Assembly (NCBI RefSeq): GCF_021134715.1
Contig: NC_060022.1
Coordinates: forward strand, 2,671,001-2,735,000
Length of the DNA: 64,000 nt
Reading direction: 5' to 3'
DNA from: Daphnia pulex
Lineage: Eukaryota; Arthropoda; Branchiopoda; Diplostraca; Daphniidae
Part shown: positions 1-64,000 of the stretch, piece by piece
Numbering within the stretch: position 1 is the stretch's first letter
Layout: the number at the start of each line of letters is the position of its first letter
Notes under the pieces: model-generated
What the model was told of the DNA's origin: nothing
The model's database searches: none
Seen by the model: only the letters and a program-made list of their open reading frames with translations
Position numbers and translations under genes: made by a program

Positions 1-3000
1 CGGCCGATTCAGATGAGCGAGATGGTACTTTCCGTGCTATTTATTTCCACCGCTCGACTCACACAAGAGCAGCTCAAAGAGCTTGTTGATAAGAACAAGG
101 AGCGCGCTGGTGTCCAAATAGATTTAAACGTCCATATCCAGCCAAAAGGATTCCTGTTGTGGTGGTGGTTAACTTCCAAGAAACTCTCCAAAATAAGAAT
201 GGACCCTCGCTTTCATCTTTATGTAGGACGAAGAGTTTAATCCCGCCATCCCAGCAACTCGTCTTCTTTCTTCAGACCATCAACACTTGACGGTTGATTG
301 GCCTCTCAAGTCTTATACTCGCTTTCTTATTTACAAGCCTACATTCGGCGCAGTTTGCTTTATACCCATAATTTTAGAAATGATCTTTTCTTTCTTTCTA
401 TTTTTCGCCAAAGCAGTATAGCCTACTAGAACTGTTTGATCTCGGGAAAGCAAAAAAAAAAAAAGGAGTACACAGTGTATATCATTGAAATATAATACGG
501 CGGTGGTGGTGACTTCCATTTTACCAATTTACGACGCTGCTGCCTTGTAATTATTTTCTTTCCATTTGTTGTTTTTGACGGTGAAACAGAACAGTGTACA
601 GTCATTTATTTCTCACAGATTTTCTTTTCTCCCAGGTGTATGTCGCCGCAACTGATTACATAGACATGTATATGTGAACAACCGTTATGGCCAACGTTGG
701 AGACAAGGACGCCAAACCGCGGAAACCTAATTCTTCCACAATCCATCTCTCACAGGAGAATCAAGGAAAATTACTCGCATATACTATCAGACTAATGTCG
801 CGGCTCGTGCTGTTTTATTCTGCATTATACTGTATAGTGTTGATTGACAGGGGGGAGGGAGAGAAGTAGCCCAACACCTGCCGAGTGTTTTCTTTGTAAC
901 TGCTGCGCCACGACTGCTGCCAAAAAATCGGCTGCAACATTGTTTCTACAAATAGACGTACAATAGCGTAATTGGAATAACATTCCGCGGTGTCTAGTAA
1001 GTAATCCAGCTGCTGGGGTGTTGTAAAAATTGGAAAGTGTACAAATGTGTAGTCGGTAGATCAGCTTCTGTCGTGAAACCGCATCTATTTGCCCAGATTT
1101 CTCGTCTTTGACCCTAATAAAAACCAAGTGGATAGCATAGCCCAGGTAGAGTCTAGAGTGATGGTGCTGGCGATGAGGGAGGTCATTGTATCCGTCTAAT
1201 ATGGAAGCTATTTTCGTCAAAAAATAAGGGGCGTCGGGTCTATCCTCTCAGAGTTGATTGTCAAGCTGCAAGACATAGAGCGGAACGCCAGACACAAGAG
1301 CCCGCAAGATAAAAAAAATAAAGTGACGCTCAAAGCCCAAAGCTTTTAGAATATAACTAGCGGAGTGTTGCGTGCAGTGGAGACATATACTGTGGATCCG
1401 CATAAGAAAATTTCTCCACAGCCGATGATAATGTTTGAAAAAAAAACAAAAAAAACAATAGTATTATTATTAGTAGTAAAGACGAACTTCCTTTTGTCAC
1501 CGTGTCTTGCATCAATTAACGTCTCTTTCATCAAATCGTGTCCGGTTAGAAATCGGAAATTCCAGACCACGGTCAATTTTATGTTTATTTATTTTTTGAC
1601 AAAAGAGGAGAACAAAGTTTGAGGCATTGATGATTTATTCATAGAAATTAAGCGGCAGAATTTTTAAAATGGGGAAAAAATGGGCTAAAGACATTTTCTT
1701 CGGACGGCTCACGCCAGTGAGAAAGATGAAACTGCTCTATACGAAATACCATCTGGCGGCGGCGCTTAAAATGTAAGTATAGCCTATAATAACTCTGGCG
1801 TCTTCCAAAAAACTCTTGTGCAGAGTTGTTTCACGCTGCGACTTTCTCTCCGTCACATCAACCTCCATTTCAATCCCAGAACGATATTATTGTATGTAAC
1901 CTTCTTTTTCCTATCAGTTGACAAGTTTAAAAATACAAATTTTTTATTTTCAACTTTCTCAGCTGGAGCGGAATTCAACGAAAGGAGTATATAAATGCGA
2001 GGAAATAACTTGCGCATGGAATTTGTCCCGTTGGGCGTGCGTAATTGGCGACAAAAATTAAAACCGCTATACACTAGGAGGAAACCCGGCTGAACGGTGA
2101 AGTGCATTCTCGATGGCTCGGTCACGGCATTGGGTGCGACATTCCGGATTCACAGTCAATCAGCCGTCAACGCGGCTTATCCCAAGGCTGCATAAAAGCT
2201 CTCCTAATCGACCATATTCTACCGCATCGAGTTGAGACAAAAGAACCGATCGGCGTTCACGAGATTTTCTTTCAACCCATCACGCAACCGCAGTCGCGTC
2301 GCCATCCTTTTGTAATGACAAGACGAAGAAGAAGAATAGAATAGAATATCTTTTCCATTATTTATAGGTAAACTCATTAAATGAAACAACCGCATGCTCT
2401 CAGAGTGCTATAGTATATAGACTTTTATACGGTAATGTTAATGTGCAGTGTATACATGCTCCACTTTCAACTCCTTTTGTTTCAATTTTTCGGCGCTATT
2501 GTGCGAGGTTATACACTTTGGTTCAACTTGATCTACTTCATGGCGTGCATGACGACGCTGGAAATGATAGAAAAAGATGGGTTCTTTCACGCAGCGTCAA
2601 CAGCGCTGCCCATTGTGAAAATGAAAAATGTAAACGAATTTGAGCGGAAAGTAACAAAGTCCAACAATTCGGTCAATAGGCCTATGTCGTCGCAATCTAG
2701 TCATTATTTTAAAAGAAATGTATAAAATTTACTACAGCTGGACTACATTCCATTATCTGATGGGGAAAAATGTCAAAAAGAAAAACACAGTCACATAAGA
2801 GCAGGAGGCGTAAAATGAATAAGGTATTCCGGAATGGGGAAAAGCGTGCCAAAGGTCTGGAAAATTACCGATATTTTTGGAATAACTTGATCACGATTAT
2901 TGGTTTCGAGATTTGGGAGGCTAGATTCTTTTTCACTCAAAAAATTTGGACCAAAAGGAAAGAGATTAAAATTTTTATTCTTTTTAAAAAGTACAAAGAA

Positions 3001-3098
3001 GAAGTTGTCGTTGTCCCACATAGGGCCAGCAGCGTTATTGACGAAGAAATAATACAACTAGCAATTCTCCAAGAAAATGTAGAGAGATACAAATGTGG

Positions 3099-3373
3099 AA
3101 CAGCAGCAATAGGACATTTTCACCAGTTTCGTGCTGACGATGGCGAATAAATGTTTAGTACTGCAGCTGTAAAGTGGATGAGGACCATTGAGAGGTGAAT
3201 GTCAATACAGGTAGGTAACGTTGCGTATTGGTCCTTTAACCACAAAACCATCATTGGTTAAATCAACATCTAATTGGTCATCAACAGCAGTATTAGCACT
3301 TAAAAAGTATGCAACGGTTTAAAGGACGAAATTTACATGAAGGATACAATGTCCTATTGACTTTGCTGCTGTT
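3099..3373. repeat. Nested inverted repeat (foldback, possible MITE)
   Basis: The outer arms are 3099-3117 (AACAGCAGCAATAGGACAT) and 3349-3373, which read as its reverse complement apart from a 6-base interruption. Inside lie a second pair of arms around 3231-3241 (GTCCTTTAACC) and 3316-3327 (GGTTTAAAGGAC). Two nested stems in about 275 bp suggest a non-autonomous foldback element. No target-site duplication is clear. A chance AT-rich hairpin is unlikely because the outer arm is not low-complexity. Confidence 0.45.
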
Positions 3374-4754
3374 GGCTAATTAAAAAAATCTGGTGTTCAT
3401 CACGCAACATTTTCTGGATTAATCTAATCGTTTCAAAGCGTACGGAAAAATTCGTGAAGCCAAAGCATAACGTAAATTTATTGCTAGATGATAACTTGAA
3501 TTTAGAAGTGGGTTACGTAACCAAATATGCAGGAAGCGCAACAGGAGCCGAAATTCGAAAATTATTACCCAAATAAGCACTTTGAAACACATGCAATGAA
3601 CGGGTAATTCCCATTTGAATGAGAAAGGCGGGGAAAGGCTGCCGGAACGCAAAGTTAGGCCGTAAAACTAAATCATGAGAATGGTTCACAACTTTGTAGG
3701 TTAATATTGGCAAGTCATACGATATAGAACTATATAACTCTTTTATAAAAAAATAAATATGCTCGTGTCTCGATCGCTTGCGAATTTCTACTCGTCATAT
3801 GTCTTATCAGGTTAAAATAAGAAAATCTAAGCAAAATAAGATGTGGTAGAGGTAGAGGGTCTTATTGCATGGCGGTTTCGGTCTAAAAGTAAATTATCTT
3901 CAGGTTTAGTGAAAAATTTGTATTTATATCTTGACCGTTCATCGGATGTCGAGCGCGGCTGAGAAAACTGCTTTGATCGCTTTTGATCGGTTTGGATTAG
4001 GGGTGAGGGTGGTCCGATTATTTAGCTATCGATACATGACTGATTAGAAAATTTGTGTCGTCTGCTTTCGCAAGTTTCGAAAAAAGAGACAAAGTTTAAG
4101 ATTATTATGAAGTAAACGGAACGATTCCTTTTTTGGAAAACGAACACGTGACTGAACGAAAAACAGCACAACAAATAAAATGACAAAAATGTGGTCGTCG
4201 TGTGAAAACTCTGGTGTCGGGGCTCTCTAAGTCTCCCTGCTCTCCACCATTGTATTCCTGTACCATGCTCTCCCACTAGTCCACTCCACGATGTTTGGCG
4301 GGCAAATAAAACTGAGTATGCTAATGGAATGATGATGGGAGCTTAGATAGAAGAGTTAAACTTATTCAACATTTTTGAAATTTTAGCATCCTATAATGCA
4401 ATTTGTTTGCAAGCTGTAACCTTCTTGAAGCAGATTTGAGGCCTGAGCCAGCCATCGAACAAAAAGATATGCAAGTTTTCTATTGCTGGCAATGACCTGT
4501 CATCAACAATCATCAACAATCACAGTATCATACTGAGTTGTGTTGCTTTTATTCCTGCGACCACATTTTGATGATGCATGACTTTCATAAATACTGTGTA
4601 TTACATGGCACCCATTACTAGTACCACAGTCTAGTCTGAGATATCTATGCTAGTACCTTCAATCCTTCCATTCGTGAAAAATTTTCAACTTTTCCTTACT
4701 TGTTGTTTCTTTCAATATTTATCGTAACCTATTTTTTATTTTTTTTTCATCTAG

Positions 4755-4884
4755 ATCAAATCAGCATCCCGTTTGTGAGTGTGGGTGCATTCACGAGGAT
4801 GCCGGACGCTTATCCTGCCTGGTGGATTCAACTTCTGCAGATGAAGCACTTGTGGATGCCTGGCCGTATTTCCCAGGCTTAAAG
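4755..4884 (+). other. Orphan exon-like segment
   Basis: A pyrimidine tract ending in CTAG precedes position 4755 and a GTAGGA donor follows 4884. The frame that uses one leading base is open throughout (43 codons) and encodes a Cys- and Asp-rich piece containing CECGCIHEDAG and DEALVDAWPYFPGLK. No matching upstream or downstream exon was found within the window. It may be a coding exon of a gene whose other parts I cannot find, a relic, or chance. Confidence 0.22.
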
Positions 4885-6408
4885 GTAGGACGAATGTTAT
4901 CTCTACTCTTCCTTTTTGACTATTTGGTGACGTTGATTATATATCGTGACATAGTACGGAATACGTTATGCTTGAGTTAGGCAATTGACTGGAACTGTTT
5001 TCTCTTGCCGTTTTGGTCAGTTAGGGTTCATTAACCAACTCATTTGTTGAACGACTGCAGATTAGTCCCGGTTTTTTACCTCACAACCTGGTGTGCGGGT
5101 AAAGAATCAAATTCGAAAATCTTTTAACTTTAAAAACTTGAAGCAAAGTGCAAAATAGAAAATTTTATGATCAAGAGGAAACTGCCGTCACACACTCACA
5201 CCGTCACTTCCTCTCTTTATTGCGGCTGAAAAATTGAAAAATTATGACGTAGTGTTGTGTATAAAGTGTTGCGCATGAAAAAGAGTTAAAATGGCAGAAA
5301 TTCAATGGTATGAAGATGATGAGTTGATGACCCTCGCTACATTTTCCCTCACCTGATCCGTTTTATGGTCGACGCAACTATTTCTTTTTCAAAGCGGCTT
5401 CTTTCAAATCTCCCGATTTTCCCTGAGATTCTATCTCGGTTAACGACTCTCCCACCTACCACCCAAAAGATGACGCAATCGTGTAAAAGTGAATAAAAGG
5501 GAAACATTTCCAATAACAAATCGTTGAAAATCAAATAACTTTAATTCGTGGTTCTAGTTTTTCACCTTTTCAATTTATGATACACTTTTCGGGTTGTAGA
5601 TGTCGTGACAGTGCACGGTAATGTTATATCATCAAGTACAGATTTCAAGTTATCTGCACTTCATGTGTATATTTTCAGTTTGATTTGATGAAGTAACGCA
5701 CAACAAAAATAATTCTTAAAATGAAATCCTTGTATTTGCACATGGTGAATTTTTTCTCCGCAAGATGCTGACACTTACGTAACCAAACGTGAATTGCCGA
5801 ATCACGCTTTTGGTTACAACAAAGGCTTTAGGTGTTTTTTTTTTCTTTTTTTTTTCTTTCTTTAATAGGGTAGATTCACATCTAAGCCACCGTTTAGCAA
5901 TAAAGTATAAATACGTCTAAACTTTTTTACGGAGTACTTTCCTTGGCAATCCCAAAATAGCGGTCAGTATTGTTTATTCCCGTTATCGTTGGTGCCATGG
6001 TCGAAAATAACTTTTTAAAAGTAGTAATTAATACAAATTTCATTTGAAACATTTCTCGGAAAACGACGCTTTTAAACTAGAAAATTTCATGCCAATTCTA
6101 GACAACATCGAGCTCTTTACAAGTAACATTTATTAACGCTGTTTTCGTCACGAATTCATAAAGTTTTTTCCCGCTCTTTTTGAACGTCCATTCTACCACT
6201 AGAGAAATGTAATTTTGTATGTTGTTTGTTTGTTTTTCGAATTTGTAAATTCACTTCAAACGCTGCGGTGGCTTTACTAAAAATATTTTGCACCACATTG
6301 AAAATAACTGAAATCAATCAAATCACAAATTGTCTGACGTCTAAAAATACGATGAAAGTCATGTAAGGAACAAAAGTACCAGGCCCTTTTTTTGTTTTTG
6401 TTTGTTTT

Positions 6409-8062
6409 TTACAATATTCCTAGCACTTTGACTGAAGCTAGCATTCGTTGAAAGGAAGCGACATAAGTGTTGTTCAAATCACCGGGAAGATCAGCCCCCA
6501 TACCGGCGGCACGCGTCCGATCCAAGTCCACTCGGACACCGGGAATCATGGGGACGATCGATGATGGCGAGTAATTAGTCACGTTCAACTCCTTGCAATC
6601 GATAAGTCGACGAGCTGTTTCACGCCATTGAGACGGTCCGCCACGAGAAAGGATATCGTTGGAAGGGACGGCATTTTTGAACCACTCTTGGCCAGTGATG
6701 TTCGTCTTCCAAGACGGAAAAGTCACTTCCCCTATAAATACCAATATAATTAAAAAATTGACTAACAGAGGGCAACAATTATGTATCATGTTACCTGTCG
6801 TAAGATCTATAACGTCGTCCACAGTGAAGAATGAAAACGTGACATTCTCGTACAAGGCATTCGCTATCGACTGAGTTGGAATATCAGAAACGTCGAGGTA
6901 GAAGACACCGCTAACAGCCCACCGCGCAGTCATAACCTTTCAACAAATTATTAATAAAATTGAATTCATTTTGCTTTAAAAAGGTAGAGGGGGAAAACCA
7001 AGTATTTGTACTTTGGCGACAGGTCGAGTGAGAGGACTTTTGACAATGAGAGCCGCGTTCTCGTCGACGCCGAGGCCTTTGGGGGTGTCGCTTTCGACGA
7101 GCGTCCTCATCAGTCGCACTTCGCGACCCTTTTCACTCAATTGGCTTTCTATCACGTAGTCCACGTTGAGGAGATTGAGGCCACCTTCCTTGTGAAAAGA
7201 GAAAGGAGTACGGGGGAAAGAGACGAATCGAGTCCCAGTCACCAGGGCGCTGATGGAATCGCCTCCTAAAATGATGGCCGACTTGCTCTAGAAACCGATG
7301 CGTCAAACAGTGAAGTTCCCTTAAATGATTAGAGTTTACTTGAAAGTTCTAAACTTACCATGACGGCGGCATTTCCAGCCACCATTCCACCTCGATTCAA
7401 AACTGTTTTGATGGCCGCCAATACCAGCGAATCCTTACCAGACGGACGTAGTGTATCAATCAAATTTTGGCGTTTGTAGCTTGCGCTTTCGTAACAGACA
7501 GCGCCAGCGGGCGGCTCTTCTGTTCCATCACTCGGTCTGACCAGTGAAGAGACCCAGTTCAAAAAATTCCAGGATCGATCTTCCGAGTCTTCAACGATAA
7601 AAATCCCCGTCTGATCCTCGACTAACTTGGCCTATAAACAAATCACAAATCCACGAAACTTTTGAATTGAATTTCTTGGTAAGATTTTATTCGGTAACTT
7701 ACCACTTTAGGATCATTTGCGCCAATTGCAGACACTGGGATCCCTATGGCTTTAGCTCCGTAGAGTCGGACGAAATTGTCAATCACTTTTTCACCTTCTA
7801 ATGTATTCAGTTTAGAAGCTGAGATGACTCCGATTCTAGCCACGCCCGATCCGCCCTATATTTTTTTAATCGATTGCTTTTTTAAATCTGCCAATCACAG
7901 TAAAAAATGTGTCAAAATACTTACAGCCAAATCGACCATTTTGTTCCAGATTTGTGTATTGTCGTCTCTTAAATTACCGCCGATGAGAACTAAATTCTGA
8001 CCGACTGTCAGAGTAAACCACGACATTGAGATGATGATGACGGATGAAATTAAGCGACACAT
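6409..8062 (-). CDS. Cyanophycinase-like secreted protein (peptidase family S51)
   Basis: Six exons on the minus strand (8062-7925, 7855-7703, 7631-7359, 7287-7012, 6936-6795, 6731-6409) join in frame to 434 aa and end in TAA. Residues 1-22 form a signal peptide (hydrophobic VIIIISMSW core), so the protein enters the secretory pathway. The mature start NLVLIGGNLRDD, then GVARIGVISAS, fits the Rossmann-like first strands of S51 enzymes. The segment IILGGDSISALV near residues 193-203 occupies the nucleophile-elbow position. S199 is the candidate catalytic serine, but the usual GxSAG context has become GGDSIS. Bacterial cyanophycinases cleave the Asp-Arg polymer cyanophycin; the substrate in an animal is unknown. 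A dietary or digestive role is only a guess. Introns with consensus GT-AG ends argue against bacterial contamination. Confidence 0.8.
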
Positions 8063-8148
8063 TTTCGTTTTTCACTTGCAAGTGGGAAAGGAAACACTTC
8101 CAACGACGTACTGACTACTGACGTACTGACTACGTTTGGTCTGGCTAC

Positions 8149-8183
8149 TGACTTTTTTACAGCTGGTGAACTGCAGATATAAT
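8149..8183 (-). promoter_or_regulatory. Candidate core promoter of the cyanophycinase-like gene
   Basis: Read on the minus strand, ATTATATC (8183-8176) lies about 32 bases upstream of TCAGT (8151-8147), the arthropod initiator consensus. This would place the start at about 8149 and give an 87-base 5' UTR before the ATG at 8062. The TATA element is imperfect. Confidence 0.4.
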
Positions 8184-8517
8184 GTTCAGCTGTTTGAAAT
8201 TCTGAATGTGTCAACATCTGAGCCACATGTGGACAAATACAAAAAAAGAAGGGCGTTTCTATAAAATGTACCGGACAGAGTTAGAGAATGATAATGCGGT
8301 TTGTTGCCCATTTCAAGGCCTTTCAGCTATTTAGTGGTTTAAGCCATTACTGTGAATTTGTTTATTTTCTCACCCACCCTTATTACCTTGATGCACAAGA
8401 AGGGATAGCAATGCGCATTACTTTTCTTTTTTGTAAAAGCTTTTTTTTTTTTTAAATAACACGTTTATGAAAATTACGACATCAATTCCAACAATTGAAA
8501 GTGGATCTCTGACCAGG

Positions 8518-8573
8518 TATAAATATGTCATACGAACCAGTTCATTCGTGATCAAAAGGGCTTGTTTTTAAAA
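8518..8573 (+). promoter_or_regulatory. Orphan TATA/initiator promoter motif with downstream splice donor
   Basis: TATAAATA at 8518-8525 is followed about 25 bases later by TTCATTC (8541-8547), an initiator-like sequence. A splice donor (AAAA|GTGAGTAG) begins at 8574. The order TATA, initiator, short exon, donor is what a non-coding first exon looks like. It could serve the IQCA1-like gene 3.2 kb downstream, whose first coding exon is only 8 bases long, but no acceptor links them by sequence alone. Confidence 0.3.
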
Positions 8574-11500
8574 GTGAGTAGTTAAACCAACTCTTAAACA
8601 AATCTAGAAAATTCAAAACGATTGAGCGCAATTACAGTACGCAATTATAAAATCCGAATAAAATGTTCTAAAAAACAAACACATGATCAATAAAAGTGAA
8701 ATTCAAATTGTTTGTGAAATCGAAAATGTTGGGCAAGAATTCAATCCGGAACGCACCGGAACGTACCTATGCAGTTGTTTTACGCGCATCATTGAATAAC
8801 AAAACAAATAGGCTAACTCCTGTTGCGCAACGACAACAGCTGCGGTTTTTAGATCAGCATCAAGATTTCTCCTGAAAAAGAGGAAAAAGAATTGTGGATG
8901 GATCACTTTCCGTATGTTATTTTTGTTTTCGTCTATTACTATATAATGGAGCTAGGTGAAATCCTTAATATAGTAATATATTGTTAGGTTATCATGAAAT
9001 AAAGAAGGCAAACATTTGCGTTATTCCATTTGTACTTAGCTGGTGTTTTGTGAAACAATTATTATGGGGGTCTGTTTTGTCTTTTGGTATTTAATTTTAA
9101 AATGTTTACGTTAAATACCTGGTAGCTTGCAATGTTGGAAAGGTCTCTTTAACAACTTTAAATATTGGAAAAAAAATGTACACATAAATGTTCAAATGTC
9201 TTTTACTTGCGCTAGATGACGTCAGTGTTCATTTGTTGCACGAAAACCGCACGCGTGATAACGTGACACGACAGGAGTTTGATTTGCTCCGATAGATGGC
9301 GTCATCAGCTTCGTGAAAGAAACCAAATCGACTTGTTTCGCAATTTTACCATTCACGTCGGTAATAAATATTCAACACATTGAGCCGCCAGCCTGTTGTT
9401 TAAAAGTGACAACTGGCCGGACCGTAAAGCGGGCATTCCCGCAACAGTAAAAGGGAAAACCCGTTTCCCTACCTAATCTCGACCCCTTCCCAACTATTTT
9501 AGTTCCAACAACGACTAAAAGGCCATCATCCTGCATATTTCACGCATGTGCGTTGACTTGTTGGCACAAGCGGTGGCCATCGTTTGGCGTCAATCGTTCA
9601 ATTGCACCACAAAATGGCAGCAAATTTGAAATTTCACACAGCCAGCTATTAATTCTGTTCAGGGGGTTCTTTCCCTTTCAGATTTACAAAAATTCACGAT
9701 CTAGCTTCATTTCACATTTGAAATGTTGTTGTTGTTAGCCCTAATCACAAGTCAAAAAATCTAAATGAGAACAAGGTGTTTCAAAAAGGAAAATAGGAAT
9801 TTGTAAATAAACCAGCACAAGGTAGAAAATGTTATTGAAGAGAAAAAAGTGTGCTGATGGAATACTTTCACGGATCTACCAACATCAATCCGAATCGCAA
9901 TTGGAAAGGCAATTAATCAATTGAAAACAAATGTGATGATGAAAGAATCTGCAATAACTGCGTTCCTTTTAGTGTCCTCTCGCGATCGACTTGATTAATT
10001 GTGTTTTCAAATGAACCACGTGACGCACATGCTGTATCAGGTTGGACGTCTGACATAGACAACCCCACCCATTCCGATACGCACATTATAATTTATTCCC
10101 GACCGGCGTGACTCGAGCCGCGCTGCATGACGAAACAGACCGACGTTGTCATTTTGAGAATCTGTCATGCGTCATTTTTTCGATCCTGCTCGGAAATGAG
10201 TGACACATCCTCCGCTCACCTTACCTGTATCTCATGACTCATGACTCTTCCCTCGCTTGATTCGTGAGCAATAAGCTTTAGATCTGAATTGACTAGTTTA
10301 CCTTGACTTCCTGCTCGCGTGACAAACCTGATAAGACATTACGTACCTTCGACCTTTATTCTAGCTCCATTTTCATTGTTTTTCTATGATTGAGTCACTC
10401 GCTGCACACCGTTTGGGCATAACCGTCCTATCACTCAATGCCGTCGCTCGTCAACTTTGACACTTTATTTGCATAGCAGTGATTATTTCAGAATGGACTC
10501 GTAAAAGTACTATTAGACAATCTGTAAACGGAGATTTCATTTTCAAAATCATTAAGCAACTGTGTAGTACATCCGCGATATCGCCAAAGTATTTATTTCC
10601 CCTAGCTTCTTTATGTGTCGGGACTTCCCTTTTTCCCAGTGTTTAAAGGTCGTCGTCACCTTGTGGTCTTGCACGCGTTACCAGCCGGCGGCGTCAAGTT
10701 TGGTGATCGTAATCGGCAGTGCGTACGTACTCGGGACGAATCTTTATTGTTTAGGCTACCTTGAAAAGTGAAAGAAAAGGAGATTTATCATTTGTTGACT
10801 TGCATCTTATTCGTCACAGTATTTCACTTTCAGTTCATAAAAAAACGGTTATAAATTACGAGATACTATACACATTAAAAGCGAAGAAATGCCTCGGCCT
10901 CGTTTCAAGTATTATTTGATGGACGAATGATGCTGGGGTTAGAACATTGTGGCCATAAATTTGATGGGATGCCATAAACTCGAGTATTAAAGAAAAAAAG
11001 CTTTTTCTTTTTTAAATCAATTATATACTGGGATTTTCTACTGTTTTCTTATAGGAAATAAGGAAGGAAGATTTCCTCACCGGATCATTGAATTATTTTA
11101 CAGTCCAAATGTGTAACTGCGCATGGGAAAACCGACAAATAATTTGACGGGTACGTCGTATGCATTATACGGTGTATTCTGCGCGTTTATTCAAATGAAA
11201 TCCCCCAGCAATTCCGGAAAGCTTTGAGAAATGCAATAGCTTTTGCATGTGTAATGTGGATGATTCATAATAAAAATATTTTGCTTGCGTATTTTTTTAG
11301 AAAGAACTAGTATTTTACAGCAAAGGGGAAAAGCTTTTACCTGCCAGGTATTTTTTTTTCCAAGTTCAGAAATGGCAATTTAAACAAATTAAAGCCAAAT
11401 CAAAGTGTTTGCAGATACCGAGTGATTTAGAGATTCACTGCCTGTTTGGTACATTTAACATTAATGTTAAGGATCGACTGGTTAAACCTTCGAAATCTCA

Positions 11501-11774
11501 TTCTAAATTGAACTTCTGAGTTCTCAGTATTGAAATATTATGAATTACGCAAGTTTGATGGCCAGCTAAAATCCATTACGAATTCCAAATACGTCGCACC
11601 CCACAATAATTCCCTGTGCTGTAACACCAACCACCAACAACATACAGTAGTCTCAATACACAATCACCGTGGCAACGTTAAATCGATACGTCAGCTGGCC
11701 CGATTCCGTAGCGTCATCGGGACTAGGTCCACGCGACATCGACTAGCGAATAGAATCGTGAAAAACTTATAGTG

Positions 11775-14700
11775 ATGTCTAAGTAAGTATACATTTATTC
11801 ACGCAGTAATTGTTATCTAATAGACCCCCTGTTCCATTTCCTACATTTTCGAGACTTTGTCCGGTCATTTACAAGCATGTCTGCTACTACGCTCCCGCGG
11901 TACGTTAAACCCCGGCTGACGGGTGAGTAGGTCAGGTTTGAATGCACAATTGTCAATCTGGACATGGTGGATCGAGTGCTTTTATGTATATTGAATCAAG
12001 TGGGAATTCGGGTTGGTTAGCTAGCTTCAATATGCCGTACCTTGTCGGTCGGCGATGGCGCCGTGCCCTTGTTTGGAGTTGCTCCGGAATTATTCAGAAG
12101 CTCTCGCTCCACAGTCTATTACACTGCGCAGTATGCATAATGTGTCAAACCCGTGAAGACTCGGGTCGATTCTGAATCGTATAATATAGCTAGTGTAGAG
12201 ACGGCGACAAATTGTGTCTAGTGAATGTGACAGTTGATTTTTCGTCATTGTGTGACAGGACGGACTTGAACGAATTGTGGCGCTGGGCCGAGGACGAGCT
12301 GGAGTCGCTGTGGGACCAGGAGAAAGCCATCGTTGCCTCCCTGCCGGAAAAGCACCGCCACGTCCTCTTTTCGCGGCTGTCTCTCGTCTACCTGCGCTAC
12401 ATTGTCGTCGCCCGTCAGCTGGACGTCTGCTACCGGAATATGTTGCATGTCCAGAAGCGTCGCGACATCAGCGCCATCATACGGGCCGTTTTGGGTCGGG
12501 TGGTGGAACTCAAGAACGAGCTGGCCAGCCTGGACTTTAACGAAACGCCGTTCGTCGGGACGGCGCTGGCCCAGCTGAAACTGTCGCCCGAGCAAGTCGA
12601 CCCACCGCTGACGCTCTTCATCGACGGAGACCGCGACGGCAACGCCTCTTTCAGGTCGGCCAGCGAGACGGAGCGCAAGCAGCTGGTCCAGCGAGTCCTC
12701 CTCAAACTGGAGCGCAATCCTCGGCGGCAGCTGAGCGCCGACAGCGCCTCGATGACGTGGGATGAGGCCGTGGCTCTGATTCAAATCCACGAGCGGGCCC
12801 GCCAGGGCCGCCTACGTTTCAACTTGATGAAGCAGATCCGCCAGCAGAAAATGCTGGCCGGACGCGGCTTGCACAAGCTCAAACCGGCCATGAACACTTA
12901 CACGGCGGCCATCAAAATTCAGAACGCTTGGCGCAGTTTCCTGGCCCTCAAACGAGTCCGACAGATGCGTCACCAGGAGATGGTCTTTCTCGGAATGGTA
13001 TGGAATCTCTCTTCACAACTGTCACCATTTCAATAACAAAGTCTACATAATCCAATCATTTATAAAACAGCCATCAATCAGCCAGCGCCAAGTATGGCAT
13101 GTCAATTTATTACGCCATCCGGGGTTGTGAGTTTGGACAGTTAAATCTGTGTCAACTGACCTTTTAAAAATTTGGAAGGTTGTTTCAATCACTTTTGCTT
13201 TTTTTCCGCCCGTAACTCTCAACTGCGTCATGCTGACTGTAGAATGACTTAAATGACATTCGCATCCTCAATGTAAAAAGAGTGTTTGCTCCGGGACTCA
13301 AGTACCTACACACTTACAATAGAGCGCTGGCTTTGTGTAGGAAAATGAGATCGGGACGAGGTTATGTGTGCGCACGTTTATATACAACAATCCAGTGTCG
13401 AATGCATTATTTATTAGATGTCAAAAGGAAACCCCGCGGAAGCGTCGGGTCCTTGGCCTGCTGGTGAAATTGCGGAGCCTTGAAAGAGGCGCGATGAAAT
13501 CAGCGCTTCTTCTTTATTCTTTCTTGTTTATCTCTATTCTTTTCATTTTTTTAACGTTCAATGGCATCAAAAATGTTTGATGGATGACTCGAATGTTGAG
13601 AGAAAATGACTTGCGAATAAACAGGTCCCGAGGAACTACAAGGAAAATCCGGAGATCATCCGAGCTAAAGAACTTGAGAATCTGAGGACGCTGAGGCAAT
13701 CGGAACTCGAAGCCCAATACCAAATCGAGCTGGCAGCCCTGCGTGATCGCCAAAGGGACAAGGATGGAGCGGCGATTCGTGAGTCTTTTCTCGAACAAAT
13801 CCGAACTTGGTACATCGATCACCGAGAGCAGAGCGGGAAGTTCCCTGACCTTCCAGCCGAGGACGAAGGAGGTTCGAAAATGATCTACTCCATGAACGAC
13901 GGACCATCGGAAACGCCCGTCCCGGTCGTCGTGAAAAAAGTACTAAAAGAAAAAAGTTCAAATTTTTTGGCGCGAAATTTAAAAAAAAATTCCAAAACTT
14001 CCGCACTGTCCGCAAAGAAAGATGCAGCTCCGCCGATGGCTAAAACGTCCAGCAGCATGAAACGGGCCGAAGAGGATCGACCCAAAGGTGTCGACATGGC
14101 GCCGTCCCAATGGCTCGAAAATATCGTCCACGAAAATCAGAAATATTACGGTCGGTTCTAAACGATCGTGCGCAATTACTGGCGGATGCTGGATTAAATT
14201 TCCCTTGTTCTGATTGTGCAGATGTTTGGAGAGACCGGGCAGAGCCGGGAGGAGAAGTTGGCTGGGATGTTGAGCTCCTCAGGGCTCAAGTGTCTGAAGA
14301 GTTGAACGACGAGATGCGGCTGGAGGCGGACGTTCAGGCCCGTTACGAGTTGGATCGTCTTAGATCGGCCTACGATCGTGATCGCGGGCGGAAGAGTAAA
14401 GGCAAGCGGAAAACGGCCCGCAAGGCGGCCAAGAAGTCCAAGCGAGGGCGCAAAGAGAAAGATTTGACTCCGGATCGGACGCTGGAGTCGCTAGTCGAGG
14501 AGCTGGTCCAAGTTGGCATCATCCGCTCCTATCCCAAAGCTGACATCCGGGATTTTCTGGGCTCCGTCGCCGTCGTCGACCCACTTAACCGGAAATGGAA
14601 GCGGGACACTTTCCCCGGACTGGGCGACATCCGCAGCGCCCTTATCGAATATTGCATCCTGACTCTGGGTGAAAAACATTTTTCCAATCGATCCTTTACA

Positions 14701-16507
14701 GAGCAAATGGCTAAAACTGATTTCTTAATTTGATTTGTAAAGGTTCGGAGGAGATCCGGAAGAGAACGCCACTGACTCGATCCATCTTGCTGGCCGGTCC
14801 GCACGGCTCGGGTAAAAGCTTTTTGATGCACGCCATATGCAACCACATTGGGGCTACTTTATTTGACATCAGCAACTCGTCGCTGATGGGCCGGTATCCG
14901 GGCAAAGCTGGAATGACCATGTTGATCCATCTTATCACCAAAGTATATTCCATGCCACAGCACATCTGTCAGCAGCAGCCGGCGGATTTTCTTTTTTCAA
15001 AAAAATAAATAATAACATTTTGAAAAACGCCATTCTTGGTATCTACCTTGAAGGTTTCCAGATTGCTGCAGCCATCTGTGATCGTTATCGAAGACGTCGA
15101 TCGTCTCTTCATGAAGAAATCGGTGAGGATGGAACGGTGGGACATGCGCCGAATGAGGAAGGAATTGCCGAAAATTCTGAGAGCTATCGTGCCGGAGGAT
15201 CGAGTCCTCCTGGTGGGCACATCGGCCACTCCCTGGGAATGCGATCAAAGAGTTGAGTTCTTATTTGGCCCTTATATTTCTTCATCTTTTGTAACATTTC
15301 CAAGTATTTTTTGAACAAAGAATTTGTCGCAAGTGTTCCAGCGGATGATTGGAATCCCTCCGCCCGATTACGGCACGCGTTTCACCATGTGGGACCACTT
15401 TATCCGGCAGGCGACCCGTACGGCCCAGTACACGATGACGCCAGCCGAGTTGACCAATTTGGCCAGGATCTCCGACTCTTACACACCCGGCTCAATAGCT
15501 CGCTCCGTCTCTGAAGTAACTAACTCCTTTCTATCACATGGCTAGACAGAAGAAGGAACAGCTTTTTTCTTCTTCTTTTCTTTTTTTTTGAATATTGTGA
15601 CGTCACAGATATTGAGCGAGCGACGGAAACAGCTGTTGCCACGTCAATTGCTGCGAGCCGACGAGTTCGTGTCGGCCATGGCCCGCTGCGAGCCCATCTA
15701 CAAGTAAATTTCCCGGAATCAAATTCTTTTAGAGTGTTACTTTTTTCAATCGACATTTTGTGTTTGTTTTTCTTCTTTTTTAAACTCTCTCTCTCTCTCT
15801 ATCTCTCTCGCCTTTTCTTCTTTTGAAAAAGATTGGGATGGCTGCCAAAAAATGGCGATCTTTCTCTTATATAAATATAAATATAGCCAATGTGAGTCAA
15901 TAATAAAGGCAGCCGGTTATGGCAGCAGCAGCGTAAAAATAACGCGCGGGCGCGGGGGCGCGCGCAAAAAGGAAGGAAAAAGTTTCGACTTTATTTTGGC
16001 CGATTTATTCCGGCGTCAATTTATGACGCCATCCGCGATGTGTATACCAAAAGAAAGGGGGGAGGGGGGCGAGTGTAGAAACCGCTATCTTTTATGACGT
16101 CAATTTCAACATTTTAATTTTTTTATTTTCAAAAGATTCCAAAAAAGGGAAGCGACCGATTAAAATTGTAATTGATGTTGATTAGCATCTTTTATTTTTT
16201 AATTTACATTTGATTAAGGGAGGATGAAGAGAGTCTGAGAGTGTGGTACGGCAAGACACCGTGTCGACGGAAGCGACACCGAAATGCTGAAACCGAAGAG
16301 GTAAAAATTTCATTTTTCTTTTCTTATTGTTTAATTTTAGTCTGGAAATTAAATTCAAGGTAAAAATATTTGGTGATTTAATTACAGGACGATTTTTTGG
16401 CTGGGGGCGGAAACGTCAAAGAGAAGAAGAAAAAGAAGAAAAAAAAGAAAGGATCGAAGAAAATGGGCGTGAAATCGACCAAGGCCAAGAAGAAGAGCAA
16501 AGCGTAA
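11775..16507 (+). CDS. IQ and AAA domain-containing protein, IQCA1/DRC11-like
   Basis: Ten exons (11775-11782, 12259-12997, 13625-14150, 14222-14668, 14743-14942, 15054-15251, 15321-15515, 15609-15703, 16219-16300, 16388-16507) keep frame and give 869 aa, close to vertebrate IQCA1. The start is a tiny exon, ATGTCTAA then GTAAGT, which joins to give MSKTDLNELW. An IQ motif lies near 219-241 (IKIQNAWRSF). A Lys/Arg-rich stretch precedes the AAA region. Walker A is GPHGSGKS (592-599); the Walker B strand is VIVIEDVD (649-656). A Lys-rich tail ends the protein. The family belongs to the nexin-dynein regulatory complex of motile cilia, so sperm or sensory cilia are the likely site of action; that role is inferred from the family. 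The intron at 12998 uses a GTATGG donor and that at 14151 a weak GTCGGT donor, so those two borders are the least certain. Confidence 0.88.
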
Positions 16508-16914
16508 AACTAGAAATTTCATCCGCCATTTGCACCTTTTTTTAAAAAATGAGAGGAATGACTCGAAAGAAAAGACTAAATTACGATCATTTGGAAGAAG
16601 CGTTGCGTAACCCAGCCCCCAGAAAAACAAATGGTGAACCCACCTTTTTGTTTTAGTTTGATCACTTCTCCCTTTTCATTGTATCGACCAAAGGTCGTCC
16701 TAGGTCACATGTAACCCAGTTCTGTTCAAACTCTCGACGAATGTGGACGGCCGATTTGCGCGTTGTGTTTACATTGATCTCGAATTTTTTCAAATATAGA
16801 TTTACTTATTCTTATTTGAATTGAATCAATTCACCCGATTTTATACTCTTGAATCCACTTTTTGTTATTTTGTTTGTTTGAAAGTCTTCCATCGTGTTTC
16901 ACGCGTATTCAAGC

Positions 16915-19554
16915 ATGTTGAATGCATCCATTTCCACATCAGATGAGGGTAAGTTTATTTTTTTTTTTTTTAAATTAAATGAAAAAGCAAATTCCCGTTT
17001 TCAGACTGTGATCGATGGTCTTGCTGTTGAATATCTTTTTTAAATTGTTTGATGACGCAATTCTCCATTTTTTTTATTTCCAATAGTGCGGACGAGTACG
17101 ATGCAGGATGTGAACGTGGTCCCCACGGTCAGTTCAACAACCTCGTCATCATCGGCCGGTCTTGTGAGCGTCGTCGTCGTTTGTATGACCATCATGGCCG
17201 TCTGCGCCCTGGTCTATTTCGCCATCCGTTGCTATTTTGACGAAAGGCGATGGAGGGCCAGCGCCATGCTCTGCAAATGTTTACCACCCGCTTCAGCCGC
17301 CTCGCTTGTCGAATGTGGCAATCCGTGCCGATACGTCGAGGTTAGCCATTTTCTTTTTTTATTTATATTTATTCAAACGTTTCTGTATTTGAGGTTTTGA
17401 TTCTTTTTTCTTGTATTCGGTTTGATGGGGGGTTTGGATCAATACTTTTGTGGCCTTTTTATCCATCGTTGCGGATGTGCCATTAACCTTTTTTTTTTCT
17501 TTTATATATTTGATGTTTTTATTGTTTTTCCGGTTGGTTTTTACTGTTGTTGTTGTTGTTGACATTCCTCGCATGTGCCGTTGACAGCGTCGAGCCGTTA
17601 ATGTGGCTGTGCAAACTGGAGCTCCGTCTGCTGGCGCTGAAGTGGCGACCGGAGCGACAGCGGCTGCGAATTGTTGGCCAATGTCGTCGGATGTTCGCAT
17701 GTCGGAAGCGAAACGCATTTCGGGCTGCGCCTTCAGCTCGCCGCTGGCCAACGATAACGAGGCGATTCCCAATTGGCGCCCACCGGCGACGGGCTCTAGT
17801 CAACGTCATAGCAGTGCTCATCACTATCGTCATTTGCAAAAGTCGAGTCAGCGACAAAAACATCGACACCACCGACAAATCCAGCGCCAATATTACCGCG
17901 AGGTGCAGCACCAACAAGATGACGAGTGTCAGCACTACCCGCTGCGGCGCGTCCGTCCCGTTTCCATGATGCCGTCCATCCAGGTCCAATCGCCGTCCAG
18001 CTCTGAATCGTATTCGATTCTGGCCATGTCGACCAATTCGAAATCTGCCGCGCTTAACAAGTTGGTCTAAACAATTTCCCCGCCAAAAAAGATTTTAAAT
18101 TCAATTTTTACTTATATTTTGAAAAGGGAATTTACGCCCATGACGTTTTCCGGATCGGAGGAAGATGATGGAATGTCTCAGATTCACCACCAGTACAGTA
18201 AAAGCGGATTATCTGAGGGTCATTCTTATTGCGGCTCTACGAATCCTTACCATCCGCGCTACAATACGCCCGTGTCTGAGATTCACCATAACGACGTGGA
18301 AGTGGTTGTGGCGACGGCCGACATTGAACAGGTCGTTCCGGTTGTCGAAATGGAAGAAAAGGAGAATAACGAAGGACGAGAATTCCGACCGGATTTGATG
18401 AATCTTTTAATGGACCGCATGGAAGGTCGGAAATGGTCGAGACGGAGTCCGAGTGCTTGCAGCGCGGCTGACGGACTCTCTACATCCGCCGAGCATTCAA
18501 CGACTCCGGCCGCCACTACTACGACGACGACGACCAACACCACCAACAACACGACGGCCACGACGGTGCAGCTGGTGGACGAAGCGACTCAGAGTTGTCC
18601 GTCTTCGGTCGGCGGTTGGATGGCGGGCAATTTGAAAGGTTGCCAGACGTCTAAAACGAACAGCAGTTGCAGTCTGAACGTTGCGGCTTCCGCTGGCTTC
18701 GCTCTTCCGCTCGATATTGCCCGATCCGGTCTGCCGCTCAAGGGCACTTTTCCGTCGTTCGAAGTTCTGCCAGGAGGCCGCTTGGTTCGTTTCCAGTTCC
18801 TTTTCTTAACACACCACCACCACCACCACTCATTACCATGTGTGGTAGACACATTCACTCCCCCCCTCTCTCCACACTCGTTACGCCTTCGTTGCTCCGC
18901 TTCCGTTGGCTTTTTTTATTTTATATCCCCCCACCGTCTTCCACTTATCTTTATTTTTTCATTTCTCAAAAAATTATTTTTCTTTTTTCTTTCTCTTGGG
19001 GGGTTGATGTTTGAATTGTACAGATAAGCAGACGGACGCAGACGGATAACGTCAGTCTGGCTTCGCTGGATTGGGATCCTTATGAAAGTGAGCGGTTGCG
19101 GTCTGCGACTATGGCTGATCTGTACGACGAGGATTTCGAGGGTGGCGGCGATGGATACCATCGGTTGACGAATGTGGATGAAGGTGTCGAGGGGATGACC
19201 GGTTCGGCCACCATGTTGGCGTTGTCTCACGTCTCTGCCGACACGACGTTGCAGGCGTCTCGCATTTCGCATCGATCGGCCTCGTCTCCTTACGTTCTCT
19301 GTTACGAGTGTAGCGACGATTTTGGCGTCGCCAGGCGATCGGAATATTTCGTCCCTCGCCACACTTCCAGCTCGAGTCCGGCGAGTCGCAACGCCAATCG
19401 ACGACGGTCCGTTGCTCCGCCGCCATCACCGCCAGCGCCGCCGAATCTTTCTGCTGGTCTATCGCCGCAACATTCAACCTCTTCCAGCCATCATCTTCAG
19501 CCGGATGGCCAAGATGGACGATCGAGTAAATCGGTCAGACCTCGCCGGAAGTGA
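16915..19554 (+). CDS. Single-pass transmembrane protein of unknown function
   Basis: Five exons (16915-16948, 17087-17340, 17588-18060, 18127-18784, 19024-19554) join in frame to 649 aa. There is no cleavable signal peptide. A short Ser/Thr-rich N-terminus with one NAS glycosylation site is followed by a membrane helix at about 36-58, then a Cys-rich juxtamembrane stretch (C60, C74, C76, C88, C92) that could be palmitoylated. The remaining roughly 550 residues look disordered: His/Gln-rich, then Thr/Asn repeats, then the ordered-looking motif LASLDWDPYESERLRS and an acidic stretch. The most likely arrangement is N-terminus outside and a long cytoplasmic tail, as in adhesion or guidance receptors, but I recognise no family. 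Further 5' exons encoding an ectodomain could exist, because the first exon carries only 11 codons. The gene starts 408 bp after the IQCA1-like stop on the same strand. Confidence 0.65.
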
Positions 19555-22012
19555 AATTCATTTGTAATCGATTTTTTTTTCTTGGCGCTTTTTTGGCGCC
19601 AAATTCAAATAATCTTGTTTTTTCATTCTCCATTCTTTATTGTATTCACTATTTAGGAAAGTTATCCAATTATTCCGTATGGCGGATTACGGAGAAAAGA
19701 GTTCTTTTTCTTTATGTCTCTATGTGTTGTCATGCAAAGGGAAGACTTTATAGTGTATGTACTCCGGGGCCTTATGGGATGACGGATTGCTCCATTCGTC
19801 GTCTTTTTAAAAGGGCCATATCCATCCCTTATTTCTAGCGCTCTGCCTCTTGTCTGATTTCGTCTAGGGGGACATTTAGGTTGACTTTTCCTTCTTTCTT
19901 TCTTCCGGATGGAGTTAAACCACAAGGACTGGAAAAAGAGTAAAGAAAAAACAACAAAGTAGCAGAGCTGAATGTGGGAGGGTTTAGCAGCCGATTGGGT
20001 TGTACGCCACCACCACTCTATATCATTCGCGACGGCATCTAATGCGCGCGCGCACGCAGGCTCGCTCACTCCAACTCGTTTTTTTTTTTATGTGATATGA
20101 TTTCGTTCACCATCTTTTCACGATCTTGGCCGAGGGAGGCGACAGAAAGAGGGGAAGGGGGTGAGAGATGGAAGTGTTGGCGTAACCCACTTGACGATCG
20201 TTACGCGCGCCGTTTCTCTGTCTCTCTCTCTCTGCTGTGTGCTGTGTGTGTGTCTATTCAATTTCAACTGGCGGCTCAATATTTGTTTTTGTCTCTCCCC
20301 CTCTGTTTGTTTTTGTTTGTTTCAATTTATTGATGTCAAGACGCCCTAGACTTTATATCGAAGAGAAATCCTGATTTTTTGACGTTAGCCTTATTCGTTT
20401 TTTTTTTTTGCTTGTTGATTGTAATATTTGAGTTGTTTTTGAAATTCCCGCCTTGTTTTTGATTGAAAAACGAACTTGAAAAATAACAAATAAGAATGAT
20501 GTGTTGATTAAAAAGGAAGAACCTGTTTTCTTGTTTATGGGTCGACGCTGTGGTTAGTTGAAACCAAAAGTTGCGTGTACGTCTGGCGAAAGTCGTACAT
20601 TCTGCCTAGGGTTTAAAATGAAATAGAACTGCACTGGAAAAACCTGCTCCGATTAGATTAGACCGGTTATGATGATTTGATTTGATCTTGTGTTGTGCTC
20701 TCCGGTGAAGGGGGGGTACGTTTTGATACTGTGTTACTATTTTTGGTGTTTTTCTTTTACAGGCTTGCCGAACCACTTTTGCTATCGATTGGACGAGAGT
20801 GGCTGGCGGAGAGCGAAAGATTAGAATGAGTAATCGTGTCGTCACGGGATTGCAATCAGGTTGAATGGCTGCGATAGAAACAGCAATCATCTACCGAAAT
20901 CGGCACGTTCAATCATTCACTATTAGTTCGAGTTAACGGACCTCTGAGACATGAGTGAAATGAATGTTTTTTTTTCGTTTTCTTTTTACTCTCTTTCATT
21001 CTAGACCCGTCATGAAAGATTATTGCTGTTGCCGGGAACAAAGAAAGAGAACGCTGGCTGTTTGTTATCCTCTAACGAAGGGCTGGAACTCACGCTGCAG
21101 CATCGCAAATCCCCCCTCCGCCCTTATTGATGTTGGAGGCTCATTAGAACGGATGGATCGTCAAGTCGTTGTTGTGTTCCCCAACCGTCGGAGTAGCCCT
21201 ATATTGACATTCTTATTCCTTTTTTTCTTTTCTAGATTTTAGTTAATACTCTTCTTTTGTCACATCTTGCCTTTTAAATTTAGACGCCAAAACTCATCGA
21301 CAAGACTTTTGAACTTGTCTGTAGAGCGCCAAATGTCTTTTCTCTCTCTCTTTCATCTCCAAAGTTTTTCGGAGCAGTCGGTTGGCTATGTACTACTTTG
21401 TGCATTCGCCATCTTTGTCGGCGGATGGTCGTCGTCGAGGACGTTATCGAGTTCCGCCGAAGAGGTTTCTATGTGCATGTGTCCAACGCCGTCCGTATTT
21501 TCCCTTTTCATCCGCTTTTGAAGCCGACAAAAAGGAAAAAGAGATGGTGGGGGGAGAGACAGAGAGATCCGAATGTGTGCGCGCGCTTGATGCCAACCTC
21601 GACGTCGGGAGGCTCGACTGGCGTCTCCATCCGAATAGCTGTCAGACGTCGAGCGTCTTTGTGAGGTGGTTGTTGCTGTTGCTGTCGTCGATCCCTTTTC
21701 CTATATATCTTTGATAGCATTATATATCTTTTCCCTTATAAATTATTTCTTGTCGTCGTTGTTTTTTCATCGGTGAAAGATAACAAGATTATTTGGTTTT
21801 TCCTCCCCCTCCCCATCCGTCGTGTGAAAATTCCGCAGCTGTAAATTTTCTGCCGGAATTCGATTACGTTTTCGAAAAAAAAGAGAGACGCTTTTTGGGT
21901 TATTGTTGGTTCTCTTTTTGATTGCGGAGAGTTGGAGCGTGTGATTGAGTGATTGGTTGAGTATTGAAAAAGTAATTAAAAGATAGACTGTGGGGGTGCC
22001 GCCAGCAGCAGG
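19555..22012. other. 3' UTR and intergenic DNA
   Basis: T-rich and pyrimidine-rich DNA with short TC and GT runs near 20220-20260. It should contain the 3' UTR of the membrane-protein gene and the 5' UTR/promoter of the Ly6-like gene. I found no AATAAA close to the upstream stop codon and no convincing exon. Confidence 0.5.
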
Positions 22013-23754
22013 ATGGATGGTCGATTATGGATGTTGACCGTCTTCTTGATGATGGTGGTCGTGTTTCCAGCCGCAACGTCCGCTCTGAGATGTCTCAACT
22101 GCAAGGGCTGTTCCAAATTCGAAGATAGTCAAGCGGTGACTTGTCCCTCTTCGGCCGACAGATGTCTGGTAAAATATTATCTTTTTGAGTCGCCAAACAT
22201 TCTTAACCGACACCTCAAGACAATTTCTAATTGGCCATGTGAAATTTGAATGTTTTTATTTTGCTACTTTCCTCCTTTTTGAATTTGGCGCTTCTTTCGA
22301 AAATGGCTTCGATTCAATTGGCTGTTTGGTTTTCCTCTTTTTGCGCTTTCTCTCTCCTTTCCCAGCGTCTTATTTCTTTGGTTTGGCTGGTCCCAGCAGC
22401 TCAGCTCAGCTCACAAAGTCAGCAACTGTGCCAGCACAGTTTTGTCGGCATACGGTTTTTTGGTTAGTGTGTCCTTGTTTGATGTACGCTCTTTCCATAG
22501 TAAGCAGGGCCATTTTCTTTTCTTTTCCCCGGCTGAGCCATCTGCCATTATACCCATGGCCGACATCATAGCCTATACATGTTTGTAACGCACATACTAA
22601 CATGTGGGAGAAAAAATCAAACTGAATCGATTGTCATCATTTCAAGAAAATTCCAGTTTTTCCTATTTTTATTTTTAAAAACTACATTTCTCCGTGTTTT
22701 TCTTGTATCGTTTTTATTGATTTCTTTAGAAATTGCACCTGCCTTCGGGCCTAATCAACCGCGAATGCGGCGATGAGAAAACCTGCGTCGACAGTAAGTT
22801 GAATCATTTCCTTTTTTTCGTACTTCCTGTTTTGTTTTTTGAAATCTACAAATATTTAAATTCTATTCTTCTTTTTTTTATCGTTTGTGATGCTAAACAG
22901 CAGACGATATGGCATCCACAGCCAGTGTATAAATAAATGAAAGTAGGGCACAGGGGTTAGATTTCTGCATGCGATTAGACCACGAAGATCCCAGCTCCTC
23001 TCTCCCGGTAGGTTATATAGAGGGGCTGTTTATTATCATTCCTTTGCGTGATAACAGAAGAAGGGGGGGGGGAGGGGATCAGCTCTCTTCTGTATAATAA
23101 CACACTTTCACTTTGCCAAACCGAAAAAAGAAATACGCAAGCATCTGTGTGTGTGTCTCCATATGTCGCCGTCTTCGTGACTATTCACTCGAATGCCCTT
23201 CTTCTTCTCAACTCCATTTCCCATCGTGAATATAATCACACAATAGACCCTCCCCGTTTTCTCGTCGTCTCCAGTTGACTTTTCTTCTTCTTCTTCTTGT
23301 TCACGAAGCGCATTTTTTGTTCTCTCGGTCGCGGGAGAGAAATTTGGCTTGCAAATTTTCGAAATGCTTTTGATGCCAGACACAATCGAGGAAAAGGGCT
23401 GGCAAAAGGAAGGGAAATGAAAAAACATGGCGGTGGCCACACTTAATCTTCATGTGTTTTGTGTGAGATTTGGCATTTATTTTTACTTATATACTGACGA
23501 GTGGTTTGATGGAATCCTGTTGTTTATTCCCGTTATACCCCGCACACACGCTGCTGCTCATTTCTGATCTGAACCGAAAATAATTGATAATAGAGAGCAA
23601 CGATCGCGATCGCTTCCTGGCCGTCCACTGCTGCGAGACCAACATTTGCAACGGCGGAGTCAGCAGCTCACGCTGGACGTCATCGGGAGTCGTCGCGGCT
23701 ATTCTTCTCCTGTTGGCGACATCCTTCCGTTCCTTTTTCTTCTTCCGCTATTGA
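22013..23754 (+). CDS. Ly6/uPAR (three-finger) domain protein, probably GPI-anchored
   Basis: Three exons (22013-22168, 22730-22793, 23594-23754) give 126 aa. Residues 1-23 form a signal peptide (LTVFLMMVVVFPAATS). The mature part starts LRCLNCKGC and carries ten cysteines, ending with the family signature CCETNICN. A hydrophobic C-terminal tail (SSGVVAAILLLLATSF) is the expected GPI-attachment signal. Ten cysteines with a C-terminal CCxxxxCN is the standard five-disulfide LU fold. Insect relatives act at the cell surface in septate junctions, channel regulation or sleep control; which role applies here cannot be told. The ATG at 22013 is supported by the signal peptide directly after it. A poly(A) signal AATAAA at 24450-24455 would end a 3' UTR of about 700 bases. 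Confidence 0.85.
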
Positions 23755-24449
23755 TTTCGTACACTCCCTTCCAACCACCATCTTTTTCTTTTTATATTTT
23801 TTCCCGAGCTCGGTATCGTTCCTCCTCCCGCTTTTTGGTTCTCACGCATTCTATCCACTATATATCCTCCTCCTCCTGCCCCCCTCTCATGTTTCATATT
23901 TTTTTCTTTTCCTTCATCAATCTATCTTTTTCTTCTTTTATCTCTTTTTATGGGTGTGTGCCTGATAATACACGGAGCTTCTCCCTTCTGTTTTTCTTCT
24001 TCTATTTGCCCCCGTAGAGTAACTGAGGGTTGCGCACAAGATCCTGTGCAGTCCGGGCGTGTGATAATCAAGAAAAAAAAACGAAGGGAGTCTGGCTAGT
24101 ATATAGTAAGGCTCTTTTCATTTTGGCCATATTCCCAACGGTGGTCGAAATCTCAAGAAAAAACTTGGGCTCTCTCGCCGTGTTTAGATTCTCACTGCCA
24201 GCACCACTCACGGCCCTGCTGGAATAAGCCGTCGTCAAACGAATAGAAAAGAGGTCAGCGTGCCATTGGGGCCGTCCTCTTTGCCGCGCTTCTCTTACGT
24301 GAATTGAGTTCTGAATGAATTTGTTTTTTTTTCTTTTTTTCAGAATCCCGCTTTGTCAACTGTATAACGTTGGAATAAGAAAAAAAAGAAGAGACTCAAC
24401 CGTTTGATTTACGACTGTCTGGCTACTCTACAAAAAAATGTCTACAAAG

Positions 24450-24455
24450 AATAAA
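24450..24455 (+). promoter_or_regulatory. Poly(A) signal AATAAA, probably for the Ly6-like gene
   Basis: First clear AATAAA downstream of the Ly6-like stop codon on the same strand. Confidence 0.4.
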
Positions 24456-25031
24456 AAGGATCACGAAAGTTGTTTCCTCGATGCAATCAGCAGATGGATG
24501 GGATGGATGCGGAGCACGTTGGCGTTGGTGTTCCCTCGAGGAAATCACGTCAACCAAATTATGCGATGAATTTGATGAAAATATCAAATGTGCGGTATAC
24601 TACATTTTATTTTTAAATTTATATAACGAACCCATTCGATTGTGTTGAACGCTCAAAGATAAGATGAAACCACCAATGCCGTAATAGGTCGAGAATGTGG
24701 CGACCCCGGTGTGTATCGGCTGTCGGCCGACTATCAGCTGAACCGCCAACGACAAGAATTTTGTACGGAACACCAAAATACCAAGCCAATGAGGAAGTTG
24801 CCAAGTTCAAGGTTTTCCAAATGGCCCTTTTATTTTGCCATCCGATGACGACGTGCGTATCGTGTGCCCTACTCCCGATGCCAACCGTAACCGGCTGGAA
24901 GAAGGGGGGGTTCTTCTTTTACACGGAAGGTCGGCCCCTCTTTTTCTTTTCTGGTAGTAGAGAACCACTCGAGGGGATTAATTTTGCGGTCGTTTGCTTC
25001 GTGTGTGTGATGTCACTTTTTTGAGGTCACG

Positions 25032-25076
25032 CAACAACAACAACAACAACAATCCGACTGCTGCTGCTGCTGCTGC
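25032..25076. repeat. Compound CAA/CTG microsatellite
   Basis: Seven CAA units are followed, after five bases, by six CTG units. No coding frame crosses it convincingly. Confidence 0.8.
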
Positions 25077-27973
25077 ACAGGTGGTGCAGTTTCCCGCAGT
25101 TTCTTTTGGGATTTGAATTCATTTGTTGTCGAGTTATTTTCAGGTTATACGGACTCGATATTTAGCCATCACGCCACTTGGTGGGGAGTCTTTTCGGATG
25201 TGCTCTGATAGTTTTCTATCACACTGGCCATCGATGACGTAAGCACGTGCCACTTCCTTAAAAAAACAAAAAAAACAACGTGTGTGTTACGGGGTACAAG
25301 GTATTTACAGTTATTACGTCACGAGTCATACCGAAGAAATTTTCTTTCGATTATTTCCAATAAATCAACGGTGCGTATACTACCGGACAAATGTTTCCCG
25401 GTAGAACATGTATGTATACTGTGTCGGCCGGCCGCCATTTCTGGGTTTGTTTATCCCGCCGAGCTCGGCCGTTTGAAAGATACTACATGTACCCACGACC
25501 TCGATTTCCGTTCGACAAAACTGTTAGTTACATACTGCACTAGATTGCATTGTATATACATTTGTTTCTCGCTTTGTTGGTCATATAATGGACCTTGTTA
25601 TATTTTTAGATTCTTTTTCCTACCATTTTATTATTTCATTTTTCTGTTCAAATGGCTGTTTCTACTTTTGGAAAGCGAACTACACCTGGTTTAATGGGTG
25701 TGTGTGTCGGCTGTGCAGGGCAGAGTACTTACAGAAGACCGTGCTCGTACCGTACAAGGAATACAAGTGACCAGTTGTTATACTATTTTCGACTTCATTA
25801 TGGCTAAATATGATACGCAATCTTACGAGACCATTACAAAGAGAGTCGGACTCGTATACGACGATCCACCGTTGGTTCGCTGGTGGTGGGAGATTGGGTG
25901 GGTTTTATGGGCGACGAGAAAATGAACGCCGAGTATAGGAGTCACTGTAAATTCAGCCATATGCTGTCAAAAAGGAGCTCAACATTTTCTTTTTTCTTTT
26001 TTTGAAAAACACTCGCAGCAACAGCGTTGTGGGTTTTTTTTTTCCAGATAAGAAATTAAGGTAAAGTCCTAAAAAGAAATTTTTTGTTGTTGAAATAAGG
26101 GAGAGAGCTCGAAGCTAATAAGCAAACGAGCGATGATAATAATGACGGTGGAAGTCGGGCTGCTTATCTGCGTCGTGGACGATGGAGGAGGTTTTCGGGG
26201 CTCACGGACTCCAACAACCGGAACGGAGGAAAACACACACAACACACTGGCCACACCTGCTGTTGCCTCATCCACCCAAACCGAGGAGCCCAGTGACTAA
26301 GTAACCTGATTAAGATAACACGAAAATGATGTGTCGAAAAAAAAGAAAAAGAAATAAATTGCATGTTTGACTCTTTGGTGCGATTAGACTTTGCCATCGA
26401 AAAAAGATGGAGGCAACGGCGGGCTTATTGATGGCGACAAACCGGAAAAATGGAGATTAATGGACTGCGGTGCCACTTTTAGATAAAGAATTATGAATTA
26501 TGACACGGAATTTCCCAAAGCTCGTGAAAGCAACTTTGGTATTATTATTATGAAGAACTTAAACAAAACAAAAGAGAAGCGAAAAGAAAAAAAGAGTCAG
26601 ATGGCGATTTTCCACTTAGACGCAGAAGGTGGAGCAGCAGCACGTGTGCGGTTCGTCATTTCCTTCAATGGCCCTTAGTTCAGCTCCATCATTACAGTTA
26701 TTTTGCCTTTTTTTGAAATATTTTCACTCAAGTATGTTGAGACGCCACGGCAAGGAATATGAACAAATTTGCGGTTACGTTTTAAAGTTGAACGCCATTT
26801 CTCCATTCACATTTTTGAATATTTGGTAGATTGGCGCCCATTTGTTTGAAAGTCGACGTTAGATGGCGTCGATCCACGAGATAGGGGAAGTGGAAAGACG
26901 TCATCACAGAGAAGAGGGGGGGGGGGGGGGAGAAACGCACACACACACAAACCTGACACACATGACCGAATAAGAAAAAAAAAAACTAGTAAAACAAGAA
27001 AGACTAGAGACTCGCGTGAATGGTAATGTCATTTTCCTATCAGATTTGGAGGATCTTTTCGAGTTAATTGCCCAGTTGGGCCAGAGGAATGGCCGCCATT
27101 TCTGTTATACGTGTGTGTGTAGGGGGTGCAGTACACACACCATCACGATTAAATTCTACAGTATATTTATCCGGCAGACAGAAAGAAAGAAAACAAAAAA
27201 AAAACAGGTAAAAACCAAAAAAAGGCACACAAGGTTTCCCGGCTTGTGTGTGTGTACGTACGTATGTATGTGTGTGGGGGCGTGAGTATAGTCTCTCTAC
27301 CTCCTTTTCGCCCATTTTCTCCGCTTCTGTTGTCTGGCGTTGGGGAGAGTCGCACTTCAGGCACCAGGCCGGGCCTTCAGTTGGCCAGTAGAAGTGTCGC
27401 TGATCGTGTCAGCCGGTTCTCTCTCTCTCTGCCACACTTTATTTCTAGTACAAAGCCAAAAAAGAAGGACCGGTTGAACATCCCATTTTTAAAAAAATTA
27501 TTATCCCCCCTTTATTTTCACGAAAGTCGTCTTTCGCAACGGGTTTTCAGTTTGCCTTTGGAGGGATTGTTTCGTCACCATTTTGGTTGAGATCACGAGT
27601 CGCAAGTTGGGTAAGTTTTCACTTTATTTTCTCGATTGTCTGTCGTCAGAGACCCTCGAGCCATTTGGCTTCATTTTTCCTCCCCCTGATAAAGAAACGT
27701 GCCCGACTTGTTACATGTTAAAACCACCTGTTTCTCGAGTAATCCTGTTTTTCTTTTAAAAAGTGAAGGAAAGTTAACTTTTATTTTATCTGTCGGAATC
27801 CAGAATGGAAATTTTTGAATTTACAACATTAATGCGGTTTTCTTTGGGGTGGAGGGCCGCCATTCTGTCTGACACACAATGCTCGAGAAACACGCGCTCA
27901 TCTTGTGTGTGTGTGTGTAGCTCTTAGATTTCCTTGAATTCTTTTTTTCATTTGTCTTAAATTTGGTGTGTAG

Positions 27974-28077
27974 AATTTTCTGTACTCGGTGAACTTGAGT
28001 GAGAGAAATGGCATCTCGAAAAATGGAAAATGTGGCGGATGATGAATCGTTCGTGTCTGCTCATAAAGGTGGAACAG
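27974..28077 (+). other. Candidate alternative 5' coding exon of the elongase gene
   Basis: An acceptor (GTGTAG) ends at 27973 and a GTGAAG donor starts at 28078. An ATG at 28008 opens a 23-codon frame (MASRKMENVADDESF...) ending with one extra base. The elongase second exon at 34092 needs exactly that phase, so direct splicing would replace the 19-residue N-terminus encoded at 33951. A weaker donor at 28069 gives the same phase. A non-coding upstream exon ending at 27610 would precede it. This is an inference from phase and splice sites only. Confidence 0.35.
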
Positions 28078-31000
28078 GTGAAGGAAAGTTTATTGACTCG
28101 TAGATACTTCCCCCTTGGAAAAAATAACGAAAAAACTGCCTCGTGACTTTGAAAACGGTCGTTTCCCCGTATCTGATTAATTCCCGAAAAATCGATTGCT
28201 TATCGTTGTGTGTGTGTTGCACGTCTCTCGTTTCCATCCGAGTTTTTCTCGTTATTTTTGAATTGATTGCGAGTGTCTTTTATCAGCACACGGAAGTGTG
28301 TGTGTGTGTGTGTGACGACCGCACGGCTCTAGCCTTATCGCGTATTGTTGGCAAATCCCATAGTTGTTGGAATAATAGAATGATGCACAGGGGAAAGGAG
28401 AACGTATGGGTTTCTGTCCATTTTCTCTCCTCACGCAATCGCTTTAAACCCGTAGGAGCTAGCCAAAAAGAAATAAAAACCAGTTCTCTTCTTTTTCGTG
28501 TTCCACATTCGGTTTTTTAAAAGAAGAGAAACACGATGCCTAGTATTTTTCAAGGTGTGGTTTCTTCTTCAAATTTTTATGGCAAAAGCTAGACAGAAAA
28601 AATCGCTAGTCGAAAACGATAAAGAAAAATAAAGTAGGCTCTAGTTTTTTATTTTTCTTGAAGAGAGAGGAAAGGACCGGGACGGATTCCCGTTAGGAAT
28701 CTAAAACCCCAGAGTTCTTTAGAAAGAAGAAGAAATGGAAGGGCGGATGAAAATCCCTCGCAGCTACGGCATGACCTGACGACCTACTAAATGGAAAAAA
28801 AGCCCACCTGTAAAAAAAAAGAAAAGGAAAAAGACGAGCTAGTGTGTAGAGTATCAAACCCTAAAATGTAGAAAAATAAAAGGCTAGAAGAGGAGATCCA
28901 ATCGAAGTGAAGCCACGCATCTTCCTTCTTCTTTTCAACGGGATAATAAAACAAAAAAAAGGTACACCGAAAAGAGGAGAAGGAAGGTAACAAAACGCCG
29001 TGAATGAGTACCGTACGTCCATCAGGTTGTATCCGAGACGACATGAGAAGAAAAGAGCCTTGACCTGACGGAATGCGGAATAAACAAGAGAGAACGGCCA
29101 GGAGCTATAGGTCATCTCGAATGATTATTCAACATTTTTTGTATTCCCCTTTATTTCTCTCTTCCTCTTTGGTTATGCCTACGTTTAATATCGTGTGCCA
29201 TCTATCGGATATTGGTCGACACACATTTTCGGCAGGAAAGTGTAGTGTACACATTTTACGCTGACAGACAAATCCCAGCGGGAAATTTGCCCATTTTGTT
29301 GTTGTTCTAGGAAGGAATTGAAAGCTTATTTTTTCTTTCATCTGGGAATGTTGGGGAAAGGAAGATGGACGTACTTTCTAAAAGAAATAAATACAAATGG
29401 CCGCCAGGTGTTTGGGCGAAACTCACGCCACCGGTTGTCGTGATTACACCAGACGAACCGCTTTCGCTTTCCTAAATTAGCTCATCACTTTTTACCTTTT
29501 TTTATTGTATCTTCTATGCATTTTTTTTCGATCACGAAAATGTTGTTCTACTCTTGTTTTTTCTTTGCTCAATCGATTCCTGTTTCTGTTCGTTGGAGAG
29601 GTGACGAGATAGATCCACGTGAATTAAAATTGCAGCATGTTCTTTGTAGTTTCGTGATGTCATCTTATGCGGAAATGTCGGTCGGATGCCCAAGGACGCA
29701 CGATAGAAAGGTTGCTGTGGCAACGGGATTGTCATCACGAAGACGATAGGTAGACTACAACCATGAATCGTCTTTTCTCTCTACTGGGGAATTGGGTACC
29801 CTTGATATCGATTTGCTGCTATTGACAAATTCTTTGGAGAGATTGTCGAATCATCATTCTCCTCTCTATCTCTCACTCTCTTCTTCCGTTATTTTTGAAA
29901 ATTGGAATTCATCGCACAATCTGCCCGGTGGGGGGATCGTGCCGAGTTGTGTTTGCGACTTTCTCTCTTTTAATATTATTTTCAGCCCATCCGACGAGTA
30001 GTCTTTGCTCGCACCTTTTAAAAATGGTCTGTGTTGGCTCCCAACTGGTGGCCGTTGATGGTTGTGAACCACAAAAAAAAAAAAGAGAAATGCCGCAAAG
30101 AGAATAGAATTCCATTTTGGAAAAAAGGGTTTTGATGTACTTGTATTTACGTATTCGAATTTTCACTTTCTTGCACATCATTTTCCTTTTAGAAGAGCGA
30201 GACTGTGTGCTGCCTCCCCTCTGGCCGTTGACGGCCGGGTAAAAGAGTCCGTGTTTGTTCCTCCTTCCGCAACCCAAACTTTCGTTTGGCAAATAGAAAG
30301 TTTAAGAGTTTAAGAACGAAATATCTGTTCCGTCTAGTCCGCACATCTTTCTTTCTCTGTTGATGGCTGGATTGTAAATCTTTTGACAGCGGCAGGTAAA
30401 GCGTCGGAGAGAAGAATCAAGTAATCAACAAAAAGCTGCGGATATTATTCAGTAGGTCAGGGACATGGAAGATTCGGATTCTTTTCTAGTACACCTTCTT
30501 CCTTGTCGAGGGTTTAACAGTTGACCTTCTAACTGTCCAGAGTGTCCACCCCTTTTATTTGCGCATCTCTGGAGAAATCAATTTTTATGTTTTGGGGAGG
30601 ATAAAGCAAAGAACTATCCAGGTGAGCGGGTATTGAAAGGTGAGGATTTTCGATTGAAACATTTTCGGGGTCGTGCCCAATTCAATAAAACAAAGGATTC
30701 AAGGGTCGAAGACACTTGAACCGGAGCCGTTGTCTTTTCCGAAATTCCGGATAGATTGTTGACCTCTTTATCCGCACGAGGTCAAAAAGTTCGTTGTGAA
30801 TTTCGCCCCGTTTATTTTTAGTCCAATAATAATTGTAGGGCGGAATTTCAACAGTCATTTTGTGGTGTTTTCCATTCTCTTTTTTGTTTTTATTGATTTT
30901 TATCATGACTGTTATTTGCTTGAGTTGATTTACGATGGCAAACGTTCGAGTGTGTCTGTCCCTTTTCTTTTAAATTCCCGTTCACGTTTTGTCGCACGTT

Positions 31001-33950
31001 TTTTGAGCTCCCGCTTTATGACCGTGTCCCCCCTCCCGTTGATTGGCTCACTCTCTTATATGAAGCACTTGAATTGAAGAGTTGTTAAACGTATAAAAAG
31101 GGGGGAAATAGTCTTCAAACAACAAGAGTTATTATTATGGGATCGATTAGCACATTCCGATCAAATACTATCGCCCAATTTAACGCTAGGTGGCGTGCTA
31201 TGGCATGCGATCAAGGAGCCAATTGAAACGAGTCGTTCGAAATCGAGTTTTTTCGTCGGTTTACCATCTAATGAAACGAGAGAAAAAATGAACGATTAAT
31301 TCGGTAAGGTCAATGGGTATTGTGGGTGCCTCTAATGTAGGTGTATCAAACAAGTTTTGATCAAATTACTATACTATTGTTTTCACAGACTTGGATGTAC
31401 TAGTGATTTTTTCCTTTCAAGAAAATTGCACGTGGATTAAGAACTGGTTTGTCCATGGTTAATGGTGAAACTATCAATTGCACGTGTTGGAACAGGATTT
31501 CGAAGGGTCCCTTGCATCGAGAAACAACCTTGATTGCGTATTCCTGAAGGGTTTTATTTTTACACAAACAGGTTTCTGTTGTTGGGCATCTGCTCATTGT
31601 TGTTGTACCTTGAACTATTTCTTCACAAACACTCGCAGGCAAAACAATAATTAAGCTTCAATTGTTTCAATTTTTGCTTCTTCGTTAATCCTTGATGCGC
31701 AACATCCACACTGTGCCAAATTCTTGGAAAGTCGTAATCGACAACATAACATAACTTACTGAGAACCAAGCAAGGTCGACACGAGATGGAAAGCAGATGA
31801 AAGGTGTTTGGTTGTTGTTTTGCTTTTAATCTGAAAACAGTTGGCCATATTTTATTTTTGCTCGAATTATTGGAAAGTCTCACTTGTGCTGCCTGGCCCC
31901 AGATGAGAGGCGGGGCTACACCTTCGACACACCTGAAAGGAAAAAAAGGTGTGCACAGATATATATATATATGCAGGCCCTTAAGTCAACTTGATGGTCA
32001 TTCTCCGACTCTTGGTTACCTGAGAGCGCAACAACTTTGAGGTGCTCTGGCCCTTTTCAAGTCTCAACTCTTTTTTTGTGTGTCTGTGTGAAAAGGACCC
32101 CCATTTCCACGTGGAGCAGAGTCTCTCTCTCTCTTCGCCTACTCCTTCTCCGTGTGTCTACGTGAGTGGTGTGTAGTGTCTGCGCGCGTGCGCCGACTTT
32201 CCCCTCCGATTCGCTGCACGTCCACCGTAGCGCTTCCGACAGTCGACAGTGAGTGCTTGTTGCGGCTACACCTGCCACTATTTTTGCTTTGACTCGTTTG
32301 GCGATTCCGGTTTTGAAAAAAAAAGAAACAATTTCAAAGTTGTTTTTCTTGTGTCCTCGTTTAAGGTTCGGGTGCGTGACCACTTTAAACATTTTTTGGG
32401 TGCGTTTCTCTGATCTTGTTTGAAATTCACGATTGCCTTTCAAACCGGCTCCATTCACGTTTTGGCTATTTCGGTCGCTACTCCTTCTACTTTTGATTTC
32501 CTTCTATGGTCGTTTTAGATAGTTAGCAATTTTCATATTATTTCACTCAATTATTTATTTATTTATTTTTTTCATTGAGTGTCCAGTGGTGCGAATGGTC
32601 GGCAGAAGAAGAAGAGAAAAAAGATTAAAGAAAGTTTGGGAGAAAGTTTTGTGTTGTTTTGTTTTTTAAAAGAAATAAGGAGAGAATTACGAAAAACAAG
32701 AAAATGTAGGTCGACGGCCAGGGAGATGACGACTCGCCAGAAGGTTTTGTGCGAGCACGCAACTGAGGGTCGGACTGTGAGGTTTTTCGAGAGAGTCAAA
32801 CGCGCTGATGAAATTTGTCAGCTTCTTAGAAAATTGAAATCTTGTGTCGTATTATTGGCACGTTATTGCCAACAATTACGGTGAGTCCCCACCTAAACGC
32901 ACTTCAAATTTAGTATTTCAAAAGAGAGAAAGAAGGAGATGCGTATCGTTCGGTCCGTTTTGAGTCTGGACTTGACTCGTTGCCCAATCGAGACGAGGAG
33001 GAAAAAGAAGTTTCGAAAGAGGAGGAAAAATAAGAAGAGGGGTTGGAACAGGTGAAAATTCTTTCCATACCTTTTTTCTTCTTCTTCTTCTTCTTGCCTG
33101 TGCCGTGAGTGTGTGTTGATGCCCCTCCTTTTCTGATTATCGACGCTCTATGCGTGTGTCTACGTGTGTATGTGTGTGTATCATCGCTCTAAGCCATGGT
33201 TTGACCTGGTTCCTTAACGAAAGAAGACAAGGCCCCCCTTTCCTCCTTCTTTGACTCAAATTTGTTAAAGTCTTGTCTGATCTTTTTCGAGAAATTTTTA
33301 TTTATTTTTTTGTCGGTCAGGGGGTTGGGTGATTGGCATCTGTGTATAGCATCACACCATCTCACCAGGAGTTTGAGCGAGCGGTGTGTATTCCGCAATC
33401 TGACGCAACGGCCGTTTTCGCTGACCCTGTTTGGCTTTTTTTTTTCTCTCTCTCGTTTGGTAATGTAGAGGTAGTGGAAAGTCATTCTAAATTCTGTTAC
33501 ACCCAGAAAAAGTTGTAGAACTCGTTTCTTATCTGTGCTAACCGCTTGCACTGGACAATCTTCTTTTCCGCGCCAAAAGGTGAATGCGGTCGCTGAAACG
33601 GTGAATCTTAAAAAGAAAAGAAAGAGAAATGAAAGTGCCACATTCATTCATTTTGCAATCTCTATACAAGATGAAAAATCCCCATTTGAACATTCTAAAA
33701 TTCCTGATATAAAACTAAGTTGGATTTCTATTTGAGTCGGAAATGACTGCCAGCATGGGCTCACCTTATTGTGCAATACTAATATCCTCATTTCTCGTTT
33801 GCTATCCGTTAGGTCCGACTTTTCATTCCGCGTGGGCCACATAACGTCGAAACCCGGTGGCCGGTTTTTCTGCTGCAAAGTGAAACGAAGTAGACAAAAG
33901 AAATTCCAACAGTGAAAACCTAGAAACGTCAAAAAAAGTAGCGATACAAT

Positions 33951-36900
33951 ATGGCGTCCCTTGTGGCTACCGTCGTTGACGGATACAACACCATATGGGA
34001 TCTAAGAGGTACGTAGTCTAAACTTGTTTCTTTCTCTTTCAAACGGGTCGGTTGTTGATAACTACGTTTTTCTCGGTTGGGTTTCCAACAGACAGGAGAG
34101 TGGAGAACTGGCTCTTTATGGGCTCGCCGCTGTCCACCTTGGCTATTTGCTTGAGTTACGTCATGCTCGTCAAAGTGTGGGGACCGGCCTACATGAAAAA
34201 CCGACCAGCCTTCCAGTTTCGCCGCACTTTGGTCATTTACAACGCGATTCAGGTCATCTTCAGCACGTGGCTCTTTTACGAGGTAAAACAAACTGTTCCA
34301 TGACCGAGATAAAATTTAAAGTCAAAGTTTAAACTACAAATTAAAAAAAAAAAAATCAATTAATCTGCATCGCATATGGAAACGAGGGAAATCGCTGATA
34401 AAGCCATAGAAAAAAATGCTTGGCAGGGGGGGGGGGGAAGAAAGAGCCAAATGGATGTGTTGTCAGTTGAGAAACAGAGAAAAGAAACCTAAACCGTCCT
34501 GCCACCATATTGTCCACACCGGTATCCATCCTTACATATCCTTAAATCCTTTATCGAATCGGACCAGTCCGTTTCACACCTGATTCTTTCACCTTAAACA
34601 AAATCATCGAATAATCCTTTACTTTCTTTCGACGAAATTTCAAGATCTTGGATTTTTTTTTAAAGTTGTCATGTCAATTTTTTTTGGTTAGTGCCAGAGA
34701 AAATTGTGATTTTTTTTAAATTGGGAAAATGTGATGGTGGGGAAAGTGGATCCGCTGTTCATTTTCAGAAACAAAATTTGCGTCACATTAAAATAACTGT
34801 TCGGTAGTCACGCACAACACGCTTTCTTTCTCGCCTTCACATCTTTTTACGTTTTATTCGAATTATCTCCTCGCATTTTCTCCCCTTTTTCTGTTTTTCT
34901 TCTTTCTCGTTATTAATGTCACATTTTTTATTCGAGTTCTTTCTTTTTTGATGGGGAAGAACCTGGGGTGGGGGAGGAATTTCTTACATAAACTAGGCGA
35001 TATTGATTAGCATACCTTAGTATTTGAACTGGACGTGCATCGAATGTTGATGGAAGGAATGACAAGAAATGTGTGGACAGTGGGACAACGGTGTGGATCA
35101 AGTCTGGTGGGACGACGAGAGAGTAAAAAAATGGCCCCAAGTTAATTTTTGGGTTTGTCAATGAAACGATGAATCTGTAATACTATATCTGTATGCGTCT
35201 CGTGACAGTCGCTGATGGGTGGATGGCTCTTCCACTACAGTTTAAAGTGTCAGCCCGTTGACTATAGTGACGATCCTATTGCCATTCGGGTGAGTTCAGT
35301 CTTTTGTGTCTCCCGTATCGATTATCTCTCTCCATCTCTTACTTTTTGCTGCCTTTTTTTTTATCTTTTTCATCAAAGTAATTGATACTCTCTCCACTCT
35401 CTTGGAATTTGTCAATTTTTGCCCTCCACAATCAAACACGAAATCGCGTCAGCCACATGAACAACAAGAATGTCAACAATTACGAATTTCAAACTTAAAA
35501 TCTCCATTTTTTTCGCGTTCGTCGAATGAAAGTTTAATCAAAAATGAGTATTCATATTTGTATTCCATTATTATTAATGTTAACAAAAGAAAAGAAACAG
35601 GGTCGGCGATTTTTTTTTCAACATTCTCATCTCATCTGCTTTTTTTATTATTATTTATTACTCGGGTGTATTTATTCGTTGCTTTTGGTATCTCTATTCT
35701 GACCCCAAAGATTTTTCTTGTTTTGCCTCTACTATTTTTCTATTGGCAATTCTGGATGACAAGCTTTCTTATCCATTTTTAGATCATCATTATTAACACT
35801 TACACCACACCACCAAAAGTAATTTTAAAAGTAGATTGCGGTTCTCGTGAGAACCCGGGGAAAATATTCAACCAAACCAAAATTAATTAAAAACAAAAAT
35901 AATGATAATGAAAAGGAATGATTTCGCAGGAAAGTCCGCGGCGGAGGATGTGGTGTGGGGGTCTGTTCCAACCTGATAGAACTTGCAGAAATTATATCTC
36001 TATCAAATCTGTCCTGATTTTTCTCTTTACACTTATTACATTCCCTGGTTCCTACCTCAGTTCTCCCTGTAATCCTCCCTCTCCTTGTATCCCTATCCTT
36101 TAAGACCACAAAGGTGGGTGGTAGGTTGGTTACTTTTTTTGCGCCATACACGCATTTCCGTATCACGGAAAGTTCAGTTTGGCGGTCGAATAATAAAAAG
36201 GAAGACAAATTTCGTCTCGTGTTGGATCGTAACAGGCCATAAAAAGCAAAAGTCCACCTTTTGTTATAATAATCCGATTGTTATTTTTTATTTTGTGATT
36301 CTTCGCAGTATGGTAGAGGGGGCTGGTTCCACGGATATAGCTTTGTGTGTCAACCAGTTGACTATTCCCTTGACGATATGGCCGTCAGGGTGAGTTTTGA
36401 ATTTTTTCAATATCCCTCCCTCTCCCATTCCCTCCACAATCTCCGTCCATCCATTCAGACAAAGACGAAAAATATTTGTATTTTTTTTTTCTTGAATTAA
36501 AACTATTACCCCGCAATTCTCTTTTTAGCCCCACTACTAAAAAAAAAATTAAATTAAACAAGCGTCGGTTTGGTCAAGTGAACAACGCCCCTTTGCCGGC
36601 CTCCGCTCTGGAAGCATTCCGCCCTCTCTTTAATTTCTTTACTTTGGACAATATTTTGGTTTTTTGTATAATAATCTCGAAACTCGTGGGATTGGTCGTG
36701 TTTGTGCATGGAGGTGAAGCATTTAAACCAATCTCGCTTACATTATTCCAAACTAATCGATAGAAATGTTGTTAACAACTAATCCCAATTCAAACATTTC
36801 AGCAGCTAGGATGTTTTTATTTTTGTATGGGATTCTATTTGGTATCAAGTAATGTAGTTTTGAGTATTTTACTTATCGTCAAACACACAAAACACACCAC

Positions 36901-39900
36901 ACTCCTTTTCCTTATTGTTGATCCCTCTATTCTCTTTTCTATCTTTCCTCATCCGGAACGAGCTGATTGACCCCGGATGGCATCTTGTCTCATTCTCTCT
37001 ACATTGTCTGCAGGGACACATTAGGCTATTAAGGGAGGGGCACCCAGATGGACGGGGCAGAAGAACGGTGTAATTTTTTTTTCTTGACCGTCCGCTTTCG
37101 TTTGGTGGACAATCGGTCATTTTGTTGTCAAGATGTCACTGGGTTCAACAGCTCTCGGCTGCGGACAAGAGATTAAGTCGATCACCAAAAATCTATTTCT
37201 TCTTTGGACACAGTTCTTTATCCGCACAAGTCTTAAAATAGAAAGGAAAGATTGACCCCTTTCCTTCACTCTTCCTAATTCTTTTGGGATTCTAGACTAA
37301 AATAAATCTTCCTTTTAATTCTTTACTTTGCCTTGTCAACCTGTTTTCACCCTACTATTCCTTCTCTAAATTCTGTCTCACTATTGAATGCTGCCAAGTG
37401 ATCAAAATTTAAATCCCTTTTAAATCTTCACTCCGGAAGTCGAAAAAGTGCACAGCTTCCATAACAAACAAACAAAAATGGGCAGAACAAAAGAACAACG
37501 GGTCCACTCTCCATTTCCAAATTTTTTGTCTTTTAAAAAAGAGTGCTCTCGCGAAAAATCAATAAGAGAAGAAAGTTTATCACTTTTTGTCGATATTTAT
37601 CGAGAAAGAAATGAAAAGTATCATTTTTTGCGTGCTTTTTTGAGGGGGGATTTAATTTTAATTTATTAAAAAGAAGAAAAAAATTTAAAGACAATTCGTT
37701 AAACAAGAAAAGAAATAATTTTTGCCAATTGAAATGATGGAATATTATGGTGACGGTGCGCTCGCGCTTTTATTTTATTTCCAGATAGCCATGTCTGGCT
37801 GGGCAAATAGTTACAGTTACCGATGCCAACCGGTGGATTATACTGATAATCCGCTGGCTATTCGGGTGAGTTGTGTGCATGAAAAATTATCCTTCGACAT
37901 ACTTTCTCAATAGCCCATGTCCATGTTTTTCACCACATTTCCGCACTCCTTTTCCTCGTCATCCTACTCTACACAAACACAAACACACAATTTCTTCCCT
38001 GCCTCTCTCAATATCTCACACTGTTCTAATAATTCCACTTTCTTTGTCGGCTTTTCATCCAAGACTTATTTAATTTTTTTTTCTGGTATTCCTTCCAGTA
38101 TTCCTTACAATATTTTTTTTTTTTTGTAATTCTAACTTTCCCACTTGACTATACACTTGACTAACACAATGCTGTAGTTAGTGCAATTTTTTAACTAGAA
38201 AACGACAAAGTTAAAAAAGAAAGACCGACTCTCGTATTGACCATAGAAAACTGTTCATTCATTAAAAAAAGGAAGACAAAAATAAATCGCGACCAAATCG
38301 ACCGACAGATCAAAACACGAATCCCCAATTTGCGAATTTTTTTTTTTACGTTTTTTTATTTGCACATTGTCCTTGCTTCACAGTAATTTCAAACAGTTGA
38401 CGCACTTTACGTTGTCTCTTCCCGACACGCCTCCAACAATGTCCTCCGTTCTCAGAAATCCCAAATTTATGTTCAAAAATTTCTTCACCCATTCCTCTTG
38501 TCATCTCATAGTTGATCTTAAGGAATCTTGCAATGACCCATTGATTGATTAAGACACTACTGATGGCTGTCTTAATCAATTAAGATTTTAAAAAATCAAT
38601 CACGACTTTAATTGCACGACTCTTTTTTGATTGATTGTGAGATTGTGTGTTCAATTCCACGTGTTATTTATTTCCTCCTCATTTTTTAAAACTTCCAAAT
38701 TCAAAAACTAGACATACTTTAACTGAACGTGGTGATCTAATTGTTATTATCTCTTTGCGCTCGCCAAATTCGTCGATACAGATGGTCTACGCCTGTTGGT
38801 GGTATTATTTCTCCAAGTTCACCGAGTTCTTCGACACAGTAAACATTCTAGAAATTCTTTTCCTTAACGAATCGGATCACATTTTCTGAATTTTATTTTG
38901 TGTTCTAATTGTGTCGTTTCTTTTTTTTCCAGATTTTCTTCGTCTTGCGCAAGAAAGATGAGCACGTTTCTCTGTTGCACGTCGTCCACCACGGCATCAT
39001 GCCAATGAGCGTCTGGTTCGGAGTTCGTTTCACGCCTGGCGGTCACTCAACCTTTTTCGGTTTGCTCAACACCTTCGTCCACATCGTCATGTACTTTTAC
39101 TACATGGTGGCCGCCATGGGACCTCAATACCAGAAATTCATTTGGTGGAAAAAATACCTCACCGCATTCCAGATGGTGAGGTCCTATCTATCTCTCTCTC
39201 TCCCCTTGTTATTCGGGAAAAAATGGCTTCGATTCAGACCACACCCTTTGCCCGCCGCTTGCTGCAAATTGATGTTTTTTTACCGGGAAATCGATGTGGT
39301 CTACTGGCACTGCTGTTCGATCGGTCGTCTGTCTTAGTTTGGTGCTTAGTTTTCCTTGACGTCTCATGAATATGTGCGCTCGAGATCGATGGACTCCTTT
39401 CGCTCGAGGGAGTGGCTGTTGAAGGCGGAAGTCCGACCGTGACGACATGACGATCTCAATGCAACACATACATTAATAATTATTTTGTTGTTGTGTGTCC
39501 CTTCCCATGTTGTGATTAGGTTCAATTCATCGCCATTGTGGTGCACGCTTTCCAACTGCTCTTCATCGATTGCAACTACCCCAAGGCCTTTGTCTGGTGG
39601 ATCGGCTGTCACGGCGTCCTCTTCTTCTGCCTCTTCTCCGATTTTTACAAGCGCAGCTACAAGAACGCCAAGTCTCGCGTAAGTGACCTCGCCTTCTCCC
39701 ATTTTCTTTTGATTCAGCCACCCGGCATTGTTGTCTGCCTTTTTCCAAAGGAGAAAAAATAAAATAAAAAGAATTCGATAATGAATAGCCGACGATAGTA
39801 GATTGTTGGAGCCGTTTTCTTTTTAATTGGGCAAATCCACGCTAAGGCGAGATTTTAGAGCCTATGGGAAAATTCTAACCCCCTTTCTTTTTTTTTTAAA

Positions 39901-40366
39901 CAAGAAAGAGACATGGATTACTTTCAGCCCCACGTGTCGCTCCGCCCTCTTTTCTCTCATCCCTCCTACCTTGTCCTATCCGTCCCTTGTTTGATTTCAA
40001 TTCGAAAACTACACCCAAAACCCGTTTTAATTTCATTTGCCGATTTTGAAAGGCTTTTGATTGGCGGTGCGCTTTAACTGTCCTCATTGTTGTCGAAACT
40101 CGTTGACTTAATTTTCTTTTGTTTTTATTTTGTTGAATGGAACGCAGATTGCCGCTGCTACCAATGGATTGAAAGCCAATGGGCACAGTAACGGATACTC
40201 TAATGGCAGCACCAGCAATGGGCACAGCAACGGCCACACCACTAACGGGCATGCCAACGGCCACAGCAACGGTCACGCCAACGGCAAAACCCACGAAAAG
40301 AACGGACACTCCAACGGCCACTCGAACGGCTACACCAATGGAGCTCTTCATTCCAAGAATGAATAG
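33951..40366 (+). CDS. Very-long-chain fatty acid elongase (ELOVL family) with alternative exons
   Basis: Constant exons are 33951-34008, 34092-34282, 38782-38838, 38933-39175, 39520-39678 and 40148-40366. One of three interchangeable 81-base exons sits between the second and third. Every version gives 335 aa. The enzyme is an ER membrane 3-ketoacyl-CoA synthase that condenses malonyl-CoA with long acyl-CoA. All family motifs are present: KFTEFFDT (122-129), histidine box HVVHH (145-149), NTFVHIVMYFYY (175-186) and TAFQMVQF (206-213). The spacing and predicted helices fit the seven-helix ELOVL fold, closest in feel to the ELOVL1/ELOVL7 branch. The tail after about residue 264 is unusual: a repetitive Asn-Gly-His series rather than the common dilysine ER-retrieval signal. 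The ATG at 33951 lies in an exon preceded by a plausible acceptor ending at 33912. Confidence 0.93.
35209..35289 (+). other. Elongase alternative exon, version a
   Basis: 81 bases, phase 0 on both sides, acceptor GTGACAG and donor GTGAGT. It encodes 27 residues including GGWLFHYSLKCQPVDYSDD and ends AIR. It follows the helix ending WLFYE and precedes MVYACWWYYFSKF. Confidence 0.88.
36309..36389 (+). other. Elongase alternative exon, version b
   Basis: 81 bases, phase 0 on both sides, acceptor TTCGCAG and donor GTGAGT. It encodes 27 residues including GGWFHGYSFVCQPVDYSLDD and ends AVR. Length, phase, donor and core sequence match versions a and c. Confidence 0.88.
37785..37865 (+). other. Elongase alternative exon, version c
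   Basis: 81 bases, phase 0 on both sides, acceptor TTTCCAG and donor GTGAGT. It encodes 27 residues including SGWANSYSYRCQPVDYTDN and ends AIR. Confidence 0.88.
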
Positions 40367-40586
40367 ATATCATCACCCTCTTACCCTCTCTTGGAAGAGA
40401 GAAAAAAAAAAGCAAAAGCTGCTTCTCCTTCGTATCTCTTAATTGTTTTCTTTTCTCCGTTCTTCGTCGCATTTTTTCCCCCCGCCCAATCAACAACCTG
40501 GCTGTGAGAGATGATGTTCATCTGTCATTTGTTTTGTTTTGTTTATTTTCTTCATCTATTTTTCCTTGTGCTCAAAATGCTGAATC

Positions 40587-40592
40587 AATAAA
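40587..40592 (+). promoter_or_regulatory. Poly(A) signal of the elongase gene
   Basis: AATAAA about 220 bases after the elongase stop codon. Another AATAAA near 41023 may give a longer 3' UTR. Confidence 0.55.
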
Positions 40593-41039
40593 ACGAGGAA
40601 CGAAAGAAACGAAAGAAGAAACCTTAAAATAACGGAATTGAAAAAAAAAGAAGACAGCCCAGTCAAATGCGAGGACCAAAAAAAAAAAAAAAAAAAGACA
40701 AAATAAAAATAAAAATGTAATGGGTTATCTCCTTTTCTATCGTTGCCTTTGCCCAAGTTTTTTTTTTTTTTTTCGACAAGTTCTTTCCCTCTTTCCCCCC
40801 TTTTCCCATGGAATTCCTGTTACGGAAGATGTGGCACTGGGCTGAACAAATAACTGGAAGAAAACGAAATCCGCCGGGTTCATCTTTTTTTTTTTCATCT
40901 TCTCCGATTTAGTTTTTCACCTGGAAAGACACCAAACAAAAAACAAACAGCGTGTTTTTTCCACTCCTCCCTCACCATCCCCTTCACGGTTCATTTGATG
41001 TTTCTTCTTGAAATGAAAAACACAATAAAGAATTAATAA

Positions 41040-42300
41040 AGAAGAACGTTATATCTTATCTTGTGTGTGTATCTACGGGAGAATTGGGTCTTTCGCTTCT
41101 TTATTCGATGTTGGCTTCATTTATTATTATTTTTCTCCCACTTCTTTATTTTCACACAAATTTTTGCATACATTCCGACTACTCCTTTTTTTTCTCTCTC
41201 TCCCTTTACACCTGTTCTCCCGAAAAAACTCCCCGAGATGCATGTTCAAGTGCTCAGTTAATTGTATTATTTTTTTCACCCCCTGACCCTCTCCCCCCCA
41301 CCCCATCCGTACCCCTTTTGTGTTAATACATCATTACTACATCTCTTACCAAAAGATTCCGTCATTTTACAGATTCTTCTTGCGCGTTTTATAATTCCAG
41401 TTTATTTTGCAGGATCCAATCAGCTCCTAGCCGTCTGGCAACCGACAGTGTTGACCCAGACGGTTTTTACGAGCAGTTGGGTCAGTTCCATTCTTGGTTC
41501 TTTTGTCGATAAAGCACCGACCGGCCGTTCAACAACAACAACCAACTTCTCTAAACGCTGGCCGTTAGGAGCGCGGACGGTCGAAGAGTCTGGAGGACAA
41601 GGAAGCGCGGTGTCTTCGTGTTGTTGTATAAAATAACGCGAGAGGAGTCGAGGAAATGCGAGAAGAATGGTTGAAGAGTTCATTGGCTTTCGTGCAGCAG
41701 TCGGAGAAGAAACAAGAGAAACTTAACATTCTCCGACGGCGGAGACACAAGAGTTCTCGAGTTGCATTTGGCTTTAAGATGCTGGAAGACCAACGCAGAT
41801 GGATGGAATAATTTTGAAATGAGTACGCGAGGACCTAACAAGAACTCTGGGATGGTGTGACCATCTTTAGGGGCCATTTTTCAAGGATAAGGTGGGTTAC
41901 GTGATGCGAGTTTATCCCTTATTCGGTTCACATTTGACTTGAATTCAGGTAGCCTTTGGCTGCTGGCATTCGACGAGAATCGACACGACAGCAACTGACA
42001 GATCCCCTGATTGATGGATCGGTTTGTAGAATGTGTTTCCGCTTCATATTTTTGCTATGAAAAACAGTTAAAATGTAAAAGCTTTATTTTATGTAGGTGT
42101 TAGTTAATGGTTCAAAGTTAACATGAAAACTTCAGCTGAAATTAACTGAAAACATTTAGTCAAGAATGCAGTAAGAATCATTATTTAAAGATTGTTTTCT
42201 CTATAACTTAAAAACAGTTGACTTGTTATCCGATCTCCGCTGTTAAACTTTTTAAGTAACTTATGAAAGTTACGAGTTACGACGTGTACTGTCATGTCTG
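41040..42300. other. Region downstream of the elongase without a clear gene
   Basis: An acceptor-like TTTTGCAG ends at 41411 and two frames after it are open for some distance, but neither gives recognisable protein content and no partner exon of matching phase was found. I treat it as non-coding. Confidence 0.4.
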
Positions 42301-42308
42301 TCTGTGAT

Positions 42309-42414
42309 TGACTGACTGTGCAACTAACTTAAGATTCAAAACCCATTACTAGATGTCGTCATGACTGACTGTGCAACTAACTTAAGATTCAAAACCCATT
42401 ACTAGATGTCGTCA
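42309..42414. repeat. Exact 53-bp tandem duplication
   Basis: Positions 42309-42361 and 42362-42414 carry the same 53 bases, beginning TGACTGACTGTGCAACTAAC and ending GATGTCGTCA. Identity across the whole unit means a recent duplication or an assembly artefact. Confidence 0.92.
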
Positions 42415-42781
42415 GTGTCGCCCATGTTGTTCTGACATCGTGAAACGAGGCGAAACAAATTGTAGCTAATTTATACTTATATTCCTGTGATTTCAAATAC
42501 CAAATTGAACTTCGTATCCTATGTAGGTTTATCTTACACTAGTTTCCTTATTTTTATACTGTACCAACTTATTTCTTGAAATTCTAGATGCATACTGTCA
42601 GTCATTCCAACAAGTTGACTTAGCGCTCAGTCAATTTCCATCCATTAGGCCCACCATGCTGTCAAAAGCACATATACTGGAATACAAATGTTCCGAGATA
42701 AGGTATTTCCCCATAACTGCTACCAGACCATTACATTTCAGATTTTCATATAACATAGGTATTCTTGTTTATGAACCATAG

Positions 42782-43139
42782 GATCTTTCTGAATCTCGCT
42801 TTTTTGGTGGCTTTCAATTCATCACCCATATGATAAAAGTAAGCATCAATACCACCTATTACCACGCTACTGCAATACTTCATGACACTTTCTTAAGCAT
42901 CAGGAAATTTATCTCAACATGTGGAGTAATGCTGTTGGTTGCTGTGAATTCCATTTTTACGGTTTTTTCATCATGAACATTTCAGTGTGCTTAGAAAAGG
43001 TAAAGATTGATATGCTTTATTCATTGTTATATTTTCATTAATGTAAAACATTTTTTTTTTACAGAGCACGCAGTTTCTTTATGGAATCGTGTGGTCCTGG
43101 CACGGAGATTCTTGTGCCAATGCTGACCTTTGTCCATGA
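42782..43139 (+). other. Possible small gene or gene fragment of three phase-0 exons
   Basis: Three open segments with splice-like edges follow each other in phase 0: 42782-42838 (donor GTAAGC), 42904-42999 (acceptor ATCAG, donor GTAAAG) and 43065-43139 (acceptor TTTACAG, ends TGA). They would encode about 75 residues rich in aromatic residues and cysteine (NMWSNAVGCCEFHFYGFF, YGIVWSWHGDSCANADLCP). No start codon or upstream exon of matching phase is evident and I recognise no family. Chance is possible in AT-rich DNA. Confidence 0.22.
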
Positions 43140-43251
43140 CGGAAGAGGAACTTCCACCAACGTCCATCCTTATCTTCGCGACGCACGCTCATCTAGCTTC
43201 ACTGCTTCTAAACACAATTGACAATTTGTTTTACTTCACTGGCGACTTGGC

Positions 43252-43328
43252 GAGTTTCTGGACCACTTCATGATCGCTTCCGTCCGCTGTTACACACCTG
43301 CAGTCACTCACCACGGAATTATGCCCAG
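43252..43328 (+). pseudogene. ELOVL-like relic
   Basis: The frame starting at 43252 reads EFLDHFMIAS and then, 17 residues from its start, AVTHHGIMP, followed by a GT. In the intact elongase the corresponding stretch runs EFFDTIFFVL to VVHHGIMP, so the acidic EFxD motif and the histidine box with its GIMP extension are both kept. The relic is four residues shorter between the two motifs and lacks the intron that splits this region in the intact gene. A stop codon lies just upstream in the same frame. It suggests a decayed second elongase copy, possibly retroposed, but the match is short. Confidence 0.4.
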
Positions 43329-43598
43329 GTACCCAACAATTGACTTATTTTCCTAGGTTATCTACCAATAGTCTAGTTGCGTTAGACTCTGTCTGTGTAA
43401 TAGTTTCCAAAATCAGTCCCTTCTTACGCGCAAACGAAGTTTTACTTGGACGTTTCTTTTTTCTAACGCTAGATGGCTTTTTGAAAATTTGCAGCTGTCA
43501 AAACAGTCAGTTTCAGTTACTTTGCACATCTCTTTAAACATTTATTGGCAGTTATTTTGTTGAAATATTTAGTGATAACTGACGATTACTATTCCAGC

Positions 43599-43986
43599 AA
43601 CAAAGCTCACTTGTTAGATTTTCGATATTTGATTTTTTTTTCTACTTCCGGTTTACTCATTTCTGTCAGTAGTTTAGTCAATATTGATCTGAAGCACAAA
43701 AGAACCACATATTCGTGATCCTCGTAAAATTTGTGGTAAAGTTCATGTTCTGTTTTTTACGTACGCGTACTTCCGGTTTCGAAAATTTTCCTGAACTATA
43801 GTTCAGGAAAATTCTCGATTTTGGCAAAATTTTGGATTTCGTTTAAATCACACCTAATCGACCCCAAATTTTATGGGGATCACGAATATGTGGTTTAATT
43901 TGACGACAGCTCAATGGTTGAGGCGCTGTGGTTACTTCCGGTATACTTCCGGAATTTTTTAAAAAGACTAGTAAGTGAGCTTTGTT
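43599..43986. mobile_element. Foldback element (MITE-like), about 390 bp
   Basis: The ends are inverted repeats: 43599-43617 (AACAAAGCTCACTTGTTAG) pairs with 43968-43986 with about two mismatches. Inner segments pair as well: AACCACATATTCGTGATCC near 43703 is the reverse complement of GGATCACGAATATGTGGTT near 43876. The centre is a 30-base perfect palindrome at 43784-43813 around CTGAACTATAGTTCAG. The whole element can therefore fold into one long hairpin. No coding capacity and no clear target-site duplication were seen. Confidence 0.75.
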
Positions 43987-44261
43987 ATGTGTACAGTTCT
44001 CAATATTGTTAGGTAGATTTTAAGCAATTTAAAGCGCGCCTTTGAAGTTTTGAGCAAAAAAACCAGATCAATGAACCTATATGTATTATGTGACTATTAT
44101 GTAGCTTTTATTGGCATGTCACTAAATAAGAATTGTTTTCTCTTTATTCAGGTAATGCAGAGGAAACGTCGAGAAGATGGACATTAAAACGCCGCCGGTA
44201 TCTCCAAAATGTCAGCGCGGATCATCATTTGTTGTTGGTAATATGTTTTCGTTTGTGTTAG

Positions 44262-44595
44262 TTAACCCGATGGCTGCCACGCCTTTGTTCTCCCCTAGCT
44301 CCTTAGCACGGGCCGCGCTGTTCGGTCTCGTGGTTTTCATGCCGCGGGGTCGGACAGTCGCACCAGCCCCAGATTCGCCGAAAGGCCATGTTAGGCAATG
44401 CACCATAGGGACTTCCCCCTTGTCGATACGGTGATGGATTCTAGAGGTTGTGCATTCCATCTTCTCCTGTCACCGTGTCAGCCCGGACTTGTCAGCAATG
44501 GCAAGTCCCACCTTGGTCATAGATCCTTCAGACGTGGCGCGTAGAGTAGTAGAGAGCAACCTACGGGTTGTATGGCGTGGCAGCCAACGGGTTAA
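44262..44595. mobile_element. piggyBac-type MITE flanked by TTAA
   Basis: The left end reads TTAACCCGATGGCTGCCACG (44262 on) and the right end reads CGTGGCAGCCAACGGGTTAA (to 44595), its reverse complement with one mismatch. TTAA target duplications next to CCC...GGG termini are the hallmark of piggyBac superfamily transposons. The element is 334 bp and has no transposase, so it is non-autonomous. Water fleas carry a known piggyBac family (Pokey); whether this belongs to it cannot be decided here. Confidence 0.8.
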
Positions 44596-44600
44596 CTTAA

Positions 44601-44634
44601 GTGTATGTGTATGTATGTATGTATGTATGTATGT
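44601..44634. repeat. GTAT microsatellite
   Basis: Repeated GTAT/GTGT units immediately next to the right end of the MITE. Confidence 0.85.
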
Positions 44635-45205
44635 GAGTGATTGTAAAATGTGGTGGAATTGTGGGTGGAGGTGGGACAATAAAGCAATTCCTTTTAAAGT
44701 TTTTTGTTTGCTGTGTCTTATAACTTAGTAAATAATGTTTAGCACCTGACTTGTATATTTCTTACAACTTAAGTTTTACATAAGTTATAGGCAAGCAACT
44801 GATTATCTCCAAGACTCTTTAAATAAACTACTGTGAGGAACTAAACACTATCTGCAACTCCTTTGTTACGCCAATTTAAAAACAGAGCTGTTAGCGTAAA
44901 ATTTTTTTAGCAAACACTATACAGTACGTCTCATTCGTAACTTGCCCTGTAAATGAAGTTCATCCCAACACTAGAAAATGTCGGAATGCAGAGCAACTAG
45001 AGCAATAGTCACGTCTAACATGCGAAATGGGAAAGATCGAACAAAAATCAGAATACGTCGCAAAGTCAAAAGGCTTTTAGGTGGCAAGAGAAGTCTTACA
45101 ATATGATTACCCAGTATGAAAAATTTATTTTCTCATTAAAGATCAACAACAATTCCCAGTGACTAGTAAATATTAAGATATGACCGAAAAGTCTGAACAT
45201 AATTA

Positions 45206-46110
45206 TTAAAATTGAAAATTCGACTCTAATTTAGGAACGTCCCTGTAGTAAGTTGGAGAAGCGTAGGTTTTGGTGTAATATTCAGGTGCCTCAGTAGTGT
45301 AGTTACTCGGGGCGGAGTAAGAGTTCGCAGCTTCGGTGTAGTAGCTGAGTGTAGCGTAGGCTGTGATAATTGGAGCTTCAGTGAAGAATTTCGGTTCAAC
45401 GATATACGAAGAGACGGTGGTTGTGTAGGAAGTTGAGGCAATGTAATACTTGGCCGCGTCAGTTTTGATTATGTAGCTCATGGCAGAGTTGTATTTGGGC
45501 GCTTCTGTGTAGTATTCGGCCGTTCTTGTGGTGTAATAAGTTGGAACCGTACTTGCAAACATCGGTGTAGTAAGCTAGCGCAGCACACGTAGAGGTTTAG
45601 TACTTCGGTGCCTTGATGGTGTAGTACTTCGGTGCCTTGATGGTGTAGCTCGGGGCAGCATAAGTTTTAGCGTATAATCTGGAGCCTTGGTGGTGTAGTA
45701 GTTGGACGGCTCGGTGTAGTACGCTAGGGCTGCATACGTGTAGAACTCCGGTGACTTGGTGGTTCGGTGTAGAACTCAGGATCTTTGGTGATGTAGCTCG
45801 GGGCAGCATAAGTTGTGGTGCAACTCTGGAGCTTTGGTGGTGTACTAGTTGGGCGACTCGGTGTAGTAACTGATGGTTGCGTATTATGTTGTGTAGTAAG
45901 ACGGCGGCGTTTTGCTTAGATATCCGACATTCCCAGGAGACGTCGGTACACCAGTGGACGACCCAGCAATCAACAATACAACACCCAACAGCAGCATGAC
46001 GCCATAGTTTACTAGACAAAAATTATTTTAACATTTATATGCAATAATAAATAACAATTTTAAAAAAATAGAGTTGATTCACAGCTTCAAAAAAAGAATA
46101 TTTACCCATG
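45206..46110 (-). pseudogene. Decayed YYT-repeat secreted protein gene, copy A
   Basis: The first exon is only ATGG (46110-46107) before a GTAAAT donor. The second starts at 46011 and gives MVNYGVMLLLGVVLLIAGSS, a clear signal peptide, then PPSYYTT and a stop, with a second stop 15 codons on. After further frame breaks, 45562-45206 is again open for 118 codons of Tyr/Thr/Ala/Pro-rich repeats (YYTEAPKYNS, YYTEAANSYSAPSNYTTEAP). Proteins of this type are secreted repeat proteins, plausibly cuticle or gut-lining components; that role is inferred from composition. The stops make this copy non-functional unless introns remove them. Confidence 0.6.
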
Positions 46111-46129
46111 TTTGCGAAATTCGGAAGCT

Positions 46130-46719
46130 TAGTTTGAGGTGTAATATTCGGTTGCGTTAGTGGTGTAGCAACTCGGGGCAGAGTACTGCTTTCGGAGCTT
46201 CGGTGTAGTAGGTCGTGGTTGCCTAAGTAGTGGTGTAATACTCGGACGCCTTGGTGGTGTAGTACTTGGGAGCAGCGCAGGTAGTAGTGTAGTGAACTGG
46301 AGCCTCGGTTTAGTATTACAGTTCAACGTAATATTCCAGTGCCTTCGTGGTGTAGTACTCCGGTGTAACGTAGGTTGTAGTGCAGTACTTGGACGCCTCT
46401 GTGGTGTGACAAGTTAGATCCTGGGTGTAGTAGCTGGGAACAGAATAGCACATGGCAGCATTGTTATAGTTAGCTGGAACATCGTAGGTTGAAAATTACT
46501 CAGGAGCCTTGGTGGTGTAGTACTTGGGGTCTTCGGTATAGCAAGTAGGCGTTGACGTGTCTGTTCAGTAAGTCGGCAGCGTGGTGTAGTATTCTTTCGC
46601 TGCTGAGTTTCGGTATCAACCATATCCAGGAGACATCGGTACACCCGTAGTAGACCCAACCATCAACGATCCATCACCCAAGAGCACGGCGACGTAGTTA
46701 ACTTCACAATAAACAAATT
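46130..46719 (-). pseudogene. Decayed YYT-repeat gene, copy B
   Basis: Sequence from about 46701 downward matches the second exon of the other copies (TTAACTACGTCGCCGTGCTC), including the signal-peptide segment, but the frame breaks within 40 codons. Fragments of the repeat (EYYT, YYTT, AP) appear in all three frames down to 46130. I found no first exon. Confidence 0.5.
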
Positions 46720-46749
46720 GAAAAATAAATTTTCGAATATAACTGTATC

Positions 46750-47358
46750 AACAACTAAAAACAAGATAGAATTCAGGAGCACCTTCTGTGTAGTAAGTCG
46801 GGGCTGCGTAATCCTTGGCAGTCTCAGTCGTGATTGTGTGGATCGGGCAGAGCAGTAATTTGGCACTTCGGTGTAGTATTCCACCGTTTTGGTGGAGTGA
46901 TAAGCCGGAGCCTCGGTTGATTAACTGGGAACAGAGTAGCACTTGGGAGCCTCGGTGTAGTGGTACGGGTCAGCATACGTCGGTGCCTTGCTGGTGTAGT
47001 AACTCGGGGCAGAGCAATACTTCGGGGCAACGGGTAAAATACTTCGCCAGCGAAAGTCTTGGTATAACACTTCAGTATTTTAGTGGTGTAGTACTTAGGG
47101 GGCCTCGGTGTAGTAACTAGTCGTTGCGCCAGTTGTCGTGTAGTTAGGCGGCGGCGTTGCGGTTTGATATCCGCAATACCAAGGAGTCATCGGTTCACCG
47201 GTGGAGTGGTCAACCCAGCCATCAACGATACAACCCCAACGACGATATAGTTAACTAAACAGACAAATTTAAAATTAATACAACTGTATAACTGGAATAT
47301 TAACAAAAAAAGCATGATTGAAACAAAAATCAATGTCAAAAACAGAATATTTACCCAT
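46750..47358 (-). pseudogene. Decayed YYT-repeat gene, copy C
   Basis: The first exon ATGG (47358-47355) has an intact GTAAAT donor, and the second exon starts at 47254 with VNYIVVGVVSLMAGLTT. A frameshift shortly after the signal peptide leads to TGA. The other frame then continues with the family pattern (PPPNYTTTGATTSYYTEAP) until a further break. Confidence 0.55.
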
Positions 47359-47401
47359 TATTGCGAATTGGTTACACGATGCGGAATGCAGCTGGTGACA
47401 G

Positions 47402-47832
47402 ATGGGGCACTGCAGTTGTTACCGATTCCGGTGCCTTAGTGGTTTATTACTTGGGAGCCTCGGTTCAGTACTCCAGCTCTTCGGTGATGTAGCTCGGGGC
47501 AGAGTTATACTTCGGGGCATCGGTGTAGTAGCTCGAAGCATCATAAGTTTGGGTGTAATACTCTGGAGCCCTGGTGGTGCAGTAACCGGTTGTTGCGTAT
47601 GTTGCTGTTGTGTAGTAAGGCGGCGGCGTTTCGGTTTGGTATCCGTACCCAAAAGACATTGATACACTAGTGGTCGACCCAGCCATCAACGATACAACAT
47701 CCGACAGCAGCACGACATTATAGTTGACTAAACAATTAATAATATTAATATTCAATAACCGGCATATTCACAAATAGAACAAAGGATTGATAAACACACA
47801 ACATAATATTACCCTAACTGCGAACTAGTTAA
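47402..47832 (-). pseudogene. YYT-repeat gene, copy D, start codon lost
   Basis: This is the best-preserved body. From about 47729 it reads VNYNVVLLSDVVSLMAGS, then PPPYYTTATYATTGY, APEYYTQTYDASSYY and APKYNSAPSYITEELEY, and ends at a TGA. The first exon expected near 47815 has TTAGG where the other copies have ATGGG, so there is no start codon. A different upstream start cannot be excluded. Confidence 0.5.
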
Positions 47833-48070
47833 AAGATGAACAATCCAGTTGGTGATAGGGTTGGTGAAGGAAACATAGGTACACCAGTGGTCGACCCAGC
47901 CATCAACGATACAACACCCGACAGCAGCACGACGCCACAGTTAAATAGACAAATTCAAACATTAATATTCAATAGCAACTTAATCAACTCATTAATAGTC
48001 AATAGTAGACTTAATAATACAAAACTATGTAGAGAAACGGAATGTTTACCAATTGTTGCGAGCTGGTAAT
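47833..48070 (-). pseudogene. Truncated YYT-repeat gene, copy E
   Basis: The first exon near 48055 reads CAATTGG|GTAAAC-like sequence, with ATG changed to ATT. The second exon (from about 47944) keeps the signal-peptide segment but then runs straight into the first-exon region of copy D, so the repeat-encoding part has been deleted. It is the only copy with a recognisable TATA promoter upstream. Confidence 0.5.
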
Positions 48071-48130
48071 CCGATGAAGAAGCCAGTTGGCACAGGTAGT
48101 TCACAGCAGTTGTTGCCGTGTCGATGATGC

Positions 48131-48172
48131 TCACCCAACTAATGTCTGTAGCTTTTTCTCTCTCCTTTTATA
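48131..48172 (-). promoter_or_regulatory. TATA/initiator promoter at the head of the YYT cluster
   Basis: On the minus strand TATAAAAG (48172-48165) is followed about 25-30 bases later by CAGACATTAGT. It is positioned to drive copy E and would give a short 5' UTR. Confidence 0.5.
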
Positions 48173-48240
48173 CGAATTTTTTTCTCACCCTCACCTCCTA
48201 AGCCTTGCGGGTATTGTACCTGCTTGGTGATAATGAAACA

Positions 48241-48660
48241 CGTCCCTTTTTCACCCAACCTCTACCACTGCATGACACGTTCTACCTGGCCTTTCCTTTG
48301 GCAGGTTGACGTCGCTGGGGATGGGTCTACATTAAACAAAATCAAAATGAATACTAAATGGTTATAAAACATCCCGTTGTCACCCAACCTCTACACCACT
48401 GCATGACACGTTTTACCTGGCCTTTCCTTTGCAGGTTGACGTCGCTGGGGATGGGTCTACAACAAACAAAATCAAAATGAATACCAAATGGTAATAACAC
48501 ATCCCGTTGTCACCCAACCTCTACACAACTGCATCACACATTTTACGTAATGATCTCCGTGACCTTCGAACTGGAAGGACATGCAACTGGCCTTTCCTTC
48601 TGCCGGTTTTACGTTGCTGGGGATGGGTCTACAACAACCAATATCAAAATGGAGAAATGG
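48241..48660. repeat. Tandem repeat, three units of about 130 bp
   Basis: The phrase CACCCAACCTCTAC begins at 48252, 48381 and 48511. Each time it is followed by a CTGCAT(G/C)ACAC segment, TGGCCTTTCCTT and GCTGGGGATGGGTCTACA. The first two units are nearly identical; the third carries an extra segment of about 30 bp. Confidence 0.88.
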
Positions 48661-51600
48661 TTATGGCTTAAAACTCACTTTGACACATTATACTAATTGA
48701 CATTTGAGTCATTTGACCCATTTCTTCGGTGAATGAATACATCTTCCATTTCGAACCATTTGAAGGACAGTCGGATTTTTTGAAAATATTGCAACCTTAT
48801 ATCTAAGTTTCAAACACATGATAAATCCACATTCATTTCATGATGTGAGATCTAGGGTTTCAATATCCAAACATATGCTTTAAATTTGTAATATTTTTAC
48901 CTCAAGATCATCTTCATCAGATTAATAATGGATATAATTTATCCAAAGAAAGAACAATCCACTGACGCGAGAATAAAAACTGGGGGAGGGAGTTTGTTGT
49001 TTCGGGTTGTTAAGCAGAATACGACGACAATAGAATCTAAACCATCCCTGTGAAAGCGATAACACAAAATATAAACGTGATCAACATAACTTCAAGGATT
49101 GAAAAACTAAATAAATAATCATTTAGATGAGATCTATTTACAAGGGAAGAGGAGACATTTTGAAATCTGCAACCCACATGGACGAGGTTAACTAAGGTTT
49201 GGGGGATTCCGACAGGATGGGCCACAGAGGATTACCTGATTAAGAAATCGATCGTGCCCCCAGCACTTTTGAAAGAATAACACGTGTGAGCATGAGTCGG
49301 TGCTAGTTTTTGCTGCCATTTCTGTCGAATTTCGCAAAACGCGCGTTCCATTTCTGTCATGGGGAGTTAGCAAATTGTGGATTCAACATTGATTTCTTTT
49401 TTCATAAGTGACGGAGGCGTCTTTTCGGTTTTTCTCTTTGGACCTCTTTAATTTGAGGTGCTAATTCATCAATGTGAATCTAGTTGGGCGCCTTTTTCGA
49501 TCATTGGATACACCGGCATTTGATGCAGGAGGAGGTGCGAGATATCATTGGACATACAGAGATAAGAGGGCCATCTATAAACAACAAATTTAATGAATTC
49601 AAAACACTTCAGAAAATATAATTGCAAAATCATCTTGAGTATGAGTGACGATTGGCCAGGATCCAGCTCTTAATCCGCTTCTCCTGGAGAATGTGGTCAC
49701 GTAGGGTAACTTGTGCCAGACAGAAGAGAAGCATCCTAGCTCAAATAGGACGAATGGAAATTGGAATGGTGGGCAATTGCAACAACATAGGATGAACAGT
49801 CTGCAATATGACAGCATGGTTGCAAAAAAAAAAACGTCCGTTTAAACTCACTGCAACCTGGAATGGAGAACTTGTGAAACAAGCCAACAAGTACCATTTT
49901 TGGTGTCTCTGTCCTCTGATGCCTAGTTTTAGCGAAAGTGGATAGCTCGTCGGGTCCTGGTTGACATATGTCTTGTGTCGGCCGTGCATACACAATTTGA
50001 AAATGGCGTTGGCTGGTAAAAGAGATTGAGATTTGGTGGGGGAGAGGGGGTTCACCTCCTTGGTAACGAATCCACCAGAATCATTAATCGCAAGTCAACA
50101 TATGCGCACTCCACAATGGCAGTCTTGAAGTGTATGGAATAAGTTTCGTTAACAGTTGGTGTACCAGTAATAGATAGTTCTTAGCTGACTCTTCTTTGGA
50201 TTTGGATTCTACATACTTGTAACGTCAAATCGCCATCTGCAACGCATGATTTGTTTACCGTAACTTTTTCAGTTACCATTTTGTTCCCTTTGTTTTGATT
50301 CATAAACAGATCAGGCTTGTCATCTTCTCTCTCAACTTAGATGACCGTCTTAAGGGCTTTTCTAGCAACTCACTCATTCAAATCTTGAGAGGATTCGATG
50401 TTAGCCTACTAAAACATAGCAAATTATGGGCGTCTTTTATGACAAAACTAAATTTCTGTATGCACCTTTATGCTTTTTTGTCGACTGGAAGGAACCTGTT
50501 TCAATATTTCTTGCCTCAAGCTGCATTTTCTCATGACAAAGGGCCTTTTCAAATTTTGTCTTGACGAATTGCATGCAGCCATTTAAGTTGACATGGCTGC
50601 TCAAGTAGTACCACATCTTACAGTCCTCCACGCCAAGTTTTTCAACCACTGCCAATTTCTTCCCGGCTGCCACTTTAACGGTGTCTTATATAACGACCCA
50701 CTATATATGCAGCCCATGTCGGTCATAGTACAAAGATTTCAGAATCTGAAAAGAAAAAAAACAAACAATTATGTTAAACTACTCTTACACTTGGAGAATA
50801 CATACAATCAAGAGTTGCCAAAATCTGCTCGTTATGCAGGAACTGTAGGACGAGAAAGTCGAGAAGATTAGTTTTTATTTTTAAACCTGGAACCCGTAGG
50901 CGGAAACTGGTCCGTATGTTGACGATCCCGAAACTTTTTACAATAACGTCAACATTCTTCTCACTGGCTAGCATTTTGTCTTCAACAGAAAGGCATATTT
51001 CATTGCTTGATGTGGAAGTGTACAAATTTTTTTAACTTCCATGTAGATTGGAAAAAGCAATTCGGGCTACATTTTTCTGGAAAAGAAGTGTACAGGATCA
51101 ACCAGCAGGTACTTTTCCATCACTGGATTCTTCAAAAGCACAAGACAACACCAACTATGACTTAAAAAGCTTAGACTAGTATTTGAGCTAATGTGATGAT
51201 GGCCCAATAATAAAGACACAGAATAAAATTTTCGGCTTCTTGCACTTTTTCACCATGGAGAAGTTGAATGACTGAATGTCCAGTGCAGGTGAAACAATGC
51301 AAATCTCATTTTGCATAAATGTGATGTGATAATGCTGGATTGACACCAACGTTTCCTTGACATGAATGATTCTCTTAAACCACGTGCAGGGATGCGGGAC
51401 AACCACTGATAAGTATTGGACAATCGAATCGAGAAACAAAGAAGACTTTGCGTAAACGGACTTCATTACCAAATGCTCGCCACAATCTAACCGTAAGCGT
51501 AATAAGACAAACAACAACATAACAATAATATATCAAACAATAACCTACCTTTCACTAATTAGAAGCAGTGAATCTGTGGTTTTTACTTTTTACTTTTGCA

Positions 51601-51840
51601 CTGCAGACGAACTGTCAAACGGTTGCCATTGGCAACTTGCCAACATTTTAAAAAATACCTTTTTTGCGGGAAAAATCCGATGTTCCGAACGTGGCGGCAC
51701 CTGGTGTCAGCTATCAAGCTTTTTTATTTGAAATTCGTCTGCTGCAATGTGGTGGTAAAATCATGGTGAAGTTGTTCTGAATTTTTTTTATACAATAGCA
51801 AAAACGGAAAAATCAACATACTCTGAAGAAATATCTCATC
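48661..51840. other. Region without a confident gene
   Basis: Several minus-strand segments are open and partly flanked by splice-like sites, for example 51520-51190 (starting MLLFVLLRLRLDCG) and 51025-50774 followed by an acceptor TTTTCAG at 50746. They share no consistent frame and none resembles a family I know. They may be remnants of a decayed gene. The last 300 bp must hold the importin-13 promoter; I see no TATA box there. Confidence 0.4.
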
Positions 51841-54800
51841 ATGGAGTTAACTGTCGAAAATTTAGAGAAAGCCGTTAGTCATTTTTATCAAAATTCGGCC
51901 ACACAGTCTCAACTTAACTTGTGGTTGACTGCTGCCCAGTCATCGGCTCAAGCATGGATATTCGGATGGCAACTTCTTGATCAGTCAAAAGTAAAATAAT
52001 AAAAAATATAAGTTAAGCTTGTGATTGTTTTTTCTAAATTTTATATGTTACATATCTAATAGCCGGTGGAGGTGCAGTACTTTGGAGCTAGCTCATTGCA
52101 GATAAAAATCTCTAGATTTTGGCAAGAAATTCCAGCTGACAATTATGCAGCTTTCAGAGAAAAACTAATCGATGCTGTTATGTTTTATGCAAATGGACCC
52201 AAAATTGTACTAACTAGATTATGCCTTGCAGTAAGTGAAACAAAGAATCTCAAAGTATTTTACAGAGTTTTACTTATGTTGGTTCTTGAAAACAAGCTGT
52301 CATCCATGATTTTGCACTCTATTCCTGATCAATGGACTAGTCCTTTGAGCGATTTCATATCAATATTGCAACGTGCCAGTGGAGGTAGCCAACTAAAACC
52401 ACAACATGTAAATCTATTGTTAGAGATATTGACTGTTCTTCCGGAAGAGGTTTGATTTTTAATTTATTTTCTAAACGTATTTATTTAATATTAATCTATT
52501 TGTTGAATCAGTTTCAAAGTATGCGATTAGCACATGAAAGAAAAATTGCTATCAGAGGAGAACTACTTAAAGCAGTTAAAGATGGTATAAATGTGTTAAA
52601 ACTTAAAGATAAAACAACAGTTTAAGTTGCTTAGCTTTTCCCCTCACAGTACTGCCAATTTTACGTGAAGTTATTTGCCGTGGAATTCATCGTGAAACAC
52701 CGGTTTCTTCAGATGACGAATCAACTTCTCAATCCGGCATTAAGTGTTTTTCGTCGTGGATTCAACATGGAGTTGGAGTCGGCTTAGACGAAAGCCTCCA
52801 TTTGGTAGAACCTTTATTGGCAGCGGCCCGTAATCCCAATATGACAGAAACATCACTGGAAGCATTAACTCATCTACTGAATCACCCTGAAACTCACCGT
52901 TATCCAAATTTGCTCATGGACATGCTGAACCAGCTGCTCTCGCTTCAAGACCATATTCAGCTGTTGAGGTATTTTGCATTACGTCTAACATTTATATCTG
53001 CATTACAAAAAAAAATGTCTGTGAATTTCTTAGACGTGAAGGAGACTTGGAGGGTGCAGCTCACATCTATGCTACGCTTGCGGCTTTTGGCGAGAGCCAC
53101 TCTCGTCTTCTGTTGGATGCAGTTCTAGAAGACGGATTAAAGAAGGAGAATGTTCTTCAACTGATACAAATCATGTTGGAGAGCACCGGAACTCCTGGTC
53201 GATATCCTCTAGACGAGAACTGCAGTCACTTGGCTTTTAGTTTCTGGTAATTGCCCCTTTTTTTTTAATTATTATTCGTTGATTGCCTGATAAAATTATT
53301 ATTTTTTTTTTCCATCAGGTACATTCTTCAAGATGATATTTGTACTTCACCTGTTGACAAACAAAAAATCTATCAGTCATTATTTGGTCCCGCGTACTTG
53401 ACTCTGGTCGATATTTTGATGACCAAATCAATGATAGCAATTGATCAGTCGGATTGGACCCCTGACGATAAGGAAACTTTTCGGTGTTATCGACAGGTAT
53501 TCGATTCAAAAAGTTCGTCCATTAAAATTTTATCATCTCAATACATGTTGGTAAATGCCAGGATATTGCTGATACGCTAGCTTATTGCTACAAGTTTTTG
53601 AGATCCGCAATGATGGAACGTTTGGCCTCTCACCTGGCCTCAACCGTGTCTCAATGTAATCAGAATCCCAATGAGTGGCCTCCATTGGAGGCATGTCTGC
53701 ATGCTTTAAAAGTAAGATCCTTATTATTTTACACCAGGCCAGTGAACATAACATACCTACAAATGTCACTGAACTAACAGGCGGTCGCTGAGAATGTTGA
53801 AGCGGAAGCAGATCTGCTCGTACCTCAGATACTGAGTTTGTTCGGCAGTATTCCATACGGTTCCGGTCATCGCTACGTCGTTAACACGGCCCTTGAGACC
53901 CTAGGTGCTTACGCTGAATGGTTGAGTGCACACCCCACCTACTTGGGCCACGTACTACCTATTCTTCTTTTTGGGCTTAATAACCCCGACGCTGCCCCGG
54001 CAGCAACTTTAGCCCTTAAGGTAATTTGCGCATTTGAATGTTACTTTTGATTTCTCTGAGGAACGTAGTGTTATCGAATATTTCTCTGTAGGACATTACG
54101 CGAGATTGTCAAATTGGTATTCGGCCGTATGCCGAAGCATTATTGCAAGGTGCTGAACAAGCTCTGCGCCTCGATGATCTCAAAGATAGTGAAAAGGTAG
54201 TATATGCAATTTTGACATTTTTCTATAACTTATGAAACATACGTGATGTGACTGACTTGTTATTTTTCTTTAGATTCGTTTGATGTATATTTTAGGGAAA
54301 GTGTTATCGATTCTTCCTCTGGATATGATAGTGGCCAGTTTGAATCGTGTAGTAGGTCCGTGTGTGGAGGAATTACGAGCTCTATGCACTACCCGTGAAC
54401 CGGACGCCACTACAAAAATTGTTCTTATTACTCGGCTTAAAATGTATTAATTACTTACAATGTTACTTACTTTTTTTTAATTATTATTTGTACGTTTTTC
54501 CTTTTGTCTATTTCAGGATTGCCACTTTATGCACTACTCTTGATTTGAGAATCTCTAGTGGAGATGATTCTGAAGCTGACGAATCCACTACTCGACAGGT
54601 TTTAGCAATCCAGCAACAGCCCGTCCTATTGATTGCACAACAGCTGCTACCTTTTTTGAAAGGTGTTGTTGATCACTGGGGTTCCGATGAACAGATTTCA
54701 GAGGTATAAACTGCTTAAGCCGACTATTAGTAATAGTAAAGCTCACGATCTAATACTTTATTTTTAAAAATTACTTATTTTAATTTTCAGTCCATTTGCT

Positions 54801-55780
54801 TGGTTGTCAAACATACCGTCTCGACGTTAATGGAAGAATCATTATCTTTTTTGCCAGAATTGGCAGCTGTGATAGTCCAATGTCACCGGTTATCACCGCA
54901 AGCAGCTACATTGGACGTGGCCAAAATGATCATTTTGATTTTTAGCCAGACCTCGAACGACGCTCAGCAGCTTATTAGTGCCTTTCTCTCGGAGATCATA
55001 GGAACTACGTTGCAAGTTTGCGGAGTGGACTGCAACACATTGACACTTGATGGAGTTCCATCGATTGATGTTGCCCGCCTCGCTGATAACAATGAGGTCT
55101 TGGGTAGTTTTCTCGGTCTACTAACTCAAATCATTAGGAAGAATCCCAAACTATTGATTGGTTCGTCTTACCCTTTGCCATCACTTTTTTATTGTGGTAT
55201 CGCCGGTTTGACGAGACCAGAATCACCAGTCCTCAAAGCATCTACTCAATTTTTGGTCCACTTCATCACACAAAGCAGAGAGAATCCCGAGTTGGTATCT
55301 GTCGTGCAAAATCAAGGCCTACTACTGGTTACTCAACTTTTAAGCTGCATAGGTAAGTAAAATAAATATTTCTTTGGTGTTTGGATCATTCTAACATGTC
55401 GTACATTTTACTCCAGGAGGGGAATCTCCTCGAGCTCTTGTGGAGCACACGGCCGATGTTATTTTGGCCCTTAACAAGAAATACTTCGACAGTCTTTGTC
55501 GATGGATGAGTGCATCGCTTGGTCGTGAACGTTTTCCATCGGCCCTTGTCAACCAAATTCAAAAGGAAAATTTTTGCCGGTCTATCCTTAAGTAGGCATA
55601 TATAAGATTTCTGCTAACTTTTAGCGTTCACTTGTGCATTAATTAACATGTTTGTTATCCTGCCCCAGGGAAAAATCTAACAAGAGAAGACTGCAAGACA
55701 TTGTAAGAGAGTTCTCGCTACAATGCCGAGGACTTGATGGTACTGAGTACTCGGAACAGACAAATCGATTACTTCCTTGA
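51841..55780 (+). CDS. Ipo13: Importin-13 (nuclear transport receptor)
   Basis: Fifteen exons (51841-51990, 52063-52230, 52297-52449, 52512-52584, 52650-52968, 53034-53246, 53319-53496, 53562-53711, 53781-54020, 54092-54196, 54274-54443, 54517-54703, 54791-55352, 55417-55591, 55669-55780) join in frame to 984 aa, the usual size of importin-13. The importin-beta N-terminal region starts TVENLEKAVSHFYQNS and continues EVQYFGASSLQIKISRFW, a strongly conserved Ran-binding stretch; the rest is HEAT-repeat helices, ending CRGLDGTEYS. The protein shuttles between nucleus and cytoplasm, importing cargoes such as UBC9 and Mago-Y14 and exporting eIF1A (known from the family). The 66-base second intron (52231-52296) is in frame and lacks stops; removing it restores family alignment (RLCLA joined to LSSMILHSIPDQW). 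Confidence 0.95.
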
Positions 55781-55844
55781 AATTTTATAAACAATTTGAT
55801 GTAATTTGTATATCTTTCTCGTCATTACAAATCCGCTCGAAATA

Positions 55845-57458
55845 TCAACTTGTGTACCTTTTCAAAAATTCTTTCTGGAATGGGCTTCCTTCGACCAAAC
55901 AAATAAAACCAGGAGTACCCCCTTGAACAACATACCTTTAAAGAAAAATTAAGTCATAAGCGATTAAAATATATAATTTAGGTATGAAAATATTACGTGT
56001 TTTGGGACAGCACAGTCTTCAATGAACTATTCGGATCAACAACATGAAGTTTCCCGCTATCTCTGTGTTCATAATACATCCGGATTGAAGCTGGATTGTA
56101 TTTTTTCTCCAGATCCCAAAGTGGTAATTCCTCAAACATCAATTGCAGATGGTCCATAAAGCTACACCACAGGGAGGAAAAAAATTAAGTTAGCATTTCA
56201 TTGAAACTGAGAGATAAAAATCAATAACGACCAAGTGTCTTCGTGGAATTCCTGAACGAAGTCGGTTTCCCCATACTCTGGATACAAGAAAAGGACTGGC
56301 CAAACTAAACAACCGTCGACAAGGTGAACACGTTTCCCAATCCTACGTCAGACAAAAATTTTTACATTATAAAATAATGCTGATGCAATAACTTTTCGTG
56401 ACACATACGCAGCAGGATGGCATGGTTCAATGCTTGACAAGTCCAAGATTGCGCGTTCACTATCCTTTTTCCTCTTTAAGCCAGTGTTGATTCCACGAAC
56501 ACCTAGGGCGGTAATTAGCTCGTTAATTAAAGCTTCTTCTTTTCTTTCTGCTATCTCTTCTTTTCTCTTGTTTCTTTCCTCAAGTTTCTAGTAATTAAAG
56601 AATTCGATTAGTTGACACATCTATTTGGCTGAGTGGCTTCACAACATACTTGACCCTGCACGAGCTCAGTTCGCAATTTAACAAGCGAGGGATCAGTGTT
56701 TTTTAGTCTTATTCCATAGTCGCACCATTTCTGGCCGTCAGCGTACCGTTTTAATTTTAAGCAACATTGGGCAGCTCGTACGACGGCCTTTGTGTAATCA
56801 GGTTTTAATTTTGCAGCTTGCAGGCTGTCATTCAAGGATGACCTTGGGCATGAAATCTTATTTTAGCTGATTGAAATTTAAAAAAGCAAGTTAATTTCCA
56901 ACCTGTAGTTGCCTAGATGAAATTGGCAAGCAGCTCTATTGAGATACAAGGTTGCATCAATTTCCACGTTTCCACATTTCTGTTTAAGACCTTCAGTATA
57001 ATTCGCGATAGCAAAGCGATATTTTTTCAGTTTGAAGTTGAAATTGCCATCATCTTTGTAGGACAAAGCTAAGTCTGCAAATTAGGTCAGAAAAATTGTG
57101 AATGCCAAATCAATTACCAACACTTAAATTATGATTACCTTCAGTAGTATTTTCTTCTGGGTCATACTTTAGCTGTTGAAAAGCTTCAAGGAGAGGTGGT
57201 AAAGGTTCTCCCTCTTCTGGAAGTTTCTTCATGAAAAATGGATGCTGCTCCATTTCCTAGTGACATTGGGGATATTAGTCAATTTGTTTGAGTAAATAAA
57301 CTGATTCAAAAGCATACTTGTTCCCAGGTCTCCTCGTTCCATCCTTCAGAGTAAGGAGTATTTTTACGGGAATTTATAAATTCTTCTAAATCTTCATCAA
57401 GCTTCAAGGCTAACTGATGCTTCTCTTCATCTGTCATATGAGCTTTGGGGTCTGTCAT
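55845..57458 (-). CDS. Ttc4: Tetratricopeptide repeat protein 4 (Hsp90 co-chaperone)
   Basis: Eight minus-strand exons (57458-57318, 57256-57139, 57074-56903, 56842-56650, 56587-56409, 56342-56232, 56161-55997, 55935-55845) give 389 aa, close to the usual TTC4 length. After the start [20 protein letters not shown] come the conserved EMEQHPFFM segment and then three TPR units at about 85-205 ([56 protein letters not shown]). The C-terminal wheel domain of the Cns1/TTC4 type follows ([34 protein letters not shown]). The family links Hsp90/Hsp70 to client folding and to translation. The gene faces importin-13 tail to tail. Confidence 0.94.
55902..55907 (+). promoter_or_regulatory. Poly(A) signal of importin-13 inside the TTC4 last exon
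   Basis: AATAAA on the plus strand, 122 bases after the importin-13 stop. Cleavage there would make the importin-13 3' UTR antisense to the last coding exon of TTC4 (55935-55845). Confidence 0.6.
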
Positions 57459-58679
57459 TTTCTGTGCAAAAAGAATATTGTTATTAACAAGGAGCTAGTC
57501 AGTACAACACAGGATAGAAGGAGATACAAATAATAACCAAGCAACCAACAGCGCAAGTCTGCCGTAATCACAAAAGTAAAATAAATGATACGTGTCAATC
57601 GAAACTGCAATCAGATTTCAAACGGTAACAGTTATGAGCAGACATGGCGTACATCAATGGCCCCACCTTATTGACGTTCTATTTATGCTTTACTTCAAAA
57701 CCATTACCTTTCGCTTTCACGATGTCTAACCTTTTGTTATTCAAGCAACTTGCATCAACACACGTGCACTAAATTACTCGTCTGCATCAGACAGTAAAGC
57801 CTCGTCTGCATATGGGAGAAAAGTAGAGCCATCTATCTTTAACTTTTTAACGAGTTGTAATCAAAATCCCGAATCGATGCTTTTTTTCAAATTGAGAGTC
57901 CTTAGATCAATTTTAAATAATCATACATTCATTGAAAATTCAAGGCATTGCTAAAAGCGGCCGAAAAATTACAGATGAAAAGGTCTCGACAGAACGAATT
58001 ACCAGATGGCAAGAATAACTATAAATAGGAAGAGACGGAGATATACTGGGTATTGGCTTTCGCCACGCTGCGCAACTACAATGAAGCCAATCGAGACTGA
58101 TGGAGGCACAGCGCACAGCTCCCATGTTGAAACTTGTTTTTCAGTGAAGGACTCGATTGGCGCTAAAGTTGGTTACATGTTTGAGAGTTCTTTAGTCAAG
58201 TTGATTTACACTGTTAGTTTAGCTCAAGGGTGCCGATTCAGTAAAAGTATAGCCTTAACAACAAGCAGCAGTGAGCTGATACCTCCGGCAATAAAGCAAT
58301 AGCCAAATGAAATAGATGCCCCAGAAAAATATTTAATTCGCTGTTAAAAGCGTTGTAGTATACACCAATCAAGGAGATCACATTCTACCCACTTTTTCAC
58401 CCAATGATATGATAGAGTGGACTTCATTCAATTCAGTATCTAGCAATATTGCCGGGTAAAATAACACAATAATAAAAAAAAAACGGTACCAATATTCGTC
58501 CACATGCTGTTCCTGCATTACTCGATCACACGCCGAGAAGTTAATTAAGTCTCCCTTGTTGGATGCGCAGCGCAAGTTATGTTAGACCACACAATAAAGG
58601 CAATAGATCTTGTGAAAGTCGTGGGCTGTTTCTATCGAAACGAATGTAACGTAATAGAATCATCTAACCTTTTTCGTTT

Positions 58680-59350
58680 GGCCTAAAATGTCAGCGCAAC
58701 AGCTTCCGGTAGAGAACGTTTGCCAATGTGTTTGTCAATTGTGTTGCTGCAGAAAAAAACCTATCATTGGAAGTTTGTACATAATTCAAGGCGAAGAGGT
58801 GATAACAATAACAGCTGATTACACATCAACCTGTTTGATCCGCTAGCTCGTAATTCCAAGACACTTCATGAATTTCAATGTGGTTTTACTAAACGCAGTT
58901 TATAATTATTTAGGCACATTTTCCTCAATACTCGGATGCTAAAAGTTAGGAACTTTAAGTTCCTAGGAAAAGTTAGTTTTGTTAGGAAGTTTAGTTTCCT
59001 AAGAAAAGATAAATTACAAATTGAAATGGTTAAGTGCTAGTCGTTAGAATTAAAATGTCAACAGCTTCCGGTGGAGAATGCACGCCAGTGTAGCCAAAAA
59101 AGAATTATCCTTTAGCAGTACATAGCATTAGCAGTACACTTACCTTTAGCGGTACATATTTAAGGTTTAAGATGATATTAATTAATTACACACCCACCTG
59201 TCGGATCCGACCAATCTCTGACGACACAATCCCAGACTTCATAAACTTCGACGTTGTTTAACTTAACAGCTTCTAATTATGTTGGCACATTCACTTTCTT
59301 CCTCTGTATTAGGATGCTAAACTAGTTTCCTGAGCGTAAATAAATGAAAA
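58680..59350. repeat. Diverged tandem duplication, period about 365 bp
   Basis: Sequence from 58684 (AAAATGTCAGCGCAACAGCTTC) recurs from about 59052 (AAAATGTCAACAGCTTCCGG). Later blocks recur in the same order: GATTACACATCAACCTGT with ATTACACACCCACCTGT, and GGCACATTTTCC...CGGATGCTAAA with GGCACATTCACT...AGGATGCTAAA. The first copy holds a 52-codon frame at 58688-58846 with a Cys-rich core (VCQCVCQLCCCRKK); the second copy has lost it. Confidence 0.6.
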
Positions 59351-59626
59351 AGGTTAAGTGTTAGGCTACTGAAAATCAATAGAGGATAGAAGAAGGAAAT
59401 TTAAGAAGGTGGTTACTTGCAATTTAAGCTTAAGATCGCTGCTGCCGTTGGAAACATCGCGAATTATTCTACTCCATTTCTCCAAAGAAGACGAATCAGC
59501 TATAGAATTCACCCAGCTATTTGAATCTATGGCACATACTGGTCGTTTACAAAGATGATTTCACCAATTGAGTCTGCTTGTTGCTACTCCTTGTACACCA
59601 TAGCAACTCGTCTGTCCCTTCGTCAC

Positions 59627-59726
59627 TATATAAAGTCCATCCAGCATCCGAAGAGTATCAGAGTGTGCGCCTACATCATCCGGTACGGGAACCTCGTGCG
59701 ATCTACTCACCTCCTTTCCTCATCTG
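59627..59726 (+). promoter_or_regulatory. TATA/initiator promoter with short non-coding exon
   Basis: TATATAAAG (59627-59635) is followed 33 bases later by TCAGAGT (A at 59660). The presumed exon ends at 59726 before a GTAAAT donor. It lies upstream of the CHH/ITP gene on the same strand and could be a distal alternative promoter for it, or the start of a separate transcript. Confidence 0.45.
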
Positions 59727-61393
59727 GTAAATAAAGAAATTTATATTTGTCATTTTCTGTTAAAAGCTTATGGTATAGCAGAGTAGATGGTATTGTTATG
59801 GCAAAATTTTATAGTTTTACTTGAAATGTCATTTTGAATTTCTAAAAAAAAGAGTTCTTTCATAATTTTGCAATGTAAAAATGGCATGTTAGTAATTTCA
59901 GTTGTTCGTCGTAGTTACCCCATCTCATTCCTGATAGCGGAATTTTTTTTTGCACATTTCAATTTCGGTAAAAATTAAACCTTGATACATTGAAGAGAAA
60001 ACTTTCACATAGCATTTTGCTTCGTTCGAATACTCAACTTGAATTTTACTCTAGATCACTCTAGATTTACGCTATTTTTCCTGTTTAAAATTTGATACTA
60101 TTTGAAACGATAATTTGGTCACGGAAATAATCAGGGCGTTCATTTTTGCCATTAGTGTTGATTGTACGGAGATTGTAACGCGTTTTGATGTTCTATGACC
60201 CTCGGCTTCAGTCTATCCATAAAATAAGTCCAGTGTCGTGTGGGAAATACAAAATAATAACTCTCGGCTTGTTGCGCAACAATGGGTTTTGTAACTTGAC
60301 AGAGGACACCTGGGAATTCCACCCCATAAGAATAGAGGAACTTAAAGGTTCTTTTATCTTGCGTCAGCACGCCAACACGTTTTCCATTCACGTATCCACA
60401 GGATTCCCAAGATGACGATCACGTAATGCTTGAAGCAATTTCAGTTTCCTAATTTCAGTTTCCCTCGAATAGTGTGATGACCAAAGGTTTTTGGGTATGA
60501 CAATGCACTTTGGAAGTCGCTTTCTTCTGGTAAAGGCCAGAAAATAATAAGGGTGTCTCTCGTTAACTTATCTAACAGGTTTCATTAAAGCCGTATAATA
60601 TTAACTAACATAGTATTTCAAGAAGTCGTAACAAAACAAACAACACATCGGTTTTCTGAATTTTGATTTTTCACGTCCTCTTTTTTTTCTGTGAAATCAA
60701 ACTAACCCAAAGGCTTATCAGCTAGACACATTATAATATCTAGAAATGAGGCCGATCTAGCAGCAAATCCGAGGCGGGTGATTTAGTATTAGCAACTATA
60801 CAAGGCAATATGAATAAGAACAGTTACTTTGTCACCTATTTAAACGTGAATATGACACATTCGCAGCAGGAAATCGAAAGCGGGAGACTATATGGTTTTA
60901 AATATTCAGAATTTTGATAAGGGCCGAGGATTGAGAATAAAGACTAGGGTAAGTCTCGCTATGTGGGTACCGTCAGATTAAACTAGAGCCATCGCCCTTT
61001 ATTCTACTTTGCCACATATAGAAATTCGAGTCTGTTATAATTACTGACCTGGGCTCTGTCTGATCAGATTCAACCCCAATGCAGATTTGGAATGTTAAAC
61101 ACCCAATGTTATTGTTTTAGCAGCTATCTATTAGCTATCTAAAGAGGCATTTTAATTGATAAAAACCTGTTGCGTCATATACAAACGCCATCAAAACGTG
61201 ACTTGTGATAAAAACAAAATGTTTTACGCTTGAGTATAGAGCAGAGAGAAAGAAAGAAGGAGGCGGAAAAATATGAGGAGGAGTTCTCTCTACCGACAAT
61301 AACATGGTGAATGGGAATAACCAGGTAAGAAAGGGCTGTAATCCATCGGATCACCGGGGGGCAGAATCACGTGACTCACCTACGCACGCCTAG

Positions 61394-61550
61394 TATAAAA
61401 GTGGAGGTTATTCTCGTGATTACTCAGTATTCTTACAGTTTTAAAATACTTCCTTTACTTTGAACAACAAAGAGTGTCAGTTCCCTTTCGAGAAATCAAA
61501 GAAATCAAGAAATCCCACGTGCAAGCGAAGGATTTGCGAAATTAACAAAG
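61394..61550 (+). promoter_or_regulatory. Core promoter and non-coding first exon of the CHH/ITP gene
   Basis: TATAAAAG (61394-61401) is followed by TCAGT with the A at 61426, 32 bases from the first T, an ideal arthropod TATA-Inr pair. The exon 61426-61550 contains no ATG-led frame of note and ends before a GTAAAC donor. The next acceptor on this strand that leads to coding sequence is TTTTCACAG ending at 62904, 33 bases before the CHH start codon. Confidence 0.65.
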
Positions 61551-62006
61551 GTAAACAGAAAATTCTGCAAATAAGAAAGTTAATGCAACCGGAAGCGCCT
61601 TTTTGACGGCTTAGTCTACAATCAAATTTTTCTAGTTAAATATGTAGTAGTGGCACAATCTGTCGCCAATGAGTGACGCGAGTCACAATTTTCTTAATAA
61701 TAGATTAACTTTTGGAATACGAATTCGTGTTCTGATCTAATCGTCGATTGATGAGCTTTTCTGGCTCTTCTCTGACAACAACTGACAAGAATTTAACAGC
61801 TGGCTTTTTTCTGAGAAGAACTAACAAGAATTTAACAATTGGGAAATAATATTAGTTTGTTTTCAACTATTTACTTTTGGCTACATTTCTCAACCAGAAT
61901 TTTTGTTCACAAACGATTTCAATACTATTACCCAGAGTAGAATAGCTGTCTCAGACCACAGTCAAACAGAGAAGAAAAATACAATCAAATAGAGGATTTA
62001 ACTTAC

Positions 62007-62258
62007 CCAAAATTGAGGTGTCCATATTGATTTCGAACCGATTAACGGTCCCAATAAACTGTTTGATCGTGCACAACTTGTTGGTTCGGTAGGAGAGATG
62101 ACGACTGGCGATCAGGCGAGAAGCAAATTTTGAAGGTGGTCGCCACACTGGCGACAACGTGGCGTAACGGAATACAATTAAACTAAGAGAAGGGACTTGT
62201 ATGGAAATCGTCACCAAATTCATATAATATTTCCATGCTGCGTGATTGTCTTTTTATA
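62007..62258 (-). other. Candidate minus-strand promoter and first exon
   Basis: On the minus strand TATAAAAA (62258-62251) is followed by an open frame from ATG at 62223 to 62007, ending at a consensus donor TTGG|GTAAGT. The 72 codons (MNLVTISIQVPSLSLIVF...) include a hydrophobic start but match no family I know. It would lie antisense inside the first CHH/ITP intron. No downstream exon was identified. Confidence 0.3.
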
Positions 62259-62936
62259 CCAATGATTTCATCGGTCAAAAAACACGAAAGATGTGAAAAA
62301 AGATCAAGGACTCCCAAGAATTCGTGCATGTATTATCAAATCATATGTGCTATTTATAGTATCTAATTTCCACCGCTAGATGTCCAAGGGAAGAGAAATC
62401 AAACAAAACGAGGGAAAAAATAGAAAATAAAGGGGGTAAAGTATAACCGATTGTCGTATTGTCATATATGCTACACCCCCTTTTCAGTATTCCCCTAATT
62501 GGTTTAGTTCATTCGTTGTGTTCTGTTCCGGTTCCGTTGCACCGCGTTTTCTCCAATTTGAAAGTACCCCCTAACTACATACTTCTCCATGGAATTTGTG
62601 TAACTCTAAAAATTAAATTAGCATCGCACTAGCCGAAATCAGTTGGCCACTCAGTGAAAAGTGGAAGCTCAATTTAATCCTGTTTTTACAATAGCTATGT
62701 ATAACACAAACTTGATCGAGAACATATCCTCCCCCATAGTTACTAGCCTTTTCCTCTTTCCCTAATAGAGGAGGGTACATTTGTCCTTCAATAGAATGAT
62801 GCAAACTCATAAGAAAGGGAGGAAGAGGTTGCAAAATTTTCTCCTGTTACTCCCCATCCGACTATTTGAGCCGCTCTAAATAGCTGGATCATTTGTTTTC
62901 ACAGATCGAAAAAGCTCTAGGAGAACGAAGAAAACC

Positions 62937-63489
62937 ATGGCCGCAGTGCAGCAGAACGGACGCCAAACACACAGTTCCTACTCCATTCGATCTCTTTTGG
63001 GCCTAACCACTTTATTGGTGGTTTTGCTTGCCATTCTTCCGTATTATCCAACATCGGCCATGTCTGCTTTATCTAGCGGTCATCACTCCTTGTCAAAACG
63101 CTCTTTCTTCGATATCAATTGCAAGGGGCTATACGACAAAAGCATTTTTGCTCGTCTCGACCGCATTTGCCAGGATTGCTACAGTCTCTATCGCGAACCC
63201 GAGCTTCACACACTGTGCAGGTAAATTAGTTTTTGTTTTTTCTCGCCGTTTAATTTTGTCCTTAATTGAACTTGCAACATTTATCGAACAAAGATTCAAC
63301 ACACATTCATTTGTTACGACTGTAAGATTATTAACTATAACGCAAGTGTGTTGCAACTCTGTTATTAGGAAGAATTGTTTCACCACCAACTATTTCAAGG
63401 GCTGCTTAGATGCCTTGCTCATCAACGATGAAAAAGACATTCAAAGAGTGATGAAGGATATTTCAATCATTCACCAGATTCCAATTTAA
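62937..63489 (+). CDS. CHH-family neuropeptide precursor, ITP-L-like (non-amidated) splice form
   Basis: Shared exon 62937-63220 joins to 63369-63489 to give 134 aa. The hydrophobic segment at 19-37 (LLGLTTLLVVLLAIL) is the signal sequence. A short linker ends in the dibasic SLSKR (51-55), after which the mature peptide starts SFFDINCKGLYDKS. The six cysteines have CHH spacing (mature positions 7, 23, 26, 39, 43, 52). The alternative exon supplies the part after C39 (KNCFTTNYFKGCLDALL) and ends IHQIPI with no Gly, so the C-terminus cannot be amidated. In insects the equivalent ITP-L form is expressed outside neurosecretory cells and may modulate the amidated form; that function is carried over from the family. 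Confidence 0.9.
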
Positions 63490-63999
63490 AAGAGGGCATA
63501 CTGTCCAGGTATAATTAGCCATCCTTCAGCAGCTGGTTTGCCAGTCCATCTTTGCTTTTCGGCATATGTTTAATAACCGGCAAATTATTCGTGGCATCCG
63601 TTTTAGCTTACTCCGCTTTAATATCAACAACTCTTTTTCAAGGCCCAACAAGACTGGTGCCGTATTAATAAGTTTCTATGTGGCTTAACTAACTCGGTAA
63701 CAACTAAGGTATTAGCTGAACTAACTGTCAGATTTAAAAACTGGCTGGTGATTTGCGCATTTGTTTTAACCCACTTTTTAAAAGTGTTAACAATTGGATG
63801 GTGATTGTTTCTGTGTTTCTCTCCGCTCTTCTAGCGCATTCAAATTCTTCGTGCAGTAAAATTAATCGTAGTCGTGTTTTAATGTATATCCAGGTCGGAA
63901 TGTTTTACAACTCCTTTCTTCAAGGCTTGCCTCAAAGTCTTGCTTATGGAGGACCAGGATCCAGATTACTCCGAAATGATCGACAAAATTGGCCGCTAA
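62937..63999 (+). CDS. CHH-family neuropeptide precursor, ion transport peptide (amidated) splice form
   Basis: The same first coding exon (62937-63220) joins instead to 63894-63999, skipping 63369-63489, to give 129 aa. The mature peptide runs from S56 for 72 residues to Ile, followed by Gly-Arg and the stop. Removal of Arg and use of Gly gives an amidated C-terminus (EMIDKI-amide), as in type I CHH/ITP hormones. The exon provides SECFTTPFFKACLKVLLMED with C43 and C52. CHH/ITP hormones control haemolymph glucose, ion and water balance and moulting in crustaceans and insects (family knowledge). The stop codon lies one base before the window ends, so the 3' UTR is outside. Confidence 0.92.
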
Positions 64000-64000
64000 C

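Follow-up and report, generated by a model that had tools for sequence, protein, structure and literature searches.

The question raised by this locus is whether three tandem exons of 81 bases (A, B and C) in a Daphnia pulex gene are alternatives to one another, only one of which enters each mRNA, and what an exchange between them might change in the protein. The gene is one ELO (ELOVL1/7-like) fatty-acid elongase gene, and it lies in a stretch of 64,000 nucleotides that was analysed as a whole (the window). The original prediction had placed the three exons at 35209, 36309 and 37785, in phase 0 and with GTGAGT donors, between a constant donor at 34282 and a constant acceptor at 38782, and all of these positions and features are correct. 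Each exon is open, is in phase 0 on both sides and has an AG acceptor. The gene model and the other features discussed below are collected in Table 1.

With any one of the three exons, the constant exons form a complete protein of 335 residues. The ELO profile (PF01151) scores the isoforms at 215.6 (A), 211.7 (B) and 215.6 (C) bits, the cut-off being 27, and spans positions 2-239 of 242 in all of them; the HxxHH catalytic box is present as HVVHH. The same isoforms match residues 13-263 of human ELOVL7 at 251.1 (A), 247.7 (B) and 257.0 (C) bits. The predicted activity of the product is the condensation of malonyl-CoA with acyl-CoA.

Table 1. Features of the elongase gene and its introns (positions in the window)
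Feature	Position	Strand	Basis or remark
Coding exon 1, ATG at 33951	33951..34008	+	gene model
Constant exon 2, helices 1 and 2 by homology, donor GAG|gtaaaa	34092..34282	+	gene model, splice-site scan
Run of 12 G in intron 2	34426..34437	+	chiefly responsible for the strong pairings with the introns that follow A and B; not above control segments
Alternative exon A, 27 residues SLMGGWLFHYSLKCQPVDYSDDPIAIR	35209..35289	+	sequence, gene model
Alternative exon B, 27 residues YGRGGWFHGYSFVCQPVDYSLDDMAVR	36309..36389	+	sequence, gene model
Alternative exon C, 27 residues IAMSGWANSYSYRCQPVDYTDNPLAIR	37785..37865	+	sequence, gene model
TGCATG at base 11 of the intron after exon C	37876..37881	+	motif; lead only
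Stem-loop in the intron after exon C, more copies of the arm motif just downstream	38541..38583	+	fold; lead only, chosen after seeing the intron comparison
Constant exon 4, MVYACWWYYFSKFTEFFDT, helix 3 by homology	38782..38838	+	gene model
Constant exon 5, HVVHH histidine box	38933..39175	+	gene model
Constant exon 6, partner cysteine (IDCNYP), matches ELOVL7 Cys231	39520..39678	+	gene model, alignment
Constant last coding exon, NGHSNG-rich tail and stop (positioned by counting 1008 coding bases)	40148..40366	+	gene model

The likeness among the three exons is not due to chance. When 1,913 stop-to-stop frames, each 22 residues or longer, are compared all against all and pairs are listed at E <=0.01 on the same strand and within 15 kb, the exon pairs match at E 2.5e-11 (A-C), 2.3e-8 (A-B) and 1.4e-7 (B-C). 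The three listed pairs that beat A-C all belong to a DNA repeat at 48.15-48.69 kb; the remaining pairs stem almost entirely from repeats at 45-48.7 kb. The exons had been said to differ at about half of their 27 residues, which agrees with pairwise identities of 15/27 (A-B), 16/27 (A-C) and 12/27 (B-C); the shared core given as GW..YS..CQPVDY also stands, except for its spacing, the gap from GW to YS being three residues (GW...YS..CQPVDY). The exons agree at twelve positions, and at eight others each has a residue of its own, two of these eight directly preceding the loop cysteine discussed below.

The pattern of substitution bears on the age of the exons. Matches at codon positions 1 and 2 number 35/54 (A-B), 36/54 (A-C) and 32/54 (B-C), against 11/27, 10/27 and 7/27 at position 3 (Fisher p 0.034, 0.011 and 0.004, uncorrected). 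Since the third positions are nearly scrambled while the first two are kept, the exons look old and functional, and they look to be under purifying selection. The intron sequences flanking A, B and C are not clearly homologous, being 28-40% identical without gaps, and their best direct intron-to-intron match covers 15 bases at E 0.012. A profile search finds no extra exon copy in the window or in the paralogue stretches; as the known copies themselves made up the profile, only this absence of extra hits is informative.

The place of the segment in the enzyme can be predicted from human ELOVL7 (PDB 6y7f). In isoform B, for which the alignment detail was read, the exon corresponds to ELOVL7 residues 86-112 in a gap-free alignment, its residue 14 falling on Cys99, and constant exon 6 bears the counterpart of Cys231. 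In sequence, A and C have a cysteine at the same position as B. On this homology the 81-base exon would encode all of the loop that joins membrane helices 2 and 3 (loop 2), on the ER-lumen side. The cysteine pair of loops 2 and 6 is present, and its disulphide is predicted from the human elongases. According to the available part of PMC10449689, this disulphide closes the acyl tunnel in elongases, so that the exon is predicted to be the lid at the far, closed end of the tunnel. The loop had been located between the second helix and the third, which holds, but also next to the histidine box, which is misleading, since the ELOVL7 alignment and the published structural account put it at the opposite, luminal end.

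The genome contains at least nine ELO loci by our own grouping of 21 matches. In the stretches read, eight of them hold the segment, seven once and only the present gene three times. Intron-poor relatives carry one version fused to the downstream exons, A-like in a pair of loci (C1) and B-like in others (C10 and C2). A 300-base query made of the joined exons 4 and 5, in a search whose scoring is limited to the best candidates, matches C10, the C1 pair and one C2 copy in addition to the present gene. One scan each of a bacterial/archaeal and a viral contig collection with the constant region yields no relatives.

Exons A, B and C are adjacent, homologous and internal, with equal length and phase and compatible splice sites, and very probably they form a cluster of mutually exclusive exons. 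One-at-a-time use is supported by the nearly fixed length of the segment (27 or 28 residues), by the presence of one tunnel-closing cysteine per copy with its partner in a constant exon, and by the seven other loci that carry a single version. In the mechanism that we propose, the 81-base exon would have been triplicated in tandem anciently, and splicing would include one of the three copies per mRNA. Every isoform would then retain the cysteine that bonds to loop 6 and closes the tunnel on the ER side, and the isoforms would differ in the residues around it, with the catalytic core unchanged. These changes probably alter acyl-chain choice, stability or assembly, and one gene could probably make three enzymes.

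Two other uses of the exons have to be weighed against mutual exclusion. If the exons were optional cassettes, included singly, doubly or not at all, the loop would have 0, 27, 54 or 81 residues. Double inclusion, triple inclusion and skipping all keep the frame without stops, which leaves room for such use, and introns of 1019 and 1395 bases permit any joining. However, the segment is 27 residues long in five of the seven other loci that bear it and 28 in the two C2 copies, ELOVL7 aligns to it without a gap, and none of the intron-poor paralogues has two copies; moreover, skipping would lose, and doubling would duplicate, the cysteine that closes the tunnel. We consider cassette use quite unlikely on these grounds. 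It is more improbable still, to the point of being hardly credible, that a single exon is functional and the other two are decaying duplicates, rarely spliced in. The pyrimidine tract is indeed weaker in A (59%) than in B (71%) and C (82%), in a gene whose constant exons range from 47% to 88%. Against decay, all three frames are open, 12 residues are common despite the scrambled third positions, and the donors match the consensus at 8/9, 7/9 and 8/9 positions (A, B and C), compared with 4 to 7 of 9 in the constant exons. A copy that old and free of constraint would not be expected to retain codon positions 1 and 2.

Two further alternatives concern the history of the exons and what their exchange is for. 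In a seven-row tree of the variable segment, A joins C1 (87/93) and B joins C10 and C2 (81/88), and this resemblance to different paralogues could come from gene conversion or convergence instead of from an array older than the gene duplications. The segment trees have 27 columns, one after removal of an inserted C2 residue, third codon positions being uninformative; a single A-B-C clade has p-AU 0.0445 with seven rows, where holding A and B together has p-AU 0.0911, and with nine rows the A-B-C clade is not rejected (p-AU 0.0695), A joining C1, C7 and C6b together (70/92) and not C1 alone. C10 and C2 are long branches in both the segment and the constant-region trees, and the likeness of B to them could partly be retained ancestral residues, given that GYSF is common to ELOVL7 and B. 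Conversion or convergence is nevertheless rather unlikely in our judgement, as the observed likelihood loss is not reached once when a single origin of A, B and C is simulated 150 times, and the constant region gives a different tree, in which the present gene groups with C10 and C2 (99/98) and its union with C1 is rejected (p-AU 0.009). The trees give moderate support to a split of A and B that would be older than the C1, C10 and C2 gene duplications. As to purpose, mutually exclusive splicing may be real and yet serve expression control, protein stability or partner choice, not acyl-chain selection, a possibility to be taken seriously without being the expected one. Loop 2 may play a mainly structural part: according to the available part of PMC10449689, its conformation overlaps in four human elongases, of which one is a crystal structure and three are homology models, whereas that of loop 6 differs. 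In the same source a change next to loop 6 leads to misfolding and ER stress, and the specificity of elongases is linked with gene duplication and, within the protein, with loop 6 and helices 6-7. On the other side, the loop bears the cysteine taken to close the tunnel, which makes tuning of the acyl chain plausible, and the positions that differ in all three exons include the two directly before this cysteine. We tentatively suggest an enzyme with an exchangeable lid, in which one of three ancient loop 2 exons is spliced in and sets the chain length or unsaturation of the product by tissue, temperature or diet, the array being old enough that whole paralogues later fixed one lid each. Three natural swaps of loop 2, which opposes loop 6, on a constant catalytic body, in one gene, are a ready-made experiment on the part of loop 2 in chain selection.

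If the exons are mutually exclusive, something must enforce the exclusion. As the original prediction had noted, the frame cannot, 81 being a multiple of three. The introns between the versions, at the lengths given above, are not the short introns of steric exclusion, and there is no U2/U12 mismatch, the splice sites being GT-AG throughout with GTGAGT donors. Not every cluster uses such devices: the available part of PMC5740500 gives short-intron steric exclusion for 9% of human clusters, and U2/U12 mismatch or frame enforcement is likewise not general. As neither the spacing nor the splice-site class nor the frame can be responsible here, exclusion would have to come from trans factors or from unrecognised RNA structure.

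Competing pairings between introns had been suggested for this role. When intron 2 is paired with any one of the three later introns, the best local helix is indeed stronger than in all of 100 shuffles; for the other three intron pairs, which are unremarkable, 30, 23 and 24 of 100 shuffles do as well. Docking-type scores are reached by 0 of 100 shuffles for intron 2 and by 1, 9 and 1 for the introns after A, B and C. However, 13, 24 and 31 of 150 other segments of the window reach the pairings of intron 2 with the introns after A, B and C, and these counts become 103, 21 and 7 when the run of 12 G is masked; the pairing with the intron after C arises from another G-rich stretch (34965-34981). 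We do not claim a docking site. Whole-intron duplex folding, run for four of the six intron pairs, gave results within or weaker than 12 shuffles each, and we regard it as the wrong tool for competing pairings. Two leads lie in the intron after exon C. The region 38530-38660, which contains the stem-loop of Table 1, folds at -30 kcal/mol (z -3.24), and none of 200 shuffles is as stable. The other lead is the TGCATG close to the donor of exon C, which is the Rbfox-type motif.

The arrangement itself is of a known kind, and in the elongase family we found no report of it. Arthropod elongases of the AAEL008004/CG31522/CG31523 type are, we presume from the NGH-rich tail, probably the same subfamily as this gene. 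An AAEL008004 elongase is among the Apis cerana (honeybee) genes that answer cold by alternative splicing, and another such elongase has two transcript isoforms in Apis mellifera; in the available part of these sources the type of event is not stated. That no elongase regulated in this way is known to have been described, as the original prediction put it, is in keeping with the literature matches listed: the titles and opening lines of abstracts of the CC-licensed ones contain no mutually exclusive exons in an elongase. The exons may be annotated already. The terms elongase and ELOVL are absent from the available main text of PMC7318467, PMC3228551, PMC3303723, PMC3923563, PMC7954323, PMC9741552 and PMC5740500, and the parts available of PMC3929608, PMC4938635, PMC8484720 and PMC8080000 contain nothing on this elongase exon.

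According to the accessible part of a survey (PMC9741552), ion channels and further membrane proteins are over-represented among the products of mutually exclusive splicing. If exclusivity is true, an enzyme of lipid metabolism joins this class, together with an example of paralogous genes that each have a single version. As far as the sources available describe them, the Dscam clusters, Mhc, 14-3-3zeta (PMC6071210) and PKM (PMC7954323) likewise have adjacent homologous internal exons of the same length, phase and splice sites that are old, conserved duplicates; in the present case the host is a fatty-acid elongase, exclusion is inferred, and no docking or selector pairing rises above the window controls. 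The partition of exons in the FYN/SRC family and in CACNA1F/CACNA1S (PMC9741552, accessible part) likewise leaves single-version relatives after gene duplication beside a multi-version gene; the single-version elongase relatives, in contrast, have undergone intron loss downstream of the segment as well, and their link to the array rests on short sequences. Finally, human ELOVL7 (PDB 6y7f, PF01151) can be aligned from residue 13 to residue 263, a span that takes in the HxxHH box and both cysteines, but it has a single loop 2 sequence, whereas the Daphnia gene offers three.

An ELO elongase gene lies on the + strand of the window, with its start ATG at 33951, and contains three tandem exons, A, B and C, which have exactly the equal length of 81 bases that the original prediction gave them. 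The predicted product has 335 residues whichever single exon is used, and the Pfam ELO scores of isoforms A, B and C are 215.6, 211.7 and 215.6 bits, respectively.

Features of the elongase gene (window positions)
Feature	Coordinates	Strand	Basis or remark
Constant exon	33951-34008	+	gene model
Constant exon	34092-34282	+	gene model
Alternative exon A, 81 bases	35209-35289	+	gene model
Alternative exon B, 81 bases	36309-36389	+	gene model
Alternative exon C, 81 bases	37785-37865	+	gene model
Stem-loop, intron after exon C	38541-38583	+	nearby copies of arm motif; chosen post hoc
Constant exon 4	38782-38838	+	gene model
Constant exon 5	38933-39175	+	gene model
Constant exon 6, with IDCNYP	39520-39678	+	gene model
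Constant exon	40148-40366	+	gene model

Downstream of the elongase gene, the + strand carries an importin-13-like gene (52063-55357; Xpo1, E 1.4e-7; Importin_rep_3, E 1.1e-15). A dense repeat field occupies both strands of 45200-48700, with YYTTEAPKYYTT-type repeats, like those of a mucin or cuticle-like protein, on its - strand and a repeated DNA unit at 48.15-48.69 kb. At the window edge, 63007-63486 (+) matches the crustacean CHH/MIH/GIH neurohormone family (E 3.4e-7), and about 400 bases further on a frame at 63883-63996 (+) holds 24 residues of similar sequence; the two would represent either a pair of hormone genes in tandem or alternative last exons.

The alignment of exon B to human ELOVL7 (PDB 6y7f) is gap-free over residues 86-112 and puts exon residue 14 on Cys99, and the partner Cys231 aligns to the cysteine of IDCNYP; exons A and C are like B in length, cysteine position and aligned range. 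In ELOVL5, the conserved C96 of loop 2 and C225 of loop 6 form a disulphide by which the substrate tunnel is closed at the ER end (PMC10449689, in part). In our reading, this pair corresponds to the two cysteines aligned between ELOVL7 and the Daphnia gene. Given the alignment and the disulphide, A, B and C would be three versions of the loop that faces loop 6; the originally predicted loop is thereby retained, but its adjacency to the histidine box is replaced by a position where the tunnel is closed off. The loop 6 region contributes to substrate preference, and a role for loop 2 in specificity is plausible, yet is weakened by the overlap of loop 2 conformation in four human elongases, of which three are represented by homology models (PMC10449689).

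Very probably, judging indirectly from the cysteine and the paralogues, each mRNA uses one exon version at a time. Each exon copy supplies one tunnel-closing cysteine, so that skipping would leave none and double inclusion would give two. The genome searched (133.19 Mb, 13 contigs) contains at least nine ELO loci, by our own grouping of 21 matches. In the stretches read, eight loci have the loop segment, which occurs three times only in the gene of the window and once in each of the other seven; the ninth, on C9, has no counterpart in the stretch read. The segment has 27 residues in five of the single-copy loci and 28 in the two C2 copies. The second of these (L016, G000 C2:11971407-11972115), about 56 kb from its open-frame sister L015, looks frameshifted, its match being split between two frames that overlap briefly.

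In the C7 gene, the segment is a separate 81-base stretch flanked by AG and GT, so that the 81-base exon was probably already a unit in the ancestor. By eye, the C1 pair (L012 and L013) keeps introns 1 and 2, with the segment fused to downstream exons, and C10 (L014) and C2 (L015) keep intron 1 alone in the coding part read. Such loss of downstream introns is as expected if spliced-RNA copies replaced the 3' part, and these intron-poor genes would resemble fossil spliced messages with one version each. The segment of C1 (AWLFRYSLRCQPVDYSDDP) is A-like and that of C10 (WFNGYSFVCQPVDYS) is B-like, and that of C2 is closer to B (identity 17/27) than to A (14/27) or C (12/27). Residues matching a single exon only number, for A, B and C, 4, 0 and 1 in C1, 0, 5 and 2 in C10, 1, 4 and 0 in C2, and 0, 2 and 2 in human ELOVL7.

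The three exons have 12 of 27 residues in common and eight that differ in all three; the pairwise identities of 15 (A-B), 16 (A-C) and 12 (B-C) of 27 bear out the earlier estimate that about half of the residues differ. In the same order, matches amount to 11, 10 and 7 of 27 at third codon positions vs 35, 36 and 32 of 54 at positions 1+2 (Fisher p 0.034, 0.011 and 0.004, uncorrected). No clear homology was found between the intron flanks of the exons (ungapped identity 28-40%). From these comparisons, we infer that A, B and C are old copies and that selection at the protein level maintains all three.

Trees of the variable segment used 27 residue columns, in seven-row and nine-row versions, with one residue taken out of C2. 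In the seven-row tree, A groups with C1 (support 87/93) and B with the long branches C10 and C2 (81/88). Forcing A, B and C into a single clade costs 10.9 log units, with a borderline p-AU of 0.0445 for seven rows and 0.0695 for nine; the observed loss was reached in none of 150 parametric simulations (maximum 4.6). Forcing A and B alone together gives a p-AU of 0.0911 (seven rows). In the nine-row tree, A joins C1 and the long branches C7 and C6b (70/92). The constant-region tree unites the gene of the window with C10 and C2 (99/98), and its grouping with C1 in that region is rejected (p-AU 0.009). The simplest reading, which we hold with moderate confidence, is that the A/B split predates these gene duplications and that the relatives later fixed one version each.

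All three exons have GT-AG splice sites with strong GTGAGT donors, which match the consensus at 8/9 (A), 7/9 (B) and 8/9 (C) positions (4 to 7 in constant exons). The acceptor pyrimidine tract of A is weaker (59%; B, 71%; C, 82%), and is inside the range of the constant exons of the same gene (47-88%). As enforcer of exclusion, a steric clash is ruled out by the lengths of the introns between versions (1019 and 1395 bases), the shared GT-AG class of the splice sites offers no incompatibility, and the reading frame is likewise unable to act because 81 is a multiple of three, a point the original prediction had rightly made. Exclusion could operate via trans-acting factors or unrecognised RNA structure. 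Local pairing of intron 2, which precedes exon A, with the three later introns is stronger than in 100 of 100 shuffles; among 150 segments from elsewhere in the window, however, 13, 24 and 31 pair at least as well, and 103, 21 and 7 do so when the 12-G run of intron 2 is masked. In the intron after exon C, TGCATG, of which the + strand of the window has 17, begins at base 11, and the segment 38530-38660, chosen post hoc, folds with a z of -3.24 (as stable in 0 of 200 shuffles). Its stem-loop has a 16-pair stem with repeated arms (TTGATTGATT and AATCAATC), and the copies of the arm motif could pair competitively about 120-240 bases upstream of the exon 4 acceptor. We regard TGCATG and the stem-loop as leads on the exclusion mechanism.

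Tandem exons used in a mutually exclusive way form a well-known class, to which the elongase gene would add a member with an unusual and testable structural consequence. No report of such exons in an elongase was found among the matches listed from the openly licensed literature (titles and starts of abstracts), and the arrangement may already be present in existing annotations. It may also extend to insects, since an AAEL008004 elongase is among the Apis cerana genes with cold-responsive alternative splicing, the event type not being given in the text available (PMC11677483), and one of two transcript isoforms of an AAEL008004-type elongase gene is mentioned for Apis mellifera (PMC10258952, in part). 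The fixing of versions after duplication, as read here, has the same outcome as in FYN/SRC and CACNA1F/CACNA1S (PMC9741552, in part).
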